This document shows positions 1 through 64,000 of a stretch of 64,000 nucleotides of DNA, in pieces. Each line of letters begins with the position of its first letter. The stretch's first letter is position 1. The notes under the pieces are model-generated. The model made no database searches, was not told the origin of the DNA, and worked only from the letters and a program-made list of their open reading frames with translations. Where the stretch lies: contig OX439049.1 of assembly GCA_949317995.1 (NCBI GenBank), positions 15,128,395-15,192,394 on the forward strand, written 5' to 3'. The translations under genes and the position numbers were made by a program. This stretch comes from Acholoe squamosa (taxonomy: Eukaryota > Annelida > Polychaeta > Phyllodocida > Polynoidae).

Positions 1-282
1 TAACTTGCTACATTGTTTTCTCTTTACCATAGGATGAAAATGAATGGAAGGGGGGGGGCTGTTAAGATGCATTGAGATGATGTTACAAAAGATTCCCTTG
101 GCAGAGGAGATGTGAATACTGTCAATACCCTTGACTAATTGAGAACTAGGATCATTTTCATACAATTAACATTTGATTTACTATGAATCGAGATATTTCA
201 TCCCATAAGCACAAACACTATCGTGGAGAGGACATTTATATGATGAATTAAACCATGTTATCCCATGATTCTGGATCAGATC
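1..282. other. Non-coding, nothing recognised
   Basis: AT-rich sequence with a short G run near position 51. I see no gene, RNA or repeat here other than ordinary short homopolymers. Confidence 0.5.
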
Positions 283-731
283 ATGCTTTTTTGGTCATAA
301 CCCAGTTCTGTTATCAGGGTTTAGGCGAACTCTGAGATCTTTTATTTTTTTTTCTAAGACATCTTTGGAGTGATTCTGGACATGTTAATGAATTGGAGAA
401 GTCAACCTCGCCATACATTTCCAGTTAAAACCGTTCAGAGTTCTATGGGGAATCGTACCTCGGCCACTGTGGCAATAGACAGACTCGCTGTCCACTACTC
501 CATGCTGGATGGTACTAGAAACCAATGCTGAGGAGGATCGCTTGGCTATAGAAAATGTCTTCTACTGCAGTTATTCTGGGGTTATAAGGTAAGAAATTAA
601 TACAAAATGGAGGAATTATTTTGATAAACGCATTAATGTATCTTTAACTCAGGACTCGGTGGGGTTAGCTGAGAATAACCCCCTCCCACTGCACGGTCGG
701 GGGTTATTCCCAGCAAACCCCACCAAGTCCT
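283..731 (-). repeat. Composite tRNA-headed repeat, copy A (internally deleted)
   Basis: This copy shares several blocks with the fuller copy at 8,741-9,673: the end block (TGCTTTTTTGGTC), the block around 415-440 reading as the reverse of GGTTTTAACTGGAAATGTAT, a tRNA-like head at about 446-510 (minus strand), and the block AAAATGTCTTCT...GGGGTTATAAGGTAAGAAATT at about 553-597. About 560 bp of the middle present in copy B is missing. The distal end carries a hairpin at 651-731 whose arms are not found in the other copies. Pol III transcription from the tRNA-like head would run on the minus strand toward 283. Confidence 0.7.
651..731. repeat. Terminal hairpin of composite repeat copy A
   Basis: Left arm 651-683 and right arm 699-731 are inverted copies of each other (about 29 of 33 positions). 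The apex at 684-698 reads TCCCACTGCACGGTC. A nearly identical apex is found in the otherwise unrelated hairpin of copy D. Confidence 0.75.
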
Positions 732-3110
732 GGATCAAATAGAGAATACCATTCCACTGACAAGAGCAGACTTACTCTCAACTTATATGATAAGAGAATA
801 ATTAGAGAATAGACAACGATCTTCTTCACATTGAGACTGTCTGTTGTCCTACGATGCACGAATGCAGGCAGTTGAGATGTGAAGAAGGAGTTGTCTATTG
901 TATTTATAAAATATTGTACATTTCCTTCCAATCAATCAAGTACCCAATCAAGGTATTTGTACACCAATTAATGGCACTTGACTGGTTTACAGCTATGGTG
1001 ACCTTGCTCAGGTGTGCACTGTACTGCTATAATGCACTCAAGGTCACTTCCATCGTGCAGCAGAGCACTGCCAGCTGTGTTATAATACTCTACGCTGTAA
1101 CTTACATTTGTTGTATTCGAGCATTATTTCTTTATTTCTTTATTCCAACAATTTCTTTATTCCAATAATTATTCGATCATCATGGTTATTTGAGTTCCTG
1201 CTTTTCATGGAGGCAAGTGTGGTGTAGGTTTTGCCTGAGGTCAACACTTTCTTACCGAGAGTTGAAAAGGTGAGTTGGTCAAAGAGTATAATTATAAAAT
1301 GTTTTCAGAGTGTTCTCCTTATAGGCTGGGAACCAGACCAAGACCTTTACATTCCCACTATCAGAAAGAAATTGGATTCTGTAAATCAGCCTTTAGTTGC
1401 AGGTTCATCTGAGGATGCTTTCTAGATAGGACTTTCTGCAGATTACTTATATCTTCTATTTCATTGGTCTTTGTGAGCGTAAAGTGATCCTACACAAACA
1501 AAATCAGCCTAGTGCAATGGACTACCCAAAGTGCCCATAGATAATCCACAAAACTTTCCATCGTTGGCTCACATGTCCTTCCAGGATACACATTCACTTT
1601 GGAATACCTATTTGAGTGAGATTCTGACACCACTCAGTACAGAAATAACACTTTGTTGCAAGGAAATATCATTCCTTTTGGAAGTTTGCTTCTTTATTTC
1701 ATATATTGTTTTCAAAAAGGGTGGTAACAGAAACACCACAGGATGTCTTATCTAAAAGTTATTCTATTTCTACCCCACATACCCTGTGTATTCTTGTTCA
1801 TGATACCTCCTATATACCAAGGTAGCAGATTGTCCCATGGGCGCGGCCATTGCTGGAGCTTGTTACCAGTGAGTTGTACTGATAAGAACTATCAGATGGG
1901 TACCAGTTGACCCCCTAGAGGCCACCACCCGGGCCTGCAGTCCTTTCATGTATGTGTGAAAATCTTGGGTCCACACCAGACCTAAAATCACAGCCATTGG
2001 CCCCCTGTCAGCGCCAGATTTTACCCCTACACCAAGTACAGTTGCACTATGAGAAGGTAGACTTTAAAATTGCATATTGCCTTGATATAGGGCCTTCTCT
2101 GAACAATGGTGATCATGATCCTGGACTGCAGCCCTAGCAAATTATTCGTTAGGGCGAATTTCTTGTAGCACACCAACCGTATTGATTTGAAATATTCTCA
2201 AAGAGTCAGTTCTACATTGGCCCATGATGATGACTAAGGAACATGAACTTTGAGCATTAGGTAACCATTAAAGGCTGTAGCTGGCTCTGACTCCTCCACC
2301 CGCTCTCCCAATCATAAAGCTAATTAATCAGGAATTCACTTTGGCAGACTACCTAAACCTTTAGGGGAGGTCACCTGGGTTTGGCTACATTGACAGGCCC
2401 CCTGGCATTACAGGTATACGTTTACTACTGGTGAACAATGCAACGATCCTCTGATCTTCTGCACCAAGTCAACCTCACTCAGGTTTCTCTATCTCTGCCA
2501 GGGGCAAGAGACCACTATTTTTTTTCTAAGATATGGGTTTCATCTCAATAAAGTTCCGTCCCGATATCCCTGTTGAAGGTAACATCGGTCAAGTTTAAGG
2601 TTGTATTAGGCCACTTATTTTTTTATATTTGAATTTATCAACTCACCCCCAATGGTAATTGAAATACCATTGTTTAATGTAACATTCTAGGCATATAGCA
2701 CACACAAGAACTAACGTGCATGAGTTAGAGTTAGAGTGCTAAAGAAATACTTAGTAGACCCCCAGGTTAGAGGTATAAATCATTTTGATCCTTCTAAAGT
2801 TGACAAGATTTTACCAACAATACTTTTGCATACATCCTCTTACCCCCCCCCCCCCCCACTGTTAATAATATGTTCACCCTAAATCAAAAATATCTGAACA
2901 ACATGTTTTGTCACTTGTTTCTGATATGATGTTTGATATGTTCTACGCTTGAAGGAACTCCCTATGTCAGCAAACACGTCCTAATCTCTAAACACCAGGC
3001 ACTTATGTAGGTGTAATCCCCTGACTTTGAATCACCCTCAGGGCAGCAAGAGGGCTACTATATCAACGCTTCAAAGCCTGATTTATTCCCATAATTTAAT
3101 ATTTATTTGC
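732..3110. other. Non-coding stretch, no gene seen
   Basis: Short open frames only, with no recognisable domains. A run of 15 C residues lies at 2,843-2,857. Otherwise I see nothing I can name. Confidence 0.5.
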
Positions 3111-3174
3111 CATCATGATGCACCAATGCAGTGCTGGTCAGTCTACTCACCTACTGCTTTGGTGCATCATAATG
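3111..3174. repeat. Dispersed 60-bp palindrome, copy 1
   Basis: The two halves are inverted copies: the left half contains CATGATGCACCAATGCAG and the right half contains CTGCTTTGGTGCATCAT, around a centre GGTCAGTCTACTCACC. The same design recurs at 19.7, 32.0, 32.1, 34.4, 40.6, 41.5 and 42.1 kb. A more decayed relative follows at about 3,206-3,263. Family unknown. Confidence 0.65.
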
Positions 3175-3263
3175 ACCTTTAGGGAGTATATCAAACCTGT
3201 AGGCCTTACATGAACGATCTCCTGGTGGATATATCCTCACCTGAACTGCCTTCATGTATCATG

Positions 3264-4007
3264 ACAACCAAGTAGCTTGATGTGTATATACACACTATGG
3301 GGCCTTTAAATGGCTAAATCAGCTAAAAGCCATTGAGGGGTTAACTATTGAGATAATGCATTTGTACAAATAACACTTAGCCTAAATCCCCAGCAGCTGA
3401 AATGCAGTGAGTGGTCAGAGGACCATAGAGACTCAGTTGACTCAGCGATTGTAATCTATGTATTAGTCCGATCCCTGAATACTAACATTAATCTTGAAAA
3501 CAAATTTCTACCACAATCGTGTTATGAGTCAGCTACTCTAGTTGTAAACACCCTAAAGTACCTTGACTACCCCCTCCCCGAAAATAAATGTGTATAGTGA
3601 CCCGGACTACCCGGATATTCTGCAGCCAATGAAATCATCTATTTATGTCTGCAAAGGCCTTTGAAAGGTCAAAGAAATATTTATGCAAACCTTTCCTTTC
3701 TCCACGTCCACCTGTCTGGGTCTGTGCAATGAAAGGGGTCATCAAGTACTTGATCAGCTAGTCCATTTAATGCCAGTAGTTGTATTTTGTTACTGAAAGA
3801 TCAATATTTACACACATTAGCATCCTCCTACATGCAAAAACTAATCGGTAGCAATCAGTCATGTATGGGTGGATAGCTCTTCTGCAATACATGTATAAAG
3901 GGTAAAATAAAATAAAATATTCTTATTGGATCAACAGAAAATGTGTTGAGCTATTCCATACGAAAACCTCAGACTTAATTACTTATTATCATGTACCTGC
4001 CCTCCTC

Positions 4008-4010
<3 letters not shown>
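3264..4010. other. Non-coding stretch, no gene seen
   Basis: AT-rich, no recognisable coding sequence or repeat family. Confidence 0.5.

Positions 4011-4078
<68 letters not shown>
4011..4078. repeat. (TC)n microsatellite
   Basis: Almost pure TC dinucleotide repeat with one TTT interruption. The S/L-rich frames across it are by-products of the repeat. Confidence 0.95.
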
Positions 4079-4605
4079 ATTCATTGAAAATTTTGGAAAA
4101 GGATCTGCAGTATCATTTTCTCATAATCTTAAAAATGGTAGCCCTGAAGATAGATTCACCCGATAGGCTTCTTCCAGATATACCTTTAATGTATCTACCT
4201 ATTGTAACAAGTGATCTCATTCAGCATTCAGCTATATATCCCTACACCAAATTGCATTTTCGGATCCTGTACAGAGTCTTGTCAGGTAAACCAACATGCC
4301 CACAAGGAGTAAACTGAGCCATTTAAATAGAATGCCTCAGGTGCCTAGAAAATACTTAAAATGCTCAAATTTCCTTGTGTGCTGGCTCATGGCGGGGTCA
4401 TAATGTATTGAGTCCCTCTGGTTGTAATTATATATCATTTATCTTAATGTGTAATCTTTGGTATAGCTCAGAGCCATGTGTCAACCACAAAGAAGATTTC
4501 CTGTCCCTGTTAATCTCAAAATTAAAGGACATGCATCGTTTTAAATACAGTCTGACTCTTAACTCACACGAGTACACATTAAGGTTGATTTACGCTGTTA
4601 TACAC

Positions 4606-4615
4606 CCTCTCTCTC

Positions 4616-4669
<54 letters not shown>
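4606..4669. repeat. (CT)n microsatellite
   Basis: CT dinucleotide repeat with two TTT interruptions in its first 20 bp; second such tract within 600 bp. Confidence 0.95.
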
Positions 4670-4670
<1 letters not shown>

Positions 4671-7600
4671 ACTGGTATATATAGTTAAATTCAGGTATAC
4701 CTTTCCATTCTTATGTAGAGCATATAAACTGGCTCTAGATCTAATGTCATCAATGAACCTGCCCTTATCATCTTGTAGCATGGTGACCCAGGTGTCTTAA
4801 TGGTCGGACTAATTATAGGAAACACTGACATTATCTGCCACAGTAATTTGTCTCTCATTAGAGAGCTCAAGGTTGGGCTATAAAATTGCCATCACTTCAA
4901 GTCTCCCCATTCATAAGTACAGATCTCTTCATCTTCATTAACTTTTCTTATTATACTTTTATATCCTTGTCATTGGGACTTCCTATCTCAGTAGCACAGT
5001 CCTACTAATTCAACCAGATATAAAGCACACTGTATTTTTATTAGATAGCTGTCGGCTGTAAGGTAGTTTCTCCTGTTAGATAATCATTCAGAACGTCTGT
5101 GATAAAACATCACATTGTACTGAGACTACCGGGGAGTATGTAATTCACAGAAGAGGAAAACTTGGCACAAGACTATAGATTGGCGATAGTTTCATCCAAT
5201 GCAATGCAATTTCAAAGGACTTCATCTTGCATGTAAAGTCAATTCTGACTCAATTCATGAATTTAATGTGTTTAAGCTAAATTTTAGGAATGTACATGTG
5301 GCAGAGGATTATTGTGAAGTTGTACTCCTGGTAAGTGTTTTATCAGAGGAAATGATGTTATATAAAAAGAAAGACATTTCAGCTTTTTTCAGCTCCACAG
5401 TATATATGCATTCAGGTTCACTTCCCTTGGTGGGCATGATACAACTATACAGGACTGGTAAATTTTCTCTTTATATCAAATGAGACGTCATGTCAACACT
5501 TTTGGAGTCTATCTTACCTATGGTCAGCATGGTGAACAGGTGCAGCCCTGGCAAGTAGATCGACCATGGCTGGTAATATATTAAATACGCAAAGTATACA
5601 TCATTCACCCCTTAAATCGGTTTGAGGTATGTTCAGTGATGTTGGCCAGCTTCCCTAACACCCAGACATAGCTTCCTGGGGTGGGTCCAATCTAAGTGCG
5701 GGATGCTGGCCCAGGTCGGGGATGCTAGCCAACACGCTGAGGCTGATTTTGTTACAAATCAGCTCAAGTATCATCAGACCACTAGGATAGGAATTCCAAC
5801 TTCCTGCTGCCAAGACTTGCAATGCCAACAAGGCATGTGGTATATTTCTGAGATCATTCAGTGAAGTATATAAAGACTTAACTTACAGCTAAAACCACGA
5901 GCTATGGGCGAGCCATATTGCCTCCATAGCTTTCTCCGATAAGACGTGGTCTTGTCCTACGACCAGGCAAATAAAAGAGCAAATATGCCATCCCTGTAGC
6001 CTAGATCACTTGTCCAGGAAGTCATTCCTCGAAAACTATGGATGGGCAATCCCAGTATTCAGTTATAAGGGGCTACAGTGTTAAATTTGTATGGGGTTAA
6101 TAGTAGGGCTGGTCCAGCCGATCCGAGGTGTTTATGAAATGCCAGGGTGGTAGCGGTTTTCTTCCTTGCCAGATGGATGCTGCCACCAGATACTGTTAGC
6201 CTAGAGGTCACCCTTATTGCAAAGCTGTAATCACGGCTGTATTGGACAACCAGTATAATAGATACAGGTCCCGTGCATAATGGGTGAGAAGTTGTTATCT
6301 CTCAAAGCTCTATGGCGGTAACTTTGTAATCTGTCATTTCCCGGGAAAAGCCGAATAAAACCATTTCTGTAACTCTATGGGATTTGCGTACAAATCCTGC
6401 TTCGTGGGGTGAATGGATAAGTGTATTTAGGGTACAGCTGAGTGCCAAGACCACTCTCCATGCATCAACTTAATGGTAGACCAACACAGGCTTCCAATAA
6501 ACAGATGGCTTAGAAATTTAGGTACAGAAATGATCAAGATGTGCATTTGAGCACTTGAGGCTGTGGATAGTCATCGGTTGGTGGAGTAGTGGGGAGGGGG
6601 AGGGGGTGATCTGATTTGAATGCAACTTTCATTTTGGCCGATCCTTAGGTTATGTTGACACAGTGAAAGGAACTTCTTAAGCATTACAGTTGACTAACAT
6701 TTTTTATCAGTACGGCATGTAGTGGATCAGTCAATAACGTCCATTTATAAATAAAAAAAAAAAAAGGAATAAGCAGTTGATCATAGATTTTCCATTAATA
6801 AAAGTCTCTTCACTTTTAGAGAACCATGAGCCTACGTCTTTGAAATTGTATACCATTATGATATATCCATCCCACAGAGAGTGGTATTGCTGCCTTGAAT
6901 AATGGAGTCAGCCCCTCCATATCACAAGGAGGCCCATAATACGTAAGGCCCCTACTAACTGTGCAGGCAAGCATAGGAACCATGATCAAAAGCCAGGCAA
7001 CTAGCCAAATGGGCAAGTGAGGAAATCTGCCAGGCAGGGGCTGGTATATATACATGCATTGTCATATTGTGTCACAGTGGGTGCTCACAAGACGCTCTTA
7101 CCCTTTGATTGTCACAGAACGTATTAATGCATTATCACCATTTGACATTGTGATGCGTAATTGCCCTGCTGAAGACGCTACAAGCGATTCAACCATGCAT
7201 CGTGCTGACACTGAATGGTTGATACACATAATGATGCAAAGCGGCATCGACCTGATATGCCAACTGAATTGGTTTATCATGCTAAGAAAGAGGAATAGGC
7301 CTACACCTCAGGGCATCATATGGCTCTTAGAGGAGTAAGGCATGTATAAAATAATAAATACAACATGAGCCTTTGACGTGTACATTCCCTGGGAGGATAG
7401 CACCTTGTAAAAATTGACCTTGGGGCATGGTGTTAATGAATAGGTATGGCAGACTTCTGGTGTCTGTCTTCTTCTAAGCATGATACAGCCGACATGGAAA
7501 GACATTCACCTATAAAGAAACTGTTGCATATGTGTATATATGATATGAATGCAAATGCGTTTTCCTTGATGTGCAATTTCAATAAGTTGCGTAGTTGTCC

Positions 7601-8740
7601 TATATTCTGATTTATGTAACGTACTGTGATCAAGAAGCTTAGATACTGTAGTATCCCTGCTGTGATGATGCTGTACGAGCTAGCCGGCAAGGCCAGGACC
7701 ATGATGTGAATTCATTCTCTAGTACAGTGGAATGTAGGGATAGACTACGATTGCTCTGCATTAAGGGGCCTTATTCGAAAATCGTGTAATAGAGGTAGGC
7801 AGAGATGTCATAGCTGTGCAGTGAATGATGTAGTCTGATATTGACTGCACTGTCAGGGTACTCACATGCCTGATTACTCAATCACTTTGAATTATTTGGT
7901 GATAAGATCTGTGGGTAACACTCAGCCTTGACAAAATGATGGTGTGATTTATCTCTAACAAATCGTGGGATTCGTAAATCATGTCCATGGATGTGACAAG
8001 TGTGTCAGGTTTGGGGTGGGATCAAATTATCCATAATTGGATCAAGGCCTTTTTTCCATTCAGTTTCCCTATCTCAAACCCCAAACCAGTTGTCAGCCCA
8101 CCATTCACCTGTTAGATGCTTTGTCATGCACTTACATCAAATCAACATTACTTCTGGGCAGAGGTCAACGACTTATGGATAGTAAAAGAGCTTCAGAAGT
8201 CTTCAGAGCAATGAACTGAGCGTTGAGTAGATTTTTAGAGTCGTAACACGTTCTTGTTTGGCATTTTATGGCTTTTGAAGGTGTTCACCCTATTTCTCAA
8301 CCTACATATCAGACAAGGTTTTACAGATCGATTTGCGACTAAAGGTGGCTTCCATCTTTCGCCTGGTGTTAACACTTTGTACTCGCCAATTCAGTAGATA
8401 TAAAAGAACAGCTCAGTTTTGGAAGTACATTGACAGATGGTGTATCAATGCTGAGCAACCTTTGTTAATGATAATTCAATTACTTTGTCTCCTGGATATC
8501 GTGCTTTGTACTACCTACCTGTTGCATGATATATCAAAGTACCGAAGTAAAGTGGTAGCGATCCTAGCCGTGTGTTTATCCCATCATGCCAATTGCCCCA
8601 TGCACAATTATTAGCATCTTATACAATCCAATCGTGACAGCTCAATGCCATTACAGGCTCATCCGGCTGCATCCATGTATATAAGTCCCCCCCCCCTGAG
8701 CTTGTGAGGATGCATTATCTCACGATTCAGGGCCATCAGC
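4670..8740. other. Non-coding stretch, no gene seen
   Basis: Four kilobases with only short, unrelated open frames (under 100 codons) on both strands, none with a recognisable motif. No TIR element or tandem array noticed. Confidence 0.45.
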
Positions 8741-9673
8741 AAGCTTTTTTGGTCTTAACCCCGTTTCATTATCAGGGTATAACTGCACTCTGAGACTTCA
8801 TTTATTTTTCTAAGACCATATTGGTTTGAAACTGGACATGTTAATAAATGAGAGAAGTATACAACGTCAACCTCTCCATACATTTCCAGTTAAAACTGTT
8901 CAAGACTCTATGGGGAAACGCTCCCCGGCCGCTGTGGCAGGAGACGAGCTTGCTGTCCACTATACCAAGCCGACCGGTGCTAGAAACTCATGTAAATGAA
9001 GGATTTGAAAAGGTTTTCCGACATACCTGAAGTTTACAAACCTCGTTAGCAGAGAATCCAATGGAGCCAGGTGGAGTTATCAACAGGGAACCATCCTTAG
9101 ATATCCTATATGAACATGCCATGCCTAATTTATCCATTTGGTCGAAATAAATAAGAATCCATTGATTTTCCATAGCAATACGGGTCAGCACCCGCCCCGT
9201 CCGGCTATTCCTTGTTCAATGCGAAATCTGACCTAGTTCTTACATCCCGGCACCTTCCCACTTCGTAAACAAGACGGAATGGCCTTGTGCGTTGGATCGC
9301 TATGTAAAACCATTGGATTCTCATTTATTTATAAGAAAATGAGGACAAAATGTAGTTGAACACCAACTAGAGATCGTATATTTGGCAGTGCTAGAAGTAC
9401 AGGACTTGACATGGTTGGATTTTACCCGAAAAATGTGTGTAAAGGTGGAGGTATGTCAGGCCGAACAACAACATGGCCACGACGGCTATGCAAACCATGC
9501 GGATAGCATGCACTTAGAAAATGTCTTCTCCTGGATTAATGCTGGGGTTATAAGGTAAGAAATTATTACATAATGGATGAATAAGTGTGATAAACGCATT
9601 AATTGCATTGATATTGGAGGTGAATATTTCAAGCAAACCTCACCTTGTCCTCCAATATCAATACATTAATAGC
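8741..9673 (-). repeat. Composite tRNA-headed repeat, copy B
   Basis: Nearly full-length copy, collinear with the reverse complement of copy D (53,119-54,095). Read on the minus strand the order is: terminal hairpin (about 9,607-9,665), a block with a splice-donor-like AAGGTAAGAAATT, an internal inverted repeat (arms near AATCCATTGATTTTCC at about 9,150-9,175 and its partner near 9,300-9,330), the tRNA-like head (8,910-8,972, with an A-box-like TGGTATAGTGGACAGC and a diverged B box), and a tail ending in AAAAAAGCTT. The tRNA head plus about 170 bp of tail resembles a SINE; the roughly 700 bp in front of it is carried along in every copy. Confidence 0.75.
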
Positions 9674-11057
9674 TTAATAAGCCTAAGAAGCTATGGTCTG
9701 AAAATGCATACAAACATTTAATACCCAACATTATATGAGCCCTACCCTGAGTTCATGTAGACATGCAGTAATCTCCTGAAATAGTTCATAAGCTGGGGCA
9801 AATACTAAGTGTTTTATGGTATGATCCATGGAGGGCGGGGGACATTGTGACTTCCCGTAGGTTGATCCTGTGGAGAGCACCACCCACACCATACCCCATG
9901 ATACCTGCCCCTCCAGTACCCTACTGTACTGGGGCATCTGGCAGGAAGGATCAGCCAGTGTCAACGGTCAGGGATCAAAGGGATACATAACTACATGCAA
10001 TATACCCGTAATGGTAGACCTAAACCACTGCTTTAAATCCATGGGCACCTCTATTGTGTTGATTTAGGAGTACTCTTGTTCGAATGGTTATCATGGGATG
10101 AGTTTCAACATGACATGTTGAACCTTTTGAGAGGGCGTCTTTGGAACTCAGTCATTTAGCACAGAGTTGTCAGAGAATAGCATTGACCTTTAAGTGTATT
10201 GTAATATAGTGAGGGAGTGCATAATGAATAGACCAATTCTTCGCAAATGGGCATTAATGAAGCTTGGCTCTGTCAAATTAGGATATAGAAACTGCTCATT
10301 TTTACCCATGCAACCCTTATGACTACTCTAGATTATCTCCTTAGACATTGTGGTAGTCTCTTATTGCTGCTGTGTTCTTTAATATTTTGACAGCTAGTGG
10401 CCCTCTATGATCCACATCCATTGGGGATACTCCCTTTCCTAAGGGGCTCATCGAGGAAGGGTACATTGCATAAAAGTCATATCATATTCATATCTATATA
10501 TAAAGGCTACCCCATAGACCCTCTCTTACACACAAGATGTCTAGCTGTGTCCCCCGTCAGCATTTGTGAATTGAGGATAATGTCTATAGAAACTAAATTT
10601 TCGAAGTGGATGAAACCATGTCCTTTACAACCCCACAGTACATTGATAATAATGACTTCTTAAAGTACACCAGCAGCAGATATGTTGTTACCTTCAGGCA
10701 CCTTCTCCCTGCACACATGTCTACATACGTAATATATACATACTGGGCGAATGTATGAGGGCTGCAAAATGTGATGGTCAATCTCACAGTATAGAGTGAA
10801 CAGAGTAGTAATATCGGTCTTTATTACTCTCATAACTCTCCAGGCCTGGATGGTAGGTGTTCAGTATATGTGCTATACAAGCAATAATGGACTCAACTTA
10901 TCTTTTACGGAAGCCGTGGAGGGCCACACCTTGAAAAATTCAAGTTAAACTTTTTTATCTCCAATATGGAAACAACATAAAATGGAACATAAAAAAACTA
11001 CTGTTAAACCTGAAATTTCACCTGTCAACTTTCAAAGTAGAAAGACAATCTGCTGTT
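9674..11057. other. Non-coding stretch, no gene seen
   Basis: Only short open frames without recognisable motifs. Confidence 0.45.
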
Positions 11058-11139
11058 AATATGATATTTTCACCTGTCAATTTGACAGTTGACAGCATAT
11101 TTATTTCTTACTTGACAGTTGACAGGGGAAATATCATGT
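11058..11139. repeat. Hairpin with GACAG-type arms
   Basis: ATGATATTTTCACCTGTCAA at the left pairs with the inverted TTGACAGGGGAAATATCAT at the right. The inner part also contains two copies of TTGACAGTTGACAG. Isolated in this window; could be a short foldback element. Confidence 0.6.
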
Positions 11140-13640
11140 TGACAGCATGAGGCTGAAGATACATAGGTGCTAGGCCCCAATAAAATGAAGGTCCTAGTCC
11201 CGCCCACAATATTTTGTTTTATCCTAAATCTCTGACTTCCTTTCAATGAGAACAAGTCCATAAAGCAATGTTTTTATGGATAGGAAAATTGTCGTTTATT
11301 AAGGAGGCCCAGTATGATTTTATCAATTTTAGATAAATAGCCATAGCCTCCAATCAGGCACATTCAGGCCCCACAAAATGTACATAGATAGCAGGTTTGA
11401 GCAAAAGACAGTAAATTGGTAAATATATGCATAGAACAACAAGAACGTGCAAGAAGTCAAATCTCTGTTAGTCAGATGTTGAATTGCCGTTATTCTATCT
11501 CCAATTACTGAGGTCTTTATGCCCTCTTTTGATGTTCACAGGACTTGACAGGGTGTAACTTATCTGAAGCAGTTGAGAGAAGATAACAGTAAAAAAGGGC
11601 ATTTCACCCCCAAAAGATGAAAGCAGGCAGGGCATTATCTATGAGTACAAAAATGGGATGAAGTGTAAAGTGTAGCTCCATAAGAGGCAGTCACATGATA
11701 GAGCCATTAGCCATATTAAATGTGTGAAATAATGGACTTCCTGTGGCATAATGCATCCTAGGTCAGTGCCACATGCAATGTGATTGTTGCCCTATGGCAG
11801 AATGCCAACATAGCTAAGGTAGGAATGACTCATGTGCTGTGGTGTGCTATAGGCGTACATGAATCTTATATGTATAAGACTTTATCAAGACTGCAGGTTC
11901 CTGAGTGTACTTCAAGATTGTGGTCAGAGCACTATATGCCTCTACATGTCTGTAAGTGCTGTATTATTATATACATTACCACAAGACCAGTAAAAAACGA
12001 ATTGTATAACCATGGTATGATTCATAGCTTTATTCCAAAGATGACAGTTGAAATAAATTAAGATAAATACAGTTATTTTAAAATTATGCAAAATTGCCCC
12101 AGTGGAACTGCTTAGAGGTCTACCAAGGAACACGATTCTGACCCACTTGGTCTAAAATTAGATTGTGACATCACAGACTGAAGTTGGATGGTGAGAAAGG
12201 GGATGGGGTAGGAGGTTTGTCCAGGGGCTCAGGAACTGGTTCCTAGACTACAATACATGCCATGTGAGAATTTGATTCTCATTGTTTAATGCCAAGACTC
12301 TCCCTACCAGGGGAAAAACTGCTTGCCATGGATATATAACGGAGCTAACATATTGAAATCAGGCTCTCTAACTAACTTTATTCCATAGAAAAGAATAAGA
12401 AGAAAGAAAATCTATATCATTTGCCAGGCATTATGAAACTTAAATGTCCATGCTCCTTTTCAGAATGACTTTATCCATGTCGATTTTAAAGATATCCCCT
12501 TGTCACCATGAAACATTTAGTTGTCATGACCCATCTATGGAGATACAAATCAAGTTGAAAAATCATTTTGAAAAAGTATCAGCTGAATCAATCATATGCA
12601 CAGTAAATATCTATAGAACTTACTTTGTGTCACTCCAATTTTCTCAAAACGTTACAGAATCTACTTTATGTCACTTCAATTTTCTCAAAATGTTACACAA
12701 TGCATGTCTCAGTCTCATTTGCAACAGACACATGCCACTTATTACTGATCCTTGCGAACTTTCTCTTTGCATTAGCCCTGCATACAGACATTCACATGAT
12801 TATCTCCCTATACAAACACCATTCCTTTGAACTCTAGGGTTATGAAGTACATGCTCACAGTCTGACAATGCATTGAACCAACTCCCTCTACAATCACCCT
12901 TTAAAGGCTGCTAAAGCATTAATGCAACAGGCTCATTGGTTTTTATGAGGCATGAATGCAGCCCAGGCGAGTCTCCTCAGAAGGGTTTTATCCCTGGATC
13001 ATAATGATCATATGACGTGGATAAAGGTTTTCTCAAAAGGGTAAAAAATGAAAATGATGAATCAATGCAGCCTTGAGAAGTTCGAGGTTGTTGTTAAAGA
13101 GCTGCAGGACACCGGAAGTCTGCTGACAGAGCAGAAAATATGTGACTGCATCCCATTGCTACGGGTATTAAAGATCGTCAGAGCGTCCCACTAGGTGGCA
13201 GGTGTAAGGGAGGGGTTATTGGTGGCTGAGGATTGTGTCACAACAAGGGAGAAGTCAGTTATTTCAGGTCGTCCTTATACATCAGAGGGACACCGTCATT
13301 TCCATGTCAGCATGCGCTGAATTCGTGCAAATACATACAGTCTGAAACTGTTCTACGTGGAGGGGAGAGTCTTCTGATGGGGGCTGATGGGAAAGGTGCA
13401 GGGTCCGCTAGTCATGGGATGATAGTGGAGGGGACATTATTATGTTGAGGATAATGTCTTGCTCCTCTTATTAATGATACAATCTTATTATCCTTGGGAC
13501 TATTTTTGCCCCTCTGATCAATGATACTGTATTAATGGGGGAATTCAACTTGGTATCATTGTATTTTCAGCTAGAACATTGTATTTCCTTAACATTTTTG
13601 GGGTCCATATTCCTTCTTTTTTTCCTTCCCTTTAATTTCG
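11140..13640. other. Non-coding stretch with one short direct repeat
   Basis: At about 12,617-12,703 a 44-bp block (ending CAATTTTCTCAAAA...TTACA) occurs twice in tandem. No gene or mobile element recognised in the rest. Confidence 0.45.

Positions 13641-13713
<73 letters not shown>
13641..13713. repeat. (TA)n microsatellite, left flank of TIR element
   Basis: About 36 TA units directly abutting the left end of the 1.34-kb element. (TA)n resumes at 15,051, consistent with the element having landed inside one TA tract. Confidence 0.95.
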
Positions 13714-13716
<3 letters not shown>

Positions 13717-15050
13717 TGTAAAAAAAATTCCGTTGAAAAAACGGAGATTCTCTGGCACCCCGCGGTGCCAGCAAATCTCCGTATTTTTTACGGTCACCGT
13801 TTTTCCTAAAGTCACCGTTTTTTTAATGGTACTTCTCCGTTACCTAAAACCATTGTGGTGCCAGCCATTCTCCGTAATAACTTTGGTCACCGTTATTTTG
13901 AAATCACTGTTACTATAGCGGAAAATTCCAGCACCCACGTATGCCTGAGAATCACCGTAATTTCACCTGAATACTTGAAATCACTGTCATTTTGATATGG
14001 TATCAAAAGAATGAATTATTATGATATTTCTATGATTGCTTTCACTTGTGATCCATTACTTTGCTCCATGAAAGCATCATATAATAATTCATCACACTTT
14101 GTAATTTCAACCTAGTGGCAAAAAACACTCTAGGATTGGTACAAAGCTACATGCATGACAGTGTGGACATATATATTTCTTTTCACCACAAAATAGGTGT
14201 TTGTCTCATCAAAATATCACACAAAAATAGATTATCTCACCATTAAGCATATTCTAACAGCCCTATATTTAGCCATCAACATTGATACTGCATTTAATTG
14301 AGAAGTTTTAAATTAATATTATTTTAGGACATGCAAAAATGTCAATAGAGTAGAATGCCTATAAGAAAATCTCATCATGAAAGAGGGTGCCACCTGGTGT
14401 GATCAACCTAAACAATACATAAAACGGTGCTTTCCCGTAAATTGATAAACGGTGTTTCACTGAGGTGGATTACGGATAATCAGCATATAGTTGATGGATA
14501 TCACAGTACTTGACTGTAATTAATCACTGTGATAATTCCCCGTAAAATTTTACGATGATCCTCCATAAATGGTTAAAGACACACATATTGAATCAACACA
14601 ATTAACTTTTTATATCAATGGGATATTGTTTTCTAAGGCACCACCTACTTTCAATTTGAGAAACTGCAGTATGCTGTGCATTATCATAAGTGTGTTGATA
14701 CATACCAGTCATGCCACACTGTGGTTCAGTGTAAATGATCAGCAGAAAGGTGTTTTTATGTACTGGTTTACAGGATTTCCCTGTTATATGGTCAATATAT
14801 ACAGAGTTTTACCTGAATTGAAATTACGGAGATTCATTGTAAGTGTGCCATATTGTGCATCACCGTAAATGCTTTGATATATACATGGTTTCACCATATT
14901 CAGGAAAAAGGTGTTTCTCTGTACTGTATTACAGGATTTCTGTGTTATATGGTCAATATCTACAGAGTTACACCGGTTTTGAAATTACAGAGATTCATTG
15001 CAAAATTAAACGGTGAATCTCCGTCTATTCAACGGAATATTTTTACAGTG
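13714..15050. mobile_element. Non-autonomous TIR element, 1,337 bp, CACTGTAAAAA type
   Basis: The left end CACTGTAAAAAAAATTCCGT is matched in inverted form by the right end ACGGAATATTTTTACAGTG, and TA flanks both sides. Inside there are many copies of short motifs such as AATCTCCGT and CACCGT, and a duplicated block (about 14,745-14,870 and 14,902-15,004) around ACAGGATTTC...TTATATGGTCAATAT. No transposase frame is visible, so it would depend on a partner. The superfamily is uncertain; the 251-bp element at 50,409 shares the terminal CACTG[TC]AAAA and the TA flanks. Confidence 0.75.
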
Positions 15051-15105
15051 TATATATATATATATATATATATATACACTGTAATATATATATATATATA
15101 TATAT
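15051..15105. repeat. (TA)n with an embedded CACTGTA
   Basis: TA repeat continuing from the right end of the element. It is interrupted at about 15,076-15,082 by CACTGTA, which matches the first seven bases of the element's TIR and may be the trace of a second end. Confidence 0.85.
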
Positions 15106-15180
15106 TTAGACCTTTTATGCATAGTATTGTATATCAATGCACAATGCTTCCTGCTGACTATAACACTACATTCATGCATA

Positions 15181-15451
15181 CCATAGTGACTTGTATCAGC
15201 GCCTGGATGCTCAGTGATTATACTGCTTTTAGTGCTTATACTGCTTTTAGTGCTTATACTGCTTTTAGTGCTTATACTGCTTGTAGTGCTTATACTGCTT
15301 TTAGTGCTTATACTGCTTGTAGTGCTTATACTGCTTTTAGTGCTTATACTGCTTTTAGTGCTTAAGAGTAATTTCAATAGCCCTACACCTCTGGCACTTA
15401 TTTGAGACCAGCACTTATTTGAGACCCCGTAGCTTAAATGGGCCATTACGG
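15181..15451. mobile_element. Small TIR element (CCRTARTGG family) carrying a minisatellite
   Basis: The left end CCATAGTGACTTGTATCAGC and the inverted right end (TTAAATGGGCCATTACGG) are related to the ends of the 176-bp element at 39,530-39,705, in the opposite orientation, and TA flanks both sides. The middle is replaced by about eight 18-bp units. The element without the array would be about the size of the 39.5-kb copy. No coding capacity. Confidence 0.75.
15219..15362. repeat. 18-bp minisatellite, about 8 units
   Basis: Unit TATACTGCTTTTAGTGCT, with TTTT changed to TTGT in two units. Because 18 is divisible by three, both strands show long repetitive frames that I do not regard as genes. 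Its reverse complement contains AAGCACTAAAAGCAGTAT, close to AAGCACTGAAAACAGTAT inside the related element at 39.5 kb. Confidence 0.9.
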
Positions 15452-15734
15452 TATTGCCTGCCCCTATAATGACTACCTATATCAATAATGGCCATAAAAA
15501 CATAATGCATTACGCAGCACTCTAAGTGTTAAAATCTCACACAGGTATCTAGATGTGGACGTGACCATGGTCATGCTGCTTATTACTGTTTCTATTGCCT
15601 ACAACGTGATACATCCTTTATCTTCATCCCTGTAACCAGACCTTTATGATTCATGAGAGATGCACACTTAAACCATCTCATGCAAAAGGGTAAGACACCT
15701 GGGGCATCATTTCAAAGACGTGTGATTGATTGTT
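15452..15734. other. Non-coding stretch, no gene seen
   Basis: No recognised feature. Confidence 0.5.
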
Positions 15735-16250
15735 TGATTGAAAATTTTATTTGGCAAAAACATCATACAAGTTTCTTCTCATTAGCCAATGTGAGTAAAA
15801 AAAAAAAGTAAACAAAACATACATGAAACAAAATAGAGTTTGGACAGGTTTGCGGTAACAGACATCTCACATTGTAACAACAATTGATCATACAGGCTAG
15901 TTTTCCATATATCAAGATTTTGTAACAGCAATTGATTATTTTCATTTGGCATACATATGCAGCACAACAGTTTATCAAATGTACACTAATGTTTTACCAG
16001 CTTCAGATCAGTTCACCATCATTTTGAACTTCCTTTTATCTACAGCTCTTTGCTGTTCTGCATCCAGCATGTCCCAAAGTGCCTTTCCCCTCCAGAGAGG
16101 ACTTTTGGTGTAAAGGGTAAAGGTTGGACGTTGAAGAAGCAGCTGACTTTTTGTATTACTTCTCAACATCCTACGAGCTTGTTAGACATTTCTTGGGTCC
16201 ATGGTTAGATCATAAATTTGTCCTAACAAGATGCATTTTGCATTATTAGA
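15735..16250 (-). mobile_element. LINE 3' end (ORF2 C-terminus and tail)
   Basis: On the minus strand from about 16,245 to 16,020 a frame reads through ILLGQIYDLTMDPRNV and then RRMLRSNTKSQLLL, FTLYTKSPLWRGKALWDML and KRKFKMMVN before a stop. The pattern of a basic strand followed by an aromatic LW-x-L core and a K-x-FK ending is typical of the C-terminal domain of LINE ORF2 proteins. One in-frame stop follows PRNV. The 3' part to 15,735 contains CCAAATAAAATT and ends in CAAT-type short repeats, as in many LINE tails. It is 5' truncated; no RT domain is present. The family differs from the LINE at 24.5-27.7 kb. Confidence 0.7.
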
Positions 16251-17716
16251 ACCCCGTACTATGGAACAGGCCACAAATGTGCAGATCAGCAGCTAGGAGT
16301 ATTGATAAGAGGAAGGTCACATATGTTCTAAAAAGGGACATAATATCTCATCTTTTAAAAACTTTATGCAACTTTATGCATTTTCATCATGTTATAAGAC
16401 GGTTATACTGGTATTATCCATAATTATTGTATTGGTAATCAATGTTGTAAATGCAGCTGTTAAACTAGTTTGGCAAACAGCATTAAAGAAATCTGACGTA
16501 GGATCCATATTAGACCTCCCAAGCTTTCATCTCTTTTTGTAAGGAGCAATTTATATATAACAATGCTATAAAATAAACTGTTCCCTCCTCACTTCTTCCC
16601 AGCCTTTCCTCACTGACAGTTTGTCATTTCATTTCATCAAATCGAAAGACACCATCTGTTTTTCTTGGTGAAGTATCCATTGACTTTGAATACATGCATC
16701 TATAGTTCAATGACACTCCACCAACTATAAAAGACTTCTTTACATTGTTCTCCACTTTTACCATTTTGTGAGTAGCCAAGCAAAAGAAATGTTTCAAAGG
16801 GGATTCCATGGATCGCCTTTCTGCGTGACAGCTCACAATTGTATTCTATTCCATTCTAGTTTCTTCCCAGATCCTGTCCCACTGGTACACTTCCTATCCT
16901 ATTCACACCACTATAGCCCTTTTATATATCCACCCATTCACTAGGGCCACAATCTGACATGTAAGGGGACAAGAAGGAAGCCTTAGGGTCACATTGAGAG
17001 TTATTGAAAGGTGTGTCAGGAAGGAAATAAAGAAGATATTGTAGGCTGTGGTAACTGTGTACTCGCTAACAAAGGGGAAATCAAGATGCAGACACCTTGG
17101 GCACTGAGGGGTTGGATCCCCCCTCAAGTACAAGGAGAGTGTGCTGACCTACTAACCCTCCCCCCCCCACACACACATCCTTTCTTTCTTCTACATGGGT
17201 AAGCTGATGGTGTATGTTCGATGTATACAATTTCTTTTTAATTTTCTGTCATTTCTTTTTTTTTGAGAGGTTTCTTTTATTCATTTTGATTTGGTCCCCG
17301 TCAAGTACAGAATGATATGTCCTAGATTATTCAAATCCATGCGTCAGGTTTAGGGTCCATGCCCCATTTATTGACATGGTGCATAAATGCAGGCTCAGCT
17401 CTGCATTGCTGCATTATGCTGACCTCACGATGCAGCAATAGGCCACAGGAAGACACTGCATTCAGGTATCATGATAACAAACGAGCAGTATACAATAGTT
17501 ATGGGCTTTATTTTATGTGAATAACTTATTCCCATAGAGATAGCATTGCAGGGCCGATCGCCACACCCACAGTGGCGTAACGTGTGCTGATCCACCACAG
17601 CGGCTGATCCACCACTGCAGCCTTGTTCCGGGCACATGTAAACATTCAAAATGAGGGAACTACGGTACCGGATTTTGCTGATTTTTCCTTATTTAAACCC
17701 TCTAAAAACATAAAAT
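16251..17716. other. Non-coding stretch with one palindrome relative
   Basis: At about 17,366-17,425 a decayed relative of the dispersed palindrome is visible (GGTGCATAAATGCAG ... CTGCATTATGC). The rest shows no gene. Confidence 0.45.
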
Positions 17717-17834
17717 AAATAGAGAACTAAACTCCCCTGGTGTCCTCGGTGGCCGATCCACCCCTGGGGGGAGACACCCCCCTCGTGGTGGATCGGCCAC
17801 CTCGTACACCAGGGTCTTTTAGTTCTCTCTATTT
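17717..17834. repeat. Long isolated hairpin, about 47-53 bp stem
   Basis: The left arm (about 17,717-17,763) and right arm (about 17,785-17,834) are close inverted copies sharing TAGAGAACTAAA, CCTGGTGT and GGTGGCCGATCCACC. The apex is GC-rich, with CCCCTGGGGGG facing ACACCCCCCT. No tRNA-like head or TIR-type target duplication is evident. It may be a foldback element or the same kind of hairpin as those ending the composite repeats. Confidence 0.8.
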
Positions 17835-19030
17835 TTCCTTGAGTATGGGGTCAAATATAGGTTATACAATTAAATTCAATTTTTTTTGTAATCTATGGTC
17901 CATTTCTTAGAATCTACTTTGGAGCAGGTAAGTTGGATACTTTTAGTGTCAAACAATTCCAGGTTTTCCAATAAAGACTTCAAAGTGGACACATATCATT
18001 GGGGCCTGCATCCCCTGGCAGTTAAAGGTAACCAATGGCAACATAGCATTCAATCAACATTGACAACTGTTGAAACAATGTTTTCTTATAACATAATCAG
18101 CATTGATTCAATGATGAACTGCTATCTGTGTCTACCCATTGTCAGGCCCTTCCGCCTGTTTGCGGGTGAAGGTCCCTTTCTGAGCATGAGCTTTGCAATG
18201 AACATTAAAACAGGTGCGGCACATTATCTCCACTGTTTGTACCATATCTGTTCCACGTCGATTTAAAGTGCAAAATTTTCAGAGAGAGCACTGCTGCGCT
18301 TAGAGAATTGGAGTAGATCAGATTCTTTTTTTGGGGGATCTACATTACAATGGAAGAAAACACAAAAACAACCTTACTGTGAAAGCCTACATTAGAGGAG
18401 TTTTGTCCTCAACACAGAGGGCACACCCACCTGGCCCTGGGGTTCCTATGAAGACAAAAGTGTTTAGCCTTGTTTCAGTTGAGCAAGGACCTTAGTTTTG
18501 TTCAGTCTGTATGGGGGCATCTTTCGATAGGTTTAGCTGGAAGACGTTAGGGTTTGTAGTAACTAGATCTCAAAATTTGAAATTAGTGGGGTAGACTTCT
18601 GGGAAGGACACGGGAGTGGACAATAACTCTGTTGGTCTTCTACTTCAGCATTTCCGGTATTTTTCTTACTGCATGAGAGTTTAGGGTGTATAGAAGTAAG
18701 ATAGAGCATCTCACAATTGTATCCAAATCTCAGGGCTCCTGTATATCTATTATAAAATATTTATGGATATAATATAATACAGTAAAATTGCAACTTTCCA
18801 CCTGATGGGAATCTTTACATAGAGGATGACAGTGTTCTCACAGATAACATAACCTTCTTCTTAATTGCTATGTAGGGGCTTCAACAGAATTTGTGAGACG
18901 CATGTGTCCTCTTTGAGATTCAAAAGACAGCGTGGTTTTCTTTAGAATACCCTTTTTATGTTTGAAAATGTAAACCCTTTCTACCATTTAACCAAATAGT
19001 ACCCATGAATTAGAAGCCATCATTGCACTA
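17835..19030. other. Non-coding stretch, no gene seen
   Basis: One frame of 123 codons at 17,895-18,266 has no recognisable features. Nothing else noticed. Confidence 0.45.
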
Positions 19031-19237
19031 GGGTAGATTAACCTAGAGACGGCCACATACCTAGATTCATCCACCCAACATATTTGCAATGAAAAATAGA
19101 CTTACTCCTGCATCAACATTATGATTAGCATTGAATCGACCAGTTGGTAATGTTGATTTACTAGCAAACCCAATGTTATGGTTATTTAATGGGGGGGATG
19201 TCTCAAGGTATGTGGTCGTCTTTAGGTTAATCTACCC
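19031..19237. mobile_element. MITE, 207 bp, TIR GGGTAGATTAACCT, TA duplication
   Basis: The left end GGGTAGATTAACCTAGAGAC is matched by the inverted right end GTCTTTAGGTTAATCTACCC; the TIR extends to about 32 bp with few mismatches. TA at 19,029-19,030 and 19,238-19,239 is the presumed target duplication. Non-coding. The TA duplication fits Tc1/mariner-type or related families, but the family is not certain. Confidence 0.85.
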
Positions 19238-19699
19238 TATGTCCTGCAAGAATTGCATGGTTCAAGAGTAAAGAGCTTAACATAATGGGACCTTGCCTCA
19301 AACACATACAAGGTCTACAAATATCAAAATGATATCAGTTCTTTATCCTTATCCTTAACCATTGGTTGCTAATGTGCCAATGCAAGATGGGCTAGTGTAC
19401 ATTCTCTTCCTGTTCAGCACGACCCTACAGTACTCCAGTGCCCTTAGCCCTTTCACCAACCACTCATATGGACTCCTTTCTACACTCCCATCATTCAGTT
19501 ACACCTTCCTATTCAGGGACCATGGTATCTTGATGCCTTTGATACCCTATACCTAACACTACTTGCTGCCAACAAAAACACTTCTCAAAGGATAATTGAC
19601 AGTGACTGTCATTGTCAGATGGTGATTATTTTAACCCTTTAGGCCCAAGTGCTTCCTGTCCCTTGACATCCATTCTGGAGTGTATCAACCTGACGGATT
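19238..19699. other. Non-coding stretch, no gene seen
   Basis: No recognised feature. Confidence 0.45.
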
Positions 19700-19764
19700 C
19701 AGCATGATGCATGAATGCAGTCCTGGTGAATGGACATGCTAAGGCTGCATGGATGCATTGTGGC
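19700..19764. repeat. Dispersed 60-bp palindrome, copy 2
   Basis: The left half CATGATGCATGAATGCAG faces the inverted right half CTGCATGGATGCATTGTG, with a GGTGAATGGACATGC-like centre. Preceded at about 19,633 by TTTTAACCCTTTAGG; an inverted AAAGGGTTAAAT occurs at about 20,134, so a larger element bounded by these is possible. Confidence 0.6.
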
Positions 19765-19889
19765 ACATTGGGAAGATGCATTACTGTACTATACTCGGCC
19801 GTTAAAGATCAACGTCCACCATCCTTCATGTTGGTTTCGTCATGTTTGGATGCTGGCCGGAGGCTGGGACACAGACCTACACCCCTCTA

Positions 19890-19893
<4 letters not shown>

Positions 19894-19965
<72 letters not shown>
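19894..19965. repeat. (TA)n microsatellite
   Basis: About 36 TA units; the I/Y-rich frames across it are repeat artefacts. Confidence 0.95.
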
Positions 19966-19967
<2 letters not shown>

Positions 19968-20394
19968 ACGCTGGTATATTCAGTATGTAGTGTGATGCAT
20001 TAAGTGTCATAAATGTCCATTTTCTGTATGGTATTTATACTTTAGGAGTGCATCAATCCCATCAGATTGGCATGATGATGATCATATTTTATAAGGGCAG
20101 AGTGCATCAGTGAATCATGACGTGGCTAAAGGGTTAAATGTTAGATTGCTAGCAGATAAATCATTCTTTTCTATAACATACTTTTTCCAGTTGAGTCGAC
20201 ACACAACTTTGTGTCTGTTTTATTTTTCCTCAGATTTTCATAATTAAATAGACCTTGAACATCGGGACATGTGTCACCTGTGAGCAGGCATAGCCACATG
20301 GCCATCTCTTTATTTTATAAGAATAAGAAACCTCTTCCGCATTCAAGCATCTAATCAGACGTCTACTGAAAGCATCATGTCGTACGTGGACTAG

Positions 20395-20434
20395 GAAAAG
20401 GGACCTTAATCTCCCTGAAATAAGGTCCCTTTTC
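20395..20434. repeat. Small perfect hairpin, 13-bp stem
   Basis: AAAAGGGACCTTA and TAAGGTCCCTTTT flank a 12-base loop. No poly-T tract or gene context suggests a function. Confidence 0.7.
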
Positions 20435-22084
20435 GCAGATCCTGTCACATATACTTCTACCAGGGATCCCTCTCCTCCTCTCCCTTGGTCGGTTTGGTTA
20501 GAGTGATCACAGAACTGTGCTCAAATTCTTTTATATTCTCAATGACCTCAAATGTCTCTCATTTTAATACCAGGGTGAGTATATATGAATGTATTCCAAT
20601 GTTAAAAGGTATGAATTGCCTGCTCGTTCCGTGAAGCTAAACCCCAATACTTATGTACACATTGTGTTGGAGTAGAACCAATTCGTGTGTAAACCATCTC
20701 CTCTGTTGGCAATGCTGATACATGTAATACCGTTCCACTTATTTCATATTTCCCTATTATGAAAAGTGAGGATTATATTTAGATATGTACTGAGAAGCCT
20801 GCACATCCACCCCTAATAGTGTTAGATGTACCAATGTTAAAAGCATGTGTTTTAGGCCTTGTGAAGTGAGTGTTCATCTTTACCTAGACCTCTAATTTAT
20901 GGGCGCTTAGGTCCCTTAAATACATTACATGTATGTATGATGGGCATTATCCATCACGATACATGAATACAAACCTGAAGATACATGCATCATGCCGACC
21001 GACTTGGTTTGATACACTCCCGGAGCATGGCACACAGACCACTAGTGTATCATGCCGCCCAGAGGAACATGGATATTTCAGCTTCATGTGCAGCTTTCAG
21101 AGGCTAGGACTTGTTCCAGTCTGTTTAATTCCTATGTAATAAGATATATGGAAGGCTAGGCCACCAAGGATGCATGGAAGTGGTTTGCCAATTGTCAATT
21201 AGCTCGTTTTCCTACCTTACCACAAGTGTCTAATTATCACTAGGACTTCCTTAGCTATTAGCCGCCTATAAAGGTTTGTCTCTATACGGTATGTATTCTC
21301 CTCTATAGGGCTTTCTCTTTTTAATGTAGCTTATACTGTATATACATGAAGGGAAATTACTCTTCTGGGACTCCCCAAGTGCCCCCATTGTTCAGTGAAA
21401 CCCCTGCATTGTCGGTATAATGATAGGGTTACGATTGCCTCTGCCCTATCTATTTTCAGAGATTTACTACGAAAACGGGGATTTACCACGAAACGGGGAT
21501 GGAAAAACGGTAATTTGCAGTGAGTACAGAAGGGTTATATTCATATGGGGCATGGAGGGAGGATAGATGTACCCACCTTACTCACCTTGTTCCTTCCACC
21601 CCTCTTTCCCAATCGCCTCCTCCCTCTTCTGCACTTAACTGCCTTATATCGCCTTAAGGCAGCTCGTGGAAATCTGCAATTTACCCTTTAGGTACGACAT
21701 GATGCTTTCAATACTTTATGCCCTGCTGTCCTAGTGATGCACCAATGCCTCAAGATTATTGTAGTATCTTACAACCCCTTGGATATATTAACCCTTTTCT
21801 GATCCATGTATGCGTCACTGACCATCGTGTCATACCCGGGCTGAAGCCATGCGTCAGGTGCATAAGGCAGTTAAACCTTGCATGGTCTTTTAATGTTTAA
21901 TGTTTCACCTCGGTGGTTTACTGGAGGCTGCGGTAGGGGTGCTGAAGCACCTTATCACCCATCTCCACGTACCATGTGGTCAAACAAGTCACTATATCTC
22001 TCCATGGACCAAAGTGATTTATTCCACAATAAGACCCTAAAGTTAACTTACAGGAAATCAGGAAATTCTCCCCATTAAAGTATT
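20435..22084. other. Non-coding stretch, no gene seen
   Basis: A half-palindrome (GATGCACCAATGC) occurs near 21,735. No other recognised feature. Confidence 0.45.
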
Positions 22085-22637
22085 ATTTCCATTGATGGAT
22101 ATCACTGAAATCAACGATTTCTTTCATTTCCCTATTCACAGATATATATAAGTCTACAGCATCCAGGGACTGACATCTCTTATTAACGACCAGATTGACA
22201 TCAGGTTTTAGATTTTCAAGGTCAATATTACCTTGAATCAGATTTGTTACCACAAAATCCCCACCAACCAGTCTATCAATCCAGTCCTTTAACTAGTCTC
22301 AATACAAGGATCACTGAATCCAAGGTCAGCCCAACAGGACAGATATTGTGTGCAAATAACAGGGGTATTTAAATCAATAAAACCACCAAGCCATTGCATA
22401 CATTCAGTTGATTGAAGTGGGGAGGCGTTTCTCCATGTAACAATGGGATCTTTACGAGGCAGGAGGTCTCTCTTTATTTCCCTTCGATATTTTTGTGTTG
22501 CAGCTGTCAGTGTGAGTGATTGTCGCCTTCCTGCTACGACATCTGATATGGTTCTGTTTTAGTTGTAATGTCCCTGGACCACTACCTCATCCATCACAAT
22601 GACAGCTTCCTGAGGGATGGAGGTACCTGGGGCCAAA
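22085..22637 (-). pseudogene. Unidentified coding-like remnant
   Basis: The minus strand has protein-like sequence with sensible composition over roughly 170 codons: pieces include GTSIPQEAVIVMDEVVVQG, then RREIKRDLLPRKDPIVTW, then MQWLGGFIDLNTPVICTQY, then GDFVVTNLIQGNIDLENLKP, and it ends at DFSDIHQWK followed by a stop. It is not one uninterrupted frame, so I call it a remnant. I do not recognise the family; repeated W, G and aromatic positions suggest a folded domain rather than low-complexity sequence. It lies immediately downstream, on the same strand, of the 47-bp minisatellite. It could be a decayed host exon or part of a mobile element. Confidence 0.5.
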
Positions 22638-22638
22638 C

Positions 22639-24347
22639 TTGTAGGGCCTTGTAAGGGGCACTTGTATGGTGTAACTGTTGTGACCTTGTAGAGCCTTGTA
22701 AGGGGCACTTGTATGGTGTAACTGTTGTGACCTTGTAGGGCCTTGTAAGTGACACCTGTATGGTGTAACTGTTGTGACCTTGTAGGGCCTTGTAAGTGAC
22801 ACCTGTATGGTGTAACTGTTGTGACCTTGTAGGGCCTTGTAAGGGACACCTGTATGGTGTAACTGTTGTGACCTTGTAGGGCCTTGTAAGGGACACCTCT
22901 ATGGTGTAACTGTTGTGACCTTGTAGGGCCTTGTAAGGGACACTTGTATGGTGTAACTGTTGTGACCTTGTAGGGCCTTGTAAGTGACACCTGTATGGTG
23001 TAACTGTTGTGACCTTGTAGGGCCTTGTAAGGGGCACTTGTATGGTGTAACTGTTGTGACCTTGTTGAGCCTTGTAAGGGGCACTTGTATGGTGTAACTG
23101 TTGTGACCTTGTAGGGCCTTGTAAGGGACACTTGTATTGTGGAACTGCTGTAACCTTGTAGGGCCTTGTAAGGGACACTTGTATGGTGTAACTGTTGTGA
23201 CCTTGTAGGGCCTTGTAAGTGACACCTGTATGGTGTAACTGTTGTGACCTTGTAGGGCCTTGTAAGGGACACTTGTATTGTGGAACTGCTGTAACCTTGT
23301 AGGGCCTTGTAAGGGACACTTGTATGGTGTAACTGTTGTGACCTTGTAGAGCCTTGTAAGGGGCACTTGTATGGTGTAACTGTTGTGACCTTGTAGGGCC
23401 TTGTAAGGGACACTTGTATTGTGGAACTGCTGTAACCTTGTAGGGCCTTGTAAGGGACACCTGTATGGTGTAACTGTTGCACGACCTTGTAGGGCCTTGT
23501 AAGGGACACCTGTATGGTGTAACTGTTGTGACCTTGTAGGGCCTTGTAAGGGACACTTGTATTGTGGAACTGCTGTAACCTTGTAGGGCCTTGTAAGGGA
23601 CACTTGTATTGTGGAACTGCTGTAACCTTGTAGGGCCTTGTAAGGGACACTTGTATGGTGTAACTGTTGTGACCTTGTAGGGCCTTCTAAGGGACACTTG
23701 TATGGTGTAACTGTTGTGACCTTGTAGGGCCTTGTAAGGGACACTTGTATGGTGTAACTGTTGTAACCTTGTAGGGCCTTGTAAGGGACACTTGTATTGT
23801 GGAACTGCTGTAACCTTGTAGGGCCTTGTAAGGGACACTTCTATGGTGTAACTGTTGTAACCTTGTAGGGTCTTGTAAGGGACACTTGTATTGTGGAACT
23901 GCTGTAACCTTGTAGGGCCTTGTAAGGGACACTTGTATTGTGGAACTGTTGTGACCTTGTAGGGCCTTGTAAGTGACACCTGTATGGTGTAACTGTTGTG
24001 ACCTTGTAGGACCTTGTAAGGGACATTTGTATGGTGTAACTGTTGTGACCTTGTAGGGCCTTGTAAGGGACACTTGTATGGTGTAACTGTTGTAACCTTG
24101 TAGGGCCTTGTAAGGGACACTTGTATTGTGGAACTGTTGTGACCTTGTAGGGCCTTGTAAGGGACACCTGTATGGTGTAACTGTTGTGACCTTGTAGGGC
24201 CTTGTAAGGGACACTTGTATGGTGTAACTGTTGTAACCTTGTAGGGCCTTGTAAGGGACACTTGTATTGTGGAACTGTTGTGACCTTGTAGGGCCTTGTA
24301 AGGGACACTTGTATTGTGGAACTGCTGTAACCTGGTAGGGCCTCGTA
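22639..24347. repeat. 47-bp minisatellite, about 36 units
   Basis: The unit begins TTGTAGGGCCTTGTAAGGGA and occurs about 36 times head to tail, nearly all exactly 47 bp (one unit has a 2-base insertion). Two main types differ at the 3' half: type A has TATGGTGTAACTGTTGTGACC, cut at either end by small variants, and type B has ATTGTGGAACTGCTGTAACC. B units begin at the eleventh unit and are common toward the right end. Since 47 is not a multiple of three and the unit contains no stop on the minus strand, all three minus frames stay open and give the same 47-residue repeat in different phase. Confidence 0.95.
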
Positions 24348-24524
24348 GCTAACACACTGAAAGGCATATATCTATCCAGGTGTTAAACCTTTGAAGGGCA
24401 GTGAAAGGAGCGTGCTTAATGATAAAGCTTCATAGGGCCTTGGATGACAGTGAAACCTATTACACTAGTAGGGACTTGAAGGACAATCAGTCTTGTACAT
24501 CTTGTAGTATCCAATTAATTAATC
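24348..24524. other. Non-coding spacer
   Basis: Spacer between the minisatellite and the LINE 3' end; echoes of the unit (ATAGGGCCTTGGA) are visible near 24,430. Confidence 0.4.
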
Positions 24525-24993
24525 AATTTTTTTTAAACAATTTAAACCTTTATTAGCCATAGGTATATTTCATTACATCCGATGTGATTTCAAGAATATA
24601 TTCCACATATATGAGAGTCAACGCTATACCTTAGAAAATTGGAAACATTTTTCTATACATTAAAACATCAAATACAATCTTATATGGGAAAAAAAGGTAA
24701 TCCTAATAGGCTAACTAGTTATTGACTGGCCGTCATTCTAGGAATGTTGTCATGACCAAGCCATATCAAGAAGGTTACAATTATCATTCATAGAGATTTT
24801 TTTTATAATAATAATGGTTTTAAGTTTAATATGAACAGCAGCATTATTCTTTACTTTAAGTACATATTCAATAACATACCCCCACCCTAGAATTATCAAC
24901 ACAATTACAATATTTAAAAAAGTATGACTTACAATACAGTGGCAATCTGACCAATATTGGTTGTAAAAATTATTGTGAAATCTTAAACACTTT

Positions 24994-25330
24994 TCAGAAC
25001 TCATTTTTACAGATAAGCTTAAATTTGTCCTGGTCTCTAATATTTCTGATATCACTAGTTAATCTATTCCAAGTTTGAGCACATTTGACTTCGGGTGATA
25101 ATTCATATGCTGTACAATTTATTTTCTGATGTTTCAATACAGGTGCAGAAGCAAAACGAGTAATCCTAACTTTTGGCTCAATAAAATCGTCATTACAAGA
25201 TTTTTTATGGGCAAAAAGTTTAATATGATAATCTCTCCTTGCGATCAGATTTGGTAATTTGGCATTTTCATGTACAAAGTCAGTTGGTGTTAGCATGTGG
25301 AAATCAAAACATGTTTTGAGACATTTACTT
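24994..25330 (-). pseudogene. LINE ORF2 C-terminal domain
   Basis: The frame begins in KTCFDFHMLTPTDF, continues through LPNLIARRDYHIKLFAHK, RITRFASAPVLKHQKIN and AQTWNRLTSDIRNIR, and ends DKFKLICKNEF then stop. The order 'TPTDF...RRDYH-x-L...WN-x-L-x-x-x-IR...FK' is the standard ending of LINE ORF2 proteins (WN and FK motifs). It joins the endonuclease part at about 25,330 with the RT missing. The methionine at 25,296 is internal to the ancestral protein, not a real start. Confidence 0.75.
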
Positions 25331-25808
25331 TGTAACCTAAAACATAGACTTCATACGAATCCAAATGATCAATCTGCAGAAAAAGTGCTTGTATCGTGTT
25401 ACATAATTTAGTCAGATCACCAGAGGGGGGTCTATATATATTACAAATAATAGCTTTTTTACTAGAACCTTTTATGGAAAATAACCATTGAATTTCAATG
25501 TCCATATTTGTTCTGTTCAAGAAACTAAATTTCTTATTAGTGCAAGACAAAGCCTCATCTACATGGGCACAGAGACCACCTCCCCTGAATATACTAATTC
25601 TATCAAGCCTGAAAAGATTATACCTAGGAAAAGTATACAGTTCTGAACAATCTGTTGCATTTAGCCAGGTTTCAGAGAAAAGTACAATGTCGATGTTACA
25701 ATTAGATAATTCTTCTCTTAATTTAGTAATTTTATTTCTCACACTTCATGCATTTATATGTACCACCGAGAAGCCTTTCTCAAACTTAGTCTTAAGTTTT
25801 TTACTCAT
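25331..25808 (-). pseudogene. LINE ORF2 N-terminus, apurinic-like endonuclease domain
   Basis: ORF2 probably begins at the ATG near 25,808 (MSKKLKTKFEKGFSVVHINA), followed by one in-frame TGA before SVRNKITKLREELSN. Endonuclease landmarks are DIVLFSETWL (catalytic Glu in ETW), NIYRPPSGD (the YRPP strand) and YEVYVLG, where GDFN would be expected next. The domain stops there: the rest of the endonuclease and the entire reverse transcriptase are absent. The enzyme would nick target DNA to prime reverse transcription. This copy cannot be active. Confidence 0.8.
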
Positions 25809-26189
25809 ATATAGGAATAATTAAAGCAAAATCATACCTTGACAATATATCAGTACCGGTACAATTGAGTTTACATTCACAGAAAGTCATTTTAACCAAG
25901 TGGAAATACAAACCACTGTAGCAAAATTATAGATGTCCCAACCCTTTTGATTTCCCATTAAATACAAAAAAAAATGTACATCCCCCTCCCTTCATAGGTT
26001 GACAGCTCTTATGGCTACCTATGAGAGTCAATTAATACAGTTTTAGCAGGAAACTCTCCCAGGGCGTTTACATTTTTCCCATTTTAAAATAAATTTATGT
26101 AGGAAAGTTAATCAATAGTAAAAGGAGAAAATATAACGTTGAGAGGACACAAAATTTTAATAATATGAAAAACTTATTGTAGACAGTTT

Positions 26190-26864
26190 TTACTGGTGTG
26201 GAGGTGTGGGTTCATGGGTCTTGTCTTGTTTGGTTTCATCTTTCTCTACAACGTTTGGCTCGGCAGGGGTGGTCGTCTCCTCGTTCTTGTTAGGATTTTC
26301 ATTAATAATCTTGTCACGTACCCTGGTTAGTATGAACCAAAGCAGGTTTTCACCTTTCAGATTGTCTCTTTTGCACTGATTTGCCTGACTAAAATGGTAT
26401 TTAACCCCCTATATAGGTTGGAAACTAGCTTCATAGAGAGTTAGTCCTTGTGTGGTGGTTATGTAGTCTTTCAGGTGGTCGACAGAGAATTTGGATTTGA
26501 TAATCTCCTCCATGTTGGCTTCAGCTTCTTTGTTCCATTCAGGTGTCGGCCTTACTTTCTTGCCCTCGTACAGGATTTCCACAGGATTTTTCATTTGCAT
26601 GAGTTTAACTGCCACTTCGTTTTGTCGACTTGCTTGAGCTTTTGTGACCTGGTATGCTTGTTCAGCACTGCTATATTCTACTCCTCGATGTATGAAATTA
26701 CACTCGTAAAGATTGGAGAGGATGTGGTGTTTTGATTTGAACATTAAGCTATCAGGGGTTTGCGTCTCCATAGCTTTGAGCATAGTTAAGTCCTGATAGG
26801 GCATTTGACATAACTGTGAAGGATAAATGGTCTTCTTCTCCAGGATCAGAAATCTCTGCCTCAA
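26190..26864 (-). pseudogene. NADAR-like domain in LINE ORF1 region
   Basis: The domain runs from about residue 39 of the open frame: SLMFKSKHHILSNLYECNF, GVEYSSAEQAYQVTKAQ, then a P-x-EILYEGK-x-V stretch, WNKEAEANMEEIIKSKF, and GLTLYEASFQPI. After one in-frame TAG the same frame continues with LKGENLLWFILTRVRDKI and a charged P/T/E-rich tail ending at 26,190. This matches the NADAR (YbiA/DUF1768-like) layout: an F-S-x(n)-LSN-x-Y start, G-x-x-Y-x-S-x-E-x-AYQ, the W...M...KF block, EAS, and a closing G-x-NLL...L...R. Known NADAR proteins act on ADP-ribose or riboflavin-intermediate N-glycosidic bonds; a role here is not known. It lies between the ORF1 RRM-like part and ORF2, on the LINE's own strand. 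Confidence 0.7.
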
Positions 26865-26989
26865 TTGTACTTCGTAGCCCTGTTTTTTTCGTAGTACATC
26901 GCTGGCACATCATTAAAGTCTTTCTGTTCATTCTCGTTGAGCTCATTACCAACTGAGACATATAATTAAGTAGCTTGCCTTTCAGGTTC

Positions 26990-27240
26990 CTAAGATTTTT
27001 CATAACCTTTGATTTGGTGCAGATATTCTTCAAAATAACTCAACTTTGTCTGTGTTTGGGCTTGTTTACGCCATCGTGGTCGCCATCTTGGATCTGAATT
27101 TCTGGTCCCTCGCGATTGCAAGTTTCAACGCATTCTATTCCCTGATTAAAATTAATATCTCTCAGAAATTGTGCTACTTTTACAGACACATCTTTGTTTT
27201 TACTTTCTTCAAGTCCTTTAATTATTAGGAATTTTTTTCT
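26990..27240 (-). pseudogene. LINE ORF1 RRM-like segment
   Basis: In another minus frame than the coiled-coil part, RKKFLIIKGLEESKNKDVSV and then KVAQFLRDINFNQGIECVE resemble the start of the RNA-binding domain of L1-type ORF1 proteins ('I-x-GLEES...V...FL...I'). The following NLRNLKGKLLNYMSQ fits the end of that domain. Frame changes on either side separate it from its neighbours. Confidence 0.55.
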
Positions 27241-27653
27241 TAATTTCCTGGTCCATTTTTTTCGAATCTCTTCATATGCTGTAGAAGCAGGTTTGTTTGG
27301 GTCTTGACACTGTCACTCTGTATCTTAATGGCATCTCCTGCTTCGCCAATTGTCTTTGACATCGTCTCCATGGTCCCTTCAGAAGTGGTAGGCCTACCTT
27401 TTATGCTGTCTAGAGTCTCATTTATATTGGCAATTGTCTGGTTTAATCCATCAATTGATTCCTTAATTTCGTCAATGTTAGATTGCATTTGTGTTTGGCT
27501 ATCTTCTACTGTCAGGAGCCTTTTGTCCATTGAGTTGACAGCTGCAATGACTTCTTTGAGTAAAACTTCTTGGGATATTAAATCAGTCGTCCTCCTCTTT
27601 TGCCTCGACCTTGATCCCTGGTTTGCCATAATTCTGGTGGTGTAGTACTTCAC
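27240..27653 (-). CDS. LINE ORF1 N-terminus, coiled coil
   Basis: 137 codons from the upstream ATG; the second ATG (MANQGSRSRQKRRTTD) is the likelier start. A basic N-terminus is followed by about 80 residues with heptad-like spacing (VIAAVNSMDKRLLTVEDSQ, then NIDEIKESIDGLNQTIANIN, each hydrophobic every third or fourth position), predicted to form a trimeric or dimeric coiled coil as in L1-type ORF1 RNA chaperones. The frame ends at a stop soon after MKRFEKNGPGN, where the RRM-like segment continues in another frame. Confidence 0.6.
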   Translation of the reverse strand: MKYYTTRIMANQGSRSRQKRRTTDLISQEVLLKEVIAAVNSMDKRLLTVEDSQTQMQSNIDEIKESIDGLNQTIANINETLDSIKGRPTTSEGTMETMSKTIGEAGDAIKIQSDSVKTQTNLLLQHMKRFEKNGPGN

Positions 27654-27803
27654 ATACGTCTTCTCAAAGTTTCAAACAATAATTTGTCTCATAACATTAA
27701 AAAAAAATTGGGAAAATATGGTCTGCCCGGTCGGGTGCCGCTTCAAACCAATGCCACCAATTATTGACTTCATTGATTAATCATCATTTGTCACAAACAT
27801 GAT

Positions 27804-28395
27804 ACCTCATCTCATAAGGCAGACCACCCTCTCAGTACATCCTTACAACAGCAGACTGTGATACATCATGTCACAGATATAACCATAACCACAGGGTGAC
27901 AAATACAAAATATTTCCATTTCCTCATCATAAAAAGGGGAGCACTGAAAGATCATTAAAAAATATGTCACATGATGCATACCCTCTATATCACTAACTAA
28001 TAGTAAGGTACAGCTTCCGCCATTGCAGCCATCTTAAATAGAGCACGATGGGATGTTTTGGAAAGTGTCATTGACCTTTGCTTTCCAGCAATTGACCTTT
28101 AGGTTTGAGAGGGTATGGGACATGCGATTTGCACATATAAGGTATGCTAAGTGTTTATGTACATACGTTTTGTATGCCTTGATATTAAAGGTGAAAGGGA
28201 TTTCTATGTTTATTACAATATCATTGGGTTTATCAAGTTTATTTTAACTAAGAGGCTTTATATTTATATTTTCATCTGTCTTGGCCAATTCTGGTAACAG
28301 GATATCATATTATCCTTTTATCTCCTACCGGTGGCAGATTTAAACTGGGTGGGTGGGCACACCCTGTCCTAACTTTCTGCCTTATGAGATGAGGT
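27804..28395. mobile_element. Possible TIR element, 592 bp
   Basis: ACCTCATCTCATAAGGCAGA at 27,804-27,823 has a perfect 20-bp inverted partner at 28,376-28,395. The interior is non-coding. No clear target duplication is seen, and the left end is close to the LINE 5' region, so the boundaries are tentative. Confidence 0.5.
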
Positions 28396-29709
28396 CTCTG
28401 GTCACCCGACTTACCTCACATAAAGACGGCCGACCTTAGATTGTTTAAGGAATTTTTTTTTTAAATGTTTTCATTTCATATTTTCTTGATTTCATATTGC
28501 TCACATCTTGAGAAGTTTGTCTAGTGTCTAGGAATAGAATAAGGCATTCCTGACCAAGCTATTTTAGGTATTAGCTGGTACGATAGAGAAAGTGAAACTG
28601 CATACACGTGTCTCAATTTTTAAGGATGATGATCCAATATATAGACCATTGTATGGCTCAGAATAAAAGAAAAAGAAAAAGAAAGAAAGGGAAGGGAAGG
28701 GGAAGAATCCAACCTACTGACCTGAACTTCTTTTTCCATGTTATCTGACACATGCACAAAAAAGCCTGAATTGTTAGAATGCTTTTGATTATTGTTGACT
28801 CAAGTAATCAGGTTATTTATACTAAAATGGAGGGTACGGCCTATCACTTAAAGTTTAACATGCTCTGGATCCGCTGATGTTTGCAATGGTCATGCATATG
28901 AGATCCCACACCACATTTTGGCAATGTATGGACCAGGAGTAATTAAAAACTACAACGTCAACTACCTACTATGCCTCATTATAAAATTATGTAAAGAGAA
29001 ACTAAGCCCTATTTGCTAAACGTATCGGATGGTGATGCCAGAATCGAAGTAAATAGCAATGTTTCATGATTGATTGAGTCACAATGTGTGTCAACACATG
29101 ATAAACAAAAACCACTGATGTTTCGTGACCTTAGAACCAGGTGGTGTTTGATGGACACAGCTGTATGTTACTTCTGATTTTCCTTTGGCTCCAAACTTTC
29201 ATCTTTTATCTCCAGTGACACGTACATACCATTCACATACGTATGTTTCTTTTTGTTAGATAGTCACTGTGAGAATTGGAAAATGAATTCAAAATGAAAG
29301 AGATTAAAGGAGTATTTTCCCTTTTTCATCTCATGGAGAACTACAGTCAATGATATGATGAGTTCTTCAATGGCGTTCAATAACTAAGGCAATGTTCAAG
29401 ACGAGGAAATTACACTAGGATAATAGATGAATACATAAATGTCTGTATGTGTACCCGTCCATAGGAACCAAATACACAGGTAGGACATGGTCCACGACCA
29501 TGAAATATTTTTGCATCATATTCACTGAGGTGAGGCTGTCCGTATTCAACGACACCTTATAGGCGGAGCTGAATGCGGAAAGGCCTCTACCCTATAATAG
29601 ATTCATCTGCATATGAATTTTGTTTGCAACACAAGTACATGGGTGTTTATGCATCATAGATTCAGCAGAAATGGGATAAAGTCTGTAGGTTACAGAACAG
29701 AAGGTACAT
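28396..29709. other. Non-coding stretch, no gene seen
   Basis: A purine-rich run (A/G only, about 28,667-28,706) is the only notable feature. Confidence 0.45.
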
Positions 29710-30020
29710 ATAGGGGTCTATTATAGAACCGAGCAAAGATGGTTTCATTTGACCACCCTGCTGATCTGAGGATCTCATGCACCAGGACTTGTTTTCTTGC
29801 TGCAGCTGATGTTGACGCATGGCGAGCAGAGTGCTGTGTACTGCTCATCTACTCCAGCATCCTTCAGTGCTGATTTTACTTGTCTGGATATTGTCTTTGC
29901 ACTGGCCCTGGAGGTGGGCAGTTTTACTATCCGTGCTGGATATTCATACTGATCTGGTATCATCACCTCTGGTTGGCACCGTCTGTGTTGTAGCTCTATG
30001 TTTGCAACATCGCTACCCAA
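29710..30020 (-). mobile_element. Fossil tyrosine recombinase of a DIRS-like or Crypton-like element
   Basis: Minus-strand sequence resembles the C-terminal half of the tyrosine recombinases found in DIRS-type retrotransposons and Cryptons: a helix-rich stretch containing SAKTISRQVKSALKDAG, followed by recognisable HxxR, GWS and FxRFY-type catalytic-region motifs. It is a short, broken fossil; the N-terminal part and any reverse transcriptase are not visible here. It may be a distant relative of the element at the right edge of the window, but the overlap is too small to test by eye. Confidence 0.6.
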
Positions 30021-30777
30021 GCAGCTGTTGCGTCTTGCCGTGTGGGATGACGCTCAGTGGGCATTGGCTGTGTGGCGCGTCCAAAATTTGTGGGAAGGTG
30101 ATCTGCCCTAGTGCGGGTCTGGTCATGGATCTGTTTGATTCAGAACTATTGTTGTCAGAATACCCCCCTGAACTACCAGATTCCTGGGAATAAATCACTG
30201 TGCTTTGACTCATAGCACTATGATCACTGTATTGGCTGGTGCCTGTCGACATGTGAGCTGCTCGTCTAGGAGCCTGTTGAGCAGTTTGGAACACCTGCTC
30301 CACCTCGCGATCCTCTGCTGATCTGTAGCTTTCCCTGTCCATTAGGGCGTGGTCAGGTTGGTCGACGTACAAGGGTATGGCCAGTGGCGGTTCACCCCTG
30401 CCCCTCCTGTGCCTAGGCTGGTGATCTCTGTCTTGAAAATGTACCGCTCTAGGGTCTGGAGTCGGGCTGGTGAAAATGTAATTGTCATATAGACCACCTT
30501 GTTGGGACGGTCCATTCTGTGCCCAGTCACTCAGTCTCTTGGCTGAGTGACTGGGCATGTCTGCCTTCCTCTTCATTGGTGCCAGTGGGGCATTATGCTG
30601 TGGAGACCTATGCACCATTGGTGCAGGGTGATAGACCACTTCTGATGAGCTGCTCTCATTCACTGCACTTGAGGTAGAGGGATCATTTGTGTGAACTATT
30701 GGCCCATTAATATCAGGTCTAGTAGGCGAGTACTGTGGGATGAAAGGTGGGTCTGATGAGGGCGAGTAGCGGTTCAC
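30013..30777 (-). CDS. Unidentified 254-codon Ser/Pro/Gln-rich ORF
   Basis: The longest minus-strand frame in this region outside tandem repeats and the 24-kb minisatellite. The start MNRYSPSSDPPFIPQYSP is followed by low-complexity S/P/Q/N-rich sequence with a basic patch (HQPRHRRGRGE), an acidic-to-polar segment, and a serine-rich run before the end (TVIYSQESGSSGGYSDNNSS). No catalytic motif or membrane segment. It runs directly into the recombinase fossil on the same strand, so it could be the first protein of that element or an unrelated disordered protein. I do not recognise the family. Confidence 0.35.
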   Translation of the reverse strand: MNRYSPSSDPPFIPQYSPTRPDINGPIVHTNDPSTSSAVNESSSSEVVYHPAPMVHRSPQHNAPLAPMKRKADMPSHSAKRLSDWAQNGPSQQGGLYDNYIFTSPTPDPRAVHFQDRDHQPRHRRGRGEPPLAIPLYVDQPDHALMDRESYRSAEDREVEQVFQTAQQAPRRAAHMSTGTSQYSDHSAMSQSTVIYSQESGSSGGYSDNNSSESNRSMTRPALGQITFPQILDAPHSQCPLSVIPHGKTQQLLG

Positions 30778-30797
30778 TGGTTCACTCCTAGCTGGAG

Positions 30798-31136
30798 CTA
30801 ATGTGTTTCACCCGGTGAGAAAAGGTCTCTGACGGTGCTTGGGGCATCCCTGGGCTGTATGGCTTCACTCAGAATGTCGCCCCTAGGAGGTGTGGAGGGT
30901 GATACTGGTCTCAGGTCAGGAGTCTCCATGTTTGTCGCGAGCTGCTCAGCAGTGTGTTGACACCTGTTGCTACTTAAGTAGCCCCCTGGGGTCAAGCCCT
31001 CAGGCATGGGGTGAAGTGGATTCAACCAATCAGTACTCTGATGAGACTCAATTAGGGCGTGGTCAAACAGTAGGCCCCTCTGTGATTGACAGGTTGGTGT
31101 TAGCGTTCCCCATGAGGCATGTTGATTAATAGACAC
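30798..31136 (-). CDS. Unidentified 112-codon ORF upstream of the Ser-rich ORF
   Basis: Lies 20 bp upstream of the 254-codon frame, same strand. Its second half (LRPVSPSTPPRGDILSEAI, then APSTVRDLFSPGETH) has the same P/S/T-rich, disordered character, so both may be parts of one protein or transcript. The phrase TTAGGGCGTGGTCA occurs at about 30,342 and again at about 31,050, suggesting an internal duplication. Function unknown. Confidence 0.25.
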   Translation of the reverse strand: MSINQHASWGTLTPTCQSQRGLLFDHALIESHQSTDWLNPLHPMPEGLTPGGYLSSNRCQHTAEQLATNMETPDLRPVSPSTPPRGDILSEAIQPRDAPSTVRDLFSPGETH

Positions 31137-31967
31137 CTACTTACCTCATCGCATGGGGACGCCTTCACTTGTCACCAGATGTCCTTATTGGAACACTGTG
31201 ACATCATCTGTCTTAAGAATCCGAGATATGCCGGACAATGCCACCTGATGGCAGGTCGTGTTGTGTCCCCCTTCTGGGGGCAACCAAGCTGCTCATGTTT
31301 CCCCATGTGTTGCTCAGGCGTGCATGCGTGTCCAGGTGTCCCCGGCCCCCTGCACCCCGGCAACTTGATAAGCCCAGCTACTCTTGTCGAGATGTCCGTC
31401 TCCAATGAGAGACCTGGTTCATGTGATGAGATGCTCACCGTACCTGACCCATCTCTCTAAGCCGACCCACAAGGTCCATGGTCGATGACGGATAACTACT
31501 GGTAATAATAACACGTCATAGTAGACTACTTATATCATGTAATTAATGATAATTACCATCACTTCCCGTACAATATTGCAATCGGCTAACTAGTAACACT
31601 GAATAAATGTTCCCTTTTATATGACACCTTATCCACTGCTTATATACAAAAAGAAAAGCGAGTTTTTCTGGTATTGTAAACTACTACATACTATTGAACT
31701 CCGGATACATATAATCCAAGCCCCATTGATTAATGCCTGAGATCTGATTAGGAACACTAAGCGGATTGAGATTTGTCTGATAACTTTACAGACATAATTA
31801 TTATATATCGGACAGAGACACCTAAGAGGTCCCTACTTAGATAAGGTACATGATCATTTCCTCTTCTTGTGCCTACCATGAAAAGGTCCAGGGGGGTAGT
31901 TGCTCATTAGTAGGGTTTTAGCCCCTCAAGGGTTGCATGTGGCCCTTAGGTTCCTGTTTCTATGTGA
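31137..31967. other. Non-coding stretch, no gene seen
   Basis: No recognised feature. Confidence 0.4.
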
Positions 31968-32030
31968 ACATGATGCACAAATGCAGTGCTGTTGAGTCTT
32001 GTACCCAGCATTGCATTGATGCATGATGCC
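31968..32030. repeat. Dispersed 60-bp palindrome, copy 3
   Basis: TGATGCACAAATGCAGTGCT on the left; inverted AGCATTGCATTGATGCATGA on the right; centre GTTGAGTCTTGTACC. Confidence 0.7.
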
Positions 32031-32061
32031 AATCCTTTGTTAGGGTGACAAACCCTAGGGT

Positions 32062-32116
32062 TGGCATGATGCTTGAATGAGGCATTCACCAGGGCTGCAT
32101 TCATGCATCATGGCAA
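32062..32116. repeat. Dispersed 60-bp palindrome, copy 4
   Basis: GGCATGATGCTTGAATGAGG on the left; GCTGCATTCATGCATCATGG on the right. It follows copy 3 after 31 bp, so the two may be halves of a larger unit. Confidence 0.7.
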
Positions 32117-32832
32117 TCAATGTCGACAATAAATTGTTACACTGTAGTATTATGTGGTCCTTAAATGTTTAATTAATAGTTATGAGGTGACACTTAGGGT
32201 GAAAGATTTATGACTACAAAAACTGGTTCTGAGGAAACAGCCCCAGAGGTGTATTAGGGCAGGTGCACATGATCTAATGAGGACTTCCTACAAATTAAGT
32301 ATCCTGCAGCGGAAGGCAATATCATTGTTAGGTGCACTGATGATGGTTCAGGTGCTTATTTCACAAGATTCTATGACAACCACTATCCAAATCGTACCAC
32401 ACAATACTTGTTTGAGGACAGCACCAATTATTTGATTATATATTGCACTGACAGCTGACCAATCGCACAAAGCCTTGACATATAGCACACTCATAGTTTA
32501 TACCTGTATCGCACCAGCAGGTGCTCAAATCTGTTAAGCTGTATGAGCACCTTGGTAAGTCTCCCCCAGTTATAGTGCTTCATACTGATCTATTTCCCGT
32601 GGGGTTGTTTTTTATATCTTAGATTCTGCAAAGGGGTAAGGAAGGTTGGGGAGTAAAATATGTTCCATTAACCATTTGGGATGTACGATTAACTGTGATT
32701 CACTGAATCCGGAAATCAGCAATTGCTTCTTTTCTTTGGACACTTTCTTCTGGAAAAAGGGATGAATGAATAAACAGAGATCCATATCCAACTTTGGAGG
32801 CCGTTTATCCTATACGAACAGGTACATAATTA
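32117..32832. other. Non-coding stretch, no gene seen
   Basis: No recognised feature. Confidence 0.45.
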
Positions 32833-32962
32833 CTAAGCTAATAAATCATGGATATCAGTGCCCACGGGCTGTAAATTCTGTATATATCCTCGCCGCTGCG
32901 CGGCTTGGGTATATACAGAATGTATAGCCTGTGGGCACCGCTATCCATGACCTATTAGGTTT
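32833..32962. repeat. Terminal hairpin of composite repeat copy C
   Basis: About 55 bp of imperfect stem on each side of an apex TCGCCGCTGCGCGGCTTG (32,890-32,907). Arms contain GTGCCCACGGGCTG and the inverted CAGCCTGTGGGCAC form. The arms are unrelated to those of copies A, B and D, but the apex resembles the A and D apices. Confidence 0.75.
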
Positions 32963-33735
32963 ATACCACCATTAACTCCATTTTGTATTAATTTCTTACC
33001 TGATATCCACAGAATATAGCCAGGAGAAGAAATTTTGTAATTGCAAGCGATACAGCCCGGGTCGCTCTGTGCGAAGCCATTGTTTTTGTTCCTTGCCGGG
33101 AAAGGTACCGCTGTGTTTACACACACTTTTCGTATCGAATCCAACCATGACAAGTCGAGATATTAACAGGTACATATCCTTAGATAGTCTAGATGATCCC
33201 TCCATACTTATTATGTCCAATATATTCAAAATAAAGAGGAATCCATTGATTTTTCCATTGTAAGCGAGTCGTGGTCCGCCATTCCTTGTCCGACGAAAGT
33301 GTGTCAGTTGCCCGGATGTAGATATAGGTCAACATGCCGCAGTTAAAAAAGACGCTCAGAATGTCGGACCGCGACTCACTTATGATGGAAAAATCAATGG
33401 ATTCTTCTTTATTTTGAATATATCAAACATATCAAGCATGGAGGGATCATCTAGAATGTCTAAGGATGTGTATGTTTTAATATGGAGACTTGTCATGGTT
33501 GGATTCCATATGAAAAGTGGGTGTAAACACAGGACTACCGCTACAGGTAAGAATTTATTTACTTTCTCATTGGATTTCATCACCGTTCAGTGTGGCGTAA
33601 TGGCTAAGGCCCTCACCTACTTCCACTGCGGCCGGGATTCAATAATCCTACGAGTTGAGACGATTTTTTCACATTTAAATGATGGCCAGATTGACTTTGT
33701 ATGTCTGCCACACATTTCCCAAAATATTCTAAGTC
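32833..33735 (+). repeat. Composite tRNA-headed repeat, copy C (divergent)
   Basis: Same plan as copies B and D: terminal hairpin (32,833-32,962), a block with TAATTTCTTACC (a splice donor on the minus strand), an internal inverted repeat with arms AATCCATTGATTTTTCCAT (about 33,240) and its inverted partner (about 33,388), a tRNA-like head at 33,591-33,650 (TGGCGTAATGGCTAAGG as an A box and GGATTCAATAATCC as a weak B box), and a tail beginning with GATTGACTTTGTAT, which is shared with copy D. The internal loop differs from B and D: its arms extend through GCGAGTCGTGGTCCG and the inverted CGGACCGCGACTC. Confidence 0.7.
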
Positions 33736-34385
33736 CAACTTGACCTCGAAAAAGTATATACCAAAAATTTCAAAAATGCACATGGGTGGTATATACCTAT
33801 ATAATGCACGGCTGATATGCACATATCAGCACAGGAAGTGCCAGGATCGTGGTATAAACTACAATATTGGATTAGCCTGTTAGATAATTATAATGCTGAA
33901 CTTGCAATTCTGGAATTCCCTGAGTAGATTTAGGATACAATGCAGATACTGATTGAAGTTGGTTGAATGAATCTGTAGCTGTAGTAGAACAGTAAAGGTC
34001 CTGTACCTGTTGAAGTTACATACTACACAAGGCCCCTCTGGGAGATCCACTACAGAACAGCCAATGGGACTGTCTTATTGGGGAAGTGTGTGAGTTTCTC
34101 TCATAATTTTCCCCTGGCACAGGACAACCTTTCTACCAGCCCCATCAATGTGAAGTAGCAGAACAAAATGAGCTCTCATCCTGTGTTGTACCCAGCACTT
34201 TACTATGTCCACAGTCTATGTACCCTCTAACGTACTGTGTTTAACCCTTTGAGTGAACTGTAGCGATTTAAGGCATGTTATGGTTAAATAGTTACCATTA
34301 GCATCAATACTGCCCTGGTGAGTAACTCATCAGTGCTGCATTCATGCTTCATGTCCACTGTTTGTGATTAAATTGCTACTCAACA
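33736..34385. other. Non-coding stretch
   Basis: A decayed half-palindrome (CTGCATTCATGCTTCATG) occurs near 34,337. No gene seen. Confidence 0.45.
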
Positions 34386-34452
34386 TATATTATGATGCAT
34401 TCATGGAGGAGTAACCGGGTCCTTACCATTGTTGCATCGGTGCATCGCGACA
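34386..34452. repeat. Dispersed 60-bp palindrome, copy 5
   Basis: TATGATGCATTCATGGAGGA on the left and the inverted GTTGCATCGGTGCATCGC on the right; more diverged than copies 3 and 4. Confidence 0.5.
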
Positions 34453-35600
34453 CCAAACGAATTTAAAACTAGAGGCATCCTGCTGTTCTAAAAGGTTTAT
34501 GGGGTGCAGGGTGGGGAGCCAGGGCAGGATCTAGCCCCAAAAAGACCTCCAATCATGGCTGAACCTAAGTTCAAATAGTCTAATCTTGAGACAATGTTTA
34601 ACATCAAACTCGCTCGGCGTAAGATGGGGGCTTTGTATGTGTATACATTGTGAGCCTGTACTACTGTAAGTGAATGGTCAGGAGGATGGTAGGGGCCAGG
34701 TAGGGTGTGAGACCATATTGATGGGACTCATACACTGATGTCATCATTTTCAGGAGGCTTCTTTTAGTTTAATTGATGAGAAAGCTCTACATGAAAGACA
34801 TCTCAGAATGAAATCTCTGAATGCAAGAAAGGAATAGTTTATTGGCAGGGTATACTTTAGTATGATTTTCTTTAATCAAATTGGTCAGGCAATCATATGC
34901 ACATCTTTCTTGTGATTTAAGGTATACAGATAGATAAAATCTTACCTTTCATTCTCTGTACAATGAGTTATCTACCTCTGTGACGGACGTACATACATGC
35001 AGTACATTGGAATAATGTCTATACTATGGCCCAGTGATAATCCAACTTTCTGAATGTGTACTTTGGTTGACATGTCCATGTGCGTGCTTGTAAATTGCCT
35101 ACATAGACATATCTGTATGTCTATATTTTTGGGCCACCACAGATGTTCAACCCCGATTCTTCAGAAAATCAGCTATAAAAGTCAAAACGATTTCATGGAT
35201 GACACTTGTTTGCTCCAAGGGAAGATGGACAACTGTCCCTTTGATGTTAGGGTGCCATATCTTATACGCCCCTCTCTATATATTTTTCTGGCCCCTTTAA
35301 ATTATGCATTATATTTACGCTTCCCCACCAAAAAAAAAATGTAATCCGTATACCTCCTCATTGTATCACTTATATCATTGTTTGGATTTAACTTTATTTC
35401 TTTTTACTTTCTTCTTTTACTGGGATAATTACCAAATCATTCACAGTAAATAACCTCTCATTTACCCGTTTATCTTAGTATACCAATTAGAATTAAGACT
35501 GTAAACGCCCAGCCTTCAGGCACGCACTATTGCACTGTCACCCCATGCAGCCACCAACACACCATCTACCACAGCAATCTGCCCCACACTTAACTGTTTT
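34453..35600. other. Non-coding stretch, no gene seen
   Basis: No recognised feature. Confidence 0.45.
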
Positions 35601-35675
35601 AGTCTACCAGGGATCCTCATAGAACTGAACAGTGGACCACCGTAATTGTATTGCAGTGAACCAGTTTCTACAAGG
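35601..35675. repeat. Three-copy dispersed repeat, copy 1
   Basis: Block TCTACCAGGGATCCTCATAG ... GAACTGAACAGTGGACCACC ... TTGCAGTGAACC ... GTTTCTACA is shared in order with 39,331-39,407 and 42,591-42,676. Ends and family unknown; no coding capacity. Confidence 0.65.
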
Positions 35676-38600
35676 AATCTCTATGAAAATGATGACAGAT
35701 CTCTGGCAACTTTGTGACAAGGATTTCACCGTTATTTTGACAACTGTTTTTACTGTGCGTTAGACCCATATACATATGTGTGTGTGTGTTCAAACAGTAA
35801 GGATATCTCATTATCCCTCTCATCGGCTACCTTTTCTGGTTGCCTGCTCACACACAGTGCCTGGAGCTCCACCCCAGAAAACACAAAGATCTTGCTTGAA
35901 ACGAGATCTATTTCAAATTCAACAAAGACAGCTTGCTCTTGCACGAGCAGACAAACAATTACCATTGTAGATTTGTATTGTCACCTCCGTAAATGAAGTC
36001 TCCAAGAAACAACTGCCTGCTGCGAAATCTAAATGACCAAAGAGGAGGGGGTGCTTACAGGGAAGCAGCGTGTTCATTTGCAGTAAGGATATTTCATGGT
36101 TTGAGACATCTGTCAAAGTTACATTGATTTGTGTTATCCTAAAATTTGATGATCCTAATAGCACAACATATCAATGGAAGGCAGCCACCTTGAAGTAGAA
36201 CTTTCTTTTGTTATTTCTTCGCTTGTATTTCTATATTTGTTATCTTTGTACTTATCGGGTTTCCTATACACCACTTGTTCACAAGAAAAGAGGCTGTCTA
36301 TGTTAAGCTGACATGTTACAAGGTATATCATTTGCTTTCTGTTTCACATGCCTGAGGTGCTAAATTTAATCAGAGTGGTCCATGGGAAAAGAAGTGTTTA
36401 CAACGTGTCATGTAACGGAGTCATGGTGGATCACGTTATATACTACTAGTACTACTATTCAATTGATGTTTGCCTACCCATTGGAGGGCTTTGGACCTTT
36501 GCATTGCCCTGCCCTTAACTCGAGTTTCAGGTAGTCCAGTGATACGAAATGGTAGCTATGTACGATAGTATAAAAAAGCGCGCCCAGTCATTTTTCAATG
36601 TCTCTCTTGCATTTACAATTGACCTATAATTGACTTAAGATGTTTATACATGGAAAGGAACATACTGTACAAAGCTGAAGACAAAAATAGAATCACCTCT
36701 TTTCCACACTAGGCCCAAGTTATGCAGAGTATTCTGACACTATTTAGAATCACCTTAGCCATTCCAGTCACCTCCACCTCATTTTCCATTCATCCTAGCT
36801 TCAACCCTGTTCCTGCATCATGTCGCTAGGCGCAAACCGCAGGAAAAATCCTTTGATCCTTCTCCACAGCCATTGAGGAGCACCATAAAAAGTGGCATGC
36901 TCTGGGCTGTGTCTGATGACCCTGCTGATCCTGTGGTCGATCCTTTGGCCTGGCCTTGTGTTGATACTGGTTAAATAATGTGAAAAAGCTACCGGTTCAC
37001 AAGGCACCTGGCTGAATTTTTGGTTGGCTTCCACTGTGGGGTTATAATGCTTTGGAGAACCAAGACGAAAGGTACCTCCATGGATGTCAGCGGCTGGTGA
37101 CCCTACATATACAGCCATAGTTATGATGATCGTATACCCACTGAGATCTAGCACCATATATTTAGAATCCTGTCCCCTAAAGCATCAATTCACAAAAAAA
37201 AAATGCTCAGAAGGCGCTTGTCTGCAAGAATGTGCACGGCTCTCTCTTAAAAGAAATGATTATGTTTCTATTTCAATTGCAGCTGAATTATAAAACGTTA
37301 ATCCTGTAGTATCAATTAAGAATCATCGATTGACATGTGCACTTTATCGAGATAATCTTCCTTGTTCAATATGAAATGTAAGCAATAACTTCCCAGGAGC
37401 AAGGAGCTCTGTGATTGCCCACTTGCAAGAGTCCATTCACAAGAATGCCACACTGAGAGGCAGCATGTCCATATATGGTAGCAACAGATCTCTCCATGAC
37501 CATTGGCTGACCGACCTGGCTCTGTCTCCAGCCAGCTTCCGGTACTATAATGATATATAACACCATTCATAATCTCAGCCTAGAGAGTGGACAGAGAACT
37601 CAGTCTATAGGATCTTTCCTGTTGCCATGCATGAGCGATAATAGGGGGAGTTAAGAATATTGCTCAAATGAGTGTGTCACACGCAATAGTTACCCACCCT
37701 CATGACCTCTGGTGGGCTGTCTGGGGGTAAGGGCCCAGCAAGACGTGCGTAAGGATGGCGCCAACGTCTTGTTGCTGCATATATCAATGGAAACATTTAT
37801 GAATGGGGAGTGGAAACTGGGTGTGAAAAAGGGAGTGTCTCATTATGAATTACTAGAGAGCCTAGTCTAGACCGTCTGAAAACCATCCTCATTAGGAACT
37901 AATTTAATGTACCACAAGATGTCGCGCGAGTCTCGTGATGCAAATAGGAGCGCTTGAGTGGGTGATAATAGGGGATTATCAATTAAAGAATCAGTTCACA
38001 TAGTGTATACAGGGCCCTTAGACAGACATGGATCATCTATACAAAAGGGAAGGAATGATTTATGTTGCAGTTTGAAACCTGTGAATCTAGTGGCGCCAAA
38101 GACAATTACTTTGTCATGCACTTACATGGCTGGAAGAAATTAACAAAGTTCATTGGTGTAGAAATTAGGTTGACTGTGTAATTCAGATATTAGTCGACTG
38201 ATACAACCTTGTTATATGTGACAAGTGATGGTGGAAGTAGGACGGTCATGCATTTATCAGAGCTCTCATCTTTCATGACGTCAATGCCATGTCATTAGAA
38301 TAAAGGTGAGACTTGAGCTATTGCATTACATTTAGCACCGGGGTACTATAGCTTGTAAGTGAAGTATATACACTTACATTGGCCCATATAGTTGCCTAGT
38401 ACTCATATTATACCTGCCGTTTGTAGATATGCATTGTCACATCCTTATTTAAGACCTACAGTGATTTGTTTCAATAAAAGTGTACCCCAGACACTTTTAG
38501 CAGAAAATCTTCTAGGACATTTTACAACCGACAATCAATGTTGATTTTAAAAATGTGGCATGTCCTAGGAATAGGGACCTTATTGCACCCTGCACTAAGG

Positions 38601-38860
38601 GCCCTTTCCCAGATCATGTTTAATGATTAAGATTGTTGGCAAATGTTACAGACAGCTTGGGGATATGCCCATTTCTTAAAACCTACCAAAGCACGAAAAT
38701 CTAGAGCAACCAGGAGTGTTCCAGGGGACATATTGGTGATCTACATGGGGTCCTGAGTAATTAACAAGTTGTTCATTATCACGAGGTCATAATTTAATAG
38801 CAGATGCAGATCCATCTTGGTATGACGCACTATCCGGCCTGATTATGTCGGTACCGGTAC
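35676..38860. other. Non-coding stretch, no convincing gene
   Basis: A minus-strand frame of 118 codons at 36,801-37,157 has ordinary amino-acid composition but no motif I recognise. No repeats or TIR elements noticed in these 3.2 kb. Confidence 0.4.
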
Positions 38861-39107
38861 CAGTGGGGTGTTTCAGAAGCCGGACATGATAATGAACATT
38901 AGATATCTGTTTCTAAAACTGTTAGATTCTAAACTTACAACTGCAACCATTATCATCTCTCGCCAGTCATATAGTTATAGACACAGTAAGATAATGGTAA
39001 TGCGTTAGAAACACATGCAGTTATAAGCCAACAATCACTATTAAAACTGCTATCATATCTCCTTATGACCGGTTGTAAACATTACCTGCTTCTGAAACAC
39101 CCCACTG
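38861..39107. mobile_element. MITE, 247 bp, first of two near-identical copies
   Basis: TIR CAGTGGGGTGTTTCAGAAGC at the left and its perfect inverted partner at the right (39,088-39,107). The inversion extends two more bases outward (AC ... GT). A second copy at 46,707-46,953 differs at only a handful of positions. Non-coding. Terminal CAGTG is compatible with hAT-like or CACTA-like families; no clear target duplication is seen. Confidence 0.9.
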
Positions 39108-39330
39108 GTGTCATTAGGAACACACATATCATAATGCTTGTTAATTGTTTCCTGAGCAATATCCCGATTTATACAGTACAAATTCTGCTTTGCTTTTCTT
39201 TTCCTTTAGGTGGAGAGGGCCATGAGTAGGTCTTCATTGATGGCTCTGACTTCATTTTCATACTGCATCCATGTATCATGCTCGCGCATCAGGATCGATA
39301 CAGCGTCTATTGACGCTGTACATTCTAAGA
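39108..39330. other. Non-coding spacer
   Basis: Contains a palindrome-like half-site CTGCATCCATGTATCATG near 39,263 and the short hairpin ACAGCGTC...GACGCTGT at about 39,300. No gene. Confidence 0.4.
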
Positions 39331-39407
39331 AATCTACCATGCATCCTCATAAACTGAACAGTGAACTACCATTATTATAATGCAGTGAAGCCTGCAGTTT
39401 CTACAAT
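39331..39407. repeat. Three-copy dispersed repeat, copy 2
   Basis: TCTACCATGCATCCTCATAA ... ACTGAACAGTGAACTACCAT ... TGCAGTGAAGCC ... GTTTCTACA, in the same order as copies at 35.6 and 42.6 kb. Confidence 0.65.
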
Positions 39408-39529
39408 GAAGCCCCAGATGGCAGTACATTATAAAGCATTTTTGTACAAGGAATCACCTGCAAGGATTGCATTCAAGAATCCTAACGACAAATATCATAA
39501 TACATTAATTGAAGCACCAAGCTGCCATA

Positions 39530-39705
39530 CCATAATGGCCCGTTTAAGCGCCGGGTCTCAAATAAGCGCCGGGGGTCCAGGGGTATTGAAATCAATCTTA
39601 AGCACTGAAAACAGTATTAAAATAAGTGCCTGTCTCGTATAAGTGACGGGGGTACAGAGGGTTTGAAATTTATGAGCACCCGGGCGCTTATAAAGCCCAC
39701 TACGG
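39530..39705. mobile_element. MITE, 176 bp, CCRTARTGG family
   Basis: The left end CCATAATGGCCCGTTTAAGC pairs with an inverted right end (GCTTATAAAGCCCACTACGG), with TA on both sides (39,528-39,529 and 39,706-39,707). The interior contains AAGCACTGAAAACAGTAT, the likely ancestor of the 18-bp minisatellite at 15.2 kb. Relatives at 15,181-15,451 and 44,825-45,024. Confidence 0.8.
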
Positions 39706-40574
39706 TATTAAAGGCCGACTATAGTTAAACTGAGTCTAACCTTCCCCCCCCTACCAAACCAACTCCAGCATGTTGTGTCATTCACACAAATGTAGTACTC
39801 TCCCCACTATATGTATATTAACAAGTTGACTTGTGTGAATGGGCACAGGTACTACATCTTTACAACCCCTGATCCTCTAACCTTAATCCTCTATGATTTA
39901 TAATACACGTGTATTGTAACATTATAAATAGTAATCGACTACAACTGCCGCTGAGGTGCCTTAGTCAAAGGTGGGGGGGGGGCACTCTGCATAATTATTT
40001 ATAAATGTACAAATACCCGCTACACGTCTGACAGGAGCTTCAATAATTTCTAAAATACTATAGCAAAACGGCCTGCAGCTTATAAATAGATTTGATTATC
40101 ACTCGCGCTCATTCAAGATGGTATTTTTTGGGGCATCTATTCTAACTTTTTAAACTGATATACTAGGAACCACGGTTCTTATCTGAGAAAGACGTTTTTA
40201 AAAGAGCTATTGCTTAAACAGAGTGCAGTCGGATATCGTATCAGTCTCTAAGGGCTAAATGATGCCTCTTACAATGCTATATTTATAGCCTGTATAGTCA
40301 GCACGACATGTAATTATGTATTCATGAACCATGAGTGACACAATTCACCAGGAGAGTATTCCAGCATCGCCATGAAGAGAATTGCAGCATGGTGCCAAAT
40401 GAAGACAATGCATCACACATCTTTGAAAATGCTTTACCCAGTGCCCCTTTAGTCTGGCAGGTGGGACAGAGTTAGGCTGTATGTCTGGGCTCAATGTGAA
40501 CTTACATAACATAGGTTTTAATCCCGGACCTCGTTAGGACAGCATGATGTCTGCAAGTTCATGTTCCTTTCTCG
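39706..40574. other. Non-coding stretch, no gene seen
   Basis: A nine-base G run near 39,972. No recognised feature. Confidence 0.45.
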
Positions 40575-40638
40575 TCATGATGCACCAATGCAGTTCTGGT
40601 GAGTCTACTAACCAGTGCTGCATTAGGGCATCATGCCG
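40575..40638. repeat. Dispersed 60-bp palindrome, copy 6
   Basis: TCATGATGCACCAATGCAGT ... CTGGTGAGTCTACTAACCAG ... TGCTGCATTAGGGCATCATG. The centre is itself palindromic. A half copy (CATGATGCATGAATGCAG) follows at about 40,682. Confidence 0.75.
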
Positions 40639-41456
40639 ACCCTTCAAGAATTCGTAGATCAACCCCAGACAATTGGCATGCATGATGCATGAATGCAGCA
40701 CCACACTTGCCAATATGCACAACACACTGAAAGTCTATACAGCCCTTAAACGTTTAATCCATTGGTTTTATATTCGGTTAGCTTCATCTAAAACTAATCA
40801 GTCAGCCAGACGTCTGAGCCTGGGTTTAATCTTATGAATCTCTTCTAGACGTATTCCAACAACTAATCAATGCGAGCCACCTCTGGGATTGTCAATTGTT
40901 AAATTGTAATCCAATAATCCATTGTCAAGGTGGAGATCAATTTGCGGGATGTATGATTAAAACGGTCATCAGTTCTCTCATAGTCTGCATTTATATGGCT
41001 CTATGTGGGTTTATACACGCATAAATATGAACATACACATATATTTAACAGTTATATTTTCTCTCAGTTTACAAGGAAATTGCTCACACTTATCAATAAT
41101 TCCAGACAATGGACAAAGCTGCAAGAGTATTAAACGACACAAAGGTTATCTTGCAATCTAGAGCACTCTTAGGAAAAATAATAATAATAATAATAATTAT
41201 ATCTGGAACTTACTTAGATGTCGGGATTCTGTCTGTGTACCATAAGAAAGCAGAGATCCACTGGTATTTATTTCATAGAATGGAATTTCGCGGCTTGGCA
41301 CGACATCTAATGATCACATGCCCACTGGGGCATGCGCACTGTGTCATGATGCCCTCACGCCTACAGATTCAACAGTACTCGAGTACTACCGGCTTATAAA
41401 GGATCTTGGACCATGTAAGGACAGAATCCTACTTTATTGCACATTTCTCTTTTATC
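40639..41456. other. Non-coding stretch, no gene seen
   Basis: A short (AAT)n run near 41,178. No gene. Confidence 0.45.
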
Positions 41457-41522
41457 GTCATGATGCTGGAAAATAGGCCTGGTTGATGAGTTCGACAAAG
41501 CTGCACTCATGCATCATGTCGA
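41457..41522. repeat. Dispersed 60-bp palindrome, copy 7
   Basis: CGTCATGATGCTGGAAAATA on the left, GCTGCACTCATGCATCATGT on the right. Confidence 0.6.
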
Positions 41523-42001
41523 ACCCACAAAGCGTTGGTGCAATGGTGAATTCAAAATCCCATGAGCCAATTGTAAACCAGAGCAGATTGTGGCCCCTTA
41601 TTGGTTAACCCTGTAGTATCTATAGTGTACGAGACCACAAGACTGTGCCCTGACTTGTTACTTCTGTATTGTGAATGATTTTACTGCACAATACCTTGCA
41701 TATAATTATCATTGCAGGAGTCCTCTAGGCTCTAATTGCCTGTTCAGAGGCATACTTACTCAAACCCCCCAGAAGCATGGATTATTAGTTATGGAATGGC
41801 ATAAATATAGCTGACAGAGATGGGAGAGTGGGTGGCTAATTTGCTGTTCACTATTCCTGGAAGTGTATTGAGGATTGAGTGAAACGTGCAGTTATTTCCT
41901 GTGAACGACTGTAAAGCCGTGTGCCAGTGCCTCATAGATTGATTAGACTCCTTATACCCTTGACCACAACATAGTGCATTTTGAATTTATATGGTTGTAG
42001 T

Positions 42002-42166
42002 GCTGTGATGCATGAATGCAGCCCCCTTGTTTGGTAAGTTGCCCATGATGCATCAATGCAGGATGCCAATGTGTTTAGGTTGATACACCCCCACAAAGCC
42101 AGCAAGATGCGTGAATAGAGTCCCTGTAAGAAGGCACGCTAGTGCTGAATGAATGCATCATATCAT
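42002..42166. repeat. Dispersed palindrome cluster, copy 8
   Basis: Two direct left halves (GTGATGCATGAATGCAG at about 42,006 and CATGATGCATCAATGCAG at about 42,045) are followed by a full palindrome at about 42,100-42,166 (AAGATGCGTGAATAGAG ... GCTGAATGAATGCATCAT). Confidence 0.65.
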
Positions 42167-42590
42167 GGGGAAATGGGCATGTGATACTATTAAAGTAGTT
42201 TGCAGCTGTTCAGGGTTGAAATGAATCAATACAGCTTAATACCTCCATTTTGTCATCGGTCTATTCATCTAAAGCCTACACTCATATGTGAATATCTAAC
42301 TTCCTTCTTTTTCCTCTCATGCCATAGCATAGGTCATTACTAGACACTCGACTGGCAATGATTGAGTATAAAAAGAAGAAGAAAGAACAACTCTAGAGCT
42401 AGAAGCAATGCAGGATACTATGGACATCATGAGTGAGTCATCAACCGTCAGCTCCATAACCATTCTAGCACCGCTTGCAGATCTTTAATGGTCTTTTGAC
42501 AAAAGGACAATAAAAATTGAAGTTAGTGTCGTCTTAATTCTTTACACGTTTAATATACCCATAATGAGCTGTACTGTGAAAAATAACTAT

Positions 42591-42676
42591 TGAATCTACC
42601 AGGGTTCCTCGTGTACACAACTCAACAGGGAACCACCATGATTTTATTGCAATGAAGTAGTGAGGTTTCTATACAG
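42591..42676. repeat. Three-copy dispersed repeat, copy 3
   Basis: TCTACCAGGGTTCCTCGTGT ... AACAGGGAACCACCATGATT ... TTGCAATGAAGTAG ... GTTTCTA. It is followed directly by a palindrome half-site (GGCATGATGCACCAA). Confidence 0.6.
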
Positions 42677-43113
42677 TCTGGCATGATGCACCAACTAAGT
42701 GGCAGTGACTTCGGCATCATAACAAAAAATATGCATAAGACATCAGCTTGTTCTTACTGAGATCACGGTTTCCGGTAGAGTGAGACTTGATTCGTTTCCC
42801 AGTATTTAGATAATCAGACCTCTTTGCAGATTTATTCTAATTAGTAACACTAGTATTCTCCAATGTCAGTATCACTTGTCACTAGCCAATAAAGGTTTAG
42901 GCATTATCTCCCACCTGTATCTTCTGTATTCACTAAAATCATATAGCAGCCTCCAAAGCCATGACTTGTTACAAACTAATGAGAGTCAATACTCTAGAGT
43001 GCATGTTACACACATTATTGAACAAGTAACCAATGGATAACTCATGACGAGTGTGTGTTAGTGAAGGATAATGATATGAGACTCGATGCCAGCCATTGTG
43101 TGTACACAATCGG
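42677..43113. other. Non-coding stretch, no gene seen
   Basis: No recognised feature. Confidence 0.45.
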
Positions 43114-43535
43114 TACATACACCTCCTCGCCCGGCAGCGGACAGCGACAGTGGCCGTCTCGGCTAGCCTTGGCAGCGGCACACGGCGAAAAATAGTGTAC
43201 ATACACCTCGTCGCCCGGTAGCGGACAGTGACAGCACACACGGCGAAAAAAGATGCGTCTCGCTGTTATGTTTGTGTATAATACACCTCTTCGCCCGGCA
43301 GCGGACAGCGACAGCGCACACAGCAAAATAAAAGATGCGTCTCACTGTTATGTTTGTGTATAATACACCTCGTCGCCCGGCAGCGGACAGCGACAGCGCA
43401 AATGGCGAAAAAACATGCACCCAGACCGGGACGCGATCCGCGGACCTCTCACGGCTGAGCGCAAGGCGCTAACCGCTAGGCCACCGCATCTCCTCCTTCT
43501 GCGCCCGGCAGCGGACAGCGACAGCGCACACGGCT
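43114..43535. repeat. GC-rich tandem array, about 80-bp unit, five units
   Basis: Each unit has CGCCCGGCAGCGGACAGCGA, then CAGCGCACACGGCGAAAAA, and most have GATGCGTCTCGCTGTTATG and a TTTGTGTATA tail. Four units are contiguous (43,114-43,410); the fifth core (about 43,500-43,531) is separated from them by a tRNA-like sequence. The array is much richer in GC and CpG than its surroundings. The R/C-rich frames on the minus strand repeat with the unit and I do not regard them as genes. Confidence 0.85.
43423..43490 (-). repeat. tRNA-like sequence inside the GC-rich array
   Basis: On the minus strand TGGCCTAGCGGTTAGCGCCT (a good A box and D arm) is followed about 35 bases on by GGATCGCGTCCC (B-box-like). 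The acceptor stem does not pair convincingly and the flanks are array sequence, so this is more likely a SINE head or tRNA pseudogene than a working tRNA. Confidence 0.55.
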
Positions 43536-43579
43536 TTGTATCATATCCAGACGTGGTTCGAACCGAGCGTATCTCGTCA

Positions 43580-43650
43580 GTCCCTGTGGCGCAGTGCATA
43601 GGGAGTTGGATTTGGGATGTGAGACTGCAGGTTCGATCCCTACCCTGGCC
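43580..43650 (+). repeat. tRNA-like SINE head
   Basis: TGTGGCGCAGTGCATAGGGA (A box) and GGTTCGATCCC (a perfect B-box core) are spaced as in a tRNA gene. The following GGGTTTTAACATGTAACATA resembles the tail behind the tRNA-like head of composite repeats B and D. The acceptor ends do not form a clean stem. Confidence 0.6.
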
Positions 43651-43699
43651 TGGAAAATTTCTTGGGTTTTAACATGTAACATATGACATGGAAGGACAT

Positions 43700-43771
43700 G
43701 TAAGGTGTGCTGGTTATCCATGGATAACGGCACCGGGTGCCTGTTATCCATGGATAACCAGCACACCTTAC
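43700..43771. repeat. Near-perfect hairpin, about 34-bp stem
   Basis: Arms 43,700-43,734 and about 43,737-43,771 are inverted copies with very little loop (apex GGCACCGGGTGCC). Each arm contains GTTATCCATGGATAAC, itself a perfect palindrome, so alternative folds are possible. It follows a tRNA-like head, as in the composite repeats. Confidence 0.85.
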
Positions 43772-44108
43772 AAAATTGATGTTACAGCCTACAGGGTGTG
43801 CAATATCGACAGATATGTGGATGGGAATAGCCACCAAAAAGCACTGTGTAACCCAGAAATCGTGGTATAAGCTATAAGATATGTCCCATATGTGCCAGGC
43901 TAGATGGTGCAGAACAATATATCAAATAAGATCATCGTAGACTATTTCTATAAAACATCCACAGTCCCAGACACACATCAATCTCCATAAGATCAAATAT
44001 ATCCATGCCCCCATTGCAAGACAACATCGTTGGACCCTTTAAGCAAAGGTAGCATTTTGAAGCAGGAAGATGATGCCAAAAGTAGCTCACAAGCACAGCT
44101 TTGGTGTA
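43772..44108. other. Non-coding spacer
   Basis: No recognised feature. Confidence 0.45.
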
Positions 44109-44284
44109 CAGTCAACCCTCACGTCCTCGACCCTTTGATTCCTCAGATCCCTCATTACCTCAGAGAGAAAATCTGGAACTACTGCTATGTTTTCTATTAT
44201 ATTTGGAATTAACTCCTCAGATAATCTGCTTCCTCCGACATTTTTCCTTGCTTTTTCCATATCTGAGAAAGCAAGGGTCGACTG
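44109..44284. mobile_element. MITE, 176 bp, pogo/Tigger-like
   Basis: CAGTCAACCCTCACGTCCTC at the left and inverted AGCAAGGGTCGACTG at the right, flanked by TA at 44,107-44,108 and 44,285-44,286. CAGT ends with a TA duplication are the hallmark of pogo-type Tc1/mariner elements. Non-coding. Confidence 0.75.
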
Positions 44285-44824
44285 TATCATACCAATTGTA
44301 TCGGAGAGCATCAGGGAAAGGTTGGCATGTGATACATGAGTACATGGCTGAAGATTAGTTCTAGCAGGACTTCAGCTATACATACATGATAAAAACAATT
44401 TCATTTGAAGCCCTGAGTCCATCCCTAAGTGAACTGGTTAATATTTATTTGCACATATCACTCCTTTTGTGCATATCAGTATAGTGAGCAGAGAGTATGG
44501 CGTCACGTCTGTCTGAGTGGATATGACACTCCGGTGTTGACACATATTGACACAGTGTCCAGGCAAAGATGGATACGACACCATAGTGATGGTAGATATT
44601 GACACAGGGTTCAGACAATGCTAGTTACATATTTAACCAAGGTTTAGCATCTACATCGAAACTACATGTGAAATACAAATACTGTCCTCTGGTTATACAG
44701 GTAGAACAATGGGCTACAGTCTGCAAGGTGTCAATCATGTTGCTCTGAAGTAGAACAAGTGAGTGCCCTTGTGTTTCTAAGTGCAAAATGGCTGTGCAGA
44801 AAGAGGTAACGTGAGATGGTTGTA
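44285..44824. other. Non-coding stretch, no gene seen
   Basis: No recognised feature. Confidence 0.45.
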
Positions 44825-45024
44825 TCGGCCTGTTTTAGGTGCCAGAGTCTCAAACAAGTGCTAATCTCAAATTAAGTTCTGTAGCGGCCCGTCTTATAAG
44901 CGCTCAGGCGCTCATTGCTTTCAATCCCATAGTACCCCTGGCACTTAAATAACTTTAGTATGCCCGGCTCTTGTTCAAGACCAGTGCTTATTTGAGACCC
45001 CGGTGCTTAAATAGGCCATTACTG
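44825..45024. mobile_element. Decayed CCRTARTGG-family elements, probably nested
   Basis: The right end (GGTGCTTAAATAGGCCATTA) matches the family TIR. Two left-end-like blocks are present: CGGCCTGTTTTAGGTGCCAG at about 44,826 and GTAGCGGCCCGTCTTATAAG at about 44,881. This suggests one copy inserted in, or partly duplicated over, another. Confidence 0.55.
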
Positions 45025-46706
45025 TTACATTTTTGATATGACATTAGGTCACTTAAAAGAATTCAGGGCTACAATGCATCAAAGTTCCTAAGCATTAAGG
45101 TGTACATACATGCCAATTAGCTAAAACTATTGAACTTTAAATAAAGACGGATGTTGGATAAGCTGTTAGTTGGCATCGGATATTCAAATAGTCACAACAA
45201 TGCTTTCTTTTTCGTTTTCACTGGGATCAGCCGAAATTAAGACCTTTTGAAATGTTACCGTTCTCTTCTCTATTTCAGGATGAAACTCATAGAACAATAC
45301 AATCAAAGATATTTTGGTTTGTCCCTGATACGATGCATAATAGGCTTGTGCTGACAAAGACCACAAGAATTGCCTCATTTTAACTCACCTTCAGGACCAC
45401 AGACACTACTCAAAGACAAATTATGGCTTTAGAATATCCTTAAAACCTTCAGAGAAAGATGTGAACCTGCAGGGCGTTTGTCTGTACAAAGATGAGGTCA
45501 TATTTGTCTTGTAGTTGTATGCTATAACCCAAGCATATAGACCAACCACTGTGCATGTAAACCAAACCACAGGAGAGTATTTCCTGTTCTCATTTCACAT
45601 TGTGCTCCATCGAATGGAATATTAAATGAATAATTGTTTCTGCCCCCCCCCTAAATTAGGGCCGACATTTTTATTGCATGGATTGATAAGTGACAGCCTC
45701 TTGCGTCACTCCCCAAAAAGGTTGTAGACCGAATTTTATGTATTTCTTCTATTTGCAGAACGTCTAGGAGGGGAAATAATTAAGCTGCAATTCAAAATAC
45801 AGGCACTTATTTAGGGAAGTACATATACATATGTATATATGTGTGTTATCATAACATTAATAACCCAGCATTATAGTAAGGATATTACTATCAGAAAGAA
45901 AAAAAACGCCCTCTTGCTTTGTTATGCAATATCAATTCAGATACCTTCTAGATAGGAAATTCAAATACATTGAGCACACATACCTTTGTATGATGTGGTG
46001 ATGTGTAATTTCAGGGTTGCACATCCATGTTGATGGGACTGTTTGTATAAACACAATGACAGAGTGTACTCATTGTTGTACACCCGTACATTGCCAATGT
46101 TGGCTTACATCATGATTCTACTCTACCTGCAGGACACAAATCTTAACCATGTCTATACATCACTCATCCAGCCACCACACCTGGGGCGTATTTCAATATC
46201 CCTGACGACAACATAGTGGCTATATTAGGCCTTTGAGGCCTATGTAGTAAGGGATGTTAAAATAAATGTTTGGGTTGGACTGCATCAAAGTGAAAGATTG
46301 ACATTTTCCTCTAGAATTTGAAACAAAGGGCTCGTACCCAAATTAGACATATATGTATTGTGATACATCATTTGTCTCCAAAACTGTTGTAATTGATTTC
46401 CTTTTTATTGCCTTGGATTTATTTTGCATTGCATCAGCCATCCGTTGCTCATATAGCAAATAGAACATAATGGCTAGAATGTGATAACCTTTCTTCTGAG
46501 ATGCCCATTACTTTCACTAGCATCGAAAAGAGATCACTGACACACATACATGTATTTATAGTATTTTCCTCACTGTCATAGTGATTATGAGATCAAGGTA
46601 TATATTCCCACAGGGATATTAGGAAGTACCCCACCATACCCCACCGACCCCTTTTATCTAACACATGCCCCTTGCGGTACCTACCGTATTGGCCCACATA
46701 GGTGCC
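45025..46706. other. Non-coding stretch, one short ORF of interest
   Basis: A minus-strand frame from an ATG at 45,378 to 45,184 (65 codons, with FHPEIEKRTVTFQKVLISAD) has protein-like composition, and a donor-like GAAGGTGAGTT lies just upstream. I cannot assign it. The rest shows no gene. Confidence 0.35.
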
Positions 46707-46953
46707 CAGTGGGGTGTTTCAGAAGCCTGACATGATAATGAACATTAAATATCTGTTTCTAAAACTGTTAGATTCTAAACTTACAACTGCAACCATTATC
46801 ATCTCTCACCAGTCATATAATTATAGACACAGTAAGGTCATGGTAATGCTTTAGAAACACATGCAGGTATAAGCCTACAATCACTATTAAAACTGCTATC
46901 ATATCTCCTTATGACCAGTTGTAAACATTACCTGCTTCTGAAACACCCCACAG
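46707..46953. mobile_element. MITE, 247 bp, second near-identical copy
   Basis: Same TIR and interior as 38,861-39,107, in the same orientation, with only scattered differences. The right TIR end has CACAG where the first copy has CACTG. Confidence 0.9.
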
Positions 46954-49900
46954 GTCTCGAGAATATGTTTAAAAAGAATGCCAAGGGTACCAATGTATTG
47001 AAATATACATAAAGCAGTTAAGCACTAAAAATTGCACCACAAACAAATATTGGTGTCTTATCAAATTAAGGAATAGGAATGAAGAGCCATTGGAATCTAC
47101 AAGTGTAAGAGTGCTTGTACGAGGCATTGAAGTGGTCTCAGGGATTAGGCAAACCCAGGATTATCCATCTTTGTCACGGAGCTCTTTTTAAAGCTCCAGA
47201 CACATTGGTCTTGAATCCTCCCTGTATGACCTTCCCATCACTATGTGTGATCTAGGGATTTGGCAATGTGACCTTGGAGTCATGTAACTCCAACTTGGAA
47301 TCAGGTTCAGCCTTAGACACACTCTTAGGGCATGCCAGGCATGACTTTTTGTAGACTTCACTGGCTGGTTGCATGTCTGACAGGATATAGATATGGGTTT
47401 ACATTCATACTTAGGTATACCCTATAATCTGGAAATGTGATATCTACATAGGCCTCTGTACTCAGGTTCCAGCAAAGCTGAAATAACCTACCGGTGTGGA
47501 AAACCGCTACGGCACCAAATCACACGTCACACCAGCCTGTGATTTGGGGGTGGTGTGTGATTTGGCATCACTGCCAAAATAACCATTTCAAAGATGATTT
47601 TGACCAATCTGATTTATATTCTAATGGATATAAATCATGGTAATTCTTGAAACAATTAGTCTCTGTTGTACTTTTTCAAGTTTTACCCTTAGAGTTAGTT
47701 TATAACAGAGAAAAGTCGATTTTCCCTCTGGATTATGTCCCAAATTCATCACAACCCATTTTGTATCTAATTTGCTAATCCTTTATGCACTTTGCTAAAC
47801 GATGTAATGTGTATCAATGATTGAAGGAACATCCCAGTAAGCTACTCACAAAAAAACCAAAGTGATCTAATCAGTCATTAATGATAAAAGCCATTTTACA
47901 ATACACACTTGACAATACGAGACAATGCAGCATAGCAGGATTTCCTACTGGTGCCTTTTCTTGCACTGGCAGCTTTTTTTGCACTGACGCGAAAAATCAC
48001 ATCACCACCTTGGGAGAGTGGTGTGTAAAACGACAACAGTGTGTAATTTCCTACCGGGGTGTAATTAAGGTAGTTGCTCAGACCTGGTACTCACTGGGCT
48101 GTTTGATCAGAGGTTACTTGGGATGTCATGGTACATCACAGCCAAGGAGCAGACAGAATCATACAGACTATAAAAGGGTAGAAACTTCAATGTGAAATCA
48201 TAGATGTCATATCTAACGTTACCTCTGTATAAGAAGTAAAACAACTTGAGACCACTGTGTAATGGGATTATTTCCAAAGATCATTGTATATTTCATATGT
48301 CAAACAGATGTTTCAATGTGAAAGCTAGGAGGCCTACCAATTTACGATATTTCATGCATAGATGACATTTAGGCATTATGTCAGGTTACCACTGCTGATA
48401 ATAATATGGGCCCTGCTAGGCATTAAGTACTAGATATAGCAAGACCATGCTGACCACATTTGACTAAATGATTCTCCTACATTGACTGTTAGATTAACTT
48501 TGAGTTTGTGTTGCTTTTCCATTCACAATGCAATTTGCATTTTTCCCGAGCTTATTATCTTCGATCAATCTGATCGATCTCTGTTTATATTTTCCTTTTG
48601 GGATTTCTTTTGTGTTTCAAATTTTCATTCCTAAAAATCGATCCCACGTCTCTATAAGGAGCCTGATATTAAAATGGGACCAAAGTGTTCCAGATATTCA
48701 GTGTAGCGTGAGAATATGGGCTAATTCACTTTCCCTACAATAAATCCAGACATTTACATGTGAGAACATTGTGGACACCAGTAGCCCTTAACAGCGCATG
48801 TCAGACTCACTTTATTTGACTGTACTTTTTAACCCCTCTGTGGGCTAATGACCTAAAATCAATACACAGGCATGACATGACAGCATTAAATCCTTTGGGG
48901 CAACTCATTTTAAAAACACCCTTTCAGATGATTATGGTAATAATATGATTAATCACCTCGCTTTAAATGTGATCTCATGCGCTGCTCTTTTTTTCTGAAA
49001 ATTTGCGTTAATTCTTTATTAACCGCTGCATTTATAGGCCTAATGATATTGGCAAATCTATATCATCCTTATGGTAACAACAGATTATTTTATCATACGA
49101 CCATAAGTAAATTCATAAGAATAAACCAAATAATTATAAGTAGTGTCATCCCATAAAATTGCGTTAATCATATTGTTATCTTTTCGGAATTATGTTTTAG
49201 GGATGAGTTGAAATGGAATTATACCAACGTTACAGCAGGAATTCATAGATAACTCGATGCCTTAAGCATTTGACAGGATATGTTATTCCAGTTTCAGGGT
49301 TAGTGACCAATTTCTACTCCAGACCCCTGAATGCTACATGCCCAGGCACCTTAGTGCAACCTTTCAGATTGCCCAATATAGCAAAGTAGGATCGATCAAC
49401 TCCGAATAACCATACTGTATTAGCCTGGCTGAAATGGGCCAGTCTCCACAAAAACCTGTATTGTTGGTTTAGAGGAGGTAAGAGTATTGAAAAATGCATG
49501 GATATGAATGCTTCTAGGTGAATTAGCCCTATAACATTTAAAATCTGGTCAAAGTATCTAGAGCCTTGCTGGATATAGTGGTATCTGATAACCATCAGAC
49601 ATGTCTTGTCATCTATATGAAGACCACAAGCTGGATTTTGATCTCTCCGTCACCCATGAACACATCGTTAAAGCAATCAATTATTTTTCCAATACTTTAT
49701 TCATTTTACTAATCAACTTTAATTGTGAGCACTGCCAGAAAAAAAAATGGACAAGAAATGAAACACCTTCCACCTCGTCCCCAATTAAAGACGCAGTAAC
49801 ATCTCTCAACTTTAGCTTTATTTTCCTTTTCTATCAAATGGCAGTAAATCATAGTAAATTACCCTGTACATAACTGTAACAGGAGCAAAGAAGGACCACT

Positions 49901-50408
49901 TTTATGAATGTACACACTACTTCATCCCTGTGATCAGCCCTCCATGTCTAATGACTAGACCTGTCCTGCACAGTCACAAGTAGGTTTACTCAATTAGGCC
50001 CCATAGATAAGAGGTATAAGGATGGAAGATGCCTCCACCTATTCCAATAGAAATTTGTCATTCACTTTTGAGTTTTATGGGATGGCTCTACCCTTCTTTG
50101 TGCAATTTTAGATACTTGGTTATGTACTTCAGTGTGCATGGTCATCACTAAAATCTAATCCCTTGTAGCATTAGTACTCGTGCTAATTAGTTGTATGTAC
50201 AGGTATTTGAAGATGTTTTACATACCCATAAAGGTCTTATTTATAATAGAATCCTATCCCCCTCACAAAGTCATGCGACTGATAAGCCCACCACAGGCAA
50301 AAGCCAAACATAGTAGCACCAATGTAAAGATTCTTTGGATAGCAGCACTTTCACTTTAGAGAATATTTAAATTGTCATTCACTACATTCCCCAAGAGTCG
50401 TATTCCTA
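46954..50408. other. Non-coding stretch with one small hairpin
   Basis: At about 47,506-47,572 ACCAAATCACAC faces the inverted GTGTGTGATTTGG across a GC-rich loop; the motif ACCGG-x-GTG nearby recurs at about 48,053. No gene is recognised in these 3.4 kb. Confidence 0.4.
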
Positions 50409-50659
50409 CACTGCAAAAGCAGTGTTTAGGGATTAAACACTAGTGTTTAGGACTTAAACACTTGGTTAATCACTTTTTTTGTCCCACTTTTCTAAACACT
50501 TATTTGGGGTTAAAGGCATTCAATTTTAAACATGTTTAACTATGAAGTGTTTAACGAAGTGTTTAAATGCTAAACACTTAAACACTTCAAGTGTTTAGAT
50601 GTTTAAATGTTGGTGTTGAGAAAATCTGGTGTGTATCCTTAAACACACTTTTTACAGTG
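50409..50659. mobile_element. MITE, 251 bp, CACTG[TC]AAAA ends
   Basis: CACTGCAAAAGCAGTGTTTA at the left and inverted TAAACACACTTTTTACAGTG at the right, flanked by TA. The interior is filled with GTGTTTA / TAAACAC motifs in both orientations, possible transposase-binding repeats. Ends match the type of the 1.34-kb element at 13,714. Confidence 0.8.
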
Positions 50660-50708
50660 TAAATCAATGGTACTGCCACTGCCAAGTTGCTCAACCCTTT
50701 GCTCTTTT

Positions 50709-50958
50709 TGAGATGGTACGATCGACTACAAATTGAATAAAACGTCTCGAACCTACTTGACATAAGTATGAAGTGTGTGAGCATCTTGCTTTGAGATGGT
50801 ACGATCAACTACAAATTGAATAAAAAGTCTCGAACCTACCTGACATAAGTGTGAAGTGTGTGAGCGTCTTGCTTTGAGATGGTACGATCGACTACAAATT
50901 GAATAAAAAGTCTCGAACCTACCTGACATAAGTATGAATGTGTGAGCATCTTGCTTTG
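50709..50958. repeat. 83-bp tandem repeat, three units
   Basis: Units begin at 50,709, 50,792 and 50,875 with TGAGATGGTACGATC and end in GTGTGTGAGCATCTTGCTT. The third unit lacks two or three bases near AAGTATGAATGTG. Confidence 0.95.
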
Positions 50959-51459
50959 GGTCACCTTTAATACATCACAAACACTAGCCCCCAGTGCCAA
51001 TGAGAAGTGCCTTCTACTTAGGTCTTCTCCTGAACCTCTATCCTCCAGGCCTCCTAAAACAAAGTGTGTGTGGCATAGAGGATACATCTGAAAGATGTGG
51101 GTTGACCCACAAAGTCTCTTAGGGTGACAAGGGCATCCCAAATTCTCTTTCTTCTCCTACTTACAAAAACTAACAATGAGAAGAAAAAACGATTCTTCAT
51201 CACTTTTACAGCTAGAGGCACAATTTCTATCCATCCGATAGTCAAAACAAACAGTTTGCAAGTATAATGTGTGTTTGTGCAGTGAGGTGCCTGGTTGTTT
51301 GTTGTGCTCTGTCCATATTATGACGATGTTCATTCATTGACCCATAACAATTCTGTGAAAATAATGCATAGGAAAAAAATTGCGTTATGCTCCTTTTGCT
51401 CAAGATGTTTTTGGAGACACTACTTTTTGCACTAGAGGTAGAGACCAATGCTATATTTG
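50959..51459. other. Non-coding spacer
   Basis: No recognised feature. Confidence 0.4.
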
Positions 51460-52640
51460 ATCACATAAATGAAAAGATGATTGGCTAAAAACAGACTTTG
51501 ACAATAAGGCTAGCAAAGACGATGATAGGCATAAAGAATTCGTTGAATTCAAAACCAAGGTGAATGCCAAATTCGAATTACATAAGCAGTTGATCGACCG
51601 GAGCGCTACTCTAAACAGCTTCCCCTGTCCCAACCCTGGCCCGAGTGGCGATCGGGCACCCACCCTCCCAACCACACCTCTCCAGCTATCACAAGCCAAC
51701 CCCGGCAAAGACAGAAATATGATTATTTGGGGTCTAGTTGAAGACGCTACTGAAGGAGAGAGAGAAAACACCAAAATAACTGTTTTAAAATTCATAAACA
51801 GGCTTGGTGGTGACATAACAGAGGCCGATATTATTAAGGCCTATAGACTGCGTCCTCAAGATACCATCCCAATCTGGCCCCAGCTCGACCACTAGTGTGA
51901 GTTGTCTCTGGCACCTAGCGTTTGTGGGTAAAAGAAGTTTTTTCCGCTGGTTGCTGTAGTGCGTATTTGTAGGCAGGTACCTCGCTTAGTAATCTTACCC
52001 AGAAAATGGGGACCATCATCCCCATACACGAGAGAGGTATTCCCTAGAATCCCGACCGGGCGACACTGATACCTCCCCTGACCCTTCCGTCAAAAGCAAA
52101 ATTATGGTATGTTTCAGCAACAAAGAGGCCCTCATTGAGACCATGAGCTTAAGGTCAGGACTCAGGTCACCTATAGGCAACAGCAGGAGATCTTCTTTAA
52201 CTGGAATGAACCTGATGACATACGCTCCACTAGATGGAAGTACAGGCAACTTGTTAAGTACCATAAGTACCATAGAAGAATGAACAATATAACAGATGTC
52301 ACTACTGACGATGGAAAGATGATTTCTGGGGTATCTCAGCCAATTAGACAAAAAAAAAAGACGTCTGACCAAATGCGGCCTCATTTTTAATGGGCCGAGA
52401 GCCGCCTTTAGTAATATTACAAGGCACCCATCAAATACAGACCGTTACTAGAGAATGGATTTGAAGGAAGGGAAAAGACATTTAGCAGCAATGAGCAAGC
52501 CTTCATTTATAATAAGGCTATGTTTCTCAAAAAAAGAAGACATGGCAGTGAGAATATTAAACGAACATGACCTGTTTGAATGCAAAGAAAATAATTGATA
52601 AAGACGAGTTGATGATCTCCTCAGATCACCCATGGTGGGA
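51460..52640 (+). mobile_element. LINE ORF1 remnant
   Basis: Plus-strand pieces of an L1-type ORF1: a coiled-coil-like stretch (FVEFKTKVNAKFELHKQLID), then NMIIWGLVEDATEGERENTK and VLKFINRLGGDITEADIIKAY-like RNA-binding domain sequence ending at RLRP. The best frame is 51,560-51,895 (111 codons); later fragments (FSNKEALIETMSLRSGL, and around 52,190 FFNWNEPDDIRSTRWKYRQ) continue in changed frames with several stops. Not the same family as the NADAR-bearing LINE as far as I can tell. Confidence 0.6.
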
Positions 52641-53118
52641 CATCAGAGTAGAAGTATGAAACATATCGTAGCATGTAAGTTTGAACAAAATGATGAGGTG
52701 ATAAATTGGTGGCCACAACGGCGATTTTGGTGGAATTGACGAAATCGAGTCTCTGGGCCGGCGCCATGTTGTATGAGAGTAAATTGTGGGACAATGGAAT
52801 ATTCCCTGGTCAGAACAAACTCAGAGAGATTCTGATGGATCAACAACTAAACGTACTGCGCGCTCATTGCTATCAAACCTGGACGCACCAGTTGACATGA
52901 ACGAAGAACCCCAGCCTGCACCCACTAGTGAGGACGCAGCAGCATGGGCAACATGGACGTGCACTTGTATGAAGACTTGTGCGTAATGGATTCCGACTAC
53001 AGTTGGGTCCCTTATCAACATGAAATGAGGTGGTATGAATGGCTTGAATATGAAGTGAACTGCAGCAGCATTGGAGACTCGAGAGCTAGATCCCTCCACA
53101 ATGCAATCCTACTAATTA
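52641..53118. other. Non-coding spacer
   Basis: Short open frames only; no recognised feature. Confidence 0.4.
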
Positions 53119-53240
53119 GCGTTTAATCGACGTTATGATAGAGCATGCTTGGGTCTATGGTTCAATATTCCACGACCGCGTAGTGGGAGTGGAATATTGA
53201 ACCATACAAGTGCTCTATCATAACTTGATTAAGGCGTTTA
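53119..53240. repeat. Terminal hairpin of composite repeat copy D
   Basis: Arms of about 52-55 bp (ATGGTTCAATATTCCAC and its inverse at the inner part). The apex GACCGCGTAGTGGGA at 53,174-53,188 is the inverse complement, within two bases, of the copy A apex. The outer ends TAGCGTTTAAT / ATTAAGGCGTTTA belong to the conserved body. Confidence 0.8.
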
Positions 53241-54095
53241 TCTAACATATTTCTCCATTTTGTATCAATTTCTTACCATATAACCCCAGAATGAATCCAG
53301 GAGAAGACATTTTGTAAGTGCATACGATCCGCTCGGTTTGCCAAGCCGTCGTGGCCATGTTGTCGTTCTGCCCGACATACCTCCACCTTTAGACACATTT
53401 TTTGGGTATAATCCAAGCGTGTCAAGCCCTGTTATTCTAGCACCGCCAAATATCTGATCTCTAGTTGGTGTTCGCCTACATTTTGTATCCATTTTCTTTG
53501 AAATAAATAAGAATCCATTGATTTTCCATAGCGATCCAACGCACACGGCCCGGTACACGGCCATTGCGTCTTGTTGACCAAGCTGGGAGGTGCCCGGATG
53601 TACCTGGCCTACTTTAGGGTCGGCAAGCCGCAATGGTGGGTGCTGAGCCATAGCGCTATGGAAAATCAATGGATTCTTATTCATTTCAAACAAAATGGAG
53701 AAAGTAGGCATGGCATGTTCATCTAGGATATCTATGGAATGTTCCCTGTTAATAACTCCACCTTCCACCATTGGATTCTATGCTAACGAGGTCTGTAAAC
53801 ATCAAGTATGTCGGAAATATTTTTCAAATACTTGATGGACATTGGTTTGTAACACCAGTCGACTTGGTATAGTGGATAGCGAGCTCGCCTCCTGCCCCAG
53901 CGGCCGGGGATCGATTCCCTGTTGAACCCTGAACGGTTTTAACTGGAAATGTATGGAGGAGTTGACTTTGTATACTTAGCCAATTTATTAACATGTCCAG
54001 ATTGAAACTAGCAGCCTCTTGAAGACGAAGAAAAGGTCTCAGAGTGCGTTATGGCTGGATAAGGAACTGGGGTTATGAGCAAAAAAGCACTGTCC
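53119..54095 (+). repeat. Composite tRNA-headed repeat, copy D (most complete)
   Basis: Order on the plus strand: terminal hairpin (53,119-53,240); ATTTCTTACCATATAACCCC (a minus-strand splice donor); a roughly 400-bp body with an internal inverted repeat (arms at about 53,502-53,541 and 53,650-53,690, containing AATCCATTGATTTTCC and its inverse); a tRNA-like head at 53,861-53,920 (TGGTATAGTGGATAGC as the A box, GGGGATCGATTCCC as the B box); and a tail through GGTTTTAACTGGAAATGTAT to GAGCAAAAAAGC. A 168-codon minus frame lies across it but is not conserved in the other copies, so I do not call it a gene. Confidence 0.8.
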
Positions 54096-54328
54096 AGGCC
54101 CAAATCATTAGATAAGGTACAGTAACTACACGGGTACTCTCGCCATTCCGGGCGCCCCAATACATGCGGTAAACAAAATGATTGTGGAACTGAATACATT
54201 CCACCATGTTATATGCCCCCGCCCAGATCACCAGCTACATGTCTATGACAGTCGCCTGGGTTCCTGTATGTTGAAGAACAGTGCTCCATAATGTAATAAA
54301 ATTGGGTGAGTGTCTCTTGAAGTGTCTT
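54096..54328. other. Non-coding spacer
   Basis: No recognised feature. Confidence 0.4.
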
Positions 54329-55080
54329 CAGGAGCTTAATTCAAAACATCCTGGGATCCCAACCCCAGCAATCTTAGTGTAGGCACATATCATAAGACCT
54401 GACTGGTCTACCCTATGTAATGCAGTGGTTGCAGGCCTGTCCAGAATAGGAAGTCCTGGGATCACTTCACTATTCACATTTCCACCACTAAGATCACTGC
54501 GATCTTAGTGAAAGAAATGCATAGTGGTTTCACCTGAGTACAAGAGCACTTACAGGGAACACTCCTGATCGAAAGAGTGAATAGCCTGCTGCATACATAA
54601 AGAGGGGAGGGAGGACGTTTGCTGAGTGTCCTTGAGGGCTCTTAGGGCTACTCATGCATTAAGTGCACTGTAAGGTAATTCTTCCCTTCTCTCTCTTTGT
54701 CCTGGGGGGAGGGCACAATGCTTCTAATAGGCAAGCATAAATCATACATTCATGGGAACAACTCTTGAATACTGTACTGGGGTCAACTGCGCCCTGTGCT
54801 CTTCTGTTAGCCCATATGGGGACGGGGAACGATGGTATAAGCACTCTTGTGAAGAAGAGTGACTCCACAGCTATTCCTTTATTTTGGGACTCTTACCCCT
54901 GTGCCTAGTCAGTTCTTCTTGGAATAATGTAGGAGGGCTGAGGCTAAGATCGATGCGATCTTAGTGCTGGCTAGGATATGTGAAACCAGTCAACTCTTAA
55001 GATCGCTTAATAGGATAAGGCTGATTTATTCCTAAGATCGCTGGGGTCGTGATCCCAGAATGTTTTGAATTAAGCTCCTG
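54329..55080. mobile_element. Non-autonomous TIR element, 752 bp, 48-bp TIRs
   Basis: The left end CAGGAGCTTAATTCAAAACA is matched by the inverted right end, with TIR identity continuing to about 48 bp (through CCTGGGATC and CCCCAGC-x-ATCTTAG) with four or so differences. Inside, the word TAAGATCG or its inverse CGATCTTA recurs several times, often as near-palindromes such as TAAGATCGATGCGATCTTAG. These look like spaced transposase-binding sites. Non-coding; no clear target duplication, superfamily uncertain. Confidence 0.85.
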
Positions 55081-56299
55081 GTTACATTGGGTGGACAATT
55101 ACCGTGCTTGTAGCAATTAAGACCTGTGTCGCCTTATTATCTTGTTGTGTATCACTTGTCCTGTGTAAACACTCACTGTGCCCTTTAATGGTGACTCTAA
55201 AAAACCTTTCCAGGTTTAGGTGTGCATACACCAGTGACTATGACTGTAGATGTGGTGATATACCAGTTACCCATCTACCCTGAAGGGACATGCCCATTGC
55301 CGATACTCCACCAGCCATGGCCGATATGATCCATAAGATGGAGTACAGTCATCCACCCATCAGTGCGCAATTACTTGAATATTACACTATCGACCAGATT
55401 AAGGTAGGCGTGTCACTGTATTAGCCTAACCCCTGACACAATGCCGCAGGACTAAGACATTGTCGCATTGAATGGTCACACACAGCTGACTGGAGGAACA
55501 TCTAGGGTGAGCTAAAATACAATGACTGCACCTCTTATTGAACTTGCACTGGACTTTTCATTGAACTTTTCATCAAGAGACATATATGTATTGCTTATTT
55601 TAACCTTATACTGAATTGGCCATTCCATTTATATCTCCTGACATTTATTTCTCCACTCACATGACCATACATTCTTGTTGTTGTATTAGCCATGTTAATT
55701 TCATAATGTACTAGTCATCACCACTTTATTCAGCTCTGAGGTTCGCGGAGCCCCTCAGTCCCCTGAGTGAGTCTATTTAAATACCCCCCGGTATTGACCC
55801 CTAGGTTGGAGACTACTACCTCGGTCCGTGCCCAGGGGTATGTTTCATAATGTTGTACGATGACTAAATTAATGTACTATCACTAAAATCATACAACAAA
55901 GACAGAATCTGGGTAAACCATAGGTTTTACATGATAACATAATACAGAATTATACCAAGCACTAGCATAGCGTTCTACACCTGGGATAGTTCTACTATGA
56001 TTATCAACAGTCTGATGTAATTTTCCTTGTAGTTCAATGACTCATTGTGGTCCAAAGGGCAGCATTATGATTATCAACCAATCGCACAATTTCTGATCGT
56101 TTAGGATACAAAATGTGAGGCAAATCGTTGCCTGTTCTGAAAGATACCCCTGATCAAAAACCCCAGTACCACAACTCTGGGCCAGATCACCCCCTCCCCT
56201 AACAAGACACCGTACTAAGCCTGTCTAGAGTATGGCCATAGACGATGCTGAAAGGAGAGTCCAACTCGTTAATAATCAATTGTATCTGAATTGTTCGAC
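55081..56299. other. Non-coding stretch, one weak exon-like ORF
   Basis: At 55,290-55,403 an ATG frame reads MPIADTPPAMADMIHKMEYS and on to TIDQIK before a donor-like AAGGTAGGCG. It is too short to judge. Nothing else seen. Confidence 0.3.
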
Positions 56300-56642
56300 T
56301 TATGTAGGGGACATAGCATTAAGAGGTTAAATACGACGACATCACTAGACCTAATGAATTAGGCCTAAGTGGTACCTGTATTGATTACATCGTAATAGAT
56401 TGTGACATCATTAGCCACACAGGAGTATTGGACTGCATGCCTGCACACCATTATGCTGTGCAAGCTTGTCGGAAAAAGCCCAGAGAAATTAAAACTAATA
56501 GCTGTTTTACAGGCTGGTCCTATAAGAACTACGACCGGCAAGACTCTATTGAATATCTAGCCTGTATTGATTGGTCAGGGTTATATAATTCAGTTGACCT
56601 AGATTACCAATGGTTACTTATACAAGAATCATTTATTGAATA

Positions 56643-56889
56643 GGGGGTCTAGATGGGGGGTCCCGATGTCACATGTCGATTTTAAGAAAAGGCAATGTCA
56701 CATGTCATTAAATTTCAATTTTCCCATGTCTTTGTCACTAAGCTCCATGTCACATGTCGATTTTAAGGAAAGGCCATGTCTCATGTCACTAAACCTTTCC
56801 TTCTCAATGTCATTGTCACTAAGCTTCATGTCACATGTCGATTTTAAGAAATGGCCATGTCACCCTGTCGAATTTAGGGGTCCAGACCC
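56643..56889. mobile_element. MITE, 247 bp, 8-bp duplication, inserted in the LINE
   Basis: Flanked by perfect ATTGAATA copies at 56,635-56,642 and 56,890-56,897. Ends: GGGGGTCTAGATGGGG on the left; inverted GGGGTCCAGACCC on the right. An 8-bp duplication fits hAT-like insertion. The interior is 2.6 units of an 81-bp tandem repeat starting ATGTCACATGTCGATTTTAA. Removing one duplication copy plus the element restores the LINE frame: ...QESFIE then YLDVVCPHK. Confidence 0.85.
56667..56876. repeat. 81-bp tandem repeat inside the MITE
   Basis: Two full units and one partial, each beginning ATGTCACATGTCGATTTTAA and containing GTCACTAAGCT. As 81 is divisible by three, it makes a short repetitive frame (MSHVDFKK...) that I do not call a gene. 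Confidence 0.85.
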
Positions 56890-57711
56890 ATTGAATACCT
56901 TGATGTTGTCTGCCCTCATAAAACCTTTAAGGTGACTAAAGAGCCAAAGCCCTGGGTAACTGCTGAAACCATTGAGTTGATTAATGAGAGAAATGCACTT
57001 ATAGCAGAGCTCAAATTTACTAAATGCCGCAACACATTGAAGATTGTATGCAGATTACGCAACCGGAACCATCGTCAGCTTGAATACTCGCATGTTGTCT
57101 TGCGCAAATTATATGAATGTCTGGGAACCAGTGATGCAGTCTCTAGTGTTGTCAGTAAGCTATATGAGGCCAAGGATGATGGCAACTTAACCATAGCCTG
57201 TTTTATAGATTTTTTTCAAGGCTTTCGACTGTGTCCACCATTTGACCCTGATCACAAAAATTCACCGCCTCAATATCCGCGGTTGCTCAAAAAATGGCTG
57301 ACCAACTACCTGCCCATAGAGCTCCCGAAAGACTATGCAATGGAGCAAGGGCAAACAGAGTGGAGGTCCATTTTGGCGTGCCTCAGGGCTCGAATATGGG
57401 CCGGCTGTTGTTTGTGTTGTTCATAAATGACATTTCTGATGCTATATTGCATTGTGGTTACACCATGTATGCTGATGATCTGGGCTTATATGCATCTGCT
57501 AAAACAGTCCATGAAGCAAAAACACTCCTTCAATCAGATCTGCTCAGGATGAGCACATGGCTATGGGTATGTCTTGCAGTTGGGCAATATTGTCTCTCCT
57601 AGATGCATATCTGGACTTGGGAGGTTTTTTAGAGTCAGCATCAATAGTGTAAAAAGCATGTGCGTGTATTTTGGTAGCAACAGACGTATAAAAAATCTCC
57701 TAATCTGCACC

Positions 57712-57729
57712 TAATAATAATAATTATAT

Positions 57730-57828
<99 letters not shown>

Positions 57829-57841
57829 TATAATAATAATA
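57712..57841. repeat. (TAA)n microsatellite, array 1
   Basis: About 40 TAA units following the LINE remnant; may have grown from the LINE tail. Confidence 0.95.
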
Positions 57842-58013
57842 TAGAGATAAGAAAATCACACAAAACCAAACACAGTCAGTTTCATATTATTGACAGTTTA
57901 TTTCTTAGACATTTGATGAGTATGATAATTGATGTTACATTTTGGTGTTATGTTGTTGCTGATCTTATGGTGCGATGTTTCGAGTCATTTATAACTCTTC
58001 ATCAGGCAAGATC

Positions 58014-58044
58014 AATAATAATAATAGTAATAATAGTAATAATC

Positions 58045-58119
<75 letters not shown>

Positions 58120-58120
58120 G
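58014..58120. repeat. (TAA)n microsatellite, array 2
   Basis: About 35 AAT/TAA units, 172 bp after array 1, with TAG and CAT interruptions in the first 30 bp. Poly-N, poly-I and poly-Y frames across both arrays are artefacts. Confidence 0.95.
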
Positions 58121-58512
58121 TATATTTATAAATATATGTGCACTAACAGTCTTGTGTCTCCCATCTGGGTTTTGGAACACCACAGTCAGAAAAGAAATAA
58201 TTTCTAAAAATAAAATTATGTAACTAGATATCTGTCTTCTCTAGGGGTTTGGGTGTTCAGATCAAAATACCCGTCAATGATGTCATGCTGTGGTGTTGTT
58301 AAATTCAAACATCCTAACCCTGATATCTATTCATAGTAACAGGGTTACATAAAGGTTGGAAGGTTGTCTACTAATAGGGTATGATGGAGAAGTAAATAGG
58401 TAGGTGGGCCACCAGTCAGAATCTCAGATACAACAGAATCAGGACTCCCTCACCCAGTTACTGACACGAGTCCAACCCAGTTTACTGTCATACAATAGGG
58501 TTGTACGTCCTG
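58121..58512. other. Non-coding spacer
   Basis: No recognised feature. Confidence 0.45.
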
Positions 58513-58741
58513 GGGTAAACCCCTGTAAATAAGCCGCACCCGCCCATAAGCCACACCCTGAATTTGTGGGTAGGCTATGAGCCGCACCTGGGGCCTGAAA
58601 AATGCTGCCATTTCTTACAACTGTCTATATGCACATAAAACTCCTCATATAAGCCACAGTCTAAGTTCAGGCTGATCCCACAGGCCACAACAAGGGACTG
58701 AAATGGTCCATAGGCTGTGGCTTATACGGAGGGTTTTACTG
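58513..58741. mobile_element. MITE, about 229 bp, CAGTAAAACC type
   Basis: GGTAAACCCCTGTAAATAAGCC on the left (last two bases beyond the core) and inverted GGCTTATACGGAGGGTTTTA-CTG on the right, followed by TA. The interior repeats the AAGCC[GA]CA word in both orientations. CAGT end plus TA suggests a pogo-like relative of the 44.1-kb element. Confidence 0.65.
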
Positions 58742-60273
58742 TATGTTTTATGCCTGGAGGGGTGCTTATCGGGGCAGGTAATATTGGATACTAGGCAGAT
58801 GGTAAAAGCAATTATCTTGTTTCTTGGAAGTTTGCCTTGAATGCTGTAGAGGAATATTGAAGTCGACTCTTCATATGGATTGTTTCAATAGACCATCTTA
58901 TCTATAGCACATTTATTACTTATGATTTCATTTCCCTAATTTCAAACCCCTAACTGAATCGGAACCACAAAAGGTTACATTATTAGGGATGGGTTCATAT
59001 AAATATTCGTTGCTTGTAGATTGAATTCATTGTTTGTTACTCTAAGTAACTGGGATTCGGGGACTATAAGGACGAATGAAACATGTATCAAAGAAAGATG
59101 CCAACGTACCCCCTAAACTTATTTTAAGCAGACTTATTTCTTGAGCCCCAATCATCAGAGGTACCAACTCTATAGAGAAGGGTAGAATTACTCTAGAAGG
59201 GAGAAGATCTGACGTTCTCCTACTATTCTATAAAATACCTATTCATATATTTATATGGGTCTATACATATGTCATATACACCCTAAATACATGTATATAT
59301 ACATATTGATGACACTGCATTTTGTGGTATTATCTTATGTATTAAAATGCATGCAAGTCTCAATGATTGTATTGGTGTATCTCATAATACAGTGTTCTTT
59401 TTGTGTACCTTTGAATCTGGATCAGTTTCATTTCAAATAAATGATTTTATAAGTCTTATACACGGGAGAGGCCTACCAATAATAGTGTTATCAAAGGGTG
59501 TGAAGCATAGAGTCCTTAAGTTTATAAACCCATGGGTCTACAATATTCAGTATTAAATAAAGTAGGTGACCCAGGTAGTAGAACACAGACAGTGCCTGGA
59601 TGGTGAGGTTGACAGTAATAAATGTACAGTCATAAGCACCGGAAACTAGGCATAGTAAGATAGGCACATGGCTAAACACACGTACCACCCTTTTTACCTC
59701 TATCTCTCCACATTTCTGACTTATTTCACCTCTCTTTTCACCCTCTCCATTTGTACTTTTGTGTGCCTTTTTTTTATTTCAGACATTTTGTGTATTGCAT
59801 GCAGCGTACTATGGTAGGCTTGACTCTTGTCCTACACATGGTAGAGATGTATATCCAAATTAACCTATAAGCTTGTGCCCTTTGGATTAGCATGCAGGTC
59901 CCAAAAAGCTGCAGGGATGCAGTAGTTTTGAACAATAAGATTTTCATAATTGTCTGTTCATGTGTGAGTGCCGGGGTGGGGGTACGGCCAGGGTAATTCA
60001 ATCTGCAGGAAGCATTGAACCCCTACAAAACCACGTTCTGACAGTTAGGATAATACTAGTCTGATCAGCTCAAGTTAATGGTTATAATTGAAAATCATTT
60101 CAATCGGATATATCATGATGATGATAAATGTGGAGATGGAACATTCTGATAACCAATGAACAGGTATTGTGCTATTATTCAGATTATTCGGAAGCTATCC
60201 AGGAGGATATTATTTAACAAAATACACCAACGACTAGAATCTTCAAGTCGTACTGAAAATTACATGGAAATTG
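58742..60273. other. Non-coding stretch, no gene seen
   Basis: Short frames only, none recognisable. Confidence 0.45.
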
Positions 60274-61164
60274 CACACACAGACAAAAACAACGAACCTA
60301 ACTATCTTAGGCAAACTTTAGCTAAAATGCCTAACTTTCTAAGGTAACTTGAGAGTTTGCATGTGCCCAAACCACCAATTTTTTCTTAGGAGTTTACAGC
60401 TAACTATTAATAAAAACTCCTAACTTGCCTGACTTTGCCTAGTAGCTTCATATGCCATTTTCCTAGATTCCTAAAATCAGACTGAAGCTTAAAGTCCTGT
60501 TTTGGCACAAAAGAATAGTACTGACCAGCATTATTAAGCCAACGGTGCTTATGTGGTTTCATGGTTATTCCTATATTTCAATAATTCAAGCGGTCGGTGT
60601 AATCTCTATATTACTAGAGTTTAGACAGCAACAACAGTGCCTCATCATTTAAGAACCATGTTCAATGCCTCACATCATTTTCAGCTCCTAAGCTAAGTTG
60701 CTCTGGGTTTATTACATGGTCACAGACTCAACACTGTAGTTATAGGAGCATATTTGAATATCCATAGGACAGGTGTGTCTATTCTTATCCCTTGCTCCTT
60801 TAATGTTTTTCCAACCTATTAGGTGCATTTTGTTGATTATTGTGTCAGGTTGAATTTTAAAAGCCTTATCATGCCAATAGTCATTGGAATCACCATTATT
60901 TCGAGATCTACGGGCTTCTACATGATATGCACATACTAGAAAAATCCTCATGTAAACCACACTGCCAACTGGTGTCAAGAAAAATGCTATCCTTTAGACA
61001 AAACTACTACTCCTAAGACAAAGTAAACAATTGTCTCTGTTGGCTAAGTCAAGTCAGCTTGCCTAAAAAAGTTAGGCAATACTGGTAACATGTTAGTCAG
61101 ATGTTAGTCATGTGTTAGGTGTTTTGCCTAATTAGATTTACTAACTTGGATTTTTTTCTGTGCA
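60274..61164. mobile_element. Possible 891-bp TIR element with 8-bp duplication
   Basis: The left flank GGAAATTG (60,266-60,273) and right flank GGAATTTG (61,165-61,172) match at 7 of 8 bases. Ends CACACACAGACAAAAAC and inverted ATTTTTTTCTGTGCA are similar, and subterminal CTAACT...TTAGGC motifs occur inverted at both ends. Words such as TTGCCTAA and GTTAGTCA recur near the ends. Non-coding; TIR identity is modest. Confidence 0.45.
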
Positions 61165-61316
61165 GGAATTTGCAATTGCGGAGCTGGGTGTAATAATATC
61201 AAAAACTGTCTTTCTGAGGTATAGATCTGACCTTTGAGGAATAAGGCTCTCGACTGAGGCACTGGGATTTTACACATAGTAAAATAGAACTTCAATTAGA
61301 AGAAATCTCATTATTA

Positions 61317-61676
61317 TAGGGGACAAGGGTGACTGTCCCTCCCCCTTCCCCATGCCAGTGATATAGGATGTAGTGAGGCCCTTCCAGTGTTGGACCTTGT
61401 GAGAAGACTGGTCTTACTCCTGGTACTGACTCCATAATCTTTAATCTGACAGTCACGCCATCCAGGGTCTACATACAAAAAGGAGTCATCAGCAAGCACA
61501 CCAATGTATTCTACCCTACACAAGTCCCCAGCAAACATTGGACCTTTTCCACCCCACACTGGCCACAGTCTCAGGAATTGTTCTGCCACAGGACTCACCC
61601 ACGCCAAGTCACTCCACAAGTCAATAATCTCAATGTAAACTCTAATAATTATTTTGTTTCCACTCTTCTTTTTTCA
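61317..61676 (-). CDS. Exon-like frame, unidentified
   Basis: A minus-strand frame open from about 61,673 to a stop near 61,315 with dense, folded-domain-like sequence: NKIIIRVYIEIIDLWSDLAW, then SPVAEQFLRLWPVWGGKG, then DLCRVEYIGVLADDSFLYVD and PGWRDCQIKDYGV. Rich in W, Y, D and V, unlike chance frames nearby. No ATG at the left, so it would be an internal exon; a donor-like AGGAGTAAGAC lies inside the frame at about 61,409-61,419. I do not recognise the family and have no second exon. Confidence 0.35.
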
Positions 61677-62346
61677 ACAACTGCATAGCGATTACATACA
61701 TTGTGCACGTTTGTTATCATGGTGCAGGGATGCAACTCTTACATGTCTATTGGTCAATGCTGCAATCGGACATTTACCTTGATATGCCCCCAAATGCAGT
61801 GCTAAATGCATGCGGTGACTATGCTTGCCATTTTACTGATGTATAATAGTACTCATAATGTTGATGGCATAGGGACATGAACATGGAGGCATCATGCTAC
61901 CCTTAAGGGATTCAGAAAAAAATGTAGATGAGAACCTCTTCAATGCAGCTTGCCTCAAATCCTGTTTATAATCCAAGAAATCTTTTCTCTAGTGTAGGTA
62001 CTGTTGACTGTGTTTTTATATGGTACCCTGTCTCTGACGTCAGAGGGACTTCAGTGTGTGGCTAGGCGTGGGAGGATTTGTATTGGAGTAAGTGCAGAAT
62101 GCTTACTTAGATTATAAACCACAAGGCTTTGATGTGATGTATACTTCAAAGTGCATTTGTAATGGATTCATTATCATATATAAATATGTACAGGTAGGTA
62201 ATAACCTCTGGAGGGCATTTCAAAACCATAGCTATAGATATCATTTTGAAATGCCCTGCAGTGATGTATGCCTTGCATTCCGGTGCAGTTGGGAGACATG
62301 GGGTGCATTCTAAGGTGCAATATGGGTCTGAGATATATTATCTTAA

Positions 62347-62348
<2 letters not shown>
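61677..62348. other. Non-coding stretch with one hairpin
   Basis: GGGCATTTCAAAA at about 62,214 pairs perfectly with TTTTGAAATGCCC at about 62,244-62,256. No gene seen. Confidence 0.5.

Positions 62349-62402
<54 letters not shown>
62349..62402. repeat. (TA)n microsatellite
   Basis: About 27 TA units, followed after 15 bp by a shorter TA run; just upstream of the retroelement promoter region. Confidence 0.95.
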
Positions 62403-62404
<2 letters not shown>

Positions 62405-62490
62405 GATTATATACACCCGTGTATATATATATAATTAATATGTACAGCGGTTGGTACTACTTTCTCCTCCAGGGCGCGCATTAATATGTA

Positions 62491-62523
62491 TGACGTCATG
62501 GTAAACAATAGCGCCTATATAAG
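62491..62523 (+). promoter_or_regulatory. Promoter-like elements of the right-edge retroelement
   Basis: A perfect CRE-type palindrome TGACGTCA at 62,491-62,498 and a TATA box CTATATAAG at 62,515-62,523 lie 128 bp or more upstream of the ATG at 62,651. Spacing would place the transcription start near 62,550. Inferred from sequence only. Confidence 0.5.
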
Positions 62524-62650
62524 CTTCGGGATCCAAATTAACCGTCAGTTGGCGGATATCCTTCAAGCGGCACACACCACGCTGGGTGGTGCCGGAAATT
62601 TTAACGGTTTTATCCGTTTTTCCAAATTAATACGGTGTTAACCTATCATT

Positions 62651-63679
62651 ATGGGTAGGAAAGGAACAACTAGCGGCACACAAAGGTCCAAGACCAAGAA
62701 GTCGCCTAAAAAACCAAGGAATATTGCCAACTCTAGGATTTCGAGCAGTGCAGACTCCAATGGGGGTGGTCATGGATCATCTTCCCCAACTGCTACTGGG
62801 GGTTCATTGGATTTGCCTGTTGACCAGACGTATATCGGGGAGCTGGAGGAACGTACTACTCGTATGGAGCAGCAGCTCGAAAACATCCGGTCCTTATTGG
62901 AGAACCAGGCGGCTAAACGGACATGTGCTTCAGCAGCGGCATGCGAGACTGAGACGGGTTGTACACGTGGTGGTGTTGATAAACATTCCACAGACAACAT
63001 GGTAACCAGGCAACGGGGGCGTGGCCGGCAGCGCTCGCCTGACTACCGGGGTCTCCACGGCGACAAGAAGGGACGTCGCCATCTTGAATCTTCGAGTAGA
63101 TCGTCTTCATACCGTAGTATTTCGATGGATTCATCGGATTCTATTAGGACTAATGCCTCATGGAACGGTCGTCGGCATGCTAAAAAGTCTAGAGGTATGT
63201 TTGATCAGAGAAATTTCTTGAAGAAGGGTGAAAAAGTGGATAGTATCGAGAAACTGCTGCTTGTTAACATCAGGACGATAAAACAGTTGATAGAGGAGGG
63301 TGAAGATGTTTTCGAGGTGGTTAAGCATATTGAAGTTCTATTGAAAAAGTCCTCTACCAGAATATATACTTTGAAAGCTTTGGTAGCTTACGATTCATCG
63401 GTGAAAAACAGAGCTAATGTTGAGGGTATTGAGTCGTTTGGCGATGTTAAAAGTGAGGATATTCTTAGGCACCTGTCTTATGACGGAACGGTGCAAGCTC
63501 AGAAGGCGGGTGGGGCTAAGCCTAAGTCGTTCAAGTCAAAACAATCCAACCGGACCTGTTATGCCTTCAACAGGGCTGAAGGCTGCAGGGAAGACCCGTG
63601 CAGGTATCGTCACATTTGTGAGATTTGTAGCATGTCAAACCATGGTAAAGACAAGTGTCAAAAGAACAAAAAAGACTAG
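62651..63679 (+). CDS. Gag-like protein with CCCH and CCHC zinc fingers
   Basis: 342 residues. The N-terminal 30 residues are basic and K/S/T-rich. A coiled coil is likely at about 55-88 (YIGELEERTTRMEQQLENI). Residues 110-175 are R/S/G-rich and probably disordered. A helical region follows at about 190-255, including SIEKLLLVNIRTIKQLIEEG. The C-terminus has two zinc-binding motifs in tandem: C303-x8-C312-x4-C317-x3-H321 (CCCH type) and C323-x2-C326-x4-H331-x4-C336 (a classical CCHC knuckle), then a lysine-rich end. This fits an RNA-binding particle protein. The ATG at 62,651 is the first in frame, just after an A/T-rich leader. Confidence 0.75.
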   Translation: MGRKGTTSGTQRSKTKKSPKKPRNIANSRISSSADSNGGGHGSSSPTATGGSLDLPVDQTYIGELEERTTRMEQQLENIRSLLENQAAKRTCASAAACETETGCTRGGVDKHSTDNMVTRQRGRGRQRSPDYRGLHGDKKGRRHLESSSRSSSYRSISMDSSDSIRTNASWNGRRHAKKSRGMFDQRNFLKKGEKVDSIEKLLLVNIRTIKQLIEEGEDVFEVVKHIEVLLKKSSTRIYTLKALVAYDSSVKNRANVEGIESFGDVKSEDILRHLSYDGTVQAQKAGGAKPKSFKSKQSNRTCYAFNRAEGCREDPCRYRHICEICSMSNHGKDKCQKNKKD

Positions 63680-64000
63680 GAAATTTCACTTAGGCAAGGT
63701 CCTGCTTTAGATTCTGATATTTTGATGCCTGATTCTAGTGTAGTACGTATGGTAGATCTTCCTGAGCCCCCCGTTCAAATCATTTCGGGTGAAAATAATG
63801 AAAATGATGTTAATATCTCTTGTAATGTTAGCAAGAATATTTTTATGTCTTATGGTGGCCCAGTACAGGGCGAGTTTAAACCACTGTTTACGGTGGAGTG
63901 TGTTAATAGGCCTAGCATCAGGGTCTATGATAGTTGCATCAATGGTGTATGTGAGTGTGAGCATTTCATTTCTGGTAGGAAAGCTCAGATTTTACCTTGT
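63680..64000 (+). CDS. Start of a second retroelement ORF, runs off the window
   Basis: Immediately after the Gag-like ORF, 107 codons are open in the same phase to the window edge, including MPDSSVVRMVDLPEPPVQII, NVSKNIFMSYGGPVQGEF and RPSIRVYDSCINGVCECEH. No recognisable enzyme motif yet. It may be a separate ORF starting at an internal ATG, or the upstream part of a polyprotein reached by read-through, which some retroelement families use; the sequence alone does not decide. Confidence 0.45.

What the first reader, a model, noticed from the sequence alone, without database searches (positions are those of the whole stretch)
26190..27653. A LINE whose first-ORF region encodes a NADAR-like domain
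Seen: on one strand and in LINE order lie a coiled coil, an RRM-like segment, a NADAR-like block (LSN-x-YEC, YSS-x-EQAYQ, W...M...KF, YEAS, GENLL...R) and then an apurinic endonuclease ORF2. Known: NADAR (YbiA/DUF1768) proteins hydrolyse N-glycosidic bonds in riboflavin intermediates or ADP-ribose-type substrates. Inference: the domain belongs to the retrotransposon and might remove ADP-ribose from nucleic acid or protein, for example to evade PARP-type host defence. The orientation and the tail that continues to 200 bp before the endonuclease ORF argue against a chance neighbour.
Basis: partly seen in the sequence, partly recalled or inferred. Interest (0 to 1): 0.8.

Follow-up and report, generated by a model that had tools for sequence, protein, structure and literature searches.

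The report
NADAR enzyme domain in LINE ORF1
A jumping gene in this animal genome carries, fused to its putative RNA-binding protein, an enzyme domain of a family known to strip ADP-ribose from DNA and RNA bases; the copy seen here is dead, but relatives of several LINE types in the same genome keep the domain.

Summary
Window 26307-26735 (-) encodes a NADAR domain (PF08719, E 1.2e-12; 4.6e-21 with one in-frame stop read through), in frame behind the ORF1p C-terminal region of a LINE whose ORF2 starts 381 bp downstream. This copy is dead: frameshifts, stops, an ORF2 deletion. It is no chance neighbour. In the same 1.48-Gb genome 150 of 150 scored PF08719 matches pass the cut-off (3224 unconfirmed candidates); 32 of 32 ORF1 copies checked (of 133) run into NADAR sequence; 4 of 5 loci picked by RT score carry NADAR. 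It occurs in at least five supported RT groups, one of the L1 superfamily. Both catalytic glutamates are kept in 33 of 33 aligned domains; dN/dS is 0.07 in one pair of the window family (RT 0.05). One family (L065) lost catalytic residues with its frame open. Not wholly new: a 2025 paper mentions NADAR in ORF1 of oyster Tx1 LINEs. New here: spread over unrelated LINE types, a second ORF1 architecture, and selection evidence. Best explanation: an ADP-ribosylhydrolase tethered to the LINE RNP that cleans its RNA or cDNA. Activity, substrate and anti-defence role are inferred.

The parts
24527..27759 (-). dead LINE copy; limits from blastn against own-genome relatives L020 and L021
27240..27671 (-). 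ORF1 N-terminal frame with coiled coil; first ATG of the MANQGSRSRQK stretch at 27629
   Evidence: relatives L020, L021 with the whole ORF1 open
27040..27312 (-). RRM-like part of ORF1, another frame (frameshift)
   Evidence: group-to-group profile similarity only
26736..26909 (-). end of the ORF1p C-terminal region, in the same frame as the NADAR
   Evidence: 131 of 150 own-genome matches of P0001 (window itself included) begin at query residue 1-7, so run through this junction (counted by eye)
26307..26735 (-). NADAR domain (P0001 residues 59-201). E83, K90 and E160 correspond to E43, K50 and E125 of the Phytophthora NADAR
   Evidence: residue roles from PMC11543638 section 12
26409..26411 (-). 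in-frame TAG inside the NADAR, at the column where 19 of 33 own-genome NADARs have W
26190..26306 (-). end of the domain's frame: polar ORF1 C-terminal tail and ORF1 stop
25293..25808 (-). start of ORF2: ATG at 25808, endonuclease N-terminal part, one TGA inside (25746-25748)
   Evidence: weak Pfam hit of its own, clear one in relatives L030-L032
25334..25426 (-). junction at which L020 has about 1.8 kb more (rest of EN and most of RT)
24997..25350 (-). C-terminal end of ORF2
   Evidence: matched by L020, L021 and L032

Best explanation
The window holds a dead copy of a two-ORF LINE whose ORF1 protein is coiled coil + RRM/CTD-like region + NADAR (shown by sequence; RRM/CTD by layout and profile comparison only). 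The NADAR is an integral, selected part of ORF1p in this family and in several other LINE types of the genome (shown). Most likely ORF1p coats the LINE RNA, and the tethered NADAR works as an ADP-ribosylhydrolase that removes ADP-ribose from guanines of the element's RNA or single-stranded cDNA, so that reverse transcription is not blocked (inferred). The modification might be placed by host ADP-ribosyltransferases (inferred; none found here). My estimates: integral part of the LINE 0.97; active hydrolase in most families 0.75; nucleic-acid guanine-ADP-ribose as substrate about 0.4.
For: Profile, fold and active site. Both catalytic Glu in 33 of 33 aligned own-genome NADARs (31 LINE-type including the window and some near-copies, 2 stand-alone), the Lys as K in 29 and R in 4; in E. 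coli C7 NADAR K-to-R still hydrolyses in vitro but no longer rescues cells (PMC11543638). Selection: L020-L021 dN/dS NADAR 0.07, rest of ORF1 0.11, RT 0.05; window-L020 NADAR 0.10; in group C the NADAR is better conserved than the rest of ORF1 in four of four pairs (amino-acid identity 0.89 v 0.72, 0.83 v 0.74, 0.76 v 0.61, 0.61 v 0.37), synonymous sites being saturated. Linkage: 20 of 20 chosen loci have a same-strand EN or RT ORF downstream of the NADAR ORF (by eye; Pfam for seven of them); 32 of 32 checked ORF1 copies run into NADAR; 4 of 5 RT-chosen loci carry a NADAR over the Pfam cut-off. NADARs remove ADP-ribose from guanine in DNA and RNA (PMC11543638 two sections and passages; PMC11833690 passages). 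Six edible clams show guanine-N2 DNA ADP-ribosylation, CARP-1 being the cloned enzyme (PMC11209040, passages).
Against: No activity was measured. L065, found by RT score and not by NADAR, has an open 485-aa ORF1 whose NADAR (71 bits) has lost the second catalytic Glu and the Lys, so in at least one family the domain is kept or drifting without the catalytic set. The W of the W-G motif is replaced in 13 of 33 aligned domains. Two near-identical Tx1-like copies give dN/dS 0.37 for NADAR (RT 0.27), on few changes, and in L020-L021 the NADAR is no better conserved than the rest of ORF1 (0.87 v 0.90). No DarT (PF14487) match in the genome; the Scabin-like search (PF22596) rang in no control genome and says nothing. 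L066 has no NADAR in the 3.8 kb read.
Confidence: 0.45

Rival explanations
1. The NADAR is kept as a catalysis-independent module: it binds ADP-ribose-like ligands, nucleotides or RNA and helps RNP assembly or recruitment.
For: L065 has an open ORF1 with two catalytic positions lost; the W-G tryptophan is replaced in 13 of 33 domains; known ORF1p domains are thought to bind, stabilise and chaperone the transcript (PMC4120745, passages).
Against: Both Glu are invariant in 33 of 33 aligned domains, among groups that share only 20-29% identity with the window domain outside its own family; a pure binding role would not obviously need both.
Confidence: 0.25
2. The NADAR is an enzyme on small molecules (YbiA-like cleavage of reactive riboflavin intermediates or free NAD/ADP-ribose derivatives), a metabolic helper unrelated to the element's nucleic acids.
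For: It carries the Glu that PMC11543638 gives as the mark of the YbiA subfamily; NCBIfam TIGR02464 (riboflavin intermediates N-glycosidase) scores 71.9 against a cut-off of 73.7 (stop read through).
Against: Fusion to the putative RNA-coating protein in many LINE families suggests a nucleic-acid-near role; the TIGR02464 cut-off is not reached.
Confidence: 0.15
3. It processes the LINE RNA intermediate in some way not involving ADP-ribose, as the Ectocarpus authors suggest in general terms for retrotransposon NADARs.
For: Suggested in PMC12477816 (passage).
Against: No RNA-processing activity of a NADAR appears in the passages read; the ADP-ribose pocket residues E43, K50 and E125 are conserved.
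Confidence: 0.1
4. Chance neighbour or captured host gene in this one copy only.
For: The window copy is degenerate, and two stand-alone NADAR frames exist in the genome (L001, L002). In the 3.4 kb around each, L001 has no other ORF of 100 aa and L002's others are tandem-repeat peptides.
Against: Contiguous CTD-NADAR frame in 131 of 150 matches (by eye), 32 of 32 ORF1 copies checked, different LINE types. The window NADAR groups with its LINE relatives, not with L001/L002.
Confidence: 0.01

Closest known systems
Tx1 LINEs of Crassostrea gigas with NADAR in ORF1 (Repbase families mentioned in PMC12477816; passages read)
   Same: LINE; NADAR in the ORF1 protein; the L011/L014/L007 type here has an L1-superfamily ORF2 (L014: 253 bits to human L1 ORF2p), so is probably this kind.
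   Different: The window family's ORF2 (L020) scores only 54.6 bits to L1 ORF2p and its EN begins with the NxRSxxNK...SETWL pattern that I recall from Jockey/CR1-type LINEs; further RT groups and a NADAR/SGNH-like ORF1 are added here.
[quoted passage not shown]
   Same: NADAR captured by a retrotransposon.
   Different: LTR element, domain in Pol; here a LINE, domain in ORF1.
Type II (CC-RRM-CTD) and type IV (esterase) ORF1s of LINEs (PMC4120745, passages)
   Same: Layout of the region before the NADAR (by reading and profile comparison); an SGNH-like ORF or stretch in several types.
   Different: No mention of YbiA or DUF1768 in that paper's main text; here NADAR is added C-terminally.
Phytophthora nicotianae NADAR (8bau) and E. 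coli YbiA (2b3w)
   Same: Fold and the residues E43, K50, E125.
   Different: 8bau and YbiA are not retrotransposon proteins; 26% and 18% identity in the structural alignment.
DarT1-associated NADAR antitoxins (DarTG1)
   Same: NADAR fold, first Glu and Lys.
   Different: They use an Asp (D171) in place of E125 and sit beside DarT (PMC11543638); the genome has no DarT match.

Membership tests
NADAR (PF08719) | profile score over the curated cut-off | tested here: met
   48.9 bits without and 76.2 with read-through, cut-off 35.1
NADAR (PF08719) | NADAR/YbiA fold | tested here: met
   model pLDDT 91.3; only 8bau and 2b3w at E <= 0.001; stop read as W in the model
NADAR (PF08719) | catalytic Glu (E43-like), Lys (K50-like), Glu (E125-like) | tested here: met
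   window E83, K90, E160; 33/33 E, 29 K + 4 R, 33/33 E in the aligned set; L067-L069 keep all three, L065 has lost Lys and the second Glu (these four are not among the 33)
NADAR (PF08719) | ADP-ribosylhydrolase or N-glycosidase activity | not testable with these tools
   needs an enzyme assay
YbiA subfamily / TIGR02464 | Glu at the E125 position | tested here: met
YbiA subfamily / TIGR02464 | NCBIfam equivalog cut-off 73.7 bits | tested here: not met
   71.9 bits with read-through; not filed as a riboflavin N-glycosidase
DarT1-associated NADAR antitoxin | Asp in place of E125 and a DarT partner | tested here: not met
   Glu at that place; PF14487 0 matches in G000, control rang in 1 of 14 genomes
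LINE (non-LTR retrotransposon) | ORF1 then ORF2 with EN and RT on one strand | tested here: met
   in relatives: 20 of 20 chosen loci have an EN or RT ORF downstream (by eye), RVT_1 in 7 of 7 RT frames tried, EN in L030-L032; in the window only the EN start and the ORF2 end remain
L1/Tx1 superfamily | ORF2 close to L1 ORF2p | tested here: not met
   window type L020: 54.6 bits, RT only; for comparison L014 type 253 bits over 576 residues
Jockey/CR1/L2-type LINE | RT groups with named members of those clades | not testable with these tools
   no named LINE references at hand; EN pattern recalled only

The most novel reading that the evidence does not exclude
Several unrelated LINE types have armed their RNA-coating protein with a guanine-ADP-ribosyl hydrolase that undoes a host nucleic-acid ADP-ribosylation defence: the retrotransposon counterpart of the DarT-NADAR conflict of bacteria and phages, in an animal whose relatives may make guanine-modifying ADP-ribosyltransferases such as clam CARP-1.
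Probability: 0.25. Interest if true: 0.88.

Novelty: new variant of a known kind. Interest (0 to 1): 0.62.

Why it matters
The physiological roles of NADARs in eukaryotes, animals included, are called unclear in PMC11125620 (passage). If in this genome most NADARs sit in LINE ORF1 proteins, as the loci read here suggest, the answer may lie in retrotransposition, and a simple assay (does LINE NADAR free ADP-ribose from guanine in RNA?) would test both a LINE biology question and whether animals use nucleic-acid ADP-ribosylation against mobile elements.

Tried and rejected
Searches of about 5.8 billion proteins with the window ORF1 join and the NADAR frame alone found nothing at E <= 1e-3; the 18-row profile did (30 proteins), among them P0004, whose N-terminus looks like an ORF1 C-terminal region followed by NADAR, from an unnamed 729-bp contig. 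Single-sequence PDB searches of the NADAR: none. IMG/VR scan with the window frame: no relative. tblastn in phage records: 590 records at E <= 10, best 81 bits and about 36% identity, annotated NADAR in some: distant homologues, no sign of a phage source for this copy.

Single or multiple capture of NADAR by LINEs is not settled: in the 52-row tree the Tx1-like NADAR (L014) falls with P0004 beside stand-alone NADARs, but an AU test does not reject one LINE clade (p 0.351). The NADAR/RT distance ratio is lower between the Tx1-like or S type and all others (0.31-0.64) than in the other pairs printed (0.48-1.25), but distances are saturated.

A profile of the pre-NADAR ORF1 region found coiled-coil matches in PDB, L1 ORF1p among them, none reaching the RRM/CTD part in the rows shown (60 of 65 shown). 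A profile of the middle ORF found nothing in PDB, so SGNH-like is my reading of motifs by eye. Scabin-like ART search: uninformative. The weak calpain-protease hit beside PF08719 (0.0016, below cut-off) is taken as chance.

Full report
Observation. The minus strand of 24527-27759 is a LINE copy (blastn limits against relatives). ORF1 is split over frames: a coiled-coil frame (27240-27671), an RRM-like frame (27040-27312) and a frame (26190-26909) that begins in the ORF1p C-terminal region, runs without a change of frame into a NADAR domain (26307-26735) and ends in a polar tail. One TAG interrupts the NADAR at 26409-26411. ORF2 starts with an ATG at 25808, shows an N-terminal EN part with one TGA, and is then joined to the C-terminal end of ORF2; L020 has about 1.8 kb more at that junction. 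So the window copy can make neither protein whole. The window's EN frame alone scores only 0.16 in Pfam; the EN frames of its relatives L030, L031 and L032 pass PF14529 at 2.9e-9, 5e-10 and 3.4e-9.

The domain. Pfam NADAR: 1.2e-12 as it stands, 4.6e-21 over profile 8-162 of 163 with the stop read through. A profile of 18 own-genome NADARs (window included) finds two PDB sequences at E <= 0.01, the Phytophthora NADAR 8bau (5.8e-26) and YbiA 2b3w (2.5e-21); the window sequence alone finds none. AlphaFold2 with 29 database homologues: pLDDT 91.3; Foldseek again finds 8bau and 2b3w and nothing else at E <= 0.001. By alignment the window's E83, K90 and E160 are the residues E43, K50 and E125 that contact ADP-ribose in PMC11543638 (section 12 read). 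There the equivalents of K50 and E125 are needed for activity; at E43 the change to Gln inactivates, the change to Ala has a minor effect in vitro.

The genome. From size, chromosome-like count and LINE content I guess a marine mollusc (inference only). PF08719: 3224 first-look candidates, 150 scored, 150 over the cut-off; the rest are unconfirmed. The window domain as query: 2993 candidates, 150 scored, identities 51-85% apart from itself, many in open frames of 460-470 aa. For comparison RVT_1 has 39499 candidates, 150 scored.

Linkage to LINEs. From the 150 matches I fetched 20 for variety and long frames, so they are not a random sample. In 20 of 20 a same-strand ORF with EN or RT lies downstream (by eye), and 19 of 20 show the RT YADD box in the element's own ORF2 (in L027 the YADD seems to belong to another element). 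Pfam finds RVT_1 in 7 of 7 RT frames tried. L031 and L032, of the window's wider family, have an open ORF1 of 464 aa and, about 270 bp on, ORF2, which is itself interrupted in both; no wholly open ORF1 plus ORF2 pair was seen in the window family. A search with ORF1 without NADAR (L020 residues 1-300) gave 133 matches. I fetched about 0.76 kb across and beyond the end of 32 of them, chosen because the match reached the end of the query and I had not seen their NADAR: 32 of 32 are followed by NADAR sequence, 26 with 100 residues or more in the two best pieces printed, six with 12-90 (L036, L038, L039, L040, L045, L047). No copy with a clean NADAR-less end was seen among these 32.

Kinds of LINE. 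By ORF2, L014 is L1-superfamily (253 bits to L1 ORF2p over 576 residues), while the window type (L020) is not (54.6 bits). In the RT tree Tx1-like, W (window), B+C, D and S are each a supported group (98-100 bootstrap); C alone is not (B falls beside L013), and the two E rows are not joined because the long Tx1 branch meets them. In the NADAR tree all seven groups W, Tx1, B, C, D, E and S are single groups with support 97-100. In W, Tx1-like, B, C, D, E and F the last 190 residues before NADAR are linked by profile comparison (W-C 94%, Tx1-C 94%, B-C 99.9%, B-D 95%), though several direct pairs fail (W-Tx1 0.2%, W-D 1%, Tx1-D 2%, Tx1-B 24%, C-D 46%); S matches none. In S (L009, L010, L015, L019, L027) NADAR stands between a low-complexity N-terminus and, where the frame is long enough, an SGNH-like stretch. 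So NADAR occurs in at least two ORF1 contexts. Whether LINEs captured it once or more often is open (AU p 0.351).

Selection and catalysis. L020-L021: dN/dS NADAR 0.07, pre-NADAR 0.11, RT 0.05; window-L020 NADAR 0.10. In group C synonymous sites are saturated, and NADAR identity exceeds that of the rest of ORF1 in four of four pairs (L018-L022, L024-L028, L018-L024, L013-L018); the pre-NADAR frames were read from the preceding stop, which may lower their identity. L020-L021 shows no such excess (0.87 v 0.90), and the near-identical L011-L014 gives 0.37 for NADAR, 0.27 for RT. Both catalytic Glu are kept in 33 of 33 aligned domains and the Lys is K in 29 and R in 4 (31 LINE-type including the window and near-copies, 2 stand-alone, nearly all chosen from high-scoring NADAR matches). 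Against this, L065, chosen by RT alone, has an open 485-aa ORF1 whose NADAR lacks the second Glu and the Lys; L067, L068 and L069 keep all three.

Mechanism. Shown: a NADAR, open and selected in relatives, in the LINE's ORF1 protein. Known from papers read in part: NADARs hydrolyse guanine-linked ADP-ribose on DNA (PMC11543638) and RNA (PMC11833690), and clams have guanine-N2 DNA ADP-ribosylation (PMC11209040). Inferred: ORF1p carries the hydrolase to the LINE RNA and cDNA and clears ADP-ribose that would block reverse transcription. Rivals are a binding-only role (favoured by L065), a YbiA-like small-molecule role and RNA processing.

Prior art. PMC12477816 (passages) reports NADAR in Ectocarpus Gypsy Pol and, in one sentence, in ORF1 of several C. 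gigas Tx1 LINE families. In my searches of the open PMC library (in 8, 39 and 111 only the first 10-20 of 90 to 1,259 papers were listed) I saw no other paper linking NADAR/YbiA/DUF1768 to LINEs; papers outside that library were not searched. PMC4120745, PMC11203168 and PMC10294476 (passages) have no YbiA or DUF1768 in the main text; the last two were also searched for NADAR, with none found. I therefore rate it a new variant of a known kind.

Noticed in passing
L009, L015 (oriented 5'->3': ORF1 ends 6163 / 5542, ORF2 frame starts 6167 / 5546): In the NADAR/SGNH-like type, the ORF2 frame follows ORF1 in the same frame after a single stop codon, which suggests read-through or reinitiation.
   Followed up: no
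L004, L006, L008, L017, L018, L022, L023, L024, L028; also L065, L066, L067: An extra ORF of about 130-305 aa downstream of the NADAR ORF1, before ORF2 where that was read; SGNH-like by eye in most; no Pfam hit for the L018 and L066 ones, a weak sub-cut-off one for L023, and no PDB hit for a 5-row profile.
   Followed up: partly
L065: LINE ORF1 with an open frame whose NADAR has lost the second catalytic Glu and the Lys: a possible pseudo-enzyme NADAR.
   Followed up: partly
L001:1501-1950 and L002:1501-1947: Two strong stand-alone NADAR frames (183.8 and 169.3 bits; frames of 222 and 247 aa), possible host NADAR genes, grouping with database NADARs P0002, P0003 and P0005 rather than with the window's LINE NADARs.
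   Followed up: partly
window 22559-24382: Long repetitive stretch open in several minus-strand frames (repeated YKALQGHNSYTIQVSLTRP-type peptide), near the 3' end of the LINE copy.
   Followed up: no
window 51473-57602: Pieces that look like another, decayed LINE on the plus strand (ORF1-like piece at 51473, YADD box in the 57252-57602 frame); no Pfam hit in the two pieces tried.
   Followed up: no
window 62642-63679: 345-aa plus-strand ORF with Cys/His-rich C-terminus, looks like a gag-type protein of another retroelement; no Pfam hit.
   Followed up: no
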